From NCBI RefSeq assembly GCF_026247885.1, contig NZ_CP110921.1, forward strand, positions 2,723,001 through 2,787,000: 64,000 bases of DNA, given 5' to 3'. How positions within the stretch are numbered: the stretch's first letter is position 1; the number at the start of each line of letters is the position of its first letter. Position numbers and translations under genes: made by a program. The DNA comes from Methylococcus mesophilus. GTDB lineage: Bacteria; Pseudomonadota; Gammaproteobacteria; Methylococcales; Methylococcaceae. Positions 1 to 64,000 of this stretch are shown in pieces. The notes under the pieces were generated by a model. That model did not search any database. It was not told where the DNA came from and saw only the letters and a list, made by a program, of their open reading frames with translations.

Positions 1-600
1 CAAAGTCCCCGGCTTCACGTGCTGCTGCAAGCGTTTCATGGCCGTGGCCGGCACGGCTTCGGACGCCGCTGTCGGCAGCGCGGGAGCCTGCGCCTCCGCC
101 AGTTGCCGGATGAGGCGAAGCACCCCGCGCTGGCCGTGCTCTGGCTTGAATTCGCTGCAGCCGTGATCGGAAAAGACCTGGCCGCCCACCCGATCGCCGT
201 GGTGGCTTGCGCTCCAGGCCAGGAGGGAGGCGAGCTGGGCGACGCGCACCGATTTGAACGCCCCGCGGGTGGCGAACCACATCGCCGCGCGGTAGTCCAC
301 CGACAGCATCACCGGCCGCTCGCGCTCTTCCCGGAACAGCTTGGTGTGGGTCCGGCCCGTCCGCGCCGTGACCCGCCAGTCCAGGTTGCGGACGTCGTCT
401 CCCGGGGCGTAGGGCCGCGACTCGTCGAACTCCATCCCGCGCGCCTTGAAGCGCGAGAGATAGCCGCCGCTTTCCACCGCCTTCACCGCGATCCGGTACA
501 GGCCGATGCCGGAGGCCGGATGGTTCAGGCGGATCAGCCCGGCCAGCGAGGGACGGACCAGGTCGGCGGAAGGGCTCGCCGGATGCGGAACACTACTCAT
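1..600 (-). CDS. DUF58 domain protein (partial, cut by window edge)
   Basis: Reading leftwards from an ATG at 598-600, the frame stays open for 200 codons to the window edge, so the C-terminus is missing. The region around residues 70-115 contains the DUF58 hallmark: R-x-Y-x-P-G-D-D-V-R-x-L-D-W, then T-A-R, then K-L-F-R-E-E-R-E-R. Members of this family usually sit beside a MoxR-type AAA ATPase and von Willebrand factor A proteins, and are thought to help assemble or activate metalloenzyme or membrane complexes. That partner would lie outside this window. It is transcribed divergently from the lipoprotein at 833. The family call is firm; the function is unknown. Confidence 0.85.
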   Translation of the reverse strand, partial: MSSVPHPASPSADLVRPSLAGLIRLNHPASGIGLYRIAVKAVESGGYLSRFKARGMEFDESRPYAPGDDVRNLDWRVTARTGRTHTKLFREERERPVMLSVDYRAAMWFATRGAFKSVRVAQLASLLAWSASHHGDRVGGQVFSDHGCSEFKPEHGQRGVLRLIRQLAEAQAPALPTAASEAVPATAMKRLQQHVKPGTL

Positions 601-832
601 CGGAACTCAAAGGCAAAGCGGGGGCTGATCGGGAGCGAACGGGGTGTGCTGTGAAAAGCGGACCGGAAGCGGCATTTCGATGCATTCGGAAGTGGTGATT
701 AAAGCGTTACCCGGCGGCGCGGTCAAATGTGTTTGTCTGTCCTTGCGTTTGGAGCCGGTTCTTGGCCGTCAAGCTAGAGCCGTTTCGATACACTTGCCGT
801 CATCCCATCACCAACGCGTCCAGACCCCCACC
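601..832. other. Divergent intergenic region
   Basis: About 230 bases separate the start of the DUF58 gene from the lipoprotein gene on the other strand, so both promoters should lie here. It is less GC-rich than its surroundings around 690-800. Open frames crossing it do not resemble proteins. I found no convincing promoter hexamers or operator. Confidence 0.5.
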
Positions 833-1234
833 ATGAGTAAATCGATTCTGTTGAGCTTGATTCCGGCTATGCTGGCCGGTTGCGCGGGGGCGGTGGACAG
901 CCTAGACAGCGACGAGGCCCTGCTTGCTGCGGCGGGCTTCCGGGCCGTGTATCCCCGCACCGCCGATCGTATCGATCAGCTCTATTCCCTCCCGCCGGGA
1001 CATCTGCTGGCGGACAACGCGGGCGACCATGTCGATTACCTGTATGCCGATCCGGCCCATTGCGGCTGCTATTACCAGGGCGACGACGCTGCACACGAAC
1101 GCTTGAAAAAGCTGCTGGCCGAAAAAGGCCGCGCGGACGCGCAGCTCCAGGCGAGCCTGTGGCAACTCGACCAAAGCATGAACTACGGCATGATGTACGG
1201 CGGTATGTATGGCGGAGGCTGGGGACCTTGGTGA
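833..1234 (+). CDS. Small lipoprotein with Cys-Gly-Cys and Met/Tyr/Gly-rich tail
   Basis: This is a 133-residue protein. The ATG at 833 gives a short hydrophobic signal ending in the lipobox L-A-G-C, with lipidated Cys17, so it should be anchored to an envelope membrane; the upstream extension of the frame has no signal character. The mature part is predicted helical. It carries C-G-C at 77-79 followed by Tyr-Tyr, and its last 18 residues are rich in Met, Tyr, Gly and Trp (Met116, 120, 121, 125). Cys-x-Cys and clustered Met are common copper ligands, so metal binding is possible but only inferred. I do not recognise the family. It lies about 120 bases upstream of the sensor kinase on the same strand, which suggests a functional link. 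Confidence 0.65.
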   Translation: MSKSILLSLIPAMLAGCAGAVDSLDSDEALLAAAGFRAVYPRTADRIDQLYSLPPGHLLADNAGDHVDYLYADPAHCGCYYQGDDAAHERLKKLLAEKGRADAQLQASLWQLDQSMNYGMMYGGMYGGGWGPW

Positions 1235-1354
1235 GGTGTTGGTCTCGCCTTTGCCCGTGACATCAGTCATCGCGCGGATTTGTTGAGTGGATAGCGGCTG
1301 CAGTATAAGCGGTATTTGAGAGAACAATTTGGAGTCAATTTCTGGCCTGCGCTC

Positions 1355-4300
1355 ATGGAATCCTTTGACCAGTTCATCCCCCATGGCTACTGCATCAAGT
1401 GGTCGCCCGCCTTGCTGTGGACTTTCGTCATCAGCGACGGTCTGACCTTCCTGGCCTATTTCGCCATCCCAATCATCCTTTTCTTCTTCGCCCGGAGGCG
1501 CGGCGGCGCGAAAGTACGCGGCGTGCTGTTGCTATTCGCCGCCTTCATCCTGGCCTGCGGCACGACGCATCTGCTGGACGTGGTGACACTGTGGATACCG
1601 ATGTATTGGCAGACCGCCATCGCCAAGGCTGTCACCGCGGCGGTGTCGGCGGCAACGCTGGTTTACTTGCTGCCGCGCGTCCCTGCCTTGGCGAGCCTGC
1701 CCAGCCTGGACCGGTTGATCGCACTCAATGAGGAACTGGCCAAGGAAATTGCCGATCGCAAGCTGGCCGAAGCAGCCTTGGCGCAGCGGGAGGAGATTTA
1801 TCGGACGACGGTCCAGCAGGCCGCCGACGGCATCGTGCTGCTCGATCCCCGCACCCATTGTTTCGTCGAGTTCAACGAGGCCGCTTGTCGGGATTTGGGC
1901 TATAGCCGGGAGGAGTTTTCCCGCTTGCGGCTCTCCCAGATCAACGCGCAATTCGACGGCCAGGGGCTGGAGATGCATTTTGCAGCATTGCTGCAGGGCA
2001 GCCAGAATCTCGATTTCGTGACCGTGCACCGGCATAAGGACGGTAGTCTGATCGACGTCGAAGTCAGGAGCCGGCTGGTCGAGGTCGGGGGACGCAAGTA
2101 TTTCGCGGCACTGTGGCGGGACGTCACCAGTAGCAGGCAAAGCCAGCGGGCGCTGCAGATAGCCTATGATCGCTTGCGGATGGCGGCGGACGCCGCCGAG
2201 CTGGGCATATGGATCTGGACCTTCGCCGACAACAGCCTCGTCTGGGACAAGCGGATGTTCGAAATCTACGGTGTTCCCAACGATTTGCGCAAAGACGAAT
2301 TGTGTTACCGGCTGTGGGAATCCAGCCTCCACCCGGAGGATCGGAAGCACGCCGTGGAAAAGCTTCAGACGGCTTTGAACGGCAAAGGGCGCTTCGATCC
2401 GGTGTTCCGGATCGTTCGACCAGACGGCGGCGTGCGCTACGTGCAGGCGATGGGTCTCATCGAGCGCGACGCGAGCGGCGCCGCGGTGCAGATGGTCGGT
2501 ACCAACCAGGACATCACGGCCCAGCGCGAGCTCGAATCCCGGCTGCAGGAAGCGAGAATCGCCGCCGAGACGGCCAGCCGGGCCAAGAGCGACTTCGTAT
2601 CCAACATGAGCCACGAAATCCGCACGCCGATGAACGCCGTGATCGGATTGTCGCAACTGCTGCTGGACACTCGTCTGGACCGGGTGCAGCGCGACTATGT
2701 CGGCAAAATACAGAGCTCGTCGAACGCCCTGCTCGGCATACTCAACGACATTCTCGATTATTCCAAGATCGAAGCCGGAAGGTTGGCTCTCGAATCGGTG
2801 GACTTCGATCTGGACGATTTGCTGGATACCGTCATCGACCTGTTCTCGGTCATGGCGGAAGCCAAGGGGCTGGAGCTGTTCTTGGAGGTTCCTCCGGATT
2901 TGCCGCACCGGTTGCGGGGTGACCCGCTGCGGCTGAGCCAAGTGCTCAACAACCTGGTGGGCAATGCGGTCAAGTTCACCGAGCGCGGGGAAGTCCACGT
3001 CAAATTGGAGTGGGTGCCGCAAGCCGGAAAAGAGGCAGCGTTGGGCGTGTCGGTGCGCGACACCGGCATCGGCATGGGCGAGGAAGAGCAGGGTCAGTTG
3101 TTCCAGTCCTTCAGTCAGGCCGATACCACCACTACGCGCCGCTACGGGGGCACCGGCTTGGGCCTAGCCATCAGTAAAAGTCTGGTCGAGCTGATGGGGG
3201 GCGAGATCGACGTCGAAAGCGTGTCCGGGCGGGGCAGCACTTTCCGGTTCACGGTTCCCCTGTTGCCGGCCGAAGCCGGCGCGCCGGCGCGAGATCCGGG
3301 CGAGCTGCGCGGCATGAGGGCTTTGGTGGTGGACGATCAAGACACCTCGCTGCAGTTGCTGAGCAATATTCTCGTCTCCTGGGAATTCGGTGTGAGTCTG
3401 GCGGGGAGTGCCGAGGACGGCTTGAGGCGTCTCGTCGACGCCGATCGGGCGGGTATGCCGTTCGAGCTGCTGATCGTCGACTGGAAGATGCCGGTGATGG
3501 ACGGCATCGAGATGGCGCATCGGGTCAACCAAATGGCCGAACGGGGCGAAGTGGCGCGGCCTCCCGTCGTGATCATGGTCACTGCCTACGGACGGCACCA
3601 GGTGCTGGAGGCGTCCGGAAAAGTCAGGTTCGATGCGGTCCTGGACAAACCGGTGAAGCCATCGAGCCTGTTCGATACCGTCGCTCGTATCCAGAATCCC
3701 GGTGCGGCGCCGCCGCGGTCTAAGCGGCACGCGAGAGAGGCCGACTTGTTTTCGCTGACGTGGCCCATACGCGGTGCCCGTGTGCTGCTGGTCGAGGACA
3801 ATCCCACCAACCAGCTGGTCGCCGAGCGCTTGCTCGAAAAGATGGGCATGGTCGTCGAGCTGGCGGTGAACGGCCGTGAGGCCGTAGAAAGGGTGAAGGA
3901 GCGCGATTACGATGCCGTCCTGATGGATTTGCAAATGCCGGTCATGGACGGTTTTGCAGCTACTGCGGCGATACGCACTCTGGACAAAGCCCGCGGGCTT
4001 CCCGTCATTGCCATGACAGCCGCGGCCATGGTCAAGGACCAGCGGCGGACCACGGCCGCCGGCATGAACGATCACATCAACAAGCCGATCGACCCGGAGA
4101 AGCTGGCGGCGGCGCTGGTCCGTTGGATTCCGCCGGGCAGGCGACTAGATGAGGGGCGACGCGCTGAGGCCGACGAAGCACCTTTCGATTTGCCCGGCCT
4201 CGACCTCGACCGCGCCCTGTCCCATACCGGCCAAAGCTGGAGCATCCTGCGCAGCGCCATCGCCCGGTGTCGCGACGATTTCGAGACCGCAGCCGGCAAG

Positions 4301-4783
4301 CTGGATGCTTATCTTCGCTCTGACCGGTGGCAGGACGCGGAGCGTTTGGTACACACCGTCAAGGGCCTGGCGGCTACGATAGGCGCCGGCGCGCTGTACG
4401 ACGCCGCCCAGCGGTTCGAAGACGAGTTGCAGCGCAGGGAACTTCACTCGCGCATGGCCTTTGAACACGCGCTGGCGGCGGTGCTCGATAGCGTCGCTCC
4501 GCTGTGCTCGGCGCAGGCCGAGGCAATTGGCGATCAACGCGTCGCCGAGCATGCTCCGGACCCCGCGATTTGGCTGCCGCGCTTGCGTGAGCTGGAGGCC
4601 TTGCTGGCGCAGAACCGGGGCCAGGCCAGGGCGCTGGCGCAGGAAGTCGCCTCCGGTCTTGCCGGTACGGCGCTGGCTGGGGTTTTCGGCAAGATCGAGG
4701 CTGAGGTGCGGCAATTACATTTCAAGGACGCTGGTGAGGGGCTGCGTGCCCTGATGGCATCGCAAGGCTGGAGAGAGGAATGA
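1355..4783 (+). CDS. Hybrid sensor histidine kinase with ethylene-receptor-like copper-binding membrane domain
   Basis: Multi-domain phosphorelay kinase of 1142 residues from the ATG at 1355; a TTG at 1316 would add 13 residues. The N-terminal three-helix membrane domain has Asp28, Tyr35, Ile38, Pro39, Ile65, Cys68 and His72. Each lies exactly three positions after the corresponding ETR1 residue (Asp25, Tyr32, Ile35, Pro36, Ile62, Cys65, His69), and Cys65/His69 are the ETR1 copper ligands. Then follow two PAS domains (about 148-265 and 270-395), HisKA with S-H-E-I-R-T-P (His420), HATPase with N and G boxes (about 530-610), receiver 1 (Asp709), receiver 2 (Asp858) and an HPt domain (His1000). 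The stop overlaps the next gene by four bases (ATGA), so the two are co-translated. Ligand specificity is inferred from residues alone. Confidence 0.9.
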
Positions 4784-6912
4784 GCGAAACTGAGGACCGG
4801 GTTGCCCGCATTCTGATCGTCGACGATGCGCTGGCGAACATAGATATCTTAATGAGCGCCCTGGAACCGGAGTTCGAGGTCCAGTTCGCGACGTCCGGGG
4901 CCGAGGCGTTATTTCTGCTGGAGGCGGGGGCGAAGCCCGACCTCATCCTGTTAGACGTGTTGATGCCGGGTATGGACGGCTTCGAGGTCTGCCGCCGACT
5001 CAAGGCGGAGGAGCGGACCCGCGACGTCCCGGTCATCTTCCTGACGGCCAAGGACGGCGAGCACGATGAAGCCTTCGGGCTGAGCCTGGGCGCGGTGGAT
5101 TACATCACCAAGCCCTTTCCGATGGCCATCGTCAAGGCGCGGCTGCGCAATCATATCAAGCTGGTTTTGCAGGAACGGCGTCTGCAACGGGAGATCGCCG
5201 AACACAAGGCGGCCCGGGAGCAGCTGCAGGTGGCGGGAATGGTGTTCAACGCCTCCAGCGAAGGCATGCTGCTGGTGAACGCCGCTAACCGGATCGTGGC
5301 GGTCAATCCCGCTTTCGTCGCTCTCACGGGGTACGGCCCTGAGGACGTGGTCGGCAAGGATCCGAAACTGCTGCACTCGGGCCGGCACGATGCCGCCTTT
5401 TACCGGGCCATGTGGGAGGCTCTGCATACGACGGGGACCTGGCAGGGGGAGATCTGGAACAAGCGCAAGAGCGGCGAAGAATACGCTGAGCAGTTGACGA
5501 TCAACACGATTTACGACGATTCCGGCGAAGTCTATCTGCGGGTCGCCCTGTTCGCGGACATCACCGAGAAGAAAGAATCGGAAGCCCTGATCGAGTTCCA
5601 GGCGCGCTACGACGCCTTGACTCAGCTGCCCAACCGGCAGCTGTTCGCCGAGCGACTGGCCCAGGCCGGCGAGCGGGCGCACCGCGACAACAGTCGCGTG
5701 GCGTTGCTCTACATCGATCTCGATCACTTCAAGGAGGTCAACGATACCTTGGGGCACCACCAGGGCGATGCCCTGCTGGTCCAGGTGGCGCACCGCATCC
5801 GGCGCTGTGTCAGCGAGTCGGAGACCGTGACCGTGGCCAGGCTTGGCGGCGACGAGTTCACCGTGATCGTACCGGACTTCGAGGACATGGGCGAGGTCGA
5901 GTGGCTGGCACGTGCCATCATCGACAGCCTGAGCAAGCCATACCAACTGGGGGATCATCTCGCCCATGTTTCCGCGAGCGTCGGCATCACGGTCTTTCCG
6001 GACGATGCCCCCGGCACCGACGGCCTGTTGCGGAATGCAGACCAGGCGATGTATGCGGCAAAGCGGGCGGGGCGCAACGGCTATCAGGCGTTCAATCCCG
6101 AGATGCAGCGCGCCATGTCGATGCGGGTGCGCCTGAGCCAGGCGCTGCGGGACGCGGCGCAGGCGGGCCAGTTGCGATTGCACTATCAGCCCATCGTCGA
6201 ACTGGCCTCCGGCCGGATACGCAAGGCCGAGGCCTTGCTCCGCTGGACTCATCCCGAGTTCGGAGAGGTGGACCCCGCAATTTTCATACCGATCGCCGAA
6301 GACTGTGGCAGCATACACGGGATCGGCGATTGGGTGTTCGAGCAGGCGGCGCGCCAGGCGGCACGCTGGCGCCGCAGGTTCGGGGCCGATTTCCAAGTCA
6401 GCATCAACGTCTCGCCTCTGCAGTTTCATGCCGGCGGCAGGGATTTCGGCGGATGGCTGGAGCGGCTGCGGGAACTCGGGCTGGACGGCGGCGTGCTGGC
6501 GATCGAAATTACCGAGACGCTGCTGATGGATACGGACCAGGCGATCGCCGAAAAGCTCGCTCAGTTTCGGGCCGCGGGTATCCAAATAGCGCTCGACGAC
6601 TTCGGGACGGGGTATTCTTCTCTGGCGTATCTCAAGGAGTTCAGGATCGATTACCTCAAGATCGACCGGGCATTCGTCCAGGACATGACGCCGCATTCCA
6701 AGAGCTTCCTGTTGTCGGAAGCCATCGTGACGATGGCGCACAGGCTGGGTTTGAAGGTCATCGCCGAAGGGGTGGAAACTCCGGAACAGCACAAGCTGCT
6801 CGCCCGCATCGGCTGCGACTACTTCCAGGGGTATCTGTTTTCCAAGCCGCTGCCGGAGGACGCGTTCGAGAGATTGCTCCGACCGGCCTCATGCGGGGCC
6901 GCATTTTCATGA
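4780..6912 (+). CDS. Response regulator with PAS, GGDEF and EAL domains (c-di-GMP turnover)
   Basis: A 710-residue cytoplasmic protein. Its receiver domain (1-125) has phospho-acceptor Asp59, the paired acidic residues and Lys in D-Y-I-T-K-P-F. A PAS domain follows (about 150-265), then a diguanylate cyclase domain with intact G-G-D-E-F at 356-360 and a phosphodiesterase domain with E-A-L at 484-486 and the conserved D-D-F-G-T-G-Y loop. Both output motifs look catalytically competent; I see no R-x-x-D inhibitory site before GGDEF. It overlaps the hybrid kinase by four bases and is the obvious downstream partner, which would couple the kinase signal to cyclic di-GMP. Net activity cannot be read from sequence. 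Confidence 0.93.
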   Translation: MSETEDRVARILIVDDALANIDILMSALEPEFEVQFATSGAEALFLLEAGAKPDLILLDVLMPGMDGFEVCRRLKAEERTRDVPVIFLTAKDGEHDEAFGLSLGAVDYITKPFPMAIVKARLRNHIKLVLQERRLQREIAEHKAAREQLQVAGMVFNASSEGMLLVNAANRIVAVNPAFVALTGYGPEDVVGKDPKLLHSGRHDAAFYRAMWEALHTTGTWQGEIWNKRKSGEEYAEQLTINTIYDDSGEVYLRVALFADITEKKESEALIEFQARYDALTQLPNRQLFAERLAQAGERAHRDNSRVALLYIDLDHFKEVNDTLGHHQGDALLVQVAHRIRRCVSESETVTVARLGGDEFTVIVPDFEDMGEVEWLARAIIDSLSKPYQLGDHLAHVSASVGITVFPDDAPGTDGLLRNADQAMYAAKRAGRNGYQAFNPEMQRAMSMRVRLSQALRDAAQAGQLRLHYQPIVELASGRIRKAEALLRWTHPEFGEVDPAIFIPIAEDCGSIHGIGDWVFEQAARQAARWRRRFGADFQVSINVSPLQFHAGGRDFGGWLERLRELGLDGGVLAIEITETLLMDTDQAIAEKLAQFRAAGIQIALDDFGTGYSSLAYLKEFRIDYLKIDRAFVQDMTPHSKSFLLSEAIVTMAHRLGLKVIAEGVETPEQHKLLARIGCDYFQGYLFSKPLPEDAFERLLRPASCGAAFS

Positions 6913-6937
6913 ACGGCTTAACCTGACGGAGGCGGCC

Positions 6938-7282
6938 ATGATCGCATTTCTGGTGCATCTTTTTCTCACAGCGGCTCTGCTGCTGCTGGTGGCCCACTGG
7001 GTGCGGGGCATCGAGGTGGAGGGCTGGGGTTCGGCGATTCTCGGCGCGATCATGCTGGGCTTGGTGAACGCCTTCGTGCGGCCGGTCATGGTGCTGCTCA
7101 CCCTGCCGTTCACGATCCTCAGCTTCGGGCTCTTCCTCCTGGTGGTCAACGCTTTCATGCTATGGATGGTGTCCGTCCTGGTTCCCGGCATCCGCATCCG
7201 TGGTTTCGCTTCGGCCTTGCTGGGGAGCCTCCTGCTCACGTTGCTTAACATGGGCGTCGCCTCCCTGATGGGACCGGTGTGA
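6938..7282 (+). CDS. YvlD-like membrane protein (phage holin 4_2 superfamily)
   Basis: A 114-residue, strongly hydrophobic protein with about four membrane helices and conserved polar turns, including G-L-V-N-A-F-V-R-P near residue 45 and V-N-A-F-M-L near 75. These match the widespread bacterial 'phage holin family 4' or YvlD family, which is chromosomal and not linked to a phage here. It follows the response regulator by 25 bases on the same strand, after a G-A-rich ribosome site, so it may be the last gene of that operon. Function is unknown. Confidence 0.75.
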   Translation: MIAFLVHLFLTAALLLLVAHWVRGIEVEGWGSAILGAIMLGLVNAFVRPVMVLLTLPFTILSFGLFLLVVNAFMLWMVSVLVPGIRIRGFASALLGSLLLTLLNMGVASLMGPV

Positions 7283-7289
7283 ATCTGGC

Positions 7290-8432
7290 TCAGGCAGGCG
7301 GAAGGAAGCGCTGCAATACGTCGTCCAGAAAATTCCAGCCGGTGTCGGTACAGCGGATAAGGCTGCCCGTGCGCTCCAGCAGCCTTTCGCTCAGGCATTC
7401 CGACAGAGCGGGTTCCAGGGCGCAAGCCTCGAGTCCTGTGCCTTCGGTGAAGCTGCCAAGCTCGAAACCGTCCCGCAGCCGCAAGCGGTTCATCAGGAAT
7501 TCGAAGGGCAGGTTGTCCGGATCGACGAGGTGCTCGCCGCCGAGCCCTAGGGTTTCCAAGTATTGCGCGGGGTGGCGGGTTTTCCATAGCCGCGTGACCC
7601 GTCCGGAGGCCGGGTCGGTGAGCTTGCCGTGAGCACCGGCGCCGATGCCTAAATAGTCGCCGAAGCGCCAATAGTTCAGGTTATGGCGGCAGCGGAAGCC
7701 GTCGCGGGCATAGGCCGAGACCTCGTATTGGCAGTAGCCGTGTTCGGCGAGCAGGGCTTGGCCGGCGCGCTGGATGTCCCAAATGTCGTCGTCCTCCGGG
7801 AGGGAGGGCGGAAAACGGTGGAACAGGGTGTTGGGTTCGAGGGTGAGCTGGTAGAAGGAGACATGGGTTGGCCCCAGCGCGATGGCGGTTTCCACATCCC
7901 GTTCCACCTCGGCGACGGTCTGGCCCGGCAGGCCGAACATCAGGTCCAGGTTGAAGTTGCCGAATCCGGCCTCGCGCGCCATGGAGGCCGCTTCGACGGC
8001 AGTGCGGCCGTCGTGGATGCGGCCCAGCGCGGTCAGTTTCGCGTCGTCGAAGCTCTGCACGCCGATCGACAGGCGGTTGACGCCGGCTTCGCGGAAACCC
8101 TTGAATTTGGCGCTTTCCGCCGTGCCGGGATTGGCTTCGAGAGTGATCTCGGCTTCGCTGGAGAGGGTGATGCGCGACCTGACGCCATCCAGTAATAGGC
8201 CGATGGCTTCGGGGCTCAGCAGGCTGGGGGTGCCGCCGCCGATGAACACAGATTCCACCGTGCGGCCCGGAACCCTTCTCGCGTCTCGCGACAAATCCTG
8301 CAGCAGGGTCGCGATATAATCGTGCTCCGGCAGGCTTCCCTCGAAGCGGTGGGAGTTGAAATCGCAGTACGGACACTTGCGCACGCACCAGGGCACGTGG
8401 ATGTAAAGTCCCAATGGCGGCGGTTTCAGCAT
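7290..8432 (-). CDS. hemW: Radical SAM heme chaperone HemW (coproporphyrinogen oxidase-like)
   Basis: This 380-residue protein starts at the ATG at 8430-8432. That places Y-I-H-V-P-W-C-x-x-x-C-x-x-C-D-F in the first 30 residues, the radical SAM iron-sulfur motif typical of HemW/HemN-like proteins. A G-G-G-T-P motif near residue 65 and the C-terminal HemN domain are also present. HemW proteins bind heme and deliver it to respiratory enzymes; older annotations call them oxygen-independent coproporphyrinogen III oxidase. The frame continues upstream to 8810 but that part has no family character and crosses the divergent ABC gene start. It converges with the YvlD-like gene. Confidence 0.9.
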   Translation of the reverse strand: MLKPPPLGLYIHVPWCVRKCPYCDFNSHRFEGSLPEHDYIATLLQDLSRDARRVPGRTVESVFIGGGTPSLLSPEAIGLLLDGVRSRITLSSEAEITLEANPGTAESAKFKGFREAGVNRLSIGVQSFDDAKLTALGRIHDGRTAVEAASMAREAGFGNFNLDLMFGLPGQTVAEVERDVETAIALGPTHVSFYQLTLEPNTLFHRFPPSLPEDDDIWDIQRAGQALLAEHGYCQYEVSAYARDGFRCRHNLNYWRFGDYLGIGAGAHGKLTDPASGRVTRLWKTRHPAQYLETLGLGGEHLVDPDNLPFEFLMNRLRLRDGFELGSFTEGTGLEACALEPALSECLSERLLERTGSLIRCTDTGWNFLDDVLQRFLPPA

Positions 8433-8495
8433 GGACGGGGCCGTGCGTCCCGGCAGACTTGCATTTTGTACAAACTTTCGTATCTTACGCGCAAC

Positions 8496-9440
8496 ATGAC
8501 GAGCCTGATTCAAGTTCAAGAACTCTATAGGTATTACGGCGATCATTGCGCCGTAAACAACGTGAGCTTTACGCTGGAAAAAGGCGAGATTCTCGGATTT
8601 CTCGGCCCCAACGGCGCCGGCAAGTCCTCGACCATGCAGATGATCTGCGGGAATCTCGCTCCGACCTCCGGCCAGATCCTGATCAACGGGATCGACATCC
8701 TCGACCAGCCGCGCGAGGCCAAGCGGGAACTCGGTTATCTTCCGGAGATTCCGCCGGTCTACCGCGATTTGACCGTGGACGAATACCTCGAGTTCTGCGC
8801 CCGGCTCCACGGCATCAGCCGGGAGCGTCTACGGCGGGCGGTCGACACCGCCAAGGAGCGTTGCGGCCTCACCGAGGTGGGACCGCGCCTGATCAACAAC
8901 CTGTCGAAGGGTTACCAGCAGCGCGTCGGCATCGCCCAGGCCATCGTGCACATGCCGGCGGTGATCGTGCTGGACGAGCCCACGGTGGGGCTGGACCCGA
9001 TCCAGATCCGCGAAATCCGCGAGCTGATCCGGGAACTTGGCCGCGAACACGGGGTGATCCTGTCGACCCACATTCTGCCGGAAGTACAGGAGTCCTGCAC
9101 CCACGTCCAGATCATCCACAAGGGTAAGCTGGTGCTCAATGGCACGATCGCGAGCCTGGAGCAGCGGATGCGCGCCTCCAGCCTGTTGGTGGCCACCCGC
9201 GACCCGCTCGATCAGCGCCAGCTCTACGGCCTGGAAGGCGTGCAATCCATCGAGGATATGGGGCACAACCGCTACCGCATCTTCCACGACAAGGACAAGG
9301 ACCCGGCGGTCCAGGTCGCCGAAGTCGTGGTCGGCGCCGGCTGGGGACTGGCCGAACTGGTGCCGGAGCGGCGCAGCATGGAGCAGATCTTCATCGACAT
9401 CACCCAAACCGATCCGCAGGGCGAGGAGCAGGCGGCATGA
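8496..9440 (+). CDS. ABC transporter ATP-binding protein (GldA-like)
   Basis: A 314-residue ATPase from the ATG at 8496. It has Walker A G-P-N-G-A-G-K-S-S near residue 40, the signature L-S-K-G-Y-Q-Q-R-V, Walker B V-I-V-L-D-E-P and a switch His. A C-terminal extension of about 80 residues is typical of ABC-2 exporters of the Gld/Nat type. The next gene starts within its stop region (ATG at 9437) and encodes the permease, so the four genes 8496-12598 form one operon. In other bacteria such sets are called gliding-motility or multidrug ABC systems; the substrate here is unknown. Confidence 0.92.
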   Translation: MTSLIQVQELYRYYGDHCAVNNVSFTLEKGEILGFLGPNGAGKSSTMQMICGNLAPTSGQILINGIDILDQPREAKRELGYLPEIPPVYRDLTVDEYLEFCARLHGISRERLRRAVDTAKERCGLTEVGPRLINNLSKGYQQRVGIAQAIVHMPAVIVLDEPTVGLDPIQIREIRELIRELGREHGVILSTHILPEVQESCTHVQIIHKGKLVLNGTIASLEQRMRASSLLVATRDPLDQRQLYGLEGVQSIEDMGHNRYRIFHDKDKDPAVQVAEVVVGAGWGLAELVPERRSMEQIFIDITQTDPQGEEQAA

Positions 9441-10192
9441 TGGCGTTCACAATCGCAGCGCGCGAATTGCGCACCCTCTTCCTGTCGCCGCTGGCCTGGT
9501 CGGTGCTCGGCGTGATCCAGATCATCCTGGGCTACATGTTCCTGGCTCAGCTCGATTACTTCATGATGATGCAGCCGCGCATGGCCGGCATGGAGGAAAT
9601 GCCGGGCGTGACCGATCTGATCGTGGCGCCGCTGTTCGGCAATGCCGGCGTCATTCTGCTGCTGGTGACCCCGCTGCTCACCATGCGCCTGATCAGCGAG
9701 GAGCGCCGCAACCGGACCCTGAGCCTGTTGTTCACCGCCCCGGTGTCGATGGCCGACATCATCCTGGGCAAATACCTGGGCGTGTTCTTCTTCCTGCTGA
9801 TCATGGTCGGCATGCTGGCGCTCATGCCGCTGTCCCTGCTGATGGGCGGCGGGCTCGACCTCGGCAAGCTGGCTTCCTGCATCCTGGCCTTGACGCTGCT
9901 GCTGGCCGGTTTCGCCGCGGTAGGCCTGTACATTTCGGCCTCGTCCAATCAGCCCACGGTGGCGGCGGTCGCGACCTTCGGCGCCTTGCTATTGCTGTGG
10001 ATCATCGACTGGACCGGCGGCGCGGAGGGCGATGCCAACGGCGTGCTGCAGTATCTGTCTCTGCTGCGGCATTACGAAGCACTGCTGAAAGGCTTGGTTT
10101 CGACCACCGACCTGATCTATTTCCTCCTGTTCATCCTGACGTTTCTGGTTCTGAGCGTCCACCGTCTGGATAACGACCGGCTGCAAAAATGA
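9437..10192 (+). CDS. ABC-2 type permease (GldF-like)
   Basis: A 251-residue integral membrane protein with about six hydrophobic segments. It contains the ABC-2 permease feature R-L-I-S-E-E-R-R-N-R-T near residue 90, before the second helix. It overlaps the ATPase gene upstream and the auxiliary gene downstream by four bases each, so translation is coupled. It would form the membrane channel of the exporter powered by the preceding ATPase. There are two possible starts (ATG at 9437 or 9440). Confidence 0.9.
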   Translation: MMAFTIAARELRTLFLSPLAWSVLGVIQIILGYMFLAQLDYFMMMQPRMAGMEEMPGVTDLIVAPLFGNAGVILLLVTPLLTMRLISEERRNRTLSLLFTAPVSMADIILGKYLGVFFFLLIMVGMLALMPLSLLMGGGLDLGKLASCILALTLLLAGFAAVGLYISASSNQPTVAAVATFGALLLLWIIDWTGGAEGDANGVLQYLSLLRHYEALLKGLVSTTDLIYFLLFILTFLVLSVHRLDNDRLQK

Positions 10193-11586
10193 AGATCAAC
10201 CGTAAGACTCACATGGAGCTGCGGCTCCAGAATCTGTTATTCACCCTGTTGTTCCTCGGCGTGGTGGCTCTGGCCGCCTGGCTGAGCACCCGTTATTCCG
10301 CCCAGTTCGACTGGACCGCTGCGCACCGCCATACGCTGTCGGAAGCCAGCGTCAAGGTGCTGGACATGCTGAAGGAGCCGGTCCGGGTGACGGCCTATGC
10401 CCGCGAGACCAAGAACCTGCGGGACCAGATCAGTGACCAGGTCGGCCGCTACAGCCGCCGCAAGAAGGACCTGAGCCTGAGTTTCGTCAATCCCGACACC
10501 CAGCCGGACAAGGTCCGCGAACTGGGAATTTCTGTCGACGGTGAGCTGGTCATCGAATACCAGGGCCGCAGCGAAAACGTGCAGGAGGCGAACGAGACCA
10601 CTCTCACCAACGCCTTGCAGCGTCTGGCGCGCGCCAAGGACCAGCGCATCGTCTTCCTGGAAGGCCACGGCGAGCGCTCGCCCAGCGAACGTGCCAACCA
10701 CGACCTGGGCCAGTTCGGCGACGAGCTGGGGCGCAAGGGCCTCACCGTGTCCACGGTGAACCTGGGCGTCACGCCGAAGATTCCCGACAACACCGACGTG
10801 CTGGTCATCGCCAGCCCGAACGCCAATCTGCTGCCGGGCGAGGTGGGCCTGATCGGCGACTGGGTGAAGCAGGGCGGCAATCTCCTGTGGATGATCGATT
10901 CCGACAACCTCAAGGGTCTCGGGCCGCTCGCGCAGCAGCTCGGGGTGCAGGTGCTGCCGGGTTCGGTAGTGGACGCGTCCACCCAGTTGTTCGGCATCGA
11001 CGATCCCACCTTTGCCCTGGTCGCGGAATATCCGCCGCATGCGATCACCTATGGCTTCCAGACCATGACCCTGTTCCCGTCCGCGCTGGCGCTGGATGCG
11101 GTGCAGGACAATCATGACTTCGAGCGCGAGGCGCTGCTGAACACCCTCGCGCGCTCCTGGACCGAGACCGGCCCCATCGAGGGCAAGATCAGCTTCGATG
11201 CCGACAAGGGCGAACGCCAGGGTCCGCTGCACATCGCCTACACCCTGACTCGTGAACTCAAGGCCGAGCCGAAGGAAGGGGAAAAGAAGGAAGGCGCCGA
11301 GGCGGCCAAGCCGAGAGAGCAGCGCATCCTGGTAGTCGGCGACGGCGATTTCCTGTCCAACGCGTTCCTCGGCAACGGCGGCAATCTCAATCTCGGCCTC
11401 AACGTGATCAACTGGCTGAGCCAGAACGACCAGTTCATCAACATTCCTGCCAAGACTTCGCCGGACCGCGACCTGCAGCTCACGCCGCTGGCTTCGGGCA
11501 TCATCGGCTTCGGGTTTTTGATCGTGCTCCCGGTGGCGCTGATCGGCAGCGGCGTGCTGATCTGGTGGCGGCGGCGCCAGCGTTGA
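10189..11586 (+). CDS. Gld-type ABC auxiliary protein (GldG-like)
   Basis: A 465-residue protein with an N-terminal membrane helix (about 18-37), a large extracytoplasmic region and a second helix at the extreme C-terminus (about 430-458) followed by W-W-R-R-R-Q-R. This architecture and the D-V-L-V-I-A-S-P-N segment match the ABC_transp_aux/GldG family, which always accompanies GldA and GldF. The start overlaps the permease stop. It probably senses or presents the transported substrate outside the membrane; the family has no established biochemical activity. Confidence 0.85.
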   Translation: MKINRKTHMELRLQNLLFTLLFLGVVALAAWLSTRYSAQFDWTAAHRHTLSEASVKVLDMLKEPVRVTAYARETKNLRDQISDQVGRYSRRKKDLSLSFVNPDTQPDKVRELGISVDGELVIEYQGRSENVQEANETTLTNALQRLARAKDQRIVFLEGHGERSPSERANHDLGQFGDELGRKGLTVSTVNLGVTPKIPDNTDVLVIASPNANLLPGEVGLIGDWVKQGGNLLWMIDSDNLKGLGPLAQQLGVQVLPGSVVDASTQLFGIDDPTFALVAEYPPHAITYGFQTMTLFPSALALDAVQDNHDFEREALLNTLARSWTETGPIEGKISFDADKGERQGPLHIAYTLTRELKAEPKEGEKKEGAEAAKPREQRILVVGDGDFLSNAFLGNGGNLNLGLNVINWLSQNDQFINIPAKTSPDRDLQLTPLASGIIGFGFLIVLPVALIGSGVLIWWRRRQR

Positions 11587-11668
11587 GACCTGAGGTTGGG
11601 ACGGCTCTGATTCGGACGATCCGAGGCGCACCGCCCGCCTCGGCTTCCGGTTATTTGGTGGAGGGACT

Positions 11669-12598
11669 ATGAAATCTCGGATGCTGCTCAATCTTTTTCT
11701 GTTGGCCGCCCTGGCGGTGCTCGGCGCCATCGCCTATTTCGAGCCCGGCAAGAAGGAGCCCGCCGAGACGCCTCTGACGCGCGTGGACATCGACAAGGTC
11801 GATACTTTGACCCTGCAGCAGGGCGACAAGACCATCGTCCTGGCGAAGAAGGATGGGCATTGGTGGGTGTCGGCGCCGTTTTCCGCGCCGGCCAACGACT
11901 TCCGGGTTCGCCAGCTGCTGGAGATCGCGAAGGCCGCCAGCGACGCCAGCTATCCGCTCAAGCCGGAGGAGCTGGCCAAGTTCGAACTGGACAAGCCCAT
12001 CGCCAGCCTGACCGTGGGCGACGCGGTGCTGGTCTTCGGCGGAGCCGATCCCATCAACATGCGGCGCTACGTTCGCATCGGGGACGCCCTGCACCTGGTG
12101 CGCGACGATTTCTCGCGCCACCTGACGGCCCAGGCGACGGATTACGTCGACAAGAAGCTGCTGCCCGAGGACGCTCGCATTCAGGAGATCGTCTTGCCGG
12201 AGTGGAAAGCGCGGTTGGGGCAGGATGGCAAATGGGTTTTCGAGCCGCCGCAGGAAGGCGGGGAGGCCCATATCGGCGATCTGCTGACGAACTGGCAGTC
12301 GGCGCGTGCGATCGACGTAAAGTACTTGGACAAGGCGGCCGAGGGGCAAAAGCTTCACATCGGGTTGGCGAACGGGGAATCGGTGGACTTCGTCATCGTC
12401 CAGCGCGAGCCCGAGTTGCTGCTCGCCCGCCAGGATTACGGGCTCCAGTATGAAGTCGTGGGCGAGCCGGCCAGGCGTCTGCTCAGCCTGAATCCCAAGC
12501 CTGCGGAAAACAAGGCCGAGGAAGCGCCTCCGCAAGCCTCGCCGGCCCCCGAATCTCCGATGGAAGACGGCGGAGCCGAGGAAATAGAAGCAGACTGA
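11669..12598 (+). CDS. DUF4340 domain protein
   Basis: A 309-residue protein with one N-terminal membrane anchor (about 5-25), then a mostly beta-rich extracytoplasmic region. It contains the segment D-K-V-D-T-L-T-L, a W-W-V-S stretch and L-K-P-E-E-L-A-K-F-x-L, characteristic of DUF4340. The C-terminus is acidic and Ala/Pro-rich. This family is routinely the fourth gene after GldAFG-like ABC genes, as here. It follows GldG by 82 bases with a G-G-A-G-G ribosome site. It is likely a periplasmic partner of the exporter; function is otherwise unknown. Confidence 0.82.
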   Translation: MKSRMLLNLFLLAALAVLGAIAYFEPGKKEPAETPLTRVDIDKVDTLTLQQGDKTIVLAKKDGHWWVSAPFSAPANDFRVRQLLEIAKAASDASYPLKPEELAKFELDKPIASLTVGDAVLVFGGADPINMRRYVRIGDALHLVRDDFSRHLTAQATDYVDKKLLPEDARIQEIVLPEWKARLGQDGKWVFEPPQEGGEAHIGDLLTNWQSARAIDVKYLDKAAEGQKLHIGLANGESVDFVIVQREPELLLARQDYGLQYEVVGEPARRLLSLNPKPAENKAEEAPPQASPAPESPMEDGGAEEIEAD

Positions 12599-12656
12599 AG
12601 GCGAGGCGGCCCCGCTTCCGGTCCGGCCCCGGTCGCCCACCGCTCGAGCCGGTCCG

Positions 12657-14204
12657 ATGCTGTTCAATTCCTACGAATTCCTGTTTCTCTACCTGCCGGC
12701 CGTACTCGCCGGGTTCTACGGCCTGGTACGCTATCGCCGGGATTTCGCGATCGCTTGGCTGGGGCTGGCTTCGCTGTTCTTTTACGGCTGGTGGAATCCA
12801 GCTTACGTCCTGTTGCTGCTGGCCTCGATCGGCTTCAATTTCCGCGCCGGGCGTGGTATCAGCCTGATGCCGGAAGGGTCGACGGCGCGAAAGTGGCTGC
12901 TGGCCGGCGCCATCGCCGCCGATCTTGCCCTGCTGGGCTACTACAAATACGCCAACTTCTTCGTCCGAGCTGTGAACGATCTGGCCGGCACGCACTGGGG
13001 TCTCGAGGAGATCGTACTGCCGCTGGGCATCTCCTTCTTCACCTTCACCCAGATCGCCTTCCTGGTCGATGCCTACCGCGGCCGGGCGCGGGAATACCGC
13101 TTCGCTCCCTACCTCCTGTTCGTTACCTATTTTCCCCATCTGATCGCCGGTCCCATCCTGCATCACGGCGAGATGATGCCGCAATTTTCCAGGGATCAGA
13201 GGGGGCGACGGATCGCCGACGATTTCGCCGCGGGGTTCACGCTGTTCCTGTTCGGCCTGTTCAAGAAGACCGTGCTGGCCGACGGCATCGCGCCCCATGC
13301 CCAGCAATTGTTCACGGCGGCGCAGAGCCAGCCGCCGATGTTCCTGGAAAGCTGGATCGGCGCCCTCGCCTATACCTTCCAGCTCTATTTCGACTTTTCC
13401 GGCTATTCCGACATGGCGATCGGCCTGTCGCTGCTGTTCGGCATCCGTTTACCCGTCAACTTCGATTCGCCCTACAAGGCGGCGGACATCGCCGAATTCT
13501 GGCGGCGCTGGCACATGACGCTGTCCCGCTTCCTGCGCGACTACCTCTACATTCCCCTGGGCGGCAACCGTTGTGCGCCCTGGCGGCATAGCCTGAATCT
13601 GTTTCTCACCATGCTGCTGGGCGGGTTCTGGCATGGCGCCAACTGGACCTATCTGGCCTGGGGCGCGCTCCACGGCACCTACCTCGTCATTCATCACGGC
13701 TGGGGTAAGTTGCGGCAGCGCGTGGGATGGGGCGCCAACCCCGTTTCCCGCCTGGCGCAGTGGGTGGGGAGACTCCTCACCTTCCTCGCCGTGGTGTTCG
13801 GCTGGGTGCTGTTCCGTGCCGACAGCCTGGCGACCGCCGGGAACATCCTGCGCGGCATGCTGGGGCTGAACGGACTGGCGCTGCCGGCCGGGCTGAAAGA
13901 CTGCGCGCTGGGCGGGCGCTTGGCGGCGGAAGGCTGGAAGTTCAGTGAGTCCCCATTGCTGCACGGCGCCGGGCCCTTCCTGTGGATCGCGGCCTTGTTG
14001 CTGGTCTCCATGTGCATGCCCAACACCAACGAAATCTTCGCCCGTTTCAGTCCCAGCCTGAACATGGCGAGGGGCGTGCCGCGCGAAGCGCGGTTCTGGC
14101 AGTGGCGGCCGGATCGGGCCTGGGCGCTCCTGTGCATCGTCGTCGGCGTGGCCGCGGTGTGTTCGATTTCCGAGCTCAGCGAATTCATCTACTTCCAGTT
14201 CTGA
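12657..14204 (+). CDS. MBOAT family O-acyltransferase (AlgI-like)
   Basis: A 515-residue polytopic membrane protein. It shows the MBOAT signature: W-R-R-W-H-M-T-L-S-x-F-L-R-D-Y near residues 282-296, Y-I-P-L-G-G-N-R, and F-W-H-G-A-N-W with the presumed catalytic His near 325. AlgI-type enzymes move acyl groups across the membrane for O-acetylation of polysaccharides such as alginate or cellulose. The next gene starts three bases after its stop and encodes a secreted-type partner, the usual pairing. The target glycan is not identified here; no polymer synthase lies in the window. Confidence 0.9.
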   Translation: MLFNSYEFLFLYLPAVLAGFYGLVRYRRDFAIAWLGLASLFFYGWWNPAYVLLLLASIGFNFRAGRGISLMPEGSTARKWLLAGAIAADLALLGYYKYANFFVRAVNDLAGTHWGLEEIVLPLGISFFTFTQIAFLVDAYRGRAREYRFAPYLLFVTYFPHLIAGPILHHGEMMPQFSRDQRGRRIADDFAAGFTLFLFGLFKKTVLADGIAPHAQQLFTAAQSQPPMFLESWIGALAYTFQLYFDFSGYSDMAIGLSLLFGIRLPVNFDSPYKAADIAEFWRRWHMTLSRFLRDYLYIPLGGNRCAPWRHSLNLFLTMLLGGFWHGANWTYLAWGALHGTYLVIHHGWGKLRQRVGWGANPVSRLAQWVGRLLTFLAVVFGWVLFRADSLATAGNILRGMLGLNGLALPAGLKDCALGGRLAAEGWKFSESPLLHGAGPFLWIAALLLVSMCMPNTNEIFARFSPSLNMARGVPREARFWQWRPDRAWALLCIVVGVAAVCSISELSEFIYFQF

Positions 14205-14206
14205 CG

Positions 14207-15400
14207 ATGAATGGCGGCGCCTACCTCAAGACCGTATTGATCGGTATCTTCGCCCTGCTGGCGGCGCTGGCGGCGTTCTGTTACCTGGTTGATCCGTTCT
14301 GGTACAACCGTAAGGTGAGCATTCCCGGCTTCAATGCGGTCAAGCCGGAGTTCAAGCGCTACGAGCGCCACGTCAAGCCGCAGATCGTCCGGCGCGAACG
14401 CTCCGCTGCGCTGGTGTTCGGCAATTCCTACGCGGAAATCGGCTTCGACCCGCTGCATCCGGCGCTGACCCGGCCGGACCGGCACGAGCGGGGTTACAAC
14501 TTCGGCCTGGCCGGCGCGGAATGGGAGCGGGTTTACTGTTCCGTGCTGTTCGCCCTCGAGCACGCTGCGCCCAAGCGGGTGGTCATCGGTTTCCAGCCGG
14601 GGCATCCGCTCCGGGCGGTCGATTGTGGGACGCTTTTTGCGGAGATGGAACATCTGCCGGCCGGTGCGCTGCTGCTGTCCGGCAAGGCCATCAAGGCCTC
14701 GATCCGCACGGTGAAAGGCCAGCGCAAGAAACCGACCCATACCGCCGAGGGCATGTTCTACTATGCCCGCTTCGAGATCGACGAAGTGGAGCGCCGGTTC
14801 CGGGCGGATTTTGCCCGCTACCTGGGCAACCTGAAGCCGGACGCGCCGTGCTTGCAAGAGCCTTCTGCGGTGGCGTCACCGCCCGGTTTCTCCCCCCCCA
14901 AGGCGAAGGGCATTCCTGCCGATCTCGCCGGGCTCCACGACCTCGTGAGCCGTCTCGTCCGCGCCGGCGTCGAAACCCGGCTGGTCGCCTATCCGGTGCA
15001 TGCCTTGCGCGCCGAAGCAGACATCGCCTGCGGCTTCGCCAATCTGCGCTGGGACGCGCTGCTGTCGGTGGCGCGCACCGTCCGCGCGGCGGATCCGGAG
15101 GGGCGCTGGGTGGAGGTGTGGGATTTCCAGGGCTACGACCCGGATTTGGTCGAACCCATCCGCGATAATCAAACGCGATTGTGGCAGGATGTCGGCCATT
15201 TCAACCACGAGTTCGGCGACCGGCTGCTGGACCGGATGTTCGGCCGCGGCGAGGAAGGTTTCGGGAGCCGGGTCGAACCGGCGGCGGTTCCGGCGCTGCG
15301 CGATGCGTTTTTCCGCGACCGCACCGCTTTCCTGGAGAGCCATCCCGGTTTCGTGAGTGAGTTCGCCGGGCTGATCGATTCCTTCCGTAACATGCGCTGA
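14207..15400 (+). CDS. Membrane-anchored SGNH-like protein paired with MBOAT acyltransferase
   Basis: This 397-residue protein starts at the ATG at 14207, two bases after the MBOAT stop. An N-terminal helix (about 8-27) anchors an extracytoplasmic domain. It contains [11 protein letters not shown] near residues 67-77, resembling block I (GDS/GNS) of SGNH hydrolases, and D-V-G-H-F-N near residue 330, which may be the catalytic Asp-His block. Such proteins complete acyl transfer in AlgI/AlgJ/AlgX-like systems. I call the family by architecture and motif, not by close similarity to AlgJ or AlgX; catalysis is inferred. Confidence 0.65.
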
Positions 15401-15407
15401 AGCCGCC

Positions 15408-16223
15408 ATGCCCGAACTTCCCGAAGTCGAAACCACCCGCCGCGGCATCGCCCCGCATATCACCGGGCGGCGAATCGTCGATGTGGGGGTGAGGGAGCCG
15501 CGGCTACGCTGGCCGATCCCCCCGGATCTGTCGGCGACGCTGGCTGGTCGCGCGGTGCTCGGCGTCCGCCGCCGCGGCAAATACCTGTTGCTCGATTTCG
15601 AGGGGGGCAGCCTGGTCGCCCATCTCGGCATGTCGGGGAGCTTGCGTATCTGCGAACCCGGCCTTCCGCCGCGCAAGCACGATCATGTCGATCTGGTGTT
15701 CGAAGGCGGAGTCTGTCTGCGCTACCACGATCCGCGGCGCTTCGGCTGTTTGCTGTGGACCGCGGAGCCGCCGGAGCAGCACCCGCTATTGGCCGAACTC
15801 GGTCCGGAACCGTTGGAGGGCGAATTCGACGGCGCGCACCTGCACCGCCTCGCCGCGGGACGGACCACGGCGGTCAAATCCTTCATCATGGACAGCCATG
15901 TCGTGGTCGGCGTTGGCAATATTTACGCCAATGAAGCCTTATTTCTGGCCGGCATCCACCCCGGGCGCCCCGCCGGAAAGATCGGCCTCGCCCGCTACCG
16001 GAACCTGGCTGGCCGCATTTCCGAGGTGCTTGCCGCGTCCATCGAGCAGGGCGGTACGACCTTGCGGGATTTCGTCAACGAATCCGGTGCGCCGGGCTAT
16101 TTCAAGCAGGTCCTGCGGGTGTATGACCGGGGCGGCGAGCCTTGCCGGGTGTGCGGCGCGCCGATCCGCTGCGTTCGGTTGGGGCAGCGCGCGACCTATT
16201 TCTGTCCGCGCTGCCAGCGTTGA
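15408..16223 (+). CDS. mutM: Formamidopyrimidine-DNA glycosylase
   Basis: This 271-residue enzyme removes oxidised purines such as 8-oxoguanine and nicks the DNA. It begins M-P-E-L-P-E-V-E-T, giving the catalytic N-terminal Pro2 and Glu3 after Met removal. The helix-two-turn-helix region (V-G-N-I-Y-A-N-E-A) is at 167-175, and a C-terminal zinc finger with four Cys (C-x-x-C ... C-x-x-C) ends the protein. Length is normal. It starts seven bases after the preceding gene and converges with isocitrate dehydrogenase. Confidence 0.96.
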
Positions 16224-16238
16224 ATAGCGCTGGTCGGG

Positions 16239-17261
16239 CTACGCCTGGCGCACCCGCTCGACGATGGCTTCGGCCATTTGCGCGGTGCCGCAGGGTGAGG
16301 TCTTGGCCAGGTCCGGCGTGACCGAGCGGCCGTCCTTGATGACCTCGCGCACGGCACATTCGATGCGGCGCGCGGCGTCCAGTTCGCCGATGTGTTCCAG
16401 CATCATGGCGCCGGCCATGATCATGGCGGTGGGATTGGCGATGCCCTTGTCGGCGATGTCCGGCGCGCTGCCGTGCACGGCTTCGAACAGTGCCGCGTCG
16501 GTGCCGATGTTGGCGCCCGCCGTGAGCCCCAGGCCGCCGATCAGGCCGGCCGCCAGGTCCGACAGGATGTCGCCGAACAAATTGGTGGTGACCAGCACGT
16601 CGAAGCGTTGGGGCTGCATGACCATCTGCATCGAGCAGGCGTCGACGATGCGGTCGTCGAACTCGATGTCCGGGTAGTCCTTGGCGATCTCGCGGCCGAT
16701 TTCCAGGAACAGGCCGGAGGTGCATTTGAGGATGTTGGCCTTGTGCACCAGGGTGACCTTCTTGCGCTGGGCGCGGCGGGCGTAGTCGAAGGCGTAACGG
16801 ATGATGCGCTCGGAGCCCTTGCGGGTGACGACGGCGATGCTTTCCGCCGCGATCTTTTCCTCGTCGACCTTGATGAAATGCTCGATGCCGGCGTATAGCC
16901 CCTCGGTGTTCTCGCGGACGGTGACCAGGTTGACGTCACTGAAGGCGGTGTCGGTGCCTTCGAAGGAGATGGCAGGACGCACGTTGGCGTAGAGGTTGAA
17001 GGCTTGGCGCAGGGTGACGTTGACGCTGCGGTAGCCGCCGCCGACGGGGGTGGTGAGCGGTCCCTTGAAGCAGATGCGGTTGGCGCGGATGGAATCCAGC
17101 GTGGCGTCCGGCAGCGGGTTGCCGAATTTCTCGACCGCCGCCATGCCGGCGGATTGGACGTCCCATTGGACCCGGACGCCGGTGGCCTCGATGACCTCGA
17201 CGGCGGCATCGACGATGGAGGGGCCGATACCGTCGCCGGGGATGAGGGTGATCTTATGCAT
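16239..17261 (-). CDS. Isocitrate dehydrogenase, NAD-type (IDH/IMDH family)
   Basis: A 340-residue beta-decarboxylating dehydrogenase. It has the N-terminal L-I-P-G-D-G-I-G-P, the substrate-binding R-E-N-T-E-G-L-Y near residue 115, and the metal-binding and cofactor segment N-L-F-G-D-I-L-S-D near 228-236. The short form with Leu/Ile-rich cofactor loop resembles mitochondrial-type NAD-dependent isocitrate dehydrogenase more than the 415-residue NADP enzyme. 3-isopropylmalate dehydrogenase is the main alternative but fits less well. It would feed 2-oxoglutarate to ammonia assimilation. It lies 82 bases downstream of xthA on the same strand. Confidence 0.85.
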   Translation of the reverse strand: MHKITLIPGDGIGPSIVDAAVEVIEATGVRVQWDVQSAGMAAVEKFGNPLPDATLDSIRANRICFKGPLTTPVGGGYRSVNVTLRQAFNLYANVRPAISFEGTDTAFSDVNLVTVRENTEGLYAGIEHFIKVDEEKIAAESIAVVTRKGSERIIRYAFDYARRAQRKKVTLVHKANILKCTSGLFLEIGREIAKDYPDIEFDDRIVDACSMQMVMQPQRFDVLVTTNLFGDILSDLAAGLIGGLGLTAGANIGTDAALFEAVHGSAPDIADKGIANPTAMIMAGAMMLEHIGELDAARRIECAVREVIKDGRSVTPDLAKTSPCGTAQMAEAIVERVRQA

Positions 17262-17343
17262 GGAGACTTTCCTTGGAGTTTGAGGTAATCGACCGATTAT
17301 CCGACAGACACCGGCAAAAATTAAGCCGCGGCTGATCGAGGTT

Positions 17344-18114
17344 TCAGAAGCCGTCCAATTCGGCGACGACCGGTGCGTGGTCCGAGGGACGCTCGAGCTT
17401 GCGCGGCGCCTTGTCGATGGTGCAGGCGGTGCAGCGTTCGGCGAGCTGCGGGGAGGCGAGGATGTGGTCGATCCGAAGCCCCAGGTTGCGGCGGAAGCCG
17501 GCGGCGCGGTAGTCCCACCAGGAGAAGCTGGCCTCCGGCTGCTCGAAGCGGCGGAACAGATCGGAAAGCCCCAGGCCTGCCAAGGCGCGGAAGGCGTCTC
17601 GTTCGGGCGTGCTGCACAGGATCTTTTCGCGCCAGGCTTCGGGATCGTGCACGTCGCGGTCGTCCGGCGCGATGTTGAAGTCGCCCAGCACCACGGTGTG
17701 AGGATGCGTCTTCAGTTCGCTTTCGATGAAGTCGCGGATCTTCGCCAGCCAGTCGAGCTTGTAGGCGTATTTGTCCGAACCGACTTCGCTGCCGTTGGGC
17801 ACGTACAGGTTGATGACGCGCAAGGGCCCCGCGGTCACCGCCAGAATGCGGCGCTGCGGATCGTCCAGGTTGGGCGGATCGGTCAGCACGCCCTCGACCG
17901 GCGCCTTGCTGAGTACAGCCACGCCGTTGTAGGTCTTCTGGCCGCTGTAGACGGCGTGGTAACCCGCTGTGCGCAGTTCGTCGACCGGAAACGCGTCATC
18001 CGTCAGCTTGGTTTCCTGGACGGCCAGGACGTCCGGCTGCGCCGATTCGAGCCATTCGAGCACCTGCGGCAGTCGGACCCGCAGGGAGTTTACATTCCAG
18101 GTCACTATTTTCAT
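17344..18114 (-). CDS. xthA: Exodeoxyribonuclease III
   Basis: A 256-residue Mg-dependent AP endonuclease and 3'-5' exonuclease. It starts M-K-I-V-T-W-N-V-N-S-L-R, followed by Q-E-T-K (metal-binding Glu34). L-G-D-F-N-I-A-P near 145 holds catalytic Asp and Asn, and R-I-D-H-I-L-A and S-D-H-A-P-V hold the C-terminal Asp-His pair. All catalytic blocks are present and length is normal. The gene is read towards isocitrate dehydrogenase; both may be transcribed together. Confidence 0.95.
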   Translation of the reverse strand: MKIVTWNVNSLRVRLPQVLEWLESAQPDVLAVQETKLTDDAFPVDELRTAGYHAVYSGQKTYNGVAVLSKAPVEGVLTDPPNLDDPQRRILAVTAGPLRVINLYVPNGSEVGSDKYAYKLDWLAKIRDFIESELKTHPHTVVLGDFNIAPDDRDVHDPEAWREKILCSTPERDAFRALAGLGLSDLFRRFEQPEASFSWWDYRAAGFRRNLGLRIDHILASPQLAERCTACTIDKAPRKLERPSDHAPVVAELDGF

Positions 18115-18192
18115 GGCGGGGCGGGATGACTTCGCCGGTGCCTCAGGCGGTCGGATGGCGTCGCCAAAGGAGCCTTGCCGGCGTCAAAGGGA

Positions 18193-18219
18193 AGCCCCCG
18201 TCCACGCGGGGCGGGGGCT
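18193..18219 (-). terminator. GC-rich hairpin terminator downstream of the winged-helix gene
   Basis: The arms 18193-18200 and 18212-18219 are perfectly complementary (eight pairs, A-G-C-C-C-C-C-G type). They begin ten bases beyond the stop of the gene ending at 18229, in the direction of its transcription. On the minus strand the hairpin is followed by C-C-C-T-T-T, a weak T tract. It probably ends the gene before xthA; efficiency is uncertain. Confidence 0.5.
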
Positions 18220-18228
18220 CTTTCGGTT

Positions 18229-18444
18229 CTAGGCGGCGTTCAGCCGGAAAAACTCGTAGCGGCCGCGTTTTTCGGCGACGAGCTTGCCTTCGCGCGCCAG
18301 CCAGCCGATGGCGCGCTGCACCTCGTTTTTGTCCAGGCCGGTTTCGTCGGCGAGGCGGGTGGCGCTGGCTTCGCCGTTCTGGTCGAGGAAAAGCCATATC
18401 TTGCCGGCGGCGTTCCCAACGGTGGTATCGAGGTCGTCGTGCAT
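18229..18444 (-). CDS. Winged helix-turn-helix protein (DUF2582-like)
   Basis: A 71-residue protein. After M-H-D-D-L it has the pattern A-G-K-I-W-x-F-L, a helix-turn-helix segment around T-G-L-D-K-N-E-V-Q-R-A-I-G-W-L-A-R-E-G-K-L, and a basic/aromatic wing ending Y-E-F-F-R-L. This matches the small DUF2582 winged-helix family. It is a possible DNA-binding protein, but no target is known. It lies 42 bases downstream of minE and a terminator-like hairpin follows it. Confidence 0.75.
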   Translation of the reverse strand: MHDDLDTTVGNAAGKIWLFLDQNGEASATRLADETGLDKNEVQRAIGWLAREGKLVAEKRGRYEFFRLNAA

Positions 18445-18486
18445 GTCGGATCTCCTGTAGGTTCGGCAGGTCGGAAATGGAATGGC

Positions 18487-18768
18487 TTAGCTGCGCTTAC
18501 GCTTCGGCCGGGGTTCGATGGTGTCCGGAAGGACGACGTTGAGTTCCAGCACTTCCCGGTTGTCGTCCTTTTCCATGGTGACCGTGATGGCGTCCTGGCC
18601 GACGTTGACGTACTTGCGTATGACTTCGAGCAGTTCCTTCTGCAGCATCGGCAGATAATCCGGCTTGCTCCGCTCGGCCCGTTCGTGGGCGACGAGAATC
18701 TGCAGCCGCTCTTTGGCGACCGCCGCGCTGTCGGTTCTAGAACCGCGAAAATAGTCCAGAAGTCCCAT
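18487..18768 (-). CDS. minE: Cell division topological specificity factor MinE
   Basis: A 93-residue protein that stimulates MinD ATPase and drives Min oscillation so that the division ring forms at midcell. The N-terminal amphipathic membrane-targeting stretch (M-G-L-L-D-Y-F-R), the anti-MinCD segment A-K-E-R-L-Q-I-L-V-A-H and the C-terminal topological domain are all visible. It follows minD by four bases. Confidence 0.95.
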   Translation of the reverse strand: MGLLDYFRGSRTDSAAVAKERLQILVAHERAERSKPDYLPMLQKELLEVIRKYVNVGQDAITVTMEKDDNREVLELNVVLPDTIEPRPKRKRS

Positions 18769-18772
18769 GGTC

Positions 18773-19582
18773 TTAACCTCTGAAAAGCCGGCTCATGAAG
18801 CCTTTCTTTTCCGCCGCGACGAATCGGTGCGGTACGTCCTCGCCCAGATAGCGGCGTACGGCGTCATCATACGCCTGTCCCGCATCGCTTTTTTCGTCCA
18901 GGATCACCGGCGAACCCGCGTTGGAGGCGTTGAGCACGGCGCGGGAGTCCGGGATCACACCCAGAAGGTGCAGGGACAGGATCTCCTGAACGTCGTCCAC
19001 GCTGAGCATTTCGCCGATCTTGGCGCGCTGCGGCGAATAGCGGGTGAGCAGCAAATACTCCTTGATCGGCTCCTCGCCGGCTTCGGCCCGCCTCGATTTG
19101 GAGGCGAGGATGCCCAGCATGCGGTCCGAGTCGCGCACCGAGGAAACCTCGGGGTTGGTGACGACGATGGCGTCATCCGCGAAGTACATGGCCAGGGTGG
19201 CGCCGCGCTCGATGCCGGCGGGGGAGTCGCACACGACGTAGTCGAAGGTTTCGCCGAGCTCGTTGAGCACCCGTTCGACGCCTTCTTTCGTCAGGCTTTC
19301 CTTGTCCCGGGTTTGGGAGGCGGGAAGGATGAACAGGTTGTCGCAGCGCTTGTCCCGGATGAGGGCCTGGTTGAGGGTCGCTTCCTGGTTGATGACGTTG
19401 ACGAAATCGTAAACCACCCGGCGTTCGCAGCCCATGATGAGGTCCAGATTGCGCAAGCCGACGTCGAAATCGATCACTGCGGTACGAAAACCCTTGAGCG
19501 CAAGCCCCGTCGCGAAGGCTGCGCTGGTCGTGGTTTTTCCGACCCCGCCCTTTCCCGAGGTGACAACGATGATTCTGGCCAA
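18773..19582 (-). CDS. minD: Septum site-determining ATPase MinD
   Basis: A 269-residue ParA-family ATPase that recruits MinC to the membrane. The deviant Walker A G-K-G-G-V-G-K-T-T lies at residues 10-18, the switch I Asp in V-I-D-F-D-V-G-L-R-N-L-D, and a C-terminal amphipathic membrane helix ends F-M-S-R-L-F-R-G. It sits between minC (30 bases upstream) and minE. Confidence 0.97.
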   Translation of the reverse strand: MARIIVVTSGKGGVGKTTTSAAFATGLALKGFRTAVIDFDVGLRNLDLIMGCERRVVYDFVNVINQEATLNQALIRDKRCDNLFILPASQTRDKESLTKEGVERVLNELGETFDYVVCDSPAGIERGATLAMYFADDAIVVTNPEVSSVRDSDRMLGILASKSRRAEAGEEPIKEYLLLTRYSPQRAKIGEMLSVDDVQEILSLHLLGVIPDSRAVLNASNAGSPVILDEKSDAGQAYDDAVRRYLGEDVPHRFVAAEKKGFMSRLFRG

Positions 19583-19612
19583 ATTTCGATCCTCCCAATA
19601 TTCGTCTAAACG

Positions 19613-20353
19613 TCATAAATCCTGGATGATCAGCGCATTGTCCCGCAGCATGATCTGTACCGGCCTGCCGCGCACGGCGCCGTCGAGGTTCTCGCTGATC
19701 TTGTAGTGGCCGCCGATGGCGATCAGCTCGGCCTGAAGATCCATGCAGAAGATGCGGGCGTCGAGGTCGCCCTTGACGCCGGCCATGGCGCGGCCGCGGA
19801 GGGAGCCGTAGACATGGATGTTGCCGTCGGCCATCAGCTCCGCACCCGGGCTTACCGTGGCGATCACCACCAGATCGCCGTCGTTCGCATAGACCCGCTG
19901 GCCCGACCGGATCGGCTGGTCGATGATTTTTGTGCCTGGACGGGCGGGGCGAACCGCCTCATGGACAGGCTGAGAGTGTTCGACCGCCGGCGCGGCGGGC
20001 GCAGCCGGGTGCGATTCGTGATGCTTGCCTTCGGACAGCAGCGCCAGGCCCGCCGCGTCGGCCGCCGCGTTCTGCTCCGTATCGCCGCCGCGGACGCCCA
20101 CCGGCGTCAGCCCGCTCTGGCGAAGGACTTCCAGCAGGGCGCCGAAGTCGGGGACATGATCGCGTCCGGCCAATTCGTGCAGATCGAGAATGACCGGTGC
20201 ATGCCGGAAGAAGTCCGGGGCCTGCTGGACGCGGGCCGCAAGCAGGTCGGCGATGGCATCCGCGTCGTCGCTGATCAGCTTGAGCACGGGCAGATTGAAC
20301 GAGCCCGCGCGGATTTCGAAAGGAGTGTCGTGGGCTTGCGATGAGTCGAGCAT
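19613..20353 (-). CDS. minC: Septum site-determining protein MinC
   Basis: A 246-residue FtsZ polymerisation inhibitor. The N-terminal domain (about 1-105) is joined by an Ala/Pro/Glu/His-rich linker to the C-terminal beta-helix. The latter has the typical G-Q-R-V-Y-A, D-L-V-V-I-A and H-V-Y-G-S-L-R-G-R-A-M-A-G repeats, which bind MinD. It is the first gene of minCDE; its promoter should lie in the 85 bases before 20439. Confidence 0.95.
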   Translation of the reverse strand: MLDSSQAHDTPFEIRAGSFNLPVLKLISDDADAIADLLAARVQQAPDFFRHAPVILDLHELAGRDHVPDFGALLEVLRQSGLTPVGVRGGDTEQNAAADAAGLALLSEGKHHESHPAAPAAPAVEHSQPVHEAVRPARPGTKIIDQPIRSGQRVYANDGDLVVIATVSPGAELMADGNIHVYGSLRGRAMAGVKGDLDARIFCMDLQAELIAIGGHYKISENLDGAVRGRPVQIMLRDNALIIQDL

Positions 20354-20438
20354 GTTGTGCCGCGGTAGGGGGAGGGGTGCTTGATCAGGTAGATTCTTGA
20401 AATTCTAACATTGCGCTCATCGACCGCCCACGCTTGAG

Positions 20439-21089
20439 TTACGGCGTCGCCGGAGCGGCCGGCTCCGGGGGGTCTTTTCTAAGGTGAAGGAGCGTGAACA
20501 GCCCCATCGGCGGCAGTGTCTGCCGGCGGACTTCATGCAGCGAAGTGTGGGCGAGAATCTCGTCCATCGCCATGTCGGGACGCCAGCCGAGTTTGTGGGA
20601 CAGCGGCGACAGCAGGGCTTCGAAATGCCGGCGGGCGCCCCCCTTATCCGCCGCGAAATGGTTGACGATGATGACGTCCCCGCCGGGTTTGCAGACACGC
20701 TCGATTTCGCGCAGCACCCGTTGCGGTTCGGGCACCACCGACATCACGTAAGCGGCGACGACGGCGTCGAAATAGTCGTCGGGGAATGCCATCTCGCGCG
20801 CGTCCATGATTTCGAGCCGAGCCACATGATTCAGGCTCTTGCGGTGCACCCGCTTGCGGGCACGCTCCAGCATGTGGGGCGAGATGTCGATGCCGTGTAC
20901 CTGGTGTTCCTTTCGGTAGAACGGCAGGCTGATGCCGGTGCCTACGCCCACTTCCAGGATGCGGCCGGGACGGCGGTTGGTGAGGTGCGCGGCGAGCGAG
21001 CGTCCGCGAAAGTTCAAAAGCCAGCCGAAAGTATGATCGTAGACCGGCGCGTAGCGCGCATAGGACCTCAAGATGTGTTCCAGTTGCAC
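20439..21089 (-). CDS. SAM-dependent methyltransferase, PmtA-like
   Basis: A 216-residue class I methyltransferase. The SAM-binding motif I is I-L-E-V-G-V-G-T-G near residue 45, followed by G-I-D-I-S-P-H-M-L. The N-terminal R-S-Y-A-R-Y-A-P-V-Y-D and overall size resemble bacterial phosphatidylethanolamine N-methyltransferase (PmtA), which makes phosphatidylcholine. Methanotrophs with internal membranes contain methylated phospholipids, so this fits. UbiE-like quinone methylation is an alternative, suggested by nearby ubiD. It is a single gene between minC and a divergent small gene. Confidence 0.75.
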   Translation of the reverse strand: MQLEHILRSYARYAPVYDHTFGWLLNFRGRSLAAHLTNRRPGRILEVGVGTGISLPFYRKEHQVHGIDISPHMLERARKRVHRKSLNHVARLEIMDAREMAFPDDYFDAVVAAYVMSVVPEPQRVLREIERVCKPGGDVIIVNHFAADKGGARRHFEALLSPLSHKLGWRPDMAMDEILAHTSLHEVRRQTLPPMGLFTLLHLRKDPPEPAAPATP

Positions 21090-21273
21090 GAGTTTCCTCT
21101 TAATTGGGCTGAACCGAAGCGTGGGAAATGCCGCCCTCGTCCCAGGCGGTTCTTATGGGATACGGGCGGGAATTATACCTGTGCGACGCGATCGTTGCCG
21201 GTTTGCCGTCATCGCCACGCCCAACCAATTCCGATACCATACCGGCCGATATCCATCAGCTCCTCACAGGAAT

Positions 21274-21519
21274 ATGAGTAAAGTCATCGAGATCAAGATC
21301 GGTTCGGAACCCCAGTCCCTCGTCGCGAAGGCGGAGAAAGCGGCGCGCGAGAAAGGCATGGAGTTCTCCGGCGACGAGACCACCGGCTGTTTCAGCGGCA
21401 ATGGCGTGGATGGTGTTTACGAATTCAGGGGGGACCTCCTGGCCATCACGATCACGAAGAAGCCATTCGTATTGCCTTGGGCAGTGATCGAAGCGAGCGT
21501 GAAGAGTTTTTTCGCCTGA
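21274..21519 (+). CDS. Small conserved-looking protein of unknown function
   Basis: This 81-residue protein starts at the ATG at 21274, preceded by a purine-rich C-A-G-G-A-A ribosome site; the longer open frame from 21073 lacks protein character. It is predicted alpha/beta, with a basic N-terminal half and a C-terminus ending K-P-F-V-L-P-W-A-V-I-E-A-S-V-K-S-F-F-A. I do not recognise its family with certainty; it resembles small proteins often annotated as polyhydroxyalkanoate granule-associated or hypothetical. It lies 27 bases upstream of ubiD on the same strand and may be cotranscribed. Confidence 0.6.
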   Translation: MSKVIEIKIGSEPQSLVAKAEKAAREKGMEFSGDETTGCFSGNGVDGVYEFRGDLLAITITKKPFVLPWAVIEASVKSFFA

Positions 21520-21546
21520 CCGTGCGCCCTTGTCGATAAACGGGCC

Positions 21547-23043
21547 ATGACGCGGAGCGGCGCAAAATACCGGGATCTGAGGGATTTCATCGGCCGGCTC
21601 GAGGCGGACGGAGAACTCAGGCGCATCGGTGCGGCGGTGGACCCGAATCTAGAGATCACCGAAATCTGCGACCGCACGCTGAAGGCGGAAGGTCCAGCCC
21701 TGCTGTTCGAACATCCCAAAGGTTCTTCGATCCCCTTGTTGGGCAATCTGTTCGGCACCCCGCGCCGGGTGGCGTTGGGGATGGGGGAGACCTCGGTCGG
21801 GGCACTGCGGGATGTGGGCAGGCTGCTCGCATCGCTGAAGGAGCCCGAGCCGCCCAAAGGCATGCGGGATGCTTTCGAGAAGATGCCGCTGTACCGCCAG
21901 GTGCTCCACATGGCGCCGAAAGCGGTCCGCAATGCGCCCTGCCAGCAGGAGGTGGCGCGCGGCAGCGAAATCGACCTCGGCCGCTATCCGATCCAGACCT
22001 GCTGGCCGGGCGACGCCGGGCCGCTGATCACCTGGCCGCTGGTCATCACCCGCGGGCCACACAAGGCGCGGCAGAACCTCGGCATTTACCGCCAGCAGGT
22101 CATCGACCGCAACAAGACCATCATGCGCTGGCTGGCCCACCGCGGGGGAGCCTTGGACTTCCGCGATTGGCAGGAAGCCCGGCCCGGCGAGCCTTTCCCG
22201 GTGGCCGTGGCCCTGGGGGCCGATCCCGCCACGGTGCTGGGGGCGGTCACGCCGGTGCCGGATGCGCTGTCCGAATACGGCTTCGCCGGACTCTTGCGGG
22301 GTGCCAGGACGGAAGTCGCACCCTGCCTCCTGAGCGATCTGCAGGTGCCCGCCAGTGCCGAAATCGTGCTGGAGGGGTTCCTGTATCCCGGCGAGACGGC
22401 GCCGGAAGGCCCGTTCGGCGATCACACCGGGTATTACAACGAGGTTGAATCGTTCCCGGTCTTCACCATCGAATGCATTACCCAGAGGCATTCGCCGATC
22501 TACCACAGTACCTATACCGGAAGGCCCCCCGACGAACCCGCAGTGCTGGGCGTGGCGCTCAACGAAGTGTTCGTGCCCATCCTGCAGAAGCAGTTTCCCG
22601 AGATCGTGGACTTTTACCTGCCGCCGGAAGGCTGTTCCTATCGCCTGGCCGTGGTGAGCATGAGAAAGCAATATCCCGGCCACGCCAAGCGGGTAATGTT
22701 CGGCGTGTGGTCGTTTCTGCGCCAGTTCATGTACACCAAGTTCGTGATCGTGGTCGACGACGATGTCGATGCCAGGGACTGGAAGGACGTGGTCTGGGCG
22801 ATGACGACGCGGATGGACCCGGCCCGGGATCTCGCGCTGATCGAAAACACCCCAATCGACTACCTGGATTTCGCCTCCCCGGTCTCGGGCCTGGGCTCGA
22901 AGGTCGGGTTCGACGCCACCAACAAGTGGCCGGGCGAAACCAGCCGGGAATGGGGACGGCCTATCGTCATGGAGGCGGCGGTACGGCGCCGGGTGGACGA
23001 AATCTGGGATTCGCTGGGGATTTTCGCCGGCAGCCGGGGCTGA
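21547..23043 (+). CDS. ubiD: UbiD family decarboxylase (ubiquinone biosynthesis)
   Basis: A 498-residue prenylated-FMN-dependent decarboxylase that removes the carboxyl group of 3-polyprenyl-4-hydroxybenzoate. Family motifs include the N-terminal R-D-F-I[12 protein letters not shown], N-L-G-I-Y-R-Q-Q-V near residue 180, and [12 protein letters not shown] near 284-295, which contains the active-site Glu region. Length matches E. coli UbiD. The prenyl-FMN synthase UbiX is not in the window. Confidence 0.95.
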
Positions 23044-23068
23044 GACGGTCCCGGCGGGCAGGGCGCTG

Positions 23069-24343
23069 TCAGTCCAGCGTTTCGGTTTCCAGGCCGGCGG
23101 GTTCGGATTCGCCGCTGGGATTCTGTTCGATCTGGGCGACGACTTCGTTCGACGCCAGCAGCAGCCCGCGGCGGAAACAGGTGCAGGCCGCCGCGGTGTC
23201 GTTTTGCCGCAGAAGCAGGTCGCCCATGAGCTGGCAGGCTTCGACGCTCGGTTCGATGCTCAGACTCTGTTCCAGATAGCGCAGGGCGGGTTCGATCTGT
23301 CCGGCGCGCACGGCAAGTTTGCCGAGCACCCGCAGCAGCACGGTGTCGTTCCCATGCCGGATTAGCCATTTCTCGGCCTGGGCAAGTTGCTGTCCGGCAT
23401 CGGAAGCCGAGATGCAGCCGTAGAGCACCAGCAGGGTTTCATTCCAGTCGCGGTCCAGGCTGGCGCGCACGGCAGGTTCGATCTCCCATCCGGCGCCGGC
23501 GTCGATCATGGCCGCGAAATACAGCGATTCGATACCGGTTGCCCTCCGGATGTGGCCGGGGATGTTTTCCCAAAGCTTCTGCAGGCGGGAGGTATCGCCC
23601 GATGCCGCGTGCTGTTTCAGCAGGGCGCTGTAGGTCTCGGTCTCCAGCAGCTTGATCTCCGCCTCCATCATTACCTTGTTGGTGTGGAGGCTGGGAATGA
23701 GATTGCGCAAGCCTTCCCAGTCTTCCACCTGGGCATAGGCCTGGTGGAGCAGCCTCAGCACGGACGCGTGAGTAGGGGCGATCCGGTTGAGCTGCGAGAG
23801 CGATTCCAGGGCTTGGTCGAACTGTTTGTCCGAGAGTTGCAGTTCCGCGCGGGTGAGGCCGATGGCGATTTCCGCTTCGGGCATGGTTTCATGGGCCAGT
23901 TTGAGATATTCATCGCGCTGCTCGGGCGCGCCGCGCGAGTGCGCCGCCCGGGCCGCGGTCAGGTAATTGATCAGGGGAACGCCGCTGTCGGCCGCGTGGC
24001 GGATGAGCGTCTTCTCGGCCTTTTCCCAGTTGCCTTCGGCGGATTCGATCAGGCCCGTGATGAGCGCTTCCTGGGATTGCCGGCTGCGCTTCATGCCGCC
24101 GCGTTTCCTGAGTATCCGCGGCAGCCGCAAGGCATGGATGACCAGGCGGATGATGGCATAGAACAGGATGAAGGCCAGCGTGAGAGCGCCGGCGAGTATC
24201 ACCAGCGAAGATTCCAGTGTCCAGGGGCCGTAGCCGATGATGACGTAGCCGGGATCGCCCTGGGCCAGGAAATGGTCATAGACGTAATACGCCGCCCCGG
24301 CGACGAGGGCCAGGATCGCGGCCGCGATGGCGAGCCTCCTCAC
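23069..24343 (-). CDS. hemY: HemY-like membrane TPR protein of the heme operon
   Basis: A 424-residue protein with two N-terminal membrane helices (about 5-25 and 45-68), the HemY signature G-x-W-x-x-E-x-S-L between them, and a long helical TPR region. It is the proteobacterial 'HemY' of unknown role in heme synthesis, not protoporphyrinogen oxidase. Its start overlaps the stop of the HemD-HemX gene by four bases, so it is the third gene of hemC-hemDX-hemY. It converges with ubiD. Confidence 0.9.
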   Translation of the reverse strand: MRRLAIAAAILALVAGAAYYVYDHFLAQGDPGYVIIGYGPWTLESSLVILAGALTLAFILFYAIIRLVIHALRLPRILRKRGGMKRSRQSQEALITGLIESAEGNWEKAEKTLIRHAADSGVPLINYLTAARAAHSRGAPEQRDEYLKLAHETMPEAEIAIGLTRAELQLSDKQFDQALESLSQLNRIAPTHASVLRLLHQAYAQVEDWEGLRNLIPSLHTNKVMMEAEIKLLETETYSALLKQHAASGDTSRLQKLWENIPGHIRRATGIESLYFAAMIDAGAGWEIEPAVRASLDRDWNETLLVLYGCISASDAGQQLAQAEKWLIRHGNDTVLLRVLGKLAVRAGQIEPALRYLEQSLSIEPSVEACQLMGDLLLRQNDTAAACTCFRRGLLLASNEVVAQIEQNPSGESEPAGLETETLD

Positions 24344-26397
24344 GGTTTGCCCCCCGGCGCTTCGCTTCCGGGAGAGGCGGCAGGCGCGGTCGTACTTGCC
24401 GGCGTGACGGCATCGGTTTCGAGCCGCAGTTTTTCAATGTTGCGGAGCAAAGCGAGCGATCTGCTGATATCGGGGAAGGAAGCCTTGAGCTGGACGCCGG
24501 CCATGGCCCGGAGGTCGCCCGAAATGTCCTTGAAGGCGGGGGAGTCGCGGTCGAAGTTTTCGGTCAGCCAGGCGTTTGCGGATTCCAGGTTGCTGTGGAA
24601 CAGCGCATCGTCGCCGCGCAAAAGGGAGGTGCGGGTCATCTCCAGTTTGAGCAGCAGGATTTCCCGGAGGCCGGCGGCTTCCTGCGGAGTCAGGACGGCA
24701 TGCATGGGGCGGTCGCTGCGGCGTACGGTGACCAGTCCCTTGAGCTGCTCGAGGGTGGAGTCGACGGCATCGCCGGTTTCGGCCTCCGGCGATTTTGCCT
24801 TTGGCGTCTCCCGCGGTTCCTTCGACATGTCGGGATGCGGCAGGAACAACGGCAGCTCCCGCGTCTTGGCTTCAATCGCCAGCAGCTTGGCCGACAGCCC
24901 AACCACATCGGGCGCCTGGAAGGCTTCGATCCGATTGATTTCTTCCGCCAGCGCTTCCCGCACCTTGAACACGCTCGGGTCGCCACTGTCGTGCAGGCGC
25001 TGGTCCGCGGCCTGCATGGCTTCGAGCACGGATTTGACGTCTCCGCTCAGGTGCAGCTTTTGGTTGGCGATGCCTAAAAGATATTCGGCGTCGGCGATCA
25101 GAACGTCGCTGTGGGTCCGGCTCAGCTGGCGCTGGATGGTCTGGATGGATTGCGCCAGTTCTTTGCGCGCATCTTCGAGTTTCTGGCCGAAGTCGGCGGA
25201 TTGCTCGCCGAGCAGGCGCTCCAGCTTGCTGTCTTCGGTACCGAGCTGGGACTGCAGCGTGGCGAACTGGGAATGCAGGGTGGCGAGCTGGGTCTGCAGG
25301 CTGCTGACCTGGCGGCTGAGCTCCAGCACGTGCAGGTCGCCCTTGTTCAGTTCGCCGCCCAGGCCTTCCTGCTTGGAGCGCAGTTCCTGGATCAGGAAAT
25401 AGCCTGCGGTGGCCAGCAGCAGTATGACGACCAGCATCGAGTAGCCCAGCCAGGCGGCAACCCGCGATCTGCGCGGCGGATGCGCCGGAGCCGGGGCGAC
25501 GGCGCTTTCGTTCGGACGTTGTGGGTCTTCCCCGGCTGCCGGTCGTTGCACCGCGTCGGTCATTTGTTTTGCTTCCTCGGCCAATGGCTTATCCCCGTCG
25601 TTTGGCGCGGCGCGCGAGGATGCCAGATGGGCGGCGACATCCTTCAGGGCTTTCAGCACGGCCGCGTCCGACGCTGTGTCGGCTACGCTCACGTGCCGGA
25701 AACCCAGCGATCCGGCTTGATTTTTCAATCGTTCGCTGATGACGACCAGCGGCGTCTCGATCAGGCACGGCCGGTCCTCCGATGGAACCAGGCTGTACAG
25801 GTGCTCGATGGCTTCGCCGCTGGTGGCGGTCAGAATGTCGAACCCGGCCGTCCGCAAGCCGTCGATCAGGGTTTCGGCGCCCGTGTGCACCGGCACCCGC
25901 CGATACAGCTCGGCATACTGGACCAGTGCGCCGCGTTCGACAAGCCGCTCTTTGAGCGTTTCCCGCCCGCCCTCGCCCCGCACGATCAATATCCGCCGGC
26001 CCACGACGTCCTGCATCGCCGGCATATCCAGCAGTCCTTCCGAATTCGATTGCGACTCCGGAATGAGGTCCGCGGTGATCCCGGTTTCGAGCAAAGCATC
26101 GGCCGTGGCTTGGCCGATGCCGGCGATGCGCGGCCTGGCGTCGTCCGGTTGAAGTGCGCCGAGTGCTCTGGCCTGGTTCACCGCATTGGCGCTGACGAAG
26201 ATCCACCAGTCCCAATCCGCCACCTGCTGAAGGAGAGCCGCTCCTTCCGCCGCCCGCGTGCTCGGCTCGATGTCGAGCAGGGGGAAACGAACGGCGTTGC
26301 CGCCAGCCGCGTCGATCAGCCGGCACAACGGTTCGGCCTGATCCTTCGGTCGCGTGACAAGGATGCGCATACCCGACAAGGAGGGAGGCGTGCTCAT
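24340..26397 (-). CDS. hemD: Fused uroporphyrinogen-III synthase and HemX-like protein
   Basis: One continuous 685-residue frame. Residues 1 to about 260 are uroporphyrinogen-III synthase (HemD), starting with M-R-I-L-V-T-R-P-x-x-Q-A near residue 10; this enzyme closes and inverts ring D of the tetrapyrrole. A low-complexity linker (about 265-310) leads to one membrane helix (about 320-340), then a Gln/Leu-rich coiled coil and the HemX domain. In E. coli hemD and hemX are separate genes; here they are joined in frame with no sign of an internal start. HemX function is unknown. It lies five bases after hemC. Confidence 0.92.
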   Translation of the reverse strand: MSTPPSLSGMRILVTRPKDQAEPLCRLIDAAGGNAVRFPLLDIEPSTRAAEGAALLQQVADWDWWIFVSANAVNQARALGALQPDDARPRIAGIGQATADALLETGITADLIPESQSNSEGLLDMPAMQDVVGRRILIVRGEGGRETLKERLVERGALVQYAELYRRVPVHTGAETLIDGLRTAGFDILTATSGEAIEHLYSLVPSEDRPCLIETPLVVISERLKNQAGSLGFRHVSVADTASDAAVLKALKDVAAHLASSRAAPNDGDKPLAEEAKQMTDAVQRPAAGEDPQRPNESAVAPAPAHPPRRSRVAAWLGYSMLVVILLLATAGYFLIQELRSKQEGLGGELNKGDLHVLELSRQVSSLQTQLATLHSQFATLQSQLGTEDSKLERLLGEQSADFGQKLEDARKELAQSIQTIQRQLSRTHSDVLIADAEYLLGIANQKLHLSGDVKSVLEAMQAADQRLHDSGDPSVFKVREALAEEINRIEAFQAPDVVGLSAKLLAIEAKTRELPLFLPHPDMSKEPRETPKAKSPEAETGDAVDSTLEQLKGLVTVRRSDRPMHAVLTPQEAAGLREILLLKLEMTRTSLLRGDDALFHSNLESANAWLTENFDRDSPAFKDISGDLRAMAGVQLKASFPDISRSLALLRNIEKLRLETDAVTPASTTAPAASPGSEAPGGKP

Positions 26398-26402
26398 CGT
26401 CG

Positions 26403-27335
26403 TCAGGGAGTGGCGTAAATGCGGCGGAGTATTTCATCCGCGCCCTGTCCGAGCAGATCCTCGGCGACCCGTTCTCCCAGCCCCTCGGCAGCGGACAGGT
26501 GACCGGTGGCTTCGGCGCGGATGATGCCCGAGCCGTCCGGATTGCCGACCAGCCCCCGCAAGCGCAGGGTGTCGCCTTCGAGCTGGGCGAAGCCGGCGAT
26601 CGGTACCTGGCAGCCGCCATTGAGGCGCCGGTTCATGGCCCGCTCGGCCAGGACGCACCATGCGGTGGGCGGATGATGCAGCGGTTCCAGCAGGGCGTTG
26701 GTATGGGCATCGCCGCTCCTGCACTCCACCCCGATCGCGCCTTGGCCGATGGCAGGGAGGCTGTGTTCCGGCGCCAGCGTCTGGGCGATACGTTCCTGGA
26801 AGCCGAGCCGCTTCAGGCCGGCGGCGGCGAGCACGATCGCGTCGAATTCGCCCGCGTCCAGCTTGGCGAGGCGGGTGTTGACGTTGCCCCGCAGATCGTA
26901 CAGCGTGCAGGCGGGAAGGCGGGATTTGATCTGGCACTGGCGCCGCAGGCTGGAGGTGCCGATGCGGGCGTCGGCCGGGAGTTCCTCGAAGTTCCGGTAG
27001 CGGTTGGAGACCAGGGCATCGCGCGGGTCTTCGCGCTCCAGTATCGCGGCGAGATGGAGCCCTTCGGGAAATTCGACCGGCACGTCCTTCATGGAGTGGA
27101 CCGCAATGTCGGCTCTGTCCTCGAGCATGCCCTGTTCCAGTTCCTTCACGAACAGCCCCTTGCCGCCCACTTTTGCGAGGGGGGCGTCGAGCAGCTTGTC
27201 GCCCCGGGTGGTCATCCCGACCAGTTCGACCCGGAGGCCGGGGTGGGCTGCCTGAAGGCGGGAGGCGACGTATTCCGCCTGCCACAAAGCCAGCGGGCTC
27301 TTGCGGGTCGCTATGCGTAGGAGGTGACTGGCCAC
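26403..27335 (-). CDS. hemC: Porphobilinogen deaminase (hydroxymethylbilane synthase)
   Basis: A 310-residue enzyme that polymerises four porphobilinogens. It starts with [25 protein letters not shown] near residue 60 and H-S-M-K-D-V-P with the catalytic Asp near 85 are present, and the cofactor-binding Cys is in G-V-E-C-R near 240. It is the first gene of the heme operon and is read leftwards into hemDX; the promoter should lie upstream of 27335. Confidence 0.96.
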
Positions 27336-27436
27336 GGTTGAAGGAAAACCCGGAAAGATGATCCGCGCATTTTAACAGATCGCAATTTGCAGGGCCGAAA
27401 TCATGGTGCCAATCTTCCCCGCGGGTGGCGTCTCGG

Positions 27437-27931
27437 TCAGCGTTCGGTGTTCCACCATTGCAGCAGACTGAAGGCGCCCAGGCCCAGGAAGCAGATCAGT
27501 ACCCAGGCGGGCATGCTCATACCGAGGAAAGTCCAGTCCACCTTGGCGCAATCGCCGGTGCCGCTCAGCATCGCCTTGAGGGTGTCGCCGAGCGGGAAAT
27601 TCCGGAACATGTAGCTCAGGCCGGGGCCGCATTCGGGGACCTCCTCCGGCGGCAGGTGCATCAGCCAGACGTGGCGCCCGGAAATCGAGGCGCCGCCTAA
27701 AGCCGCGGCCGTACCCAGCACCGCGTATGCGCGGATTCCGGCGGAGCCCGGGCCGTGGAGCGCTGCGGCCAGAAAAACCAGCGCGACGGCCAGCACCATG
27801 ATGCGCTGCGAGATGCACAACGGGCAGGGCTCGAGCCCGCCGGAGAACTGGAAGTAAAGCGCAGCCGCCAACAGGGCGGCGCAGAACAGGAAGCCGAGGA
27901 AGAAACAGGTGCGGGCGCTGGGTATGGTCAT
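27437..27931 (-). CDS. dsbB: Disulfide bond formation protein DsbB
   Basis: A 164-residue inner-membrane protein with four helices that reoxidises DsbA and passes electrons to quinone. The first redox pair is C-P-L-C near residue 36, and the second loop has Cys in P-E-C-G-P near 101 and G-D-C near 127. Length is normal. It lies 30 bases downstream of the dodecin gene. Confidence 0.92.
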   Translation of the reverse strand: MTIPSARTCFFLGFLFCAALLAAALYFQFSGGLEPCPLCISQRIMVLAVALVFLAAALHGPGSAGIRAYAVLGTAAALGGASISGRHVWLMHLPPEEVPECGPGLSYMFRNFPLGDTLKAMLSGTGDCAKVDWTFLGMSMPAWVLICFLGLGAFSLLQWWNTER

Positions 27932-27961
27932 GAGCTTTGAAGCAACAGAGAAAAGGAGTCT

Positions 27962-28171
27962 TCAATCTTCGATTCGAAAGCCCACTTTCAGCATGACCTG
28001 GAAATGGGCGACCTCGCCGTCGACGATATGGCCGCGGGTTTGGACGACTTCGAACCAGTTCATGTGGCGCAGGGTCTTCCCGGCTTTGGCTATGGCCGTG
28101 CGGATCGCATCGTCGGTGCTGACTGTGGACGAGCCGACGATTTCGATGACCTTGTAGACGTGATCGGGCAT
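27962..28171 (-). CDS. Dodecin family flavin-binding protein
   Basis: A 69-residue protein with the dodecin fold pattern. V-Y-K-V-I-E-I-V-G-S-S begins strand one; D-A-I-R-T-A-I-A-K-A follows as helix; W-F-E-V-V-Q-T-R-G-H-I holds the flavin-stacking Trp and the Gln; and F-Q-V-M-L-K-V-G-F ends it. Dodecins form hollow 12-mers that store flavin or flavin breakdown products. A ribosome site G-G-A-G lies just upstream. Confidence 0.92.
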   Translation of the reverse strand: MPDHVYKVIEIVGSSTVSTDDAIRTAIAKAGKTLRHMNWFEVVQTRGHIVDGEVAHFQVMLKVGFRIED

Positions 28172-28280
28172 GGCTGTTCTCCAACGGAAGGTGGCTGAAA
28201 GGGCAGCTAGGCGGCCGGACCCCCGGTTTTCGCCGGTATTCTTATATCACACATCGGTGCGTTGGGCGTTGATCGAACGG

Positions 28281-29114
28281 TCAGCGTCGGGGTTCGTCCT
28301 GAATCAGGAGTTCATGCACCCGTAGGCGGATGTTCGCTGCGATCTCGTCGGTGGGAAGATCGTTCGCGTCGTCGCCGAACGGATTCTCGATTTCCTCGGC
28401 GATCAGTTCGAGGCTGGCCAGGACATAAAAAACCAGGGTCGTGATCAGAGCCGTCCAATAATGGAAGTCCGGTACGAAGCAGAACGGCATCGAAACGATG
28501 TAGAGGAAGATGAATTTCTTCAGGAACAGGCTGTAGGAATACGGAATGGGCGTCTTCTGGATCCGCTCGCAGCCGCCGCAGATTTCGGCCAATGCGCTCA
28601 AGTCGGGATTGAGGCAGAGCAGCATGTCACCGGAGAGTTCGCCTTTGCCGTTGAGCCGGGCCGTTTCCGCGAACAGTCGGGCCGCGATGCGGTTGGGCCG
28701 GTGTTCCGTCGTGGCGGCAATCCGGAGGTGCCGCGTCAGGCTGTCCGCATACGCGCCGATGAGTTCGGCGAGCAGCGGCCGGGAGGGGTGGCTGTCGGGC
28801 AGATAGGCGTCCAGCTTGAGCGCCAGATTGCGTGAAGCATTGGTCAGGTTGCCCCAAAGCCGCCGGCCTTCCCACCAGCGCTCGTAGGCGGTGTTGGTGC
28901 GGAACACCAGCAGCATCGAAATGACGAACCCCAGCAGGGCATGCAGCGCGGTAGTGCTCTTGAGCTGATTCGGCAGGAGGTGCCGGTCCGCGTAGGCGAT
29001 GCCGACGGAGAACAGCGCCAGGGAGAGCATCGCCGGCAGCAGGCGCCGGAACGTGTCGCTTTTGTGGAACTTGAAAATCAGTCCCCACCAGGACTTGGGG
29101 TTATAGCTGATCAT
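28281..29114 (-). CDS. Bestrophin-family anion channel (UPF0187)
   Basis: A 277-residue membrane protein with the N-terminal W-W-G-L-I-F-K-F-H-K-S-D-T, a first helix pair around 25-75 and the F-R-T-N-T-A-Y-x-R-W-W-E-G-R-R motif near residues 70-85. A second hydrophobic region spans about 185-225. These define the bacterial bestrophin-like family, which forms anion- or cation-conducting pentamers. About 110 bases separate it from dodecin and 28 from the upstream DUF2288 gene. Confidence 0.9.
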   Translation of the reverse strand: MISYNPKSWWGLIFKFHKSDTFRRLLPAMLSLALFSVGIAYADRHLLPNQLKSTTALHALLGFVISMLLVFRTNTAYERWWEGRRLWGNLTNASRNLALKLDAYLPDSHPSRPLLAELIGAYADSLTRHLRIAATTEHRPNRIAARLFAETARLNGKGELSGDMLLCLNPDLSALAEICGGCERIQKTPIPYSYSLFLKKFIFLYIVSMPFCFVPDFHYWTALITTLVFYVLASLELIAEEIENPFGDDANDLPTDEIAANIRLRVHELLIQDEPRR

Positions 29115-29142
29115 CGTAGCGGCGAAGCCTTTGCGGGGCGAC

Positions 29143-29454
29143 TCATTCCGTGCGTGAGGGAATTTCCTGCACCAGGACCCAAGGGGCGACGACTATGGCC
29201 CAGAACAGCGGGCTGCGCGCATTCCAGTCACGGGCTTCCGTCTCGGTCGCCCGCCCTACCCGCCCGTCCCGAATCCAACGGGACAAGGTTTCCGCCTCGT
29301 CGGCGGCCATGGCTGCGCCGACCTCGATGAGGTCCAGTTCGGGAGCGACCCGGACGACAGCTCCCCGTGCGAAGTGCGGCTGCATTTCCTGCCAGGTGAG
29401 CTTGCCGGAGTCCAGGTTCAGTTTTGTATAAATCGAGGTTTCGTGTTCTGTCAT
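29143..29454 (-). CDS. DUF2288 family protein
   Basis: A 103-residue soluble protein with the family pattern K-L-N-x-x-S-G-K-L-x-W-x-E-L/M-Q-P-H-F-A-R-G near residues 12-32, V-A-P-E-L-D-L-I-E-V-G near 36-46 and a C-terminal hydrophobic stretch P-W-V-L-V-Q-E. Function is unknown. It lies 13 bases downstream of moaE on the same strand and may be read with it. Confidence 0.85.
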   Translation of the reverse strand: MTEHETSIYTKLNLDSGKLTWQEMQPHFARGAVVRVAPELDLIEVGAAMAADEAETLSRWIRDGRVGRATETEARDWNARSPLFWAIVVAPWVLVQEIPSRTE

Positions 29455-29467
29455 CGGGGAAAGAGGA

Positions 29468-29929
29468 TCACGGGCTTGGTGGGAGGGCCGGAGCGTACCC
29501 GTCGGTATTCGTTTCGACCCAGCGCTCGCCTTGCTCCAGGACCTCCTTTTTCCAAAAAGGGGCGCGGTGCTTGAGCGCTTCCAGGATATGGCGGCAGGCG
29601 TCGAAGGCGGTCCCGCGGTGGGAAGACCAGACGGCGACCAGAACTATCGGATCGGCGGGAAACAGCTCGCCGACACGGTGAATCACGAGGGCGTCGTCGA
29701 ACGGCCAGCGGCTCCGGGCTTCGTCGACGATGTTTCGCAACTGACGTTCGGTCATGCCGGGATAGTGCTCGAGCATCATCTTTTGAACCGACGAGCCCTC
29801 GTTGTAGTCGCGCATGGTACCGACGAAGACCGCGAGCGCGCCGACGTTTGTTACGGGGACGGACGTATCCTGGTAGCGGGAAAGTTCGGCGAGGGGATCG
29901 AAAGCGTCACTGCGGACTTCGATCAGCAC
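29468..29929 (-). CDS. moaE: Molybdopterin synthase catalytic subunit
   Basis: A 153-residue large subunit that inserts sulfur into precursor Z to give molybdopterin. It starts at a GTG at 29927-29929, one base after the moaD stop. It has G-A-L-A-V-F-V-G-T-M-R, the H-R-V-G-E-L segment, the S-S-H-R-G-T-A-F core and the lysine-rich P-F-W-K-K-E-V with the catalytic Lys. The adjacent moaD confirms the pair. Confidence 0.95.
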   Translation of the reverse strand: MLIEVRSDAFDPLAELSRYQDTSVPVTNVGALAVFVGTMRDYNEGSSVQKMMLEHYPGMTERQLRNIVDEARSRWPFDDALVIHRVGELFPADPIVLVAVWSSHRGTAFDACRHILEALKHRAPFWKKEVLEQGERWVETNTDGYAPALPPSP

Positions 29930-29930
29930 G

Positions 29931-30164
29931 TCAACCTCCGGTGACCGGCGGGAAAAAGGCCACTTCGTCGCCGTCGCTCACCGGCGTGTCGGCACCGGCA
30001 TATTCCATGTTCACCGCGCATAGGACATTTCCGGGCAAGGGCTTGCCCTGGCAGACGGCTTTCCATACGTCGGCGACGCAGCTCAGGTTCTCGAAGGCGA
30101 GCCGTTCTTCGGCACGACCGATCTGTTCCCTCAGGCCGGCGAAATATCGGACGCGTATTGTCAT
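29931..30164 (-). CDS. moaD: Molybdopterin synthase sulfur-carrier subunit
   Basis: A 77-residue ubiquitin-fold protein. The start at 30164 gives M-T-I-R-V-R-Y-F-A-G-L-R-E and the C-terminus ends in the required Gly-Gly (P-P-V-T-G-G) that carries thiocarboxylate sulfur. A longer open frame to 30278 runs into a region with no coding character. It is read just ahead of moaE and 31 bases downstream of the DUF1631 gene. Confidence 0.94.
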   Translation of the reverse strand: MTIRVRYFAGLREQIGRAEERLAFENLSCVADVWKAVCQGKPLPGNVLCAVNMEYAGADTPVSDGDEVAFFPPVTGG

Positions 30165-30195
30165 GGTACTGAATCGAAGCTGGTTATGCGGAGCA

Positions 30196-32478
30196 TCAGG
30201 AGGTTCCTGGCGTGTCGGCGTGGTCCTGCACTGCTGGGCGTCCGAGGGTGTCGACGACCGCGTCGAGTGCGCGATCAAGCAACGGCTCGTTCGCTCCCGC
30301 TATCAGCCGGATAGTGTTGGAGGCGAGCCCGGCAGCCAGTTCATGCAGACCGATCTCGCGAAGCTTCATGCCGCGCCGGTTGACGAAAACATAACGGGAA
30401 GTGAACTGGCTCTTCAGGAGAAGCTTAGCGCGGAAGGGCAATGCCGGGCTATCGCAAAATTCGACCCAATCCCCCGCACGGAGATTCCTGGCCTGTTCGA
30501 TGAAACTTTCATCCACGGTTTGGGGGGGCGAAGGGTCGAGTTGCGAGCCTTCCAGGCTGTGGATGAGAATTTCTTCGATGTCGCCCAGTTCCAGCGTTGC
30601 AGTCTCGGCGCCCGCGCCGGTTAGGCCGCGGTGGCCACCGGGCTGGTTTGTCAAATTCGCGCCCGGAAGAGCGCCGAGTTTCTGGCGGGTGATGCGCCAG
30701 AGTTCGATGTCCTTAAGGAATGCGTGCATTTGCACTGGATCGAACGCGATGTTGTCCAACTGATCGCGTATCGACCGTATGACCTCCGGTTCGTCCTCCC
30801 CGGCGTCCGCTTGCGGGAGCGTGGCGTCATGGGAGTCTGCCCAAGCGATGAGGCGATCCATGATGGCTATGGCCTCGGCCCAGTCCCCGGGTTCTTTTTC
30901 GCGGCGCAGATAGGCGATCACCAGCACATCCTTCCAGGCGTTGAGCAGCAGCGAAACCAGGGCCGGCGGAAGCGGTTGCCTCTCGACGCGGGCCGTGATT
31001 TCGACTGCGGCGGCACGCTTGGCCAGGGCCAGACGCTCCTGGCTGACCGCGGCCTGCCGCGTGCGTTCCTCCATGGTAGTGACGCCCTTGCACTCGTGTT
31101 CGACAAAAGCGGAAAAATCCTCGAGCAGTACAGCGAACAGGCGGGTATCTTCGTCGAACTCGGTCAGTATGCGGTAGACGACCTCCTCGATCTTCTTCAG
31201 CACGACCAAGTCCTTCTTGTCGCCCGAGTCCAGGCCCACGCCGGCCTGGGCCAGAGCATTCAAGAGCAGCCGCAGGGGATGTGTTTTCTTGGCCAGGAAC
31301 GAGCGCTCGATGATCGCGACTTTGACGACGGGAATCTGCAAACGGGCGATGAGCGCCTTGACCGGATCGGGAAGGTTGCGGTCTTCCAGGATGAAATCGA
31401 AGATCATCGATACCATATCGATGACGTCTTCCTCGAACTGGCCCAGGCGTCGTCGCTCGCCATCGGGAAGCAATTTGGCCAGTTGGTCAACCAGGGACTG
31501 CTTCGGCAGCGGAATCCGGGCGCCGGTATCGCATTCGTCGGATGCCAGCGCACGGGTGTTTTGCTGCAGCAGACTCAATGCGTTGACGATCTCGCCGGCA
31601 TCGAAGTGTTTTCCGTCGGCTTGGGCATTGGACAGGCTCGGCGAGGTCCCTATCCGGCGTTTCCAAAGGCTGAGCAGTTGCAGCAGGTCGTTTAGCTGGT
31701 CTTCGTCGTCCTGTTCCGTTGAGCAGGGCCCGGACGGCGTCGAGTCCTGATTCGGCATTGCAGAAATCTTGGTCTTCGGCGCGAGGGAGGCATCCGGCAG
31801 CACGCCGTGTTCGGCGAGGAGATCGTTCATGCGCCGATAGGTCGGCCCCATCTTGCACAGGACGTGGCGGTCGAATAGTTTCAATATCAGCAGGGTCACC
31901 CGGATGTCGACCGGCAGCCCGGACAGCGATGCGGTGAAGGCGTGGCACAGCGCCTCGGGTGCGAAGGGATGAGTCGGAAGGGAGCCGGCCGGGTGAGCCC
32001 TGAGCGCGGCGAGACGGAGTTCGAGCTGCCCCAAAGCGTCGTGGAACAGGAAGGCTGTCTTCTGCGCGGCATTGGTGACGGCCAGCTCGATTTCCAGGGC
32101 ATCGTTTTCCAGGAGTACCAGACCGCGAGCGGCGGGGTCTCCTGGCGTCATGGCCGGCGGCGGAGCGGACGGATCTTCGGCCGGGTTCCAGAAGCGCTCA
32201 TCGCCGTCGAGCACCTCGCGCAGGCAGCATGCCAGCATGGTGGTTTTGTCCCGGCGGACCTGGCGCATGGCATCGAAGTACAGCGCCTGCAATGCGCTGC
32301 TGTCGGCCTTATCGGAGAGCTTGAACAATTCGTCGTCTATCTGGGCGTACAAGTCTTGCAGCAGTTGCCCGAATCCAGCCTCGAAAATGGTGCGAAGCTG
32401 CGCTGCCAGGGGAGGAATATCCGTTAGGTCGGCGGCCGGGTGTTCGTGATCGGGGTCTGGATGAAGTCCTGATCGCAT
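30196..32478 (-). CDS. DUF1631 family protein
   Basis: A large, acidic, mostly helical soluble protein of 760 residues. It has F-D-A-M-R-Q-V-R-R near residue 70, D-M-V-S-M-I-F-D-F-I-L-E-D near 350 and a long C-terminal helical part. These match the DUF1631 family of gammaproteobacteria, sometimes mis-annotated as thymidine phosphorylase. A C-terminal region (about 640-720) resembles the D-W-V-E-F ... R-A-K-L-L/PilZ-like end seen in the family, which would suggest cyclic di-GMP binding; this is tentative. The start is not certain. Confidence 0.8.
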   Translation of the reverse strand: MRSGLHPDPDHEHPAADLTDIPPLAAQLRTIFEAGFGQLLQDLYAQIDDELFKLSDKADSSALQALYFDAMRQVRRDKTTMLACCLREVLDGDERFWNPAEDPSAPPPAMTPGDPAARGLVLLENDALEIELAVTNAAQKTAFLFHDALGQLELRLAALRAHPAGSLPTHPFAPEALCHAFTASLSGLPVDIRVTLLILKLFDRHVLCKMGPTYRRMNDLLAEHGVLPDASLAPKTKISAMPNQDSTPSGPCSTEQDDEDQLNDLLQLLSLWKRRIGTSPSLSNAQADGKHFDAGEIVNALSLLQQNTRALASDECDTGARIPLPKQSLVDQLAKLLPDGERRRLGQFEEDVIDMVSMIFDFILEDRNLPDPVKALIARLQIPVVKVAIIERSFLAKKTHPLRLLLNALAQAGVGLDSGDKKDLVVLKKIEEVVYRILTEFDEDTRLFAVLLEDFSAFVEHECKGVTTMEERTRQAAVSQERLALAKRAAAVEITARVERQPLPPALVSLLLNAWKDVLVIAYLRREKEPGDWAEAIAIMDRLIAWADSHDATLPQADAGEDEPEVIRSIRDQLDNIAFDPVQMHAFLKDIELWRITRQKLGALPGANLTNQPGGHRGLTGAGAETATLELGDIEEILIHSLEGSQLDPSPPQTVDESFIEQARNLRAGDWVEFCDSPALPFRAKLLLKSQFTSRYVFVNRRGMKLREIGLHELAAGLASNTIRLIAGANEPLLDRALDAVVDTLGRPAVQDHADTPGTS

Positions 32479-32633
32479 AGGCTGGACTCGGTAGGGGAGG
32501 GAAATCGGTTGCGATAGTTTAGCTTACCGGCTGGCGGCTTGTTCGCTGCGGTCGGGACTGCTGGGGAACACCGTAAAAAATGATATTTTATCTGCGGCTG
32601 ACCGCGGCTATGGCAACGCGAGGAACGGGAAGT

Positions 32634-33197
32634 ATGAGGGGCAATGGCACGGGGTGCAGGAGCGAACAAAAGATATCGTCGCCCAATCAGGATGAGAGGC
32701 CTGAGGGCGAGACGATTTCCGTCGTCGTGGTTCACGGGATAACTCTCCCACCGGGCCAGTTCGGCGGTCCCTGGATCCGACAGTTGTTCACCAACACACT
32801 CGACTGCGCTGCCCATCCGTTCTTCGAATCCATTCGACACCTGCGGGTGTCGGCACATGCGCTGATCCGGCGCGGCGGTGAAGTCGAACACTACGTTCCG
32901 CCCCATCGCCGCGCGTGGCATGCCGGAATATCCGAGTTCCGGGGGCGGAGCGCCTGCAATGACTTTTCCGTCGGGATCGAACTCGAGGGAACCGACGATC
33001 TTCCTTATACGCCGGAACAATATAGGAGTCTTGCCGGCCTTGTGATGGAGCTGATGGTCCGTTATCCGGCGATTACGGAGGACCGCGTCGTTGGGCACAG
33101 CGCGGTTGCCCCGCAACGAAAAACGGACCCCGGACCCGCCTTCGACTGGGGGCGCTTCTATCGTGAACTGGCGAAGCTGCGGGGGGACGCCCCCTGA
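32634..33197 (+). CDS. ampD: 1,6-anhydro-N-acetylmuramyl-L-alanine amidase AmpD
   Basis: A 187-residue cytoplasmic zinc amidase that recycles peptidoglycan by cleaving the stem peptide from anhydro-muramic acid. Family blocks are S-P-N-x-D-x-R-P, V-V-H-G-I-T-L-P-P-G-Q-F-G-G (first zinc His), S-A-H-A-L-I-R-R-G-G, W-H-A-G-I-S, N-D-F-S-V-G-I-E-L-E-G and G-H-S-A-V-A-P-Q-R-K-T-D-P-G-P with the remaining ligands. The ATG at 32634 gives the usual length; the open frame extends to 32580. Confidence 0.92.
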   Translation: MRGNGTGCRSEQKISSPNQDERPEGETISVVVVHGITLPPGQFGGPWIRQLFTNTLDCAAHPFFESIRHLRVSAHALIRRGGEVEHYVPPHRRAWHAGISEFRGRSACNDFSVGIELEGTDDLPYTPEQYRSLAGLVMELMVRYPAITEDRVVGHSAVAPQRKTDPGPAFDWGRFYRELAKLRGDAP

Positions 33198-33234
33198 CCG
33201 GTTGCTGAAGCGAACAAGCCGCTCGACGTGGCGG

Positions 33235-34113
33235 TCACCCTTTCTGGCGATCTGCCATCATGCGTTCAAGGATCGGCCGGAAAATGATCTCCATTGCAAG
33301 TCCCATCTTTCCTCCCGGAATCACGATAGAGTTGTGTCGTGACATAAAGGAGTTATGCAACATGGATAGGAGATAAGGGAAATCCACGCTGAATTTGCCC
33401 GGTTCCTTGAAGCGGATGATGACGAAACTTTCATCCGGTGTGGGAATGTCCCGAGCAATGAAGGGATTTGAAGTATCGACCGTCGGAACGCGCTGAAAAT
33501 TGATATCGGTCTGTGAAAACTGAGGCGTGATGACTTTAACGTAGTCATCCATTCGGCGCAGTATCGTTTCGGTGACGTCCTCGGGTTTATAGCCGCGTTC
33601 GGCGGTATCCCGATGGATTTTTTGAATCCATTCCAGATTCACGATGGGAACCACGCCGACAAGAAGATCCACATATCGTCTTACATCGATGCTTTCGGTA
33701 ACTACGCCTCCGTGCAATCCTTCGTAAAACAGTAGGTCCGTTCCTGTAGGCACTTCTTCCCATGGGGTGAATGTCCCCGGCTTGTAACCTCCCAACCGCT
33801 GGCTTTCCGCCTCGTTATGGACATAAAAACGGCGGTGAGCCGTTCCCGTTTCGCCGTAATGTCGAAAGACGTTTTCCTGCTCGTCCAGGATATTGGCTTC
33901 GATCGAAAAGTGGCTGAAATGCCGGCCTTCGCGTCTGGCCTTGTCGATCTGCGCGCGCATCTCCACCCGGTCATAACGATGGAAGCTGTCGCCCTCGACG
34001 ACGAGCGGCTGGAGTCCGAGCCTGAAGAAAATATGCTCGAACGCGCATTTTACGGTGGTCGTGCCCGCACCGGAGGAACCAGTGATGGCGATGATGGGGT
34101 GTTTCTTGGACAT
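33235..34113 (-). CDS. prkB: Phosphoribulokinase (Calvin cycle)
   Basis: A 292-residue class I phosphoribulokinase that makes ribulose 1,5-bisphosphate from ribulose 5-phosphate. It has the P-loop G-S-S-G-A-G-T-T-T at residues 12-20, catalytic Asp in V-E-G-D-S-F-H-R-Y near 42, and L-L-F-Y-E-G-L-H-G-G-V near 130. It lies downstream of the phi gene in the same orientation, with 228 bases between, so it may be read from the RuMP operon or its own promoter. Its presence shows that the RuMP cluster also serves CO2 fixation; rubisco is not in the window. Confidence 0.95.
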   Translation of the reverse strand: MSKKHPIIAITGSSGAGTTTVKCAFEHIFFRLGLQPLVVEGDSFHRYDRVEMRAQIDKARREGRHFSHFSIEANILDEQENVFRHYGETGTAHRRFYVHNEAESQRLGGYKPGTFTPWEEVPTGTDLLFYEGLHGGVVTESIDVRRYVDLLVGVVPIVNLEWIQKIHRDTAERGYKPEDVTETILRRMDDYVKVITPQFSQTDINFQRVPTVDTSNPFIARDIPTPDESFVIIRFKEPGKFSVDFPYLLSMLHNSFMSRHNSIVIPGGKMGLAMEIIFRPILERMMADRQKG

Positions 34114-34341
34114 TCTAGCCTCCCGTGCTTTTCAATTATACGCGAGATCGTCTCTCGAACATTGGCCGGGGGCCTGTGATGGTACTGCGTCCAAGAAAGG
34201 GCATTGGTGTGAAGACGGTTCGGAGCTTGAGCGAAAACCGGCTCCTCGGCAGCTTCTGTGAAAGCCGCCGAGGTGTCGGAAAACCTGCCAAGCGAGCCGA
34301 GGGGAGCGGCCCAAAAGGAATCCGCTCGCTCCGGGCCCCGG

Positions 34342-34875
34342 TTATTCCAGGTTAGCGTGCCGAGTTCTCATTTCTTCTTCGGGGATGCCTTTCTCATGGA
34401 TGATGTGAGAGATGGTGGCCTCGAGGAAGAGGAGGGTAGAGAGCTCGAAGACGGTGCCCATGGGCATGCCGACGACTTTTCCGAAGAGCTCGGGAGAGCC
34501 GATGCGGAAGAGGTTGTCGGCGAGGTCGCCGAGGGAGGAGCTGTCGCGGGTGGAGACGAGGGCGATGGATGCGCCCTGCTCCTTGGCTTTCTTGGTGAAG
34601 GCGAGCATGGTTTCGGTTTCACCGGAGCCGGAGATCACGATCAGCAAGTCGCCCTTGCGGATGCTGGGGGTGACGATTTCGCCGACGACGAAGACCTCAT
34701 AGCCGCCGTGCATGAGGCGCATGGCGAAGAACCTGGCGACCAGTCCCGACCGGCCGGCCCCCGCGACGAAGACGCGGGAGGCCTGGTCGAGCATGGCGGT
34801 CAGTTTTGCATCATAGCCGGCATCGGTGGCAGCGAGGATGCCGGAGATTTTGTCTATGATCAGTTTCTGATGCAT
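34342..34875 (-). CDS. hxlB: 6-phospho-3-hexuloisomerase, copy 1
   Basis: A 177-residue SIS-domain isomerase that converts D-arabino-3-hexulose 6-phosphate to fructose 6-phosphate, the second RuMP step. It shows V-F-V-A-G-A-G-R-S-G near residues 34-43, R-L-M-H-G-G-Y-E-V, I-S-G-S-G-E-T-E-T (sugar-phosphate Ser cluster) near 80-88 and a catalytic His region near the C-terminus. It follows hps by eleven bases. The protein is identical to copy 2. Also named phi, hpi or rmpB. Confidence 0.95.
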   Translation of the reverse strand: MHQKLIIDKISGILAATDAGYDAKLTAMLDQASRVFVAGAGRSGLVARFFAMRLMHGGYEVFVVGEIVTPSIRKGDLLIVISGSGETETMLAFTKKAKEQGASIALVSTRDSSSLGDLADNLFRIGSPELFGKVVGMPMGTVFELSTLLFLEATISHIIHEKGIPEEEMRTRHANLE

Positions 34876-34886
34876 GCAAATTCCCG

Positions 34887-35534
34887 TCAGGCGGAAGCGG
34901 CGACGACCTGTTCGTAGATTTCGCGCGCGGCATCGGCGGGGGAAGCGGCGCCGTAGATGGCGGCGCCGACGACGATGATGTTGGCGCCGGTCTTGACGAC
35001 CTGCTGGGCGGTGGAGGCCTTGATGCCGCCGGCGACGGAGATGCGCACGGGCAGGCCCAGCTTGGCGATGGCCTGGAGGTCGGCGAAGGGGGTCTGGCCG
35101 GCGGCCTGGGCGTCGAGGCCGGTGTGGATGCCGACGATCTGGGCGCCGGCCTTGGCGGACTCACGGGCGCAGGTGGCCTTGTCGGGGACGTTGATCAGGT
35201 CGACCTGGACTTCGGCGTTGTGCTTGTTGGCGGCATTGATGACGCCCTTGATGGTGGCCAGTCCGGCGACGCCGAGGACGGTGGTGATGTCGGCGCCGGC
35301 GGCGAAGAACGGCGCGGCTTCGTATTCACCGGCGTCCATGGTTTTGAGGTCGACCAGGAGCAGCTTGTTGGGGAAGCGCTTCTTGAACTCCTTCACCAGG
35401 GCGACGCCGTTGTGCTTGATGCTCGGCGTGCCGATCTCGAAGATGTCGACATAAGGCGCGGCGAGGCTTGCGAGCTTCAGGGTCTGCGGGATGTCCAGCG
35501 TGTCCAGTGCGAGCTGAATCAATGGTCTTGCCAT
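34887..35534 (-). CDS. hxlA: 3-hexulose-6-phosphate synthase, copy 1 (intact)
   Basis: A 215-residue aldolase that joins formaldehyde to ribulose 5-phosphate, the entry step of the RuMP cycle. The start at 35534 follows a strong G-G-A-G-G-A-G ribosome site. Motifs are Q-L-A-L-D near residue 5, L-V-D-L-K-T-M-D near 53-60 (catalytic Asp and Lys), and the phosphate-binding V-A-G-G-I-K and I-I-V-V-G-A-A-I-Y-G of the OMPDC superfamily. Unlike copy 2, the G5 run at 34938-34942 keeps the frame to the normal C-terminus. Also named hps or rmpA. Confidence 0.96.
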   Translation of the reverse strand: MARPLIQLALDTLDIPQTLKLASLAAPYVDIFEIGTPSIKHNGVALVKEFKKRFPNKLLLVDLKTMDAGEYEAAPFFAAGADITTVLGVAGLATIKGVINAANKHNAEVQVDLINVPDKATCARESAKAGAQIVGIHTGLDAQAAGQTPFADLQAIAKLGLPVRISVAGGIKASTAQQVVKTGANIIVVGAAIYGAASPADAAREIYEQVVAASA

Positions 35535-35634
35535 GAGATCTCCTCCGATCAAAAAAGTAGAGAAAAAAGTCGAGTGAAGCCTTAAGTTTTATGAGGTATT
35601 GCTAAACGCACAATTTCCCAACTGTAAAGAGTGA

Positions 35635-35661
35635 GGGGCCGCTGTCAATGCGACCGGCCCC
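35635..35661 (-). terminator. Intercistronic hairpin upstream of hps, copy 1
   Basis: Seven-base perfect arms (35635-35641 and 35655-35661, G-G-G-G-C-C-G with its complement) lie ten bases beyond the repeat-protein stop, in its direction of transcription. It may terminate part of the transcripts or protect the downstream hps-phi message. In copy 2 both arms are one base longer, so pairing is kept. Confidence 0.45.
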
Positions 35662-35670
35662 TTCGCTGGG

Positions 35671-36380
35671 TCAGCCGTTGAGGCTTTTCAGGTACTTGGT
35701 GACGCCAGTTTCGCCCGTTGCCACGATGGCGGGTTTGGGCAGGTTCTTGATGTACTTGGCGACACCGGTTTCGACCGCGGCGGCCACTTCGGGCAGCGGC
35801 AGGCTCTTGAGGTACTTGGCCACACCGGTTTCAGGCCCCGGACGGGCTCCGGCAGTGCCTTGAGGTATTTGGCGACACCGGTTTCGGCGCCCGCGTCCCC
35901 GGCCGAGAGGCCCTGGGCCTGCAGGTACTTGGCGACGCCGGTGGCGCCGGTGGCAGCCGGTGCCGGAGCGGCGGCCGGCGCTGCAGCCGCGGCCGGGCGG
36001 GCAGCCGCCGGCCGGCGGCTGCTCCAGACCACGAAGCCGATCAGGGCCACGACCACGCCGCCGAACAGGTAATAATCCGAGCCGGCATCCTGGGCGGCGG
36101 GTTTCGCGGTGCTGGGGGCGGTTTCGGCGGGGGCCGTCACGGCGGGCTGGGCGGCCGGCGCCTTGCTGGCAGGGGCGGCCGGTGCCGCCTGGGGCTTGGC
36201 CGCCGGCGCGGCGGCGGCGGGAGCCGCGCCGGCTTTGCCGACCAGGCTGGGATCCTGATAGATCACCGACGGCTCGAAGTCGGGCGGATATTCAGCGGCG
36301 CCCGCGAGCGGGGCGGCCAGCAGCAGGGCTGCGAACACGGTGTAGGTCGAGAACGTTTTCTTCACGTGGTTGTCCCCCAT
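35671..36380 (-). pseudogene. Membrane-anchored GVAKYLK-repeat protein, copy 1 (frameshifted)
   Basis: Same gene as 42352-43062, but the C run at 35836-35839 has four bases where copy 2 has five. Translation therefore leaves the normal frame after the second repeat and reads a Pro/Ser-rich tail of about 50 residues that passes the normal stop region. The signal sequence, Ala/Pro linkers and membrane helix are unaffected; the last three repeats are lost. Because every length difference between the two blocks is a 4/5 G/C run, a base-calling error is as likely as a real mutation. Confidence 0.75.
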
Positions 36381-36511
36381 AAGTCTTGTCAGTGGGTATA
36401 AAAGCTCGGCCGGGCTGGTTTCAAGTTCAGCCCTGTTTCAAATTGCATCGCTCGCGTTCCGTTGCCTGCGCTTTCGCGCCCGCATTCCCAGCGCCCGTTC
36501 GGCCCGCCGCG

Positions 36512-37575
36512 CTAGCGGACGATCGGATCGAGCTCGCCCTGGGCATAACGCCGGCTCATCTCCTCCAGGCGCAGGGGCTTGAGCTTGGCGGCCTGGCCGG
36601 CGGCGCCGAAGGCTTCGTAGCGGGCCCGGCAGATCGCGGTCATGGCGGTTTGCGCGGCCTTGTAGAGCTTGCGCGGGTCGAAGTTCTTCCTGTCTTCGGC
36701 CATGAACTTGCGCATGGCGCCATAGGAGGCGATGCGCAGATCGGTATCGATGTTGACCTTGCGGACGCCATGGCGGATGCCCTCGGCGATCTCCTCGACC
36801 GGCACGCCGTAGGTCTGGCCGATGTCGCCGCCGTAGTCGTTGATCATCTGCGCCCAGTCCTCGGGGACCGAGGACGAGCCGTGCATCACCAGATGGATAT
36901 TGGGAATCCGCTGGTGGATGTCCTTGACCCGATCGATCCGCAGCACCTGCCCGGTGGGTTTCCGGGTGAACTTGTAGGCGCCGTGGCTGGTGCCGATGGC
37001 GATCGCCAGGGCATCGACCTGGGTCTGGCGGACGAAATCCGCCGCCTCGTCCGGATCGGTCAGCAGCATCGAGTGGTCCAACTCGCCTTCCGCGCCGTGG
37101 CCGTCCTCCTCCCCGCCCGGCCGGTCTCGAGCGACCCCAGGCAGCCGAGTTCGCCTTCCACCGAGACGCCGCAGGCATGCGCCATGTCGACCACTTTGCG
37201 GGTAGTCTCGACATTGTACGCATAGCTGGCCGGCGTTTTCATGTCCTCCTCGAGCGATCCGTCCATCATCACCGAGCTGAAGCCGGACTGGATGGCACGG
37301 ACGCAGACCGCCGGGGAGGCGCCGTGATCCTGGTGCATGCACACCGGGATGTGCGGATACATGTCGATGGCGGCCAGCACCAGGTGGCGCAGGAACGGCT
37401 CGCCGGCATACGTCCTCGCGCCGGCCGAGCCCTGCAGGATCACCGGGGCGTCCACGGCCGAGGCCGCCTCCATGATGGCCTTGATCTGCTCCATGTTGTT
37501 GACGTTGAACGCCGGCAGGCCGTAGCCGTGCTCGGCGGCGTGGTCCAACAACTGGCGCAGGCTGATCAATGCCAT
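36512..37575 (-). pseudogene. fba: Fructose-bisphosphate aldolase class II, copy 1 (frameshifted)
   Basis: Matches the intact copy at 43194-44258 except that the C run at 37111-37114 has four bases instead of five. This breaks the frame about residue 155, inside the [10 protein letters not shown] region, and separates the N-terminal third from the rest. If real, only the other copy makes aldolase; the start at 37575 and the stop at 36512 are otherwise unchanged. Probably either a sequencing error in a homopolymer or a recent lesion tolerated because of the duplicate. Confidence 0.75.
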
Positions 37576-37598
37576 GGGATGCCCTCTCGAGATGGCGT

Positions 37599-39611
37599 TT
37601 AGAACAAGGCCTCGACCTGACCGACCACGTTGTCGACGGTGAAGCCGAACAGCTTGAACAGCTGGCCGGCCGGCGCGGATTCGCCGAAGCGGTCCAGGCC
37701 GATAACTTTGCCATGGCTGCCGACGTATTTCCACCAGCCGTCGCTGACACCGGCCTCGATGGCGATGCGGCGGGTCACGGCGGGCGGCAGCACGCTGTCG
37801 CGGTAGGCCTGATCCTGGGCGTCGAACACATTGGTGGAGGCCATGGACACCACGCGGACCTGCTTGCCCTTGGCGGCCAGGGCTTCGGCCGCCTTCACCG
37901 CCAGCTCGACTTCCGAGCCGGTGGCCAGGAGGATGGCGTCGGGCGTACCGGCGCAGTCGACCAGGACGTAGCCGCCTTGCATGATGGCGGCGATCTGTTC
38001 CGGCGTCCGGGGCATGTGCGGCAGGTTCTGGCGCGAGAAGATCAGGGTGGACGGGCCGTCCTGGCGCTCGATGGCGCACTTCCAGGCCACCGCCGACTCC
38101 ACTGCGTCGCACGGGCGCCAGACCTGCATGTTGGGAATCAGGCGCAGGGTCGCGGTCTGCTCGACCGGCTGGTGGGTGGGGCCGTCCTCGCCCAGGCCGA
38201 TGGAGTCGTGGGTGTAGACATAGATCACCGGGATCTTCATCAGGGCCGACATGCGCAGCGCATTGCGAGCATATTCGGAGAACATCAGGAAGGTGGCGCC
38301 GTAGGGCTTGAAGCCGCCGTGCAGGGCCAGGCCGTTCATGATGGCGGACATGCCGAACTCGCGCACGCCGTAGTTGATGTAGTTGCCGTCGTGGCCGGGG
38401 GCGTTGACGTTCTTGCAGCCGGCCCACAGGGTCAGGTTGGAGCCGGCGAGGTCCGCCGAGCCGCCCAAGAGTTCCGGCAGCAGCGGACCGAAGCCGTTGA
38501 GCGCGTTCTGGGAGGCCTTGCGGCTGGCGATGGTCTCGGCCTTGGCGTTCACCTTGGCCACGAAGGCGGCGGATTGCTCCGCCCAGTCCTTGGGCAGTTC
38601 GCCCGCCATGCGGCGTTCGAACTCGGCGGCCAGCTCGGGGAATGCGCGGCGGTAGTGCTCGAAGCGGTCGTTCCACTCGCTTTCGGCCTTGGCGCCGGTC
38701 TCGCGCGCGCTCCAGGCCTCGTAGATGTCGGCCGGGACTTCGAAGGCCGGGTGCGACCAGCCGAGGTTCTCGCGGGTGAGGGCGACTTCGTCGGTGCCGA
38801 GGGCGGCGCCGTGACAGTCTTCCTTGCCCTGCTTGTTGGGCGAGCCCCAGCCGATGATGGTCTGGCAGCAGATCAAAGACGGCTTGTCGGTGACCGCGCG
38901 GGCGGCCTCGATGGCGGCCTTCACGGCGTCCGGATCGTGGCCGTCGACGACCGGGATCACATGCCAGCCGTAGGCCTCGAAGCGCTTCGGGGTATCGTCC
39001 AGGAACCAGCCCGGCGTGTCGCCGTGACCGCGGACTTCGCCGTCGATGGAAATGTTGTTGTCGTCGTAAAAGGCGATCAGCTTGCCCAGCTTGAAGGAGC
39101 CGGCCAGCGAGCAGGCCTCGTGAGAGATACCTTCCATCAGGCAGCCGTCACCCAGGAAGGTATAGGTGTAATGGTCGACGACATTGTGGCCGGGGCGGTT
39201 GAACTGCGCCGCCAGGGTGCGTTCGGCCAGGGCCAGGCCCACGGCGTTGGTGATGCCCTGTCCGAGGGGGCCGGTGGTGGTCTCGACACCGGGGGTGTAG
39301 CCGTACTCGGGATGGCCGGGGGTCTTGGAGTGGAGCTGGCGGAAGTTCTGCAGTTCCTCGATGGGCAGCGCGTAGCCGGTCAGGTGCAGCAGGGAATAGA
39401 TCAGCATCGAGCCATGGCCGTTGGACAGCACGAAGCGGTCGCGGTTGGGCCACTGCGGATTGGCCGGGTTGTGGCACAGGTAATCGTTCCACACCACCTC
39501 GGCAATGTCCGCCATCCCCATCGGCGCGCCCGGATGGCCCGAGTTCGCCTTCTGCACGGCATCCATGCTCAAGGCTCGTATGGCGTTGGCTAGTTCTCGA
39601 CGCGAAGGCAT
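37599..39611 (-). CDS. tkt: Transketolase, copy 1
   Basis: A 670-residue thiamine-diphosphate enzyme that moves two-carbon units between sugar phosphates. It serves both the RuMP rearrangement phase and the Calvin cycle. Motifs are [11 protein letters not shown] near residue 20-30, the ThDP-binding G-D-G-C-L-M-E-G near 155 with the Asn further on, and the transketolase signature around [11 protein letters not shown] near 460. It starts M-P-S-R-R-E-L-A-N, differing from copy 2 only in the first few residues. Its own ribosome site (A-A-A-A-A-G-G-A-G-A-T) precedes it. Confidence 0.96.
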
Positions 39612-39723
39612 GATAGATCTCCTTTTTATTGGGTGAAAAACGGAATCAGCGGGCTGATGCCGAATGCGGACGCTCTGGCGGCGACTCGAGGGTCGGCGTA
39701 GCGCGATTCGGGAGGGAACAAGA

Positions 39724-39752
39724 CCGTCGCAGAGGATGTTCCCGCGCGACGG
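39724..39752 (-). terminator. Hairpin between tal and tkt copy 1
   Basis: The perfect seven-base arms 39724-39730 and 39746-39752 (C-C-G-T-C-G-C with its complement) begin eleven bases after the transaldolase stop in the direction of transcription. They are followed by T-C-T-T-G-T-T. It is a weak terminator or attenuator candidate between tal and the second block. The rest of 39593-39762 shows no gene and could hold a promoter for tkt copy 1. Confidence 0.4.
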
Positions 39753-39762
39753 CCCCTTAACC

Positions 39763-40752
39763 TTATGCCGCTTCGAGATGGACCAAGCGATCGGCCAGCA
39801 ATTTTTCCAACTGCTCGAGTGCCTTGGTGAAGCCTTGGATGCCTTCTTCGAGCTTTTCGTTGGCCATGCGGTTTTCCGCATGCATCTTGTCGAAGGTGTA
39901 TTTGTTTACGTGTATTTTCTCGATCGGGTAGTCCTTCGCCGCGGAGGGATCCAGCTTGCGCGGTAGTTCGCCTTCCGTAGCCTGCAGTTCGGCCAACAGC
40001 GTAGGCGCGATGGTCAGCAGGTCGCTTCCGGCTAGTTCGGTGATTTCGCCGATGTTGCGGAAGCTGGCGCCCATGACTTCAGTCTTGTAACCGAACTTCT
40101 TATAGTAGTTATAGATCTGGGTCACGGACAGGACACCCGGATCTTCATGCGGGGCGTAGGATTCCCGACCGGTGTCCTTCTTATACCAGTCGAGAATACG
40201 GCCGACGAAGGGGGAGATCAGGGTGATGCCGTTTTCGGCGCAGGCGATGGCCTGGTGCAGGCCGAACAACAGAGTCAGGTTGCAATGGATGCCTTCCTTT
40301 TCCAGCACGGCGGCGGCCTCGATACCTTCCCAGGTCGCGGCGATCTTGATCAAAACGCGTTCTTTGGAAACGCCGGCTGCTTCGTATTGCTTGATGACTT
40401 CGCGGGCCTTCTCGATGGTGCTCTCGGTGTCGTAGGAGAGACGGGCGTCCACTTCGGTGGACACGCGGCCCTCGATGATCTGCAGGATCTTCAACCCGAA
40501 AGAGACGGCCAGACGGTCGAAAGCGAGGTTCGCCACTTGGGCGGCGGAAGCGCCGGCGCCCAGGGTTTGCCGTGCGCCCTTCAGGGTGTCATCGACGATA
40601 CCTTGGTATTGTGGCATCTGGGCGGCAGCGGTAATAAGCGAAGGATTGGTGGTCGCGTCACGTGGCTTGAATTTCTCGATCGCTTCGATGTCTCCCGTGT
40701 CCGCCACGACGACGGTGACTTCGCGGAGTTGGTCAAGCAGGTTTTTCGACAT
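39763..40752 (-). CDS. tal: Transaldolase (TalB type)
   Basis: A 329-residue enzyme that transfers dihydroxyacetone units between sugar phosphates, used to regenerate ribulose 5-phosphate in the RuMP cycle. It has D-A-T-T-N-P-S-L-I near residues 33-41 and the Schiff-base Lys in [11 protein letters not shown] near 132. [10 protein letters not shown] and [10 protein letters not shown] match the long TalB form. It is the only single-copy gene of the cluster, lying between the two repeated blocks. Its ribosome site is G-G-A-G just before 40752. Confidence 0.96.
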
Positions 40753-40980
40753 GGTGGACTCCTAAAGATTTCTTAAAGTATCGGGTGCTGCCAGCAATCA
40801 CAAGAATGTTTCCCGGTCGGGATTTTATCTTCCCGCACAGGCTTCGAGCGGCGACATTTTATCGGCGCTACGCTCTCAGAGCGCTCTTTGGCCTTCCTAC
40901 TGGCGTACTGGCCCGTCTTTGGCCGCATGGACTCAGCTTGAGCCCGGAGCGCCAAACGTTGGGCGTATACGAAGGACAAG

Positions 40981-41012
40981 AGCCTGGGCAGAAGCGAAGA
41001 CTGCCACAGGCT
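40981..41012 (-). terminator. Hairpin downstream of phi copy 2
   Basis: The arms 40981-40991 and 41001-41012 pair over eleven bases with one bulge (A-G-C-C-T-G-G-G-C-A-G with its partner), starting ten bases after the phi stop in the direction of transcription. The following minus-strand bases are C-T-T-G-T-C-C-T-T, a poor T tract. It may separate the upstream block from tal. The remaining 230 bases up to tal contain no gene. Confidence 0.45.
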
Positions 41013-41021
41013 TTGCCTCGG

Positions 41022-41555
41022 TTATTCCAGGTTAGCGTGTCGAGTTCTCATTTCTTCTTCGGGGATGCCTTTCTCATGGATGATGTGAGAGATGGTGGCC
41101 TCGAGGAAGAGGAGGGTAGAGAGCTCGAAGACGGTGCCCATGGGCATGCCGACGACTTTTCCGAAGAGCTCGGGAGAGCCGATGCGGAAGAGGTTGTCGG
41201 CGAGGTCGCCGAGGGAGGAGCTGTCGCGGGTGGAGACGAGGGCGATGGATGCGCCCTGCTCCTTGGCTTTCTTGGTGAAGGCGAGCATGGTTTCGGTTTC
41301 ACCGGAGCCGGAGATCACGATCAGCAAGTCGCCCTTGCGGATGCTGGGGGTGACGATTTCGCCGACGACGAAGACCTCATAGCCGCCGTGCATGAGGCGC
41401 ATGGCGAAGAACCTGGCGACCAGTCCCGACCGGCCGGCCCCCGCGACGAAGACGCGGGAGGCCTGGTCGAGCATGGCGGTCAGTTTTGCATCATAGCCGG
41501 CATCGGTGGCAGCGAGGATGCCGGAGATTTTGTCTATGATCAGTTTCTGATGCAT
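41022..41555 (-). CDS. hxlB: 6-phospho-3-hexuloisomerase, copy 2
   Basis: Encodes the same 177-residue SIS-domain isomerase as 34342-34875; the single base difference at 41040 is a silent Arg codon change near the C-terminus. It isomerises 3-hexulose 6-phosphate to fructose 6-phosphate. Because the preceding hps frame is shifted, ribosomes translating hps would run past its normal stop and end at 41491, inside this gene, which could affect coupled initiation of phi. Confidence 0.93.
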   Translation of the reverse strand: MHQKLIIDKISGILAATDAGYDAKLTAMLDQASRVFVAGAGRSGLVARFFAMRLMHGGYEVFVVGEIVTPSIRKGDLLIVISGSGETETMLAFTKKAKEQGASIALVSTRDSSSLGDLADNLFRIGSPELFGKVVGMPMGTVFELSTLLFLEATISHIIHEKGIPEEEMRTRHANLE

Positions 41556-41566
41556 GCAAATTCCCG

Positions 41567-42213
41567 TCAGGCGGAAGCGGCGACGACCTGTTCGTAGATT
41601 TCGCGCGCGGCATCGGCGGGGAAGCGGCGCCGTAGATGGCGGCGCCGACGACGATGATGTTGGCGCCGGTCTTGACGACCTGCTGGGCGGTGGAGGCCTT
41701 GATGCCGCCGGCGACGGAGATGCGCACGGGCAGGCCCAGCTTGGCGATGGCCTGGAGGTCGGCGAAGGGGGTCTGGCCGGCGGCCTGGGCGTCGAGGCCG
41801 GTGTGGATGCCGACGATCTGGGCGCCGGCCTTGGCGGACTCACGGGCGCAGGTGGCCTTGTCGGGGACGTTGATCAGGTCGACCTGGACTTCGGCGTTGT
41901 GCTTGTTGGCGGCATTGATGACGCCCTTGATGGTGGCCAGTCCGGCGACGCCGAGGACGGTGGTGATGTCGGCGCCGGCGGCGAAGAACGGCGCGGCTTC
42001 GTATTCACCGGCGTCCATGGTTTTGAGGTCGACCAGGAGCAGCTTGTTGGGGAAGCGCTTCTTGAACTCCTTCACCAGGGCGACGCCGTTGTGCTTGATG
42101 CTCGGCGTGCCGATCTCGAAGATGTCGACATAAGGCGCGGCGAGGCTTGCGAGCTTCAGGGTCTGCGGGATGTCCAGCGTGTCCAGTGCGAGCTGAATCA
42201 ATGGTCTTGCCAT
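41567..42213 (-). pseudogene. hxlA: 3-hexulose-6-phosphate synthase, copy 2 (frameshifted near C-terminus)
   Basis: Identical to the intact hps at 34887-35534 until the G run at 41618-41621, which has four bases instead of five. Residues 1-197 are normal and include all active-site motifs. The last 18 residues are replaced by a 49-residue foreign tail that ends at 41491, overlapping phi. The product would lack the final helix, so activity is doubtful. The change may be a sequencing error, as argued for the other homopolymer differences. Confidence 0.8.
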
Positions 42214-42313
42214 GAGATCTCCTCCGATCAAAAAAGTAGAGAAAAAAGTCGAGTGAAGCCTTAAGTTTTATGAGGTATTGCTAAACGCACAATTTCCCAA
42301 CTGTAAAGAGTGA
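42214..42313 (-). promoter_or_regulatory. hps leader with T-rich tract and strong ribosome site
   Basis: The 100 bases before hps (same in copy 1, 35535-35634) are AT-rich compared with the surroundings. On the minus strand they contain two runs of six T shortly before a near-perfect ribosome site G-G-A-G-G-A-G seven bases from the ATG. A T-T-T-A-C-A element lies about 100 bases upstream of the start, but no clear -10 follows. The layout suggests high expression of hps-phi, possibly from an internal promoter. Confidence 0.45.
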
Positions 42314-42342
42314 GGGGGCCGCTGTCAATGCGACCGGCCCCC
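42314..42342 (-). terminator. Intercistronic hairpin upstream of hps, copy 2
   Basis: The perfect eight-base arms 42314-42321 and 42335-42342 lie nine bases after the repeat-protein stop. On the minus strand they are followed by T-C-A-C-T-C-T-T-T. It could be a partial terminator or a stability element that sets the ratio of tkt-fba messages to hps-phi messages. Copy 1 has both arms shortened by one base. Confidence 0.45.
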
Positions 42343-42351
42343 TTCGCTGGG

Positions 42352-43062
42352 TCAGCCGTTGAGGCTTTTCAGGTACTTGGTGACGCCAGTTTCGCCCGTT
42401 GCCACGATGGCGGGTTTGGGCAGGTTCTTGATGTACTTGGCGACACCGGTTTCGACCGCGGCGGCCACTTCGGGCAGCGGCAGGCTCTTGAGGTACTTGG
42501 CCACACCGGTTTCAGGCCCCCGGACGGGCTCCGGCAGTGCCTTGAGGTATTTGGCGACACCGGTTTCGGCGCCCGCGTCCCCGGCCGAGAGGCCCTGGGC
42601 CTGCAGGTACTTGGCGACGCCGGTGGCGCCGGTGGCAGCCGGTGCCGGAGCGGCGGCCGGCGCTGCAGCCGCGGCCGGGCGGGCAGCCGCCGGCCGGCGG
42701 CTGCTCCAGACCACGAAGCCGATCAGGGCCACGACCACGCCGCCGAACAGGTAATAATCCGAGCCGGCATCCTGGGCGGCGGGTTTCGCGGTGCTGGGGG
42801 CGGTTTCGGCGGGGGCCGTCACGGCGGGCTGGGCGGCCGGCGCCTTGCTGGCAGGGGCGGCCGGTGCCGCCTGGGGCTTGGCCGCCGGCGCGGCGGCGGC
42901 GGGAGCCGCGCCGGCTTTGCCGACCAGGCTGGGATCCTGATAGATCACCGACGGCTCGAAGTCGGGCGGATATTCAGCGGCGCCCGCGAGCGGGGCGGCC
43001 AGCAGCAGGGCTGCGAACACGGTGTAGGTCGAGAACGTTTTCTTCACGTGGTTGTCCCCCAT
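42352..43062 (-). CDS. Membrane-anchored protein with five GVAKYLK repeats, copy 2 (intact)
   Basis: A 236-residue protein from the ATG at 43062; a GTG at 43047, eight bases after G-G-G-G-G-A, would give a more typical signal start (V-K-K-T-F). It has a signal-like segment (6-28), an Ala/Pro-rich linker (50-98) and one membrane helix (102-119) followed by S-S-R-R. The positive-inside rule places the rest in the cytoplasm. After a second Ala/Pro linker come five copies of E-T-G-V-A-K-Y-L-K-x-L, with the Thr at 147, 167, 185, 205 and 225 (spacing 18-20), joined by short Pro-containing spacers. I do not recognise the family. Its fixed place between fba and hps suggests a role tied to these enzymes, perhaps anchoring them. 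That is inference. Confidence 0.8.
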   Translation of the reverse strand: MGDNHVKKTFSTYTVFAALLLAAPLAGAAEYPPDFEPSVIYQDPSLVGKAGAAPAAAAPAAKPQAAPAAPASKAPAAQPAVTAPAETAPSTAKPAAQDAGSDYYLFGGVVVALIGFVVWSSRRPAAARPAAAAAPAAAPAPAATGATGVAKYLQAQGLSAGDAGAETGVAKYLKALPEPVRGPETGVAKYLKSLPLPEVAAAVETGVAKYIKNLPKPAIVATGETGVTKYLKSLNG

Positions 43063-43193
43063 AAGTCTTGTCAGTGGGTATAAAAGCTCGGCCGGGCTGG
43101 TTTCAAGTTCAGCCCTGTTTCAAATTGCATCGCTCGCGTTCCGTTGCCTGCGCTTTCGCGCCCGCATTCCCAGCGCCCGTTCGGCCCGCCGCG

Positions 43194-44258
43194 CTAGCGG
43201 ACGATCGGATCGAGCTCGCCCTGGGCATAACGCCGGCTCATCTCCTCCAGGCGCAGGGGCTTGAGCTTGGCGGCCTGGCCGGCGGCGCCGAAGGCTTCGT
43301 AGCGGGCCCGGCAGATCGCGGTCATGGCGGTTTGCGCGGCCTTGTAGAGCTTGCGCGGGTCGAAGTTCTTCCTGTCTTCGGCCATGAACTTGCGCATGGC
43401 GCCATAGGAGGCGATGCGCAGATCGGTATCGATGTTGACCTTGCGGACGCCATGGCGGATGCCCTCGGCGATCTCCTCGACCGGCACGCCGTAGGTCTGG
43501 CCGATGTCGCCGCCGTAGTCGTTGATCATCTGCGCCCAGTCCTCGGGGACCGAGGACGAGCCGTGCATCACCAGATGGATATTGGGAATCCGCTGGTGGA
43601 TGTCCTTGACCCGATCGATCCGCAGCACCTGCCCGGTGGGTTTCCGGGTGAACTTGTAGGCGCCGTGGCTGGTGCCGATGGCGATCGCCAGGGCATCGAC
43701 CTGGGTCTGGCGGACGAAATCCGCCGCCTCGTCCGGATCGGTCAGCAGCATCGAGTGGTCCAACTCGCCTTCCGCGCCGTGGCCGTCCTCCTCCCCCGCC
43801 CGGCCGGTCTCGAGCGACCCCAGGCAGCCGAGTTCGCCTTCCACCGAGACGCCGCAGGCATGCGCCATGTCGACCACTTTGCGGGTAGTCTCGACATTGT
43901 ACGCATAGCTGGCCGGCGTTTTCATGTCCTCCTCGAGCGATCCGTCCATCATCACCGAGCTGAAGCCGGACTGGATGGCACGGACGCAGACCGCCGGGGA
44001 GGCGCCGTGATCCTGGTGCATGCACACCGGGATGTGCGGATACATGTCGATGGCGGCCAGCACCAGGTGGCGCAGGAACGGCTCGCCGGCATACGTCCTC
44101 GCGCCGGCCGAGCCCTGCAGGATCACCGGGGCGTCCACGGCCGAGGCCGCCTCCATGATGGCCTTGATCTGCTCCATGTTGTTGACGTTGAACGCCGGCA
44201 GGCCGTAGCCGTGCTCGGCGGCGTGGTCCAACAACTGGCGCAGGCTGATCAATGCCAT
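43194..44258 (-). CDS. fba: Fructose-bisphosphate aldolase class II, Calvin-cycle type, copy 2 (intact)
   Basis: A 354-residue zinc aldolase that splits fructose 1,6-bisphosphate and can also make sedoheptulose bisphosphate. Motifs are [10 protein letters not shown] near residue 22, H-Q-D-H-G near 82-86 (catalytic Asp, zinc His), S-V-M-M-D-G-S, V-E-G-E-L-G near 140, a second zinc His in S-H-G-A-Y-K-F and the third in V-M-H-G-S-S-S. N-I-D-T-D-L-R is near the C-terminal phosphate site. It follows tkt by 23 bases. Confidence 0.96.
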
Positions 44259-44281
44259 GGGATGCCCTCTCGAGATGGCGT

Positions 44282-46294
44282 TTAGAACAAGGCCTCGACC
44301 TGACCGACCACGTTGTCGACGGTGAAGCCGAACAGCTTGAACAGCTGGCCGGCCGGCGCGGATTCGCCGAAGCGGTCCAGGCCGATAACTTTGCCATGGC
44401 TGCCGACGTATTTCCACCAGCCGTCGCTGACACCGGCCTCGATGGCGATGCGGCGGGTCACGGCGGGCGGCAGCACGCTGTCGCGGTAGGCCTGATCCTG
44501 GGCGTCGAACACATTGGTGGAGGCCATGGACACCACGCGGACCTGCTTGCCCTTGGCGGCCAGGGCTTCGGCCGCCTTCACCGCCAGCTCGACTTCCGAG
44601 CCGGTGGCCAGGAGGATGGCGTCGGGCGTACCGGCGCAGTCGACCAGGACGTAGCCGCCTTGCATGATGGCGGCGATCTGTTCCGGCGTCCGGGGCATGT
44701 GCGGCAGGTTCTGGCGCGAGAAGATCAGGGTGGACGGGCCGTCCTGGCGCTCGATGGCGCACTTCCAGGCCACCGCCGACTCCACTGCGTCGCACGGGCG
44801 CCAGACCTGCATGTTGGGAATCAGGCGCAGGGTCGCGGTCTGCTCGACCGGCTGGTGGGTGGGGCCGTCCTCGCCCAGGCCGATGGAGTCGTGGGTGTAG
44901 ACATAGATCACCGGGATCTTCATCAGGGCCGACATGCGCAGCGCATTGCGAGCATATTCGGAGAACATCAGGAAGGTGGCGCCGTAGGGCTTGAAGCCGC
45001 CGTGCAGGGCCAGGCCGTTCATGATGGCGGACATGCCGAACTCGCGCACGCCGTAGTTGATGTAGTTGCCGTCGTGGCCGGGGGCGTTGACGTTCTTGCA
45101 GCCGGCCCACAGGGTCAGGTTGGAGCCGGCGAGGTCCGCCGAGCCGCCCAAGAGTTCCGGCAGCAGCGGACCGAAGCCGTTGAGCGCGTTCTGGGAGGCC
45201 TTGCGGCTGGCGATGGTCTCGGCCTTGGCGTTCACCTTGGCCACGAAGGCGGCGGATTGCTCCGCCCAGTCCTTGGGCAGTTCGCCCGCCATGCGGCGTT
45301 CGAACTCGGCGGCCAGCTCGGGGAATGCGCGGCGGTAGTGCTCGAAGCGGTCGTTCCACTCGCTTTCGGCCTTGGCGCCGGTCTCGCGCGCGCTCCAGGC
45401 CTCGTAGATGTCGGCCGGGACTTCGAAGGCCGGGTGCGACCAGCCGAGGTTCTCGCGGGTGAGGGCGACTTCGTCGGTGCCGAGGGCGGCGCCGTGACAG
45501 TCTTCCTTGCCCTGCTTGTTGGGCGAGCCCCAGCCGATGATGGTCTGGCAGCAGATCAAAGACGGCTTGTCGGTGACCGCGCGGGCGGCCTCGATGGCGG
45601 CCTTCACGGCGTCCGGATCGTGGCCGTCGACGACCGGGATCACATGCCAGCCGTAGGCCTCGAAGCGCTTCGGGGTATCGTCCAGGAACCAGCCCGGCGT
45701 GTCGCCGTGACCGCGGACTTCGCCGTCGATGGAAATGTTGTTGTCGTCGTAAAAGGCGATCAGCTTGCCCAGCTTGAAGGAGCCGGCCAGCGAGCAGGCC
45801 TCGTGAGAGATACCTTCCATCAGGCAGCCGTCACCCAGGAAGGTATAGGTGTAATGGTCGACGACATTGTGGCCGGGGCGGTTGAACTGCGCCGCCAGGG
45901 TGCGTTCGGCCAGGGCCAGGCCCACGGCGTTGGTGATGCCCTGTCCGAGGGGGCCGGTGGTGGTCTCGACACCGGGGGTGTAGCCGTACTCGGGATGGCC
46001 GGGGGTCTTGGAGTGGAGCTGGCGGAAGTTCTGCAGTTCCTCGATGGGCAGCGCGTAGCCGGTCAGGTGCAGCAGGGAATAGATCAGCATCGAGCCATGG
46101 CCGTTGGACAGCACGAAGCGGTCGCGGTTGGGCCACTGCGGATTGGCCGGGTTGTGGCACAGGTAATCGTTCCACACCACCTCGGCAATGTCCGCCATCC
46201 CCATCGGCGCGCCCGGATGGCCCGAGTTCGCCTTCTGCACGGCATCCATGCTCAAGGCTCGTATGGCGTTGGCTAACTCTCGTCGCGTCCTCAT
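44282..46294 (-). CDS. tkt: Transketolase, copy 2
   Basis: Encodes the same 670-residue enzyme as 37599-39611 apart from the N-terminus, here M-R-T-R-R-E-L-A-N. The chosen start at 46294 lies seven bases after G-G-A-G-A; an ATG at 46309 in frame lacks a ribosome site. It is the first gene of the upstream block and is divergent from cbbR. The differing first codons lie outside the repeat; two of them (Glu, Leu) are synonymous changes. Confidence 0.96.
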
Positions 46295-46520
46295 ATCGGT
46301 CTCCTTCAATGTTGTCTGCTCGCTGGGATGCGTAGAAAATTCTGAAACAATGTATTATCCCTCAGTAAATTCCATCTTGTCACGCATTGGGAACCGGCGC
46401 AGCCTCCAATTGCGTACCAGGATGAAACGACCGATGCTGTGCGGGGTCGCCTAATTTATTGGCAATCTACGATAAGGGAAAATCAGTCTATTTTAGTAAG
46501 ATAATAAATAAAAATTATTC
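46295..46520. promoter_or_regulatory. Divergent tkt/cbbR promoter region with AT-rich palindromes
   Basis: The 226 bases between tkt copy 2 and cbbR become very AT-rich towards cbbR. Two inverted repeats are visible: T-T-A-T N12 A-T-A-A at 46456-46475, of the size expected for a LysR-type operator, and A-T-A-A-T N8 A-T-T-A-T at 46501-46518, immediately before the cbbR start. CbbR proteins normally bind such a divergent region and control both their own gene and the operon. No protein-coding gene is apparent. Confidence 0.6.
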
Positions 46521-47477
46521 ATGAACATTACTCTCCGGCAGTTGAAGGTCTTCGAGCGGGTCGCGCGGCGGCTGAGTTTCACTCGGGCGGCGGAGGAGCT
46601 CTATCTGACTCAGCCCGCCGTATCGATGCAGATCAAACAGTTCGAGGAGAGCGTAGGGCTGCCGTTGTTCGAGCGCTTGGGGAAGAAGATCTTCCTCACC
46701 CGCGCAGGCGAGGAGTTGTATCGCTTGAGCCGGCAGATTTCGCTGCAGCTCGACGAAGCGGAGCAACTGATCGACGAGTTGAAGGGAATGGAAGGCGGGC
46801 GGCTGGTCGTCGCGGTGGCGAGCACGGTGCATTATTTCGCCATCCGGCTGCTGGCGGACTTCTGCAAGCGCTATCCGAAGGTGCGGGTGAATTTCAAGGT
46901 GACCAACCGCAAGGGATTGCTGCAGATGCTCGAGGATAACGAAGCGGATACGGTGCTGATGGGGCGTCCGCCGGAAGAACTGGACTTGGTGGCCGAAGCG
47001 TTCATGGACAATCCGTTGGTGATCATTGCGCCCGCGGATCATCCGCGCGTCGGAGAAAAGGGCATACGCCTGGAGGACTTGCGCAATGAGACGTTTCTCA
47101 TGCGCGAGCAGGGGTCCGGTACCCGAAACTCGGTCGAGCGATTTTTCGCCGAACGGGGCGTGCGGATCGTTGCGAGCATGGAAATGAACACCAATGGCGC
47201 AATCAAGCAAGGGGTCGAGGTCGGGCTGGGGCTGGGGCTGGTTTCGATACACACGGTCGAGCGCGAGCTTGCCGACCGCCGAGTGGTGGTGCTGGACGTG
47301 GAAGCGTTTCCAATCATGCGGCAGTGGTACATCGTGCATCGGGCGGGCAAACGCTTGACGGCGACCGCAACCGCTTTCGAGGAGTTCGTGCGGAGCGAGG
47401 CCCAGCGGTTCGTCGCGCCGTTCAATGCGATTCTCGGCGCCGGCAAGGAGACGGCTATCGGGGTGGTGGAATGTTGA
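46521..47477 (+). CDS. cbbR: LysR-type regulator CbbR
   Basis: A 318-residue LysR regulator. The N-terminal helix-turn-helix I-T-L-R-Q-L-x-V-F-E-x-V-A-R-x-L-S-F-T-R-A-A-E is followed by L-Y-L-T-Q-P-A-V-S-M-Q-I-K-Q. Both are typical of CbbR, which regulates Calvin cycle genes in response to metabolites such as phosphoenolpyruvate or NADPH. The effector domain (about 90-300) is complete. There is no ribosome site before the ATG, only an A/T palindrome, so its translation may be weak. It is divergent from the duplicated sugar-phosphate operon, which is therefore its likely target. Confidence 0.92.
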   Translation: MNITLRQLKVFERVARRLSFTRAAEELYLTQPAVSMQIKQFEESVGLPLFERLGKKIFLTRAGEELYRLSRQISLQLDEAEQLIDELKGMEGGRLVVAVASTVHYFAIRLLADFCKRYPKVRVNFKVTNRKGLLQMLEDNEADTVLMGRPPEELDLVAEAFMDNPLVIIAPADHPRVGEKGIRLEDLRNETFLMREQGSGTRNSVERFFAERGVRIVASMEMNTNGAIKQGVEVGLGLGLVSIHTVERELADRRVVVLDVEAFPIMRQWYIVHRAGKRLTATATAFEEFVRSEAQRFVAPFNAILGAGKETAIGVVEC

Positions 47478-47490
47478 GCGTGTGGCAGCC

Positions 47491-47521
47491 GAGGCCGGGA
47501 GTTTCAACAAAGTCCGGCCTC
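47491..47521 (+). terminator. Hairpin downstream of cbbR
   Basis: The perfect eight-base arms 47491-47498 and 47514-47521 (G-A-G-G-C-C-G-G with its complement) begin 13 bases after the cbbR stop. The T tract is poor (C-C-T-T-G-G-T). The rest of the 281-base gap up to 47758 contains no gene that I can support. Confidence 0.5.
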
Positions 47522-47758
47522 CCTTGGTCGTGTCTCCACCGGACGCCAATCGAATCCAGCCCGATACGCGCCGCTCACCTTCGAAGCGGAGTCCTTTTCG
47601 CGTTGCGAGGCTTGGTCAGACGGAGCGGGTGATCGGGCGCTCGGGACTACGAGTCGTTGAATTCGTACTGCGGCGTCGAGGCCCGTATCCCTCGCACTTT
47701 CCATGACGGGCGGCGTCGCACCGCACGGCCCTTCACCCATGGCGACGGATGCCGGATA

Positions 47759-48313
47759 TCAGGCAGCCTTGGCGGTCCGTTCCAGGAGAAGCGGTTTGAT
47801 CTGTTCCAACCAGGCCTCAATGCGCTGATCCGTGAGCATGCCCTGGGTGCGCTGGTCGATCACCAAGCCGACAAAGCGGCCGCCGACGACCGACGGGGAA
47901 TGCTCGAAGACATACCCATCCGTACTCCAACTTCCAACGATTTCCGCCCCCCGCTCCGCTAAGGCCTGATACAAACGGATGAGGGAGCCGGCGAAACGGT
48001 CGGCGTAGCGTTCCTGCGCGCCCAGGCCAAACAACGCGATGCGTTTGCCGGACAGGTCCGCGTTTCCCATTTGAGCCAGAAACTCCTCCCAGTTGGGTTC
48101 CAGGCAGCCGGCGCTGCGTCCGGGAATTTCGGCGACGCCGTAGCTGGGAGTGCCCAGAATGAGTGAGTCGTAGCGCAACATCTCATCAGGGCTGATTCGG
48201 TTGACGTTCACCGGCTTATCGGCCAATTCGTCTCCAAGGAGCTTGTGGATCTTCTTGGCCACGAGCCGTGTGGTGCCGGTTTCCGTGCCGAAAAACAAGC
48301 CAATTTTGTTCAT
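47759..48313 (-). CDS. fldA: Long-chain flavodoxin
   Basis: A 184-residue FMN electron carrier. The phosphate loop is F-G-T-E-T-G-T-T near residues 9-16, and the FMN-stacking aromatic lies in L-G-T-P-S-Y-G near 54-60. G-L-G-A-Q-E-R-Y-A-D near 98 and the roughly 20-residue insertion before the C-terminus mark the long-chain type used with nitrogenase (NifF-like), sulfite reductase or radical SAM activation. No nif genes are in the window, so the partner is unknown. The gene stands alone. Confidence 0.93.
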   Translation of the reverse strand: MNKIGLFFGTETGTTRLVAKKIHKLLGDELADKPVNVNRISPDEMLRYDSLILGTPSYGVAEIPGRSAGCLEPNWEEFLAQMGNADLSGKRIALFGLGAQERYADRFAGSLIRLYQALAERGAEIVGSWSTDGYVFEHSPSVVGGRFVGLVIDQRTQGMLTDQRIEAWLEQIKPLLLERTAKAA

Positions 48314-48689
48314 GACAGGTCATTAAGTTCGCATTAGAGAATTTGGGATCATACCGCACGCACACCCTACATCGGTGGGCAACGGTGTTTTCACCCATAT
48401 GCATGGCGGCTGTGCTTTCCGGGATGGTCTGGAGCAGCCGGTCTGCTTGCGGCAACGGCACTGCCGATGACGCAATCTCCGCTTTCGAAGAGAGACGGTA
48501 TGCCGGCGGTCGGACGCTGATTGACACCGATGGAAATTTGGCGCTTGAACACCCTGAAAAATAGCGAAGGGAACACATTTATGCGGATTTGGGCAGAACT
48601 GAGCAGACAACAGAGGAAAAAAAGAATCCGGCAAAGTGCCGGGCTGGTTCGGGTTTGGCGGAATTGTGCGGAACGTCTCGGAACCGATG
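48314..48689. other. Intergenic region between flavodoxin and mnmE
   Basis: About 375 bases upstream of flavodoxin and downstream of mnmE. Several short open frames exist on both strands, but none has a ribosome site together with a recognisable or biased composition. It should hold the flavodoxin promoter. I see no hairpin with a T tract after mnmE and no RNA gene. Confidence 0.4.
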
Positions 48690-50036
48690 TTATTTTCCCA
48701 GACAGAAACTCGCGAATATCCGGCTCAGCAAGTCCTCGTTGGTGAACTCCCCTGTGATTTCGCCCAGCGCCTTTTGGGCCGAATGGAGCTCTTCGGCCAT
48801 GAGTTCGACGGTCTTTGAACCCAAGTAAAGGCGGGCATTGACTAACGCAGTGCGGGCTCTTTGAATGGCGTCCAGGTGTCGGCGGCGGGCACTGAACACG
48901 CCTTCAGTTCCTCGTTCATAGCCCGCGCGGCGGGCGAGTTCTTGTCTCAGCAGATCAATGCCCTCCCCTGTGCGGGCCGAAAGGTGGACGACAGTGGTTT
49001 CCCGATCGATAGTCATCGATGCCGGCGTGCCGGTCAGGTCTATCTTGTTGAGGACGCGGATGAGCGGGATGGCTTCCGGCAGGCCCGCCAGCAGTTCGCC
49101 GACGGCCTCGGGGTCGCGGGCGTCTATGACCAGCAGGATGCAGTCGGCGTTTGTGAGCGCTTCCCTGGCGCGCCGGATGCCTTCCCGTTCGATCGGCTCC
49201 TCGCTGTCGCGAAGTCCTGCCGTGTCGACGACGTGCAGGGGAAGACCACCGACCTGCAGCGATTCGCGGAGGATGTCTCGGGTGGTGCCCGGAATTTCGG
49301 TCACGATCGCCAGGTCGCGGCCGGATAGCGCATTGAGTAGGCTGGACTTGCCGGCGTTGGGGCGTCCTGCGATCACCGCCGTGAGACCCTCGCGCAGCAG
49401 CGCGCCTTGGTGCGCCTTGGTGTCGATGGTGTCGAGTTCGTCCAGCAGTCCGGCGAGGCCCTCGCCGAGCGCGGCGTCATCCAGCAGGTCGATGTCTTCG
49501 CCGCTGAAGTCGATGGCGGCTTCGACGTGGGTGCGGAGGCGGACGAGGCGTTCCTGCAGACGGTGGATGTGAGCTGAAAATTCGCCCTGAAGCGAGCGCT
49601 GCGCGGAGCGGGCGGCTTCCTCCGTGCCGCTGTCGATCAGGTCGGCGATGGCCTCGGCCTGGGCGAGGTCCAGCTTTCCGTTCAGGTAGGCGCGTTCGGA
49701 AAACTCCCCCGGGCGGGCGAGCCGGCATCCCAGCTGCAGCGTACGCCGCAGCAGGAGATCCAGGACTACGGGGCCGCCGTGGCCGTGCAGCTCGAGGATG
49801 TGTTCCCCGGTGAACGAGCGGGGCGCGGGAAAATACAATGCGATGCCGCTGTCGATGGCGCGGCCGTCGGCGTCCAGGAAGCGGCGGAATTCGGCGTAAC
49901 GGGGGCGCGGCGGGCGGCTGAGTATGGCGCCGAGGATCGGGCTGAGATCGCTGCCGGAAATGCGGACGATGCCCACGCCGCCCTTTCCGGGCGGCGTGGC
50001 GATCGCGGCGATGGTGTCGCGCTCGGGAGCAGCCAT
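48690..50036 (-). CDS. mnmE: tRNA modification GTPase MnmE
   Basis: A 448-residue GTPase that works with MnmG to modify the wobble uridine of certain tRNAs. The N-terminal folate-binding domain contains G-K-G-G-V-G-I-V-R-I-S-G. The G domain shows G-R-P-N-A-G-K-S-S-L near residue 224, D-T-A-G-L-R-D and N-K-I-D-L. The C-terminus ends F-C-L-G-K with the functional Cys. It is the last gene of the rpmH-rnpA-yidD-yidC-mnmE operon, 13 bases after yidC. Confidence 0.96.
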   Translation of the reverse strand: MAAPERDTIAAIATPPGKGGVGIVRISGSDLSPILGAILSRPPRPRYAEFRRFLDADGRAIDSGIALYFPAPRSFTGEHILELHGHGGPVVLDLLLRRTLQLGCRLARPGEFSERAYLNGKLDLAQAEAIADLIDSGTEEAARSAQRSLQGEFSAHIHRLQERLVRLRTHVEAAIDFSGEDIDLLDDAALGEGLAGLLDELDTIDTKAHQGALLREGLTAVIAGRPNAGKSSLLNALSGRDLAIVTEIPGTTRDILRESLQVGGLPLHVVDTAGLRDSEEPIEREGIRRAREALTNADCILLVIDARDPEAVGELLAGLPEAIPLIRVLNKIDLTGTPASMTIDRETTVVHLSARTGEGIDLLRQELARRAGYERGTEGVFSARRRHLDAIQRARTALVNARLYLGSKTVELMAEELHSAQKALGEITGEFTNEDLLSRIFASFCLGK

Positions 50037-50049
50037 CGCCGGTCGGGGA

Positions 50050-51696
50050 TCAGGCTCTGGCAGCAGCCGTTTTCTCGATCTGGCGGGTGATGTACCACTG
50101 CTGGACGATCGACAGAATGTTGTTGACCACCCAGTACAGCACCAGTCCCGACGGGAAGAACAGGAAGAACACCGTGAAGATCAGCGGGAAGAACTGCATC
50201 ACGCGGGCCTGGATCGGGTCGGTCGGCGGAGGGTTCAGGCGCTGCTGGATGAACATGGAGACACCCATGATCAGTGGCAGGACGAAGTACGGGTCTTTGG
50301 AGGAAAGATCGTCCAGCCAGAGCAGGAACGGAGCCTGGCGCAGGTCCACGCTTTCGACCAGCACCCAGTACAGCGAAATGAATACCGGGATCTGAACCAG
50401 GATCGGGAGGCAGCCGCCGAGCGGGTTGACCTTCTCCTTGCGGTAGAGTTCCATCATCGCCTGGTTGTAGCGCTGGCGGTCTTCGCCGTAGCGTTCCTTC
50501 AACTCCACCAGCTTGGGCTGCAGCTTACGCATGTTGGCCATGGAGCGGTAGCTGGTTTCGGAGAGCTTGAAGAACAGCGCCTTGATGACCAGTGTCACGA
50601 AAATGATGGCCCAGCCCCAGTTGTTGAAATAGCCGTGGAAGGTTTCCAGCAGCCAATAGATGGGTTTGGCGATGACGGTGAGAATGCCGAAGTCCGCGGT
50701 CAGCTCCAGGCCGGGCGCGATGCCTTCCAGCACGTGCTGCAGCTTGGGGCCGGCGAATAGTCGGGCTTTGAGGCTCCGGCTGCCCCCGGCCGGAACGTCT
50801 GCCTGGGGCGAGTAGGCGCCGATCACGAAAACCCGGTCGGTCAGGGCCTTGGTATAGAAGGTCGACTCGTCTTCGCCGGGCGGAACCCAGGCGGCGAGGA
50901 AATAATGCTGGATCATCGCGATCCAACCCTGGCGGGACTTCACGTCCAGGTTGCCGTCCGCCATGTCCTTGAAGGCGATCTTCTCGTAGCTCTTGTCCGC
51001 CGTGTGCAGGACGCCGCCGGTGTAGGTGCGGATGAATTGCGAGTCCTCCTGTGCGCTGGTCGGTTCCTTGCGCTGCAGCTGCATGTACTGGCGGCCCGTC
51101 CAGTTCGAGCCCGAGCGGTTGTCGATCGTCTGCTCCATGTCGATCAGATAACTGCCGCGGTGGAGGATGTAGGTCTTGGTCACCGTGACGCCCTGGCCGT
51201 CGGTCCAGGTGAGGGGGATGCGCAGGACGTCCTGGCCATCCTGCAGGCGGTATTCGCCGGCGTCGGCGTTCCAGATGCTGTGATGGGTGGGCACCTGCTG
51301 GGCGGAGCCGATGAAGCCGCTCTGGGCGATGAAGGTGTCGCCCTGATCGGTGAGCAGCCGGACGGGCCGATCCGGCTGGTCCTTGCTGACAGGGTAGTTC
51401 AGCAGGTCGAGCTGGCGCAGGTCACCGCCGAGGGTGTCGATTTCCAGGTTGAGGACGTCGGTGCGGACCTGAATGCGGCGGCTGCCCTCCTGGGTCGGCG
51501 ATTCGGTGTGCGCGGCCGTCCCGGTCACGTCCTCGTTCGGCCGTAGCGGCAGATCGCCCGCCGATGCACCGGGGGTGGCGTTTTCGGTCTGGGCCACGGC
51601 TTGGGGCTTCGGGCCATAGTCGATCTGCCATTGCTGCCACAGCAGGAAGCTCAGGAATATGAAAAAGACAAAGAGCACAAACCGTAGGTTATCCAT
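50050..51696 (-). CDS. yidC: Membrane protein insertase YidC
   Basis: A 548-residue inner-membrane insertase. The start at 51696 gives the N-terminal anchor [10 protein letters not shown] large periplasmic domain follows, then the conserved five-helix core with P-I-Y-W-L-L near residue 345, W-G-W-A-I-I, L-G-G-C-L-P-I-L-V-Q-I-P-V-F near 435 and a basic C-terminus. The stop of yidD and this start share bases (T-A-A-T-G). Confidence 0.96.
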   Translation of the reverse strand: MDNLRFVLFVFFIFLSFLLWQQWQIDYGPKPQAVAQTENATPGASAGDLPLRPNEDVTGTAAHTESPTQEGSRRIQVRTDVLNLEIDTLGGDLRQLDLLNYPVSKDQPDRPVRLLTDQGDTFIAQSGFIGSAQQVPTHHSIWNADAGEYRLQDGQDVLRIPLTWTDGQGVTVTKTYILHRGSYLIDMEQTIDNRSGSNWTGRQYMQLQRKEPTSAQEDSQFIRTYTGGVLHTADKSYEKIAFKDMADGNLDVKSRQGWIAMIQHYFLAAWVPPGEDESTFYTKALTDRVFVIGAYSPQADVPAGGSRSLKARLFAGPKLQHVLEGIAPGLELTADFGILTVIAKPIYWLLETFHGYFNNWGWAIIFVTLVIKALFFKLSETSYRSMANMRKLQPKLVELKERYGEDRQRYNQAMMELYRKEKVNPLGGCLPILVQIPVFISLYWVLVESVDLRQAPFLLWLDDLSSKDPYFVLPLIMGVSMFIQQRLNPPPTDPIQARVMQFFPLIFTVFFLFFPSGLVLYWVVNNILSIVQQWYITRQIEKTAAARA

Positions 51697-51944
51697 TATT
51701 GTTTTCCAAATTTTTCCGGGACCGGATCGATGCCGCCGTGATGCCAGGGGTGGCATTTCAGGAGCCGCCGTATTGTAAGGTATGCCCCGCGCATCGCGCC
51801 AAAGCGCTCGATGGCGTCTATGGCATAATTCGAGCAGGTGGGGAAGAACCGGCAGTGGTGGCCGATCCAGGGGCTCAGCAGGTATTGGTAGAGCCGGATC
51901 AAGGCGATGAGGAGCCGCTGCATCGTCGGGTCAGTCTGAGCCAA
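51696..51944 (-). CDS. yidD: Membrane protein insertion efficiency factor YidD
   Basis: An 82-residue protein with the YidD pattern [11 protein letters not shown], then [11 protein letters not shown] near residue 31-41, and K-C-H-P-W-H-x-G-G-x-D-P-V-P near 63-76. The start at 51944 overlaps the end of rnpA; an alternative ATG at 51923 gives a shorter overlap. It sits between rnpA and yidC as usual. Confidence 0.94.
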
Positions 51945-52285
51945 TGTTTTTCCAGGGCGCGCAGCAGAACGGCGGAATTCACGGCGGTTGCCGGTGTGCG
52001 GGCCATGACGACATAATCAAGGGCGCCGAGCTCCGCTTGGCGAAGACGGAATGATTCGCGAACCAGCCGCTTGATCCGGTTGCGATCGACGGCCTTCCGA
52101 ATCTGTTTCCGGGAGAGCGCCAAGCCTAAGCGCGCATGGGCTCGGCTGTTGGGGCGAGCCAGCACCGTGAGCCATGAATCCGAGGAGCGGCAGGCGTCTT
52201 CGAAAACGAAACGGAAGTCTACGGGGCTGGCCAATCGGTGGGATCTGGGAAACCCGTACCCTTGGCTGGGAACGGGCCGTTCCAT
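51899..52285 (-). CDS. rnpA: Ribonuclease P protein component
   Basis: A 128-residue basic protein subunit of RNase P, which trims tRNA 5' ends. It shows F-P-R-S-H-R-L near residue 12, the [16 protein letters not shown] motif near 68-80 and D-Y-V-V-M-A-R near 90. The start overlaps the rpmH stop (T-G-A-T-G). The RNA subunit gene is not in the window. Confidence 0.94.
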
Positions 52286-52419
52286 CAGACCGAAAGCTTT
52301 TTGCGCCCTTTCGCGCGCCGGGCGCTGAGGACGGCGCGGCCGCCGCGGGTCTTCATGCGGGCGCGGAAGCCGTGGGTGCGCACGCGCTTGATCTTGCTCG
52401 GTTGATAAGTTCTTTTCAT
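52285..52419 (-). CDS. rpmH: 50S ribosomal protein L34
   Basis: A 44-residue, highly basic protein starting M-K-R-T-Y-Q-P-S-K and ending K-G-R-K-K-L-S-V, a complete L34. The start at 52419 lies about 45 bases downstream of a near-consensus promoter. The upstream extension of the frame is not conserved. It is the first gene of the operon leading to mnmE and is divergent from dnaA. Confidence 0.97.
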
Positions 52420-52465
52420 GATCTGTCCTGCTCGATGCCGGGGCGGCAAAAAGAAAAAGAGCGCA

Positions 52466-52494
52466 ACTATAAGATGTGGCGCGCTCGCAGTCAA
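52466..52494 (-). promoter_or_regulatory. Sigma-70 promoter of the rpmH operon
   Basis: On the minus strand T-T-G-A-C-T (52494-52489) is separated by exactly 17 bases from T-A-T-A-G-T (52471-52466), each hexamer matching consensus in five of six positions. Transcription would start near 52459, about 40 bases before the rpmH ATG. It fits the known strong rpmH promoter in other bacteria. Confidence 0.85.
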
Positions 52495-52582
52495 GAATCT
52501 GGGCGCGGGTTCATTTTCCGGTAGAATGGGCTCCCCCCTTCCGGGTCAGCCCGGCCCACCAGTTTTCCGAGGACATCCCCCG

Positions 52583-53911
52583 ATGAGCATGCTCTGGAGT
52601 CACTGCATCAGCAAGCTTGAAGGCGAACTTCCTCCCCAGCAGTTCAACACCTGGATCAGGCCGTTGCAAGCCGTGGAGGACGGGGCCGAGCTGCGTCTCC
52701 TGGCGCCGAACCGGTTCGTTCTCGACTGGGTGAAGCAGCACTTCATCGGAAAGATCGAGGAAGTTGTGTCCGAGCAAAACCTCGACGCCGTCCATAGCGT
52801 GGTGCTGGAGATCGGTTCGCGCGCCGCAGAGGCGGCCCAGGTCCGGCCCGCGAGCCCGCTCAAGAAAGTGGGCCCGGCGCGCAAGCAGGTACCGAACAAC
52901 CTCAACAGCGCCTTTACGTTCGGCAATTTCGTCGAAGGCAAGTCCAACCAGTTGGCCAAGGCGGCATCGCTGCAGGTGGCTCAGAACGTCGGACGCGCCT
53001 ACAATCCGCTGTTCATTTATGGCGGCGTCGGCCTCGGCAAGACCCATCTGATGCACGCTATCGGCAATGAAATTCTCCGCGGCAATCCGGCCGCCAACAT
53101 CGTTTATCTGCATTCCGAGCGCTTCGTCTCGGATATGGTCAAGGCGTTGCAGCATAACGCGATCAATGCATTCAAGGAGTTTTACCGCACCGTCGATGCC
53201 CTCCTGATCGACGATATCCAGTTTTTTGCCGGCAAGGAGCGCTCGCAGGAGGAGTTCTTCCACACCTTCAATACGCTGCTGGAAAACAAGCACCAGGTGG
53301 TGCTGACCTGCGACCGTTATCCGAAAGAGATCAAGGGGCTGGAAGAACGACTCAAGTCCCGGTTCGGATGGGGGCTGCCGGTGGCTATCGAGCCGCCCGA
53401 TCTGGAAACCCGCGTTGCCATTCTCATGAGCAAGGCGCAGCAGTCCGGGATCGACTTGTCGCCGGAGGTCGCTTTTTTCATCGGTAAGCGCATCCGTTCC
53501 AACATCCGCGAATTGGAAGGGGCGCTCCGCCGCGTCCTCGCCAACGCGCAATTCACCGGTCGTCCGATTACGCTGGAGTTCGCCAAGGAGGCTTTGCGCG
53601 ATCTGATTGCGCTGCAGGACAGGATGATCAACGTGGAAAATATCCAGAAGACCGTGGCGGAGTATTTCAAGATCCGCCAAGCCGATCTGCTGTCGAACAA
53701 GCGTACGCGCTCGCTGACCCGGCCGCGCCAGATCGCCATGGCCTTGTCCAAGGAGTTGACCAGCCATAGCCTGCCGGAGATCGGCCAGATGTTCGGCGGG
53801 CGGGACCACACCACGGTGCTGCATGCCTGCCGGAAAGTGCAGGAGCTCAAGGAGAGCGATGCCAGATTCATGGAGGACTTTTCCAATCTTCTGCGCATCC
53901 TGTCCAACTGA
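52583..53911 (+). CDS. dnaA: Chromosomal replication initiator DnaA
   Basis: A 442-residue AAA+ initiator starting at the ATG at 52583; the frame is open further upstream but only this start gives the conserved N-terminal domain (L-W-x-x-C). The Walker [10 protein letters not shown] lies near residue 150, Walker B L-L-I-D-D-I-Q-F near 212, and the DNA-binding signature [11 protein letters not shown] near 410. No cluster of DnaA boxes was seen in the 163 bases before it, so the origin may lie elsewhere. Confidence 0.97.
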
Positions 53912-53943
53912 ACGCGCCGTTTCTTTCGATAAGGGCCTGAGCC

Positions 53944-55044
53944 ATGAAATTCCGTATCTTGCGGGAAGATTTGTTATTGCCTTTGCAACAGGTCATTGGC
54001 GTCATCGAGCGGCGACAGACTTTGCCGATTCTTGCGAACGTGCTGATCGAGGTGGATGCCGGACGCGTGGAGTTCACCGGGACCGATCTGGAGGTTCAGC
54101 TCGTTGCTCGCACGGAGATCGACGGGCCGGAGTCGGGGCGTTTCACCGTGCCCGCGCGCAAGTTGATGGACATCTGCAGGCTCCTGCCGGAAGGGAGCGG
54201 GCTGGCCTTCGAGGTGAAGCCGGAGCGGGTATCACTGCAATGTGGCAAGAGTCGGTTCGTTTTGGGCGCGTTGCCGGCGGAGAACTATCCCAACTTCGAG
54301 CATGGTGATCCGGAGGCGGCGTTCAGTTGTGAAGCGCAGTTGCTGCGGCGGGCCATCGAGAAGACCGCTTTCGCCATGGCGCAGCAGGACGTGCGCTACT
54401 ATCTCAATGGCCTGCTCCTGGAAATCCGGCAGGGTCAGATCCGTACCGTCGCGTCAGACGGCCATCGGCTGGCGTTGTTCGAGGAATCTGTCGAGGGGAT
54501 GCCGGATGTCGCCCGGCAGATCATCATGCCCCGAAAGGGCGTTCTCGAGCTGGGGCGTCTATTGGCTCACGTCGAGGAGTCGGCCAGCGTGCAGATATCG
54601 GCGAACAACGTAAGGGTCGTCCTCGGCGCGTTCAGTTTCGCGGCGAAGCTGGTCGAAGGACGTTATCCCGATTATGAACGCGTGATCCCGAAGGTGGCGT
54701 CGCGTGTTGTCGTGGCCGACCGTTCCGATCTGCGCAGCGCGCTGACCCGGGTGGCCGTGCTATCCAATGAGAAGTTCAAGGGTGTCAGCCTTGAGGTCGG
54801 GGAAGGAGTCGTCAGGCTCAGGGCGCAGAATCCGGAGCACGAGGAGGCGGAGGATGAGGTGCCGGCGGAGGTCGCGGGTGAGATGTTCTCGGTGGGTTTC
54901 AATGCGACCTATCTGCTCGACGCGATCAACGCGGTGGCTTCGGATTCGGTGCGCATGTCATTTACTGACGCCAATGGCAGCTGCTTGATCGAGGATATGT
55001 CGGATTCCAGGCATCGCTTCGTCGTGATGCCGATGCGCCTTTGA
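53944..55044 (+). CDS. dnaN: DNA polymerase III beta subunit (sliding clamp)
   Basis: A 366-residue three-domain clamp. It begins M-K-F-x-I-L-R-E-D-L-L-x-P-L-Q, with R-Q-T-L-P-I-L-A-N-V near residue 23, Y-Y-L-N-G-L-L-L-E near 155 and the C-terminal M-P-M-R-L. It follows dnaA by 32 bases and precedes recF, the standard order. Confidence 0.97.
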   Translation: MKFRILREDLLLPLQQVIGVIERRQTLPILANVLIEVDAGRVEFTGTDLEVQLVARTEIDGPESGRFTVPARKLMDICRLLPEGSGLAFEVKPERVSLQCGKSRFVLGALPAENYPNFEHGDPEAAFSCEAQLLRRAIEKTAFAMAQQDVRYYLNGLLLEIRQGQIRTVASDGHRLALFEESVEGMPDVARQIIMPRKGVLELGRLLAHVEESASVQISANNVRVVLGAFSFAAKLVEGRYPDYERVIPKVASRVVVADRSDLRSALTRVAVLSNEKFKGVSLEVGEGVVRLRAQNPEHEEAEDEVPAEVAGEMFSVGFNATYLLDAINAVASDSVRMSFTDANGSCLIEDMSDSRHRFVVMPMRL

Positions 55045-55096
55045 TGCTGGAATGTCCGGACTCGAAGAGCAGCGGAGTTGATGCCGCTGGGACAGC

Positions 55097-56173
55097 ATGG
55101 CACTGTTGAAAATTGACATTGCCGATGTCCGCAATATTGAATCCGCAAGCCTGAGTCCCGGCGAGGGGCTCAATCTGCTGTTCGGAGCTAACGGCAGCGG
55201 CAAGACCTCGGTGCTCGAGGCGATTTATCTTCTCAGCAGGGGCAAGTCGTTTCGCTCTCCCCAGCCTCATCGCGTCATCCGGTTCGATCAGGCGTTTCTT
55301 ACCGTTTCCGGCCGAGTCGGACGACCCGGTGCGGGCACCAGCGTGGGCGTTCGCCTCGGGCGTAGCGAAAGGGAAGTCCGGGTGGATGGGCGGGGCTGTG
55401 ACTCCAGCGCGCAGTTGATCCGGCTTTTCCCCGTGGTCTTGGTCCAGCCCTCCAGCGTCGCGCTGCTCGACGGCCAGCCTCGATTGAGGAGGCAGATGCT
55501 CGATTGGGGGGTGTTCCACGTGGAACACGACTATCTCGATCTGCTGCGGCGCTTTTCCAGGGCTCTCGATCAGCGCAACGCGGTGCTCAGGGGGGATGCC
55601 TCGGCCTCGAATCTTGAGACATGGTCGGGAGAGGTCGCGCGATGGGGTACAATGATTGCTGAATTGCGGTCGGCCTACGTCGACAGGATTCGGGCACACG
55701 TCGCGGAGATGGTGTCTGCTCTGCTCGGCCCGATAGGTGCCGAACTGGTCTTTCGGCCGGGGTGGAGGGCTGGGTGGTCGTATGCCGATGCTCTTGCGGC
55801 ATCCGTCGCGACGGATCGGCGCCAGGGTTACACGGAACCGGGTCCGCACAAGGCGGATTTGACGGTACTGGTCGGAGGGCGCCCCGCCAAGGACTATTTG
55901 TCGCGGGGGCAGTTGAAGCTCCTGACTTACGCGCTTTTGCTGGCGCAGGCAGGTTGGCTGGAAGAAGATCGGCCGGGCCGGGTCTGTCTGTTGGTCGATG
56001 ACATAGCTTCCGAGCTGGACCCCCGCAACCAGGAGCGGCTGCTGTGCTTGTTGAAATCGACCGGCGTCCAGTCCTTTGTCACTTATTCCGGTGCCGGCCA
56101 GGAGGCAGTGGCGTTTGGCCAGGCCGCCAGAATGTTCCACGTGGAACAAGGCCGCGTCCTGGCCGACGAATAA
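55097..56173 (+). CDS. recF: DNA replication and repair protein RecF
   Basis: A 358-residue SMC-like ATPase that helps load RecA at gaps. Walker A is G-A-N-G-S-G-K-T-S near residue 31-39. The signature region [12 protein letters not shown] is near 272, and Walker [13 protein letters not shown] near 297-308. It lies 52 bases after dnaN. Confidence 0.95.
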
Positions 56174-56304
56174 GAAACTAAGTGACCATGGCGATCAGCT
56201 TCCCTCGCTGAAGAAAGCAATTGCTCGCCATGATCGTTTCCCTCATCCCGCCGTCTCCCAAAGGGAGAGAGCGAACAAGGTTGAGCGACTTTCACGCTAA
56301 ATGA

Positions 56305-58728
<2,424 letters not shown>

Positions 58729-58752
58729 TGCAGGAAGCCGGGGCGGCTCTGC

Positions 58753-59850
58753 TCAAGGCTTGTGCTTGGGGGAAGCCGGGCCGACGTACGCGCTGAACTT
58801 GATGCCATAATCCAGCGTAGCGAGAGAATTCAGCAGAACCTCCGGATGGGTCGCCCACAAAGGCTTTCTTGTCGTGCCGGGGCTCTTCCGTTCCATGTGT
58901 CCGAGCAAGGCATTGATATGAAGTTCCGGCACACCTGCCAATCTCAAGTAGTGTTGAAAGGTCGAGCGGAAAGCTTCGGTCCGCCGGCCGCTCCGTTTCA
59001 GGCCGTGTCTTTCCAGGTGTCTGCTCAGCCACATTCCCACATTTTGTCCTTTGCTGCCCAGTCGCGGAATGATCAAGCCGGGCCACAAAGTGTCCAGGCC
59101 GGAGACGCCTTCGACGTATGCCAGCAAGCCCAGGTCGATCAGTTTGGGATGCACAGGCACCATGCGTTCGGACTTCCCGCGAGCGGTCGACGCCACGAAC
59201 CGAAAGGCCGGGATCCGGTTTTCGAGCAGAGCAATGTCCCTGGGTTCAAGCTGGCAGATTTCGCCGATCCGCGCCCCCGTGTGCAGTTGAATCAAGGGAA
59301 CCCAGTACTTATAGGGTGTATCGAAATCGGCGACAGTTTCTTCACCTTCGAAAAACGCCCGCAACTGTTCCTGGGTGAACGGCTTATCCGCCGGCTGTTG
59401 GCGTTGCTCCGCAACCACGGTGCCAGTCGGTAACTTGCAACCGCTGCAAGGATTCTCCGCGAGTGCATAACGCTCCTGGCCAAGCGCCCAGTTGAACAGG
59501 GCGGACAGGGAGCTCAGGTGGCCGTTTACCGTGGAAGCGGAGAGACGGCGCCTCTCTGAAAGTTCTTTTGAGAATGCGGCGACGTCGGAACTGCGGTATT
59601 CCGCGAGCGGCCTGTCGCCAAGGATTTCGATGAATCGTAGCAGATGGTTTTCCGCCTGCCGCAGCCGTTCGAACCGGACCTTGCCGTGCTGGTCCCGAAT
59701 GTACTCCCTGATGATCGGGAACATCGTAGGGGCGCCGCGTTGCCGACGCCGATGGCCGTACCGCTCGACGGCTCTGCCTTCTGCTTTCTTAACCGGTGGC
59801 TGGCTCTGCTGTTCGGTGTCCATTGTCGCAAGCGCTCTTTTTCTGGGCAT
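58753..59850 (-). CDS. Tyrosine-recombinase-like protein lacking the catalytic tyrosine
   Basis: A 365-residue protein with an N-terminal SAM-like core-binding domain (about 45-135) and a C-terminal integrase fold. The first catalytic Arg is present in T-G-A-R-I-G-E (Arg194), the second in E-A-F-R-S-T-F (Arg295) and the distal His in L-L-G-H (His318). However, the His of H-x-x-R is Glu292, and where Tyr is expected about 10-14 residues after L-G-H the sequence reads R-K-P-L-W. Tyr348 and Tyr355 seem too distant. It may be an inactive remnant, or it may use an unusual residue. It is convergent with gyrB; no attachment sites were found. Confidence 0.7.
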   Translation of the reverse strand: MPRKRALATMDTEQQSQPPVKKAEGRAVERYGHRRRQRGAPTMFPIIREYIRDQHGKVRFERLRQAENHLLRFIEILGDRPLAEYRSSDVAAFSKELSERRRLSASTVNGHLSSLSALFNWALGQERYALAENPCSGCKLPTGTVVAEQRQQPADKPFTQEQLRAFFEGEETVADFDTPYKYWVPLIQLHTGARIGEICQLEPRDIALLENRIPAFRFVASTARGKSERMVPVHPKLIDLGLLAYVEGVSGLDTLWPGLIIPRLGSKGQNVGMWLSRHLERHGLKRSGRRTEAFRSTFQHYLRLAGVPELHINALLGHMERKSPGTTRKPLWATHPEVLLNSLATLDYGIKFSAYVGPASPKHKP

Positions 59851-60149
59851 GAGTTAGGTGTGTTGATGATGCATTTCGCATGTGGCGGGGAGGCGCGGCG
59901 ATGTAGAGCGTAAAACCTGCCTCTAGCATCCATTTTTAACAACACTACCAAATCATTCGCTTTAGTTCTTGGACAATAACGTATTCGAATAGGACTATTC
60001 TTTACTTCACAGCTAGGACGTACTTGAGAATCCGGTGTCCTTCCTCAAAGTTGGCATCTTCCAGCTAATGTCCGCGGTCAATTCAGACCGTTCGAGGCGC
60101 GGAGCTTCGGACCGCCTGAGAGTTCTGTTCGCTTTTGGAGGCTTCACCC
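59851..60149. other. Intergenic AT-richer region between the integrase-like gene and AraC regulator
   Basis: About 300 bases separate two divergent starts. The part 59930-60010 is clearly more AT-rich than its surroundings and probably holds one or both promoters. I saw no tRNA gene that could serve as an integration site, no direct repeats and no plausible small gene. Confidence 0.4.
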
Positions 60150-61145
60150 GTGAAGACCGAACTGTCGTTTGACTCCGCCGCATTCGCCGAACGCGATCGT
60201 TTCGAGATGTGGCGGGAAGTGTTCTGCTCAAAGATGTGGGGTCTCGATATCGTGCATACCGACCCCGGTCCATTTTTTGCCCGCTGCCGCTTTGTGCGTC
60301 TCGGTGCGGTGGGTGTCGGGCGAAATGAGTTGAGCGCAGCGGATTACATCCGCACGCCCGAATTGATCCGGGCACATGACTCTGACGATTTCGGGTTCCA
60401 CCTTAGTCTCCGCGGCGGTTCACGTATCCTTCAGGCAGGACGCCAGGCGGATATGGGCGGACTGAGCGGCGCCCTGTTGGCCAGTGATCAGCCCGGCATC
60501 GTTTCCACCTTGTCGAAATCGGGGACCGACCGCTATCAAGGCTACTGTCTGCACTTGCCCAGGAAGGGATTGTTGCAGCGTGTCCCACGCGCTGAGCGCC
60601 ATCTGGCCGAAGTCTGTTCCGGCCGTGAGCCGTTGAAACTTCTGGTGCAGTATCTGGACCTCATATCAGGCAATGGCGCGGCCTTGCAGTGCCCCGACCT
60701 GAGCGAACTCGCCGGTGAGCATGTGCTGGATCTCATCGCCCTAGTGCTCGAGCCCGGGAGCGATTCGGAATACCGGGCCGAGCAGGGAGGACTGCGCGCA
60801 GCGCGGCGAACGGCATTGTTGAGATATCTGGAACAGCACTACCGGGACGAGCGCCTTTCGGTGAAATCGGCTGCGGCTGCGCTGGGGATTTCCGAAAGCT
60901 ATTTGCACCGGCTGATGGCGGAGAGCGGGGAAAGTTTCACTGAAACGGTCAACCGCCTGCGTCTGGAGCGGGCGAAGCGCATGCTGGAGGATCCGGGATG
61001 TGCCCGTCTGCGCATCGGCGAAATCGCGTTCGCCACGGGATTCAGCGATTTCACCTATTTCAACCGACTGTTCCGGCGGCGCTTCGGCGATACACCAGGG
61101 GCGTTCCGCGCGGATCGGCCGGAGCGCAGCAATGCGGGACGGTGA
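60150..61145 (+). CDS. AraC family transcriptional regulator
   Basis: A 331-residue regulator. The GTG at 60150 lies eight bases after G-G-A-G-G and is preferred to the upstream TTG at 60135. The N-terminal sensor domain (about 1-200) resembles the AraC_binding_2 type, with D-R-F-E-M-W-R-E near residue 15. The C-terminal double helix-turn-helix includes S-V-K-S-A-A-A-A-L-G-I-S-E-S-Y-L-H-R-L and I-A-F-A-T-G-F-S-D-F-T-Y-F-N-R-L-F-R-R-R-F-G with the typical P-G end. Its target is unknown; the divergent integrase-like gene is a possible one. Confidence 0.88.
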   Translation: MKTELSFDSAAFAERDRFEMWREVFCSKMWGLDIVHTDPGPFFARCRFVRLGAVGVGRNELSAADYIRTPELIRAHDSDDFGFHLSLRGGSRILQAGRQADMGGLSGALLASDQPGIVSTLSKSGTDRYQGYCLHLPRKGLLQRVPRAERHLAEVCSGREPLKLLVQYLDLISGNGAALQCPDLSELAGEHVLDLIALVLEPGSDSEYRAEQGGLRAARRTALLRYLEQHYRDERLSVKSAAAALGISESYLHRLMAESGESFTETVNRLRLERAKRMLEDPGCARLRIGEIAFATGFSDFTYFNRLFRRRFGDTPGAFRADRPERSNAGR

Positions 61146-61182
61146 ATGGTTATGGGGTTCCCGGCCCTGCCAGGCGGACTGA

Positions 61183-62052
61183 TCACTCCACGTTCTGGAC
61201 CTGTTCGCGCATCTGCTCGATCAGTACCTTGATGTCCACGGCGGCGCGGGTGGTTTCGAGGTCGGCCGACTTGGACGCCAGCGTATTGGCCTCGCGGTTC
61301 ATTTCCTGCAGCAGGAAGTCGAGACGGCGTCCCGCAGGCTCACGCTGGGTAAGGATGTGTCGCATTTCGGTGGTATGCGCGGTCAGCCGGTCCAATTCTT
61401 CGGCGACGTCCATCTTCTGCGCGAGGTAGACCAACTCCTGCTCGAGGCGGGAGGCGTCGGGGGTGGCCATCACCTCGGCCAGACGGGCCATCAGCTTTTC
61501 CCTGAGTCCCACCAGAACCGTCGGCAGGCGCGCCTGCACCGCTCGGACTGCGTTCTGGATGTCGGCACAGCGGTTGTCCAGCAAGGTGGCGATCTGGGTG
61601 CCTTCGCGTTCCCGGAATGCCAAGGCCTCGGCCATGGCTTGGTCCAGCAGGGCGAGAATACCGGGTCCCAGCGAGGGGATGTCCGGCTCGCTCTCCTGCA
61701 TCACGCCCGGCCACCGCAGCAGTTCGATGGGACTGAAGCTGGCCCAGCTCCTGTCTGCCAGCGCCTCGATGTCTTGCAGTGCATCGAGCAGGCCGCGCAC
61801 CAGTTCCGGATTGACGCGTGTCGCGCCGGCTTCCTGATTCAAAGGCTTCCAGGCCAGGGTGCAGTCTACCCTGCCCCGTTTGAACGACTCGCCGATCCTG
61901 TTGCGCACCTCCAGCTCCAGGCCGCGCAGCGGATCCGGCAGGCGCAGGCCGAGGTCGAGATAGCGGTGATTGACGGCGCGCAGGTCCCAGCTCACCCGCC
62001 AGTTATCGACTGTCCCTTGCGCGGCTCCGAAAGCCGTCATGCTGCGGATCAT
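61183..62052 (-). CDS. yicC: YicC family protein (putative endoribonuclease)
   Basis: A 289-residue protein with M-I-R-S-M-T-A-F-G at the start, R-A-V-N-H-R-Y-L-D near residue 27-35 and the C-terminal DUF1732 segment with G-R-R-L-D-F-L-L-Q-E-M-N-R-E-A-N-T-L near 255. E. coli YicC has been described as an endoribonuclease acting on small RNAs. Here it is downstream of the AraC gene in convergent orientation. Confidence 0.93.
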   Translation of the reverse strand: MIRSMTAFGAAQGTVDNWRVSWDLRAVNHRYLDLGLRLPDPLRGLELEVRNRIGESFKRGRVDCTLAWKPLNQEAGATRVNPELVRGLLDALQDIEALADRSWASFSPIELLRWPGVMQESEPDIPSLGPGILALLDQAMAEALAFREREGTQIATLLDNRCADIQNAVRAVQARLPTVLVGLREKLMARLAEVMATPDASRLEQELVYLAQKMDVAEELDRLTAHTTEMRHILTQREPAGRRLDFLLQEMNREANTLASKSADLETTRAAVDIKVLIEQMREQVQNVE

Positions 62053-62132
62053 GGTGTCTCCTTAATCTCCGTTCAAAGCCCCGCATGCTATGCCGAGCGG
62101 AGGATCGGGTAAAACCCCCGGACGGCGAGGCG

Positions 62133-64000
62133 TCACGGCGCCGGCCTTAGCCGTAGCTTCTCCTGCGCCGGGCCCGGCTCGAACGGCAGGGGCCGGCCGG
62201 CGGCCCAGGCATTTTGCTGATCGCGGTAGTGCGGTGAAAACGGATGGCCCGACTGCCCGGCCGGCATGTGCAGGATGCCGTCGCCATGATGACCGGGCGA
62301 GACCACCAGCCGTTCGCTGGCGCCTTGATTGGGCGTCAGCACGCGAACGCAATAGCCGCCACAGCCTGCACCGTCTACCGGCGGCATGTCCAGCAGCGCC
62401 GACACCAGGGGCAGGTTCTCGCTGAACGGATGCCGGACCTCCACCCGGTTGACCCGGCCCCAGGGCAGATCCTTGAGTTCGGCAACGCCGAATTCCTCCT
62501 TGAGTTCGTTCACGCTTTGCCTGAGGACGCCGCGCAGAAAGTCTTCCCAGGACCCGCTCCGATCCGGGACGGTGTGCGGCAGGCGCGAGGCAATCAGCGC
62601 GCGCAGCGGCGTCTCTGCTTCGCGCCAGGCATAGACGAAGCCGGGATCGGCCTGGTTGCACTGAGCCAGGAGGCGGGAGAATATCGTGCGGGCGAGATTA
62701 CGGCGGTAGCGGACCAGCAGCGCGATCCCGCGGCTGTCCGCCTCCATCCGGCCGTCCCAGGTTTCCACCGCCCGGCGGGCGTCGGCCAGCGCCGGGTCGC
62801 CGGTGTCCGCCGTCAATGCCAGGACCAGGTCGCGGTAGAACTCGAAGAATTCGCTGCGGGTATCCAACTGCAAACCAAACAGCTCGGGCTCGGTCAGCGC
62901 CTGCGCATTCTTCAGGCTTTCGCCGATGCGGTAGGCGCGGTAGCTGTTGGAATAGTTGTGGCCAAGGACATAGGGGTAATCGCGCCCCACCGTGCGGTTG
63001 TTGGCCGTGGCCAGGAACCCCGAGGCGGGATCGACGACCCGCGGCAACCGTTCGGGCGGGACGAAGCCGTCCCAGGCGGTGCTGCCGTCGCTCCAGCTCC
63101 GGCTCACCGAACCATCGAAACCGCGCCGCAGCGGAAAGTGGCCGGTCAGGGTCCAGGCGATACGCCCTGTCCGGTCGGCGAGAACCACGTTCTGGGGCGG
63201 GCTTCCGGTGCGGTTCATGATGGCGATGGCCGATTCCAGGTCGCCGGCGCCGTCCATGTCCAGCAATCCGAGATCGACCCCTTGGGCCTCGAGCGCGGTC
63301 CAGCGCAGCGCCACCGGTTGGCCCAGCAGCGGCTCGGTCACGACCGGTCCCCAGCGGCTGGATTTCAGCGCCAGCGTCTGATCCGCGCCGTCCTTCACGC
63401 GCACGGTTTCGGTACGCGTGTCCAGCGTCGCCCAGCCTTCGGGCGTGCGGTAGCGGTCGGGCTCGGATGCGTGCATTTCCAGCCTCACCAGGTCGAGCAC
63501 GTCCGCGTCGACGTTGGTGAAGCCCCAGGCGATCCGGCCGTTGCTTCCCGCTACCAGCAGCGGCAGGCCGGGAAGGGTCACGCCGCTCATCACGGCCTCG
63601 CCATAGCGCAGTTCGGCCCGGTACCAGATGTTGGGCACGCCCAGGTTCAGATGCATGTCGTTGGCGACGATCGCCCTACCGTCCCGGGTCCGGCTGCCGG
63701 CCACGGCCCAGTTGTTGGAGCCGGCGGCCAGCGCCTCGGCGTCCACCCTGGCGCCCAGCTTCAGCGGCCGGGCCTCACCCAGCAGTTTGGCCAGCGCGGT
63801 CGCAGGGACCGGCTGTGCGGGACGACGCGATCCGTTGCCCCCGGCGATGACCGAGGTATAGGCGTCGACGTCCGGTGTCAGGAACGCCACGACTTCCGGC
63901 GGCAAAGTTTCGGCCATCACGCTGAGCATGCGCTCCTCCTCTGGATGGCCGTTGAGGGTTTGGAACATGTTGAGGCCGACCAGCAGGCTGTCCGCGGTTC
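62133..64000 (-). CDS. Penicillin acylase family protein (partial, cut by window edge)
   Basis: The frame is open from 64000 to the stop at 62133, about 622 residues, with the N-terminus outside the window. It shows the Ntn-hydrolase signature G-S-N-N-W-A-V, whose Ser becomes the nucleophile of the beta chain after self-cleavage. G-R-I-A-W-G-F-T-N near 20 residues after L-P-G-L-P, and the C-terminal S-P-G-H-H-G-D region followed by H-F-S-P-H-Y-R-D, match penicillin/cephalosporin or acyl-homoserine-lactone acylases. The alpha chain and signal peptide are mostly beyond the edge. Substrate cannot be told; quorum-signal or aculeacin-type acyl amides are possible. Confidence 0.9.
   Translation of the reverse strand, partial: TADSLLVGLNMFQTLNGHPEEERMLSVMAETLPPEVVAFLTPDVDAYTSVIAGGNGSRRPAQPVPATALAKLLGEARPLKLGARVDAEALAAGSNNWAVAGSRTRDGRAIVANDMHLNLGVPNIWYRAELRYGEAVMSGVTLPGLPLLVAGSNGRIAWGFTNVDADVLDLVRLEMHASEPDRYRTPEGWATLDTRTETVRVKDGADQTLALKSSRWGPVVTEPLLGQPVALRWTALEAQGVDLGLLDMDGAGDLESAIAIMNRTGSPPQNVVLADRTGRIAWTLTGHFPLRRGFDGSVSRSWSDGSTAWDGFVPPERLPRVVDPASGFLATANNRTVGRDYPYVLGHNYSNSYRAYRIGESLKNAQALTEPELFGLQLDTRSEFFEFYRDLVLALTADTGDPALADARRAVETWDGRMEADSRGIALLVRYRRNLARTIFSRLLAQCNQADPGFVYAWREAETPLRALIASRLPHTVPDRSGSWEDFLRGVLRQSVNELKEEFGVAELKDLPWGRVNRVEVRHPFSENLPLVSALLDMPPVDGAGCGGYCVRVLTPNQGASERLVVSPGHHGDGILHMPAGQSGHPFSPHYRDQQNAWAAGRPLPFEPGPAQEKLRLRPAP

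Follow-up and report, generated by a model that had tools for sequence, protein, structure and literature searches.

The window, a stretch of 64,000 nucleotides of the Methylococcus mesophilus genome, carries on its minus strand a gene for a predicted membrane protein of 231 residues whose C-terminal part holds five copies of a short motif. The open reading frame that the earlier note had drawn at 42352-43062 does exist on this strand, and its start has been moved to the GTG at 43047, which, given the GGGGGA ribosome-binding site just upstream, is very probably the true start rather than the ATG at 43062. AGGGGAA-like sites also lie upstream of the matching starts of most homologues (starts picked by eye). 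The features of this copy of the gene (copy A) are as follows.

42352..43047, minus strand: TGV-repeat membrane protein, copy A, 231 aa, probable GTG start
42367..42390, minus strand: repeat 5, TGVTKYLK, residues 220-227
42427..42450, minus strand: repeat 4, TGVAKYIK, residues 200-207
42487..42510, minus strand: repeat 3, TGVAKYLK, residues 180-187
42541..42564, minus strand: repeat 2, TGVAKYLK, residues 162-169
42601..42624, minus strand: repeat 1, TGVAKYLQ, residues 142-149
42697..42759, minus strand: predicted transmembrane helix, residues 97-117, then Arg-Arg (model and charge pattern)
42910..42975, minus strand: conserved periplasmic motif YPPDFEPSVIYQD, residues 25-46 (alignment of 24 members)
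42976..43047, minus strand: signal-like hydrophobic segment, residues 1-24 (sequence; model helix 6-24)
43055..43060, minus strand: ribosome-binding site GGGGGA ahead of the GTG start (read from sequence)

Read from the N-terminus, the parts are the signal segment, the periplasmic motif, an Ala/Pro linker, the transmembrane helix followed by Arg-Arg, a second linker and then five TGV(A/T)KY(L/I) motifs, which begin at residues 142, 162, 180, 200 and 220 (spacings of 20, 18, 20 and 20). The architecture originally described, five such repeats at a spacing of 18-20 residues together with a signal segment, linkers and a transmembrane helix, is present in full. A chance origin of the repeats was rejected: when the protein was shuffled 100,000 times, TGVxKYx arose once in 22 of the shuffled sequences and twice in none.

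The gene lies in the second of two RuMP blocks, at window positions 34335-39604 (block B) and 41015-46287 (block A), with the following neighbours.

34887..35552, minus strand: hps copy B
35671..36365, minus strand: copy B of the repeat gene, frameshifted after repeat 2 in this assembly
39763..40752, minus strand: tal, between the two blocks
41022..41555, minus strand: phi copy A (homology to phi-like segments of relatives)
41491..42231, minus strand: hps copy A open frame, C-terminus frameshifted in this assembly
43194..44258, minus strand: fba copy A
44282..46309, minus strand: tkt copy A open frame

The blocks are identical at 5264 of 5274 positions and differ by five mismatches and five one-base gaps, every gap falling in a G/C run. 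Two of the gaps fall between genes, a third disrupts hps in block A, and the remaining two disrupt fba and the repeat gene in block B; as all are single-base and sit in G/C homopolymers, the gene breaks likely reflect assembly error. The repeat gene had been placed between fba and hps in both blocks, and that position is correct, with the proviso that copy B is frameshifted after its second repeat. Duplication of the RuMP block has been reported for Methylococcus, and the repeat gene is absent from the excerpted passages of those reports (PMC517821, PMC8527097). A third hps of this genome lies outside the window (G000:C1:3091219-3091830), within an open frame of 421 residues, which fits the HPS-PHI fusion that an excerpt of PMC8527097 describes in Methylococcus.

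Scanning the organism's own DNA for GVxxY[LIF] returned 38 places, against 19 for the reversed control pattern, and 10 of the 38 lie in the two gene copies. A spread of the motif across the other proteins of the genome was rejected: the remaining 28 places are single look-alikes (e.g. ITGVSRYL and LSGVIRYL), some in frames that by eye are those of peroxiredoxin and cysteine synthase, and no second repeat array was found among them.

Across four sequences of the window's genus, the motif cores are under the strongest constraint (pN/pS 0.11), compared with 0.21 for the transmembrane helix, 0.30 for the spacers between motifs, 0.50 and 0.31 for the two linkers and 0.48 for the signal segment; the periplasmic motif stands at 0.69 in these sequences, with synonymous change low there too. 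An AlphaFold2 model of the window protein, built from 24 sequences and of low confidence (mean pLDDT 60.6), places helices at residues 6-24, at 97-117 and at all five motifs, leaving the long linkers unstructured. By charge balance (a positive-inside prediction), 24 of 24 membrane forms would have cytoplasmic repeats, and soluble paralogues lack both signal segment and transmembrane helix, so that the predicted topology agrees with the earlier claim that the repeats face the cytoplasm. By this prediction alone, the repeats and their presumed client enzymes would share one compartment. The modelled picture, a constrained short helix in several copies within variable linkers, is one that multivalent disordered scaffolds have.

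No Pfam or NCBIfam family matched the window protein at 0.001, just two chance-like matches appeared in Pfam with E values up to 10, and the PDB yielded no relatives (best E 0.058 and 0.56 for our profiles A1 and A2). Given the lack of a Pfam or NCBIfam match, annotation pipelines probably call the protein hypothetical. The Pfam family U1snRNP70_N was judged to be a local likeness of the short motif and was rejected; relative to its cut-off of 23 bits, the soluble homologues L102 (27.0) and L158 (24.8) scored above and L096 (22.2) just under. We found no description of the protein, the motif or a RuMP scaffold among the papers listed by searches of the open-licence literature, where the excerpt of one paper (PMC6548844) refers its hypothetical proteins to supplements.

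A search with the single sequence matched 37 of 61 genomes of the window's kin, and profile A1, built from 24 aligned members, matched 218 of 251 genomes of the order Methylococcales. Six matches of the weakest type that were checked (G008, G040, G044, G054, G057 and G206) hold the N-terminal part without the repeats, and further weak A1 matches may likewise be N-terminal only; in G008, the gene ends right after the transmembrane helix. In a sample of the class, 6 of 369 genomes matched, three of the order and three of one other family, that of Methylophaga, and the sole match among 398 genomes of a phylum sample is the window's own. A contig scan with these outside members returned 37 loci, part of them assigned to Methylophaga, Methylophagaceae or Piscirickettsiaceae and the others belonging to gammaproteobacterial or pseudomonadotal MAGs.

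The family occurs in two forms. The membrane form, to which the window protein belongs, carries 3-5 motifs in 24 aligned members. In the soluble form, which has neither signal segment nor transmembrane helix, a loose count over 12 aligned members gives 3-18 motifs (2 in the Methylophaga-type locus L208); many soluble forms start with a short hydrophobic segment. The soluble form is found beside the membrane form, in a second hps-tkt block in G115, and alone in the Methylophaga-type loci, where it was the only form seen. In the AlphaFold2 model of the longest soluble protein (mean pLDDT 65.7), a helix stands at 17 of 18 motifs, along with one long helix. Motif spacing ranges from 14 to more than 80 residues, where wide gaps may hide worn repeats, a range more in keeping with flexible linkers than with a rigid solenoid.

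Modules of the protein also turn up elsewhere. Eight repeat genes have no RuMP gene in the stretch examined (one of them at a contig end), including those of L069, L074, L077, L083, L087, L240 and L241. Three of these (L069:9483-10016, L083:9578-10111 and L087:1109-1525) encode proteins with a transmembrane helix, four to seven motifs and no clear signal segment, with a collagen-repeat protein and a sulfatase among the neighbours in L069, and L241:8481-9374 (G043) encodes a soluble protein that has three to four motifs and whose C-terminal end contains Cys and His. In one Methylophaga-type genome, a 2049-residue ChpA/PilL-like chemotaxis kinase (L144:5748-11894) bears about five TGV-type motifs in a linker. 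YPAANFEPxVIYQD-type motifs, in contrast, occur without TGV repeats in L162, L164, L165, L166 and L167, where a signal segment is followed by one to three copies, and in a mini-protein of 94 residues encoded within a RuMP block (L239:8306-8587); from these sequences, the periplasmic-motif module appears separable from the repeats. The membrane paralogue of L240 (9267-9836, in G115) has three repeats; 1.1 kb away, beyond a LuxR-type regulator, stand mxaF, mxaJ and mxaG. Its place there is suggestive with regard to the earlier proposal of a link to the site of methanol dehydrogenase, which gains this one paralogue beside mxaF and is held back by 80 other genomes of the family to which G115 belongs, where no comparable match was found, just weak ones.

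By TIGR03128, hps scores over the cut-off in 48 of the 61 relatives, among them all 37 with a single-sequence match, and none of the 13 relatives without hps has such a match (the profile gives G044 a weak, N-terminal-only one). Six genomes of the class sample have hps over the cut-off, exactly the six with the protein, a co-occurrence that represents two lineages and not six independent cases. The repeat gene lies at most 1 kb from hps, phi, tkt, tal or fba in 42 of 43 inspected genomes, the exception being G026, a 72%-complete assembly. These 43 are a subset of the A1-matching genomes (218 in the order and three outside it) that have a repeat gene; G008, whose repeats are missing, and G017, with a stop in the match beside hps, fall outside them, and the stretches examined exclude those of G028 and G036, which have hps and lack the protein, and of G021, which has the protein. 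Two loci, L027 and L028, encode identical repeat proteins in genomes of two families (G051 and G038), and contig C1 of G051 repeats contig C285 of G038 in the stretch seen; the locus of G031 is on a 4.8-kb contig. A contaminant contig is suggested by the letter-for-letter identity of the L027 and L028 proteins across families, and the G051 and G031 loci may be binning contamination, so that up to two of the 43 genomes may be false.

Gene order around the repeat gene varies. It is tkt-fba-gene-hps-phi-tal in the window's genus, hps-phi-tkt-gene-tal in G024, hps-phi-tkt-gene-soluble gene-tal in several genomes of family f8, and gene-hps-phi alone within about 8 kb either side in G007. The Methylophaga-type layout is hps-soluble gene-tal-hps-phi; among the enzymes searched, hps is next upstream and tal next downstream at 36 of 37 such loci, and the remaining one is truncated where its contig stops. 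A copy of hps is present in every operon layout seen whole. The linkage to hps/phi-type genes that the earlier note had asked about is borne out, as homologues lie close to RuMP genes in 42 of 43 genomes and at 36 of 37 Methylophaga-type loci; the opposite pattern, homologues lying consistently away from C1 genes, was not found.

The converse does not hold throughout. RuMP-type genomes without the repeats include, within the order, an f5 genus, G010, G015, G018 and G023 and, outside it, G956 (tal-hps-phi) and G764 and G966 (both phi-hps), the last three taken to be members of the phylum sample. No motif gene was found in 3-20 kb around hps in these genomes, and the protein is thus not needed for RuMP as such. 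In a tree of HPS (52 rows with the protein against 12 without it plus one fusion), three label changes suffice, compared with a mean of 11.9 when labels are shuffled (0 of 500 shuffles as low as observed). The PHI tree needs five changes against a shuffled mean of 6.7 (10 of 500 as low) and the Tal tree four against 3.9, both trees being low in power as just six and four of their rows, respectively, are without the protein. Rows with an internal stop or under 93% of the set minimum length were dropped from the trees, and G017 was scored as protein-bearing in them and omitted from the column count given below. Methylophaga HPS groups with the HPS of protein-bearing methanotrophs (support 90/98, not starred), in a group that also holds G023, which is without the protein.

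HPS is 66-76% identical to that of the window in five repeat-less family members and 77-85% in eleven listed repeat-bearing family members outside the genus, while PHI (81-85%, 2 genomes), Tal (84-88%, 3 genomes) and Tkt (82-86%, 2 genomes) of the repeat-less members are ordinary. At HPS columns fixed among protein-bearing methanotrophs, G010 and G015 have 16-20 changes, G023 has 7, G018 has 6 and G008 has 3-4, compared with at most 5 in a leave-one-out control of 36 entries, in which one genome appears twice and close relatives kept in the reference lower the counts. The excess is clear only in G010 and G015, G018 and G023 being just above the control and G008 within it; PHI and Tal of the same repeat-less genomes show 0-2 changes at such columns. 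HPS distance alone proves nothing, since Methylophaga HPS has also diverged with the protein present (4-9 changes at the same columns in the four rows listed; 66-67% identity to the window's HPS in G409). The most consistently changed column, the E of DAGE, belongs to what we take to be the active-site region. The HPS of M. capsulatus was, according to an old report, reportedly particulate. HPS follows whether a genome has the protein more closely than Tal or PHI do, with the clear excess of HPS change coming from two genomes, and its change would fit a docked enzyme freed from constraint; it may also reflect replacement or changed use of HPS.

We propose that the window protein belongs to a family of multivalent docking proteins that serve RuMP enzymes, above all HPS, and that it represents the membrane-anchored one of the two forms of this family; to this reading, in which binding is inferred, we give about an even chance. 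The signal segment and the single transmembrane helix would hold the protein in the inner membrane with its N-terminal part outside, and a disordered cytoplasmic tail would bear three to five short helices of the form [TS]-[GS]-V-x-[KR]-Y-[LIVM], each a putative docking site, most likely for HPS. By offering several weak sites along a single flexible chain, the tail would raise the concentration of HPS, and perhaps that of PHI, Tal and Tkt, near the membrane, through which formaldehyde produced in the periplasm would enter, and so might favour its channelling; the soluble protein, with a few to 18 repeats in many species, would cross-link the enzyme further. The tethering scaffold suggested in the earlier note is partly supported by the family, the linkage, the charge pattern and the number of repeats; it needs widening to take in the soluble poly-repeat form and narrowing to HPS as the most consistent partner. 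What weakens the docking reading are the repeat-less RuMP genomes, the motif in the chemotaxis kinase and the unlinked paralogues.

The last two observations would fit repeats that self-associate or bind some other factor, building a condensate or scaffold through which the RuMP enzymes are recruited only indirectly, or which organises internal membranes. Short helices on disordered linkers can bundle, as encapsulation peptides do in the excerpted account of PMC12339742, and the many soluble forms that begin with a hydrophobic segment may touch the membrane; self-association alone, however, leaves the strict hps linkage and the pattern of the HPS tree unexplained, and we consider it rather unlikely. 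A signal segment, a transmembrane helix and a cytoplasmic tail are also what a membrane sensor or regulator would have, its periplasmic motif (YPAADFxPxVIYQD, conserved and also found without repeats) sensing a signal and its cytoplasmic repeats acting on enzyme activity or gene control. Yet Pfam and NCBIfam reveal no recognisable sensor or output domain, and the Methylophaga-type operon has a soluble form without the periplasmic part, which makes such a role improbable. That the gene is simply a conserved neighbour of unrelated function, carried along in the operon, would suit the unlinked paralogues, one of them by mxaF-mxaJ-mxaG in a single genome, but seems very improbable when the linkage survives many operon rearrangements and recurs in a second order, and when protein and hps co-occur in 6 of 6 cases in the class sample.

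As a docking protein for RuMP enzymes, the window protein would have counterparts in carbon fixation. CsoS2 of alpha-carboxysomes bears repeated short motifs on a disordered chain and is encoded beside the enzyme it serves, and EPYC1 of the algal pyrenoid is a flexible chain of evenly spaced helices that make multiple weak contacts with an enzyme. The window protein, too, has short motif repeats encoded beside its presumed clients, and its evenly spaced predicted helices on a flexible chain recall EPYC1, with binding drawn by analogy. Unlike CsoS2, it has no CsoS2 domain match in Pfam, its neighbours are tkt, fba, hps, phi and tal and not Rubisco and shell genes, and it combines a membrane anchor with a formaldehyde pathway; from EPYC1 it differs in having no sequence match in the libraries searched, in being bacterial, in its membrane-anchored form and in its different enzyme. 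By analogy, it may work like CsoS2 or EPYC1 while being a member of neither family. The encapsulation peptides of bacterial microcompartments are, in the excerpt of PMC12339742, short helices joined by disordered linkers and able to gather cargo; they are fused to core enzymes, whereas the window motif occurs in many copies on a separate protein. Synthetic Mdh-Hps-Phi fusions have been reported as helpful in synthetic methylotrophy in the excerpted part of PMC8879981. Those fusions, as described there, are man-made with the same aim of bringing the formaldehyde source and HPS together; the window protein is natural and separate, with a putative function.

In its widest form, which we advance tentatively and with more doubt than trust, the proposal is that gammaproteobacterial methanotrophs and Methylophaga possess a dedicated formaldehyde-fixation metabolon, a multivalent assembly of HPS and its partners on an inner-membrane anchor bearing three to five helices, to which many species would add a soluble cross-linker with up to 18. 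Such an assembly would be the RuMP counterpart of the Rubisco scaffolds and would be shared, along with its HPS, by two orders. The use of methane and methanol branches at formaldehyde, a toxic compound, and a conserved scaffold next to the formaldehyde-fixing enzyme would go some way towards explaining how a high formaldehyde flux is carried safely. If this is true, the gene would serve as a genetic marker of how the RuMP pathway is organised in many gammaproteobacterial methanotrophs and as a handle on it, and synthetic methylotrophy would gain a natural part that is ready for use.
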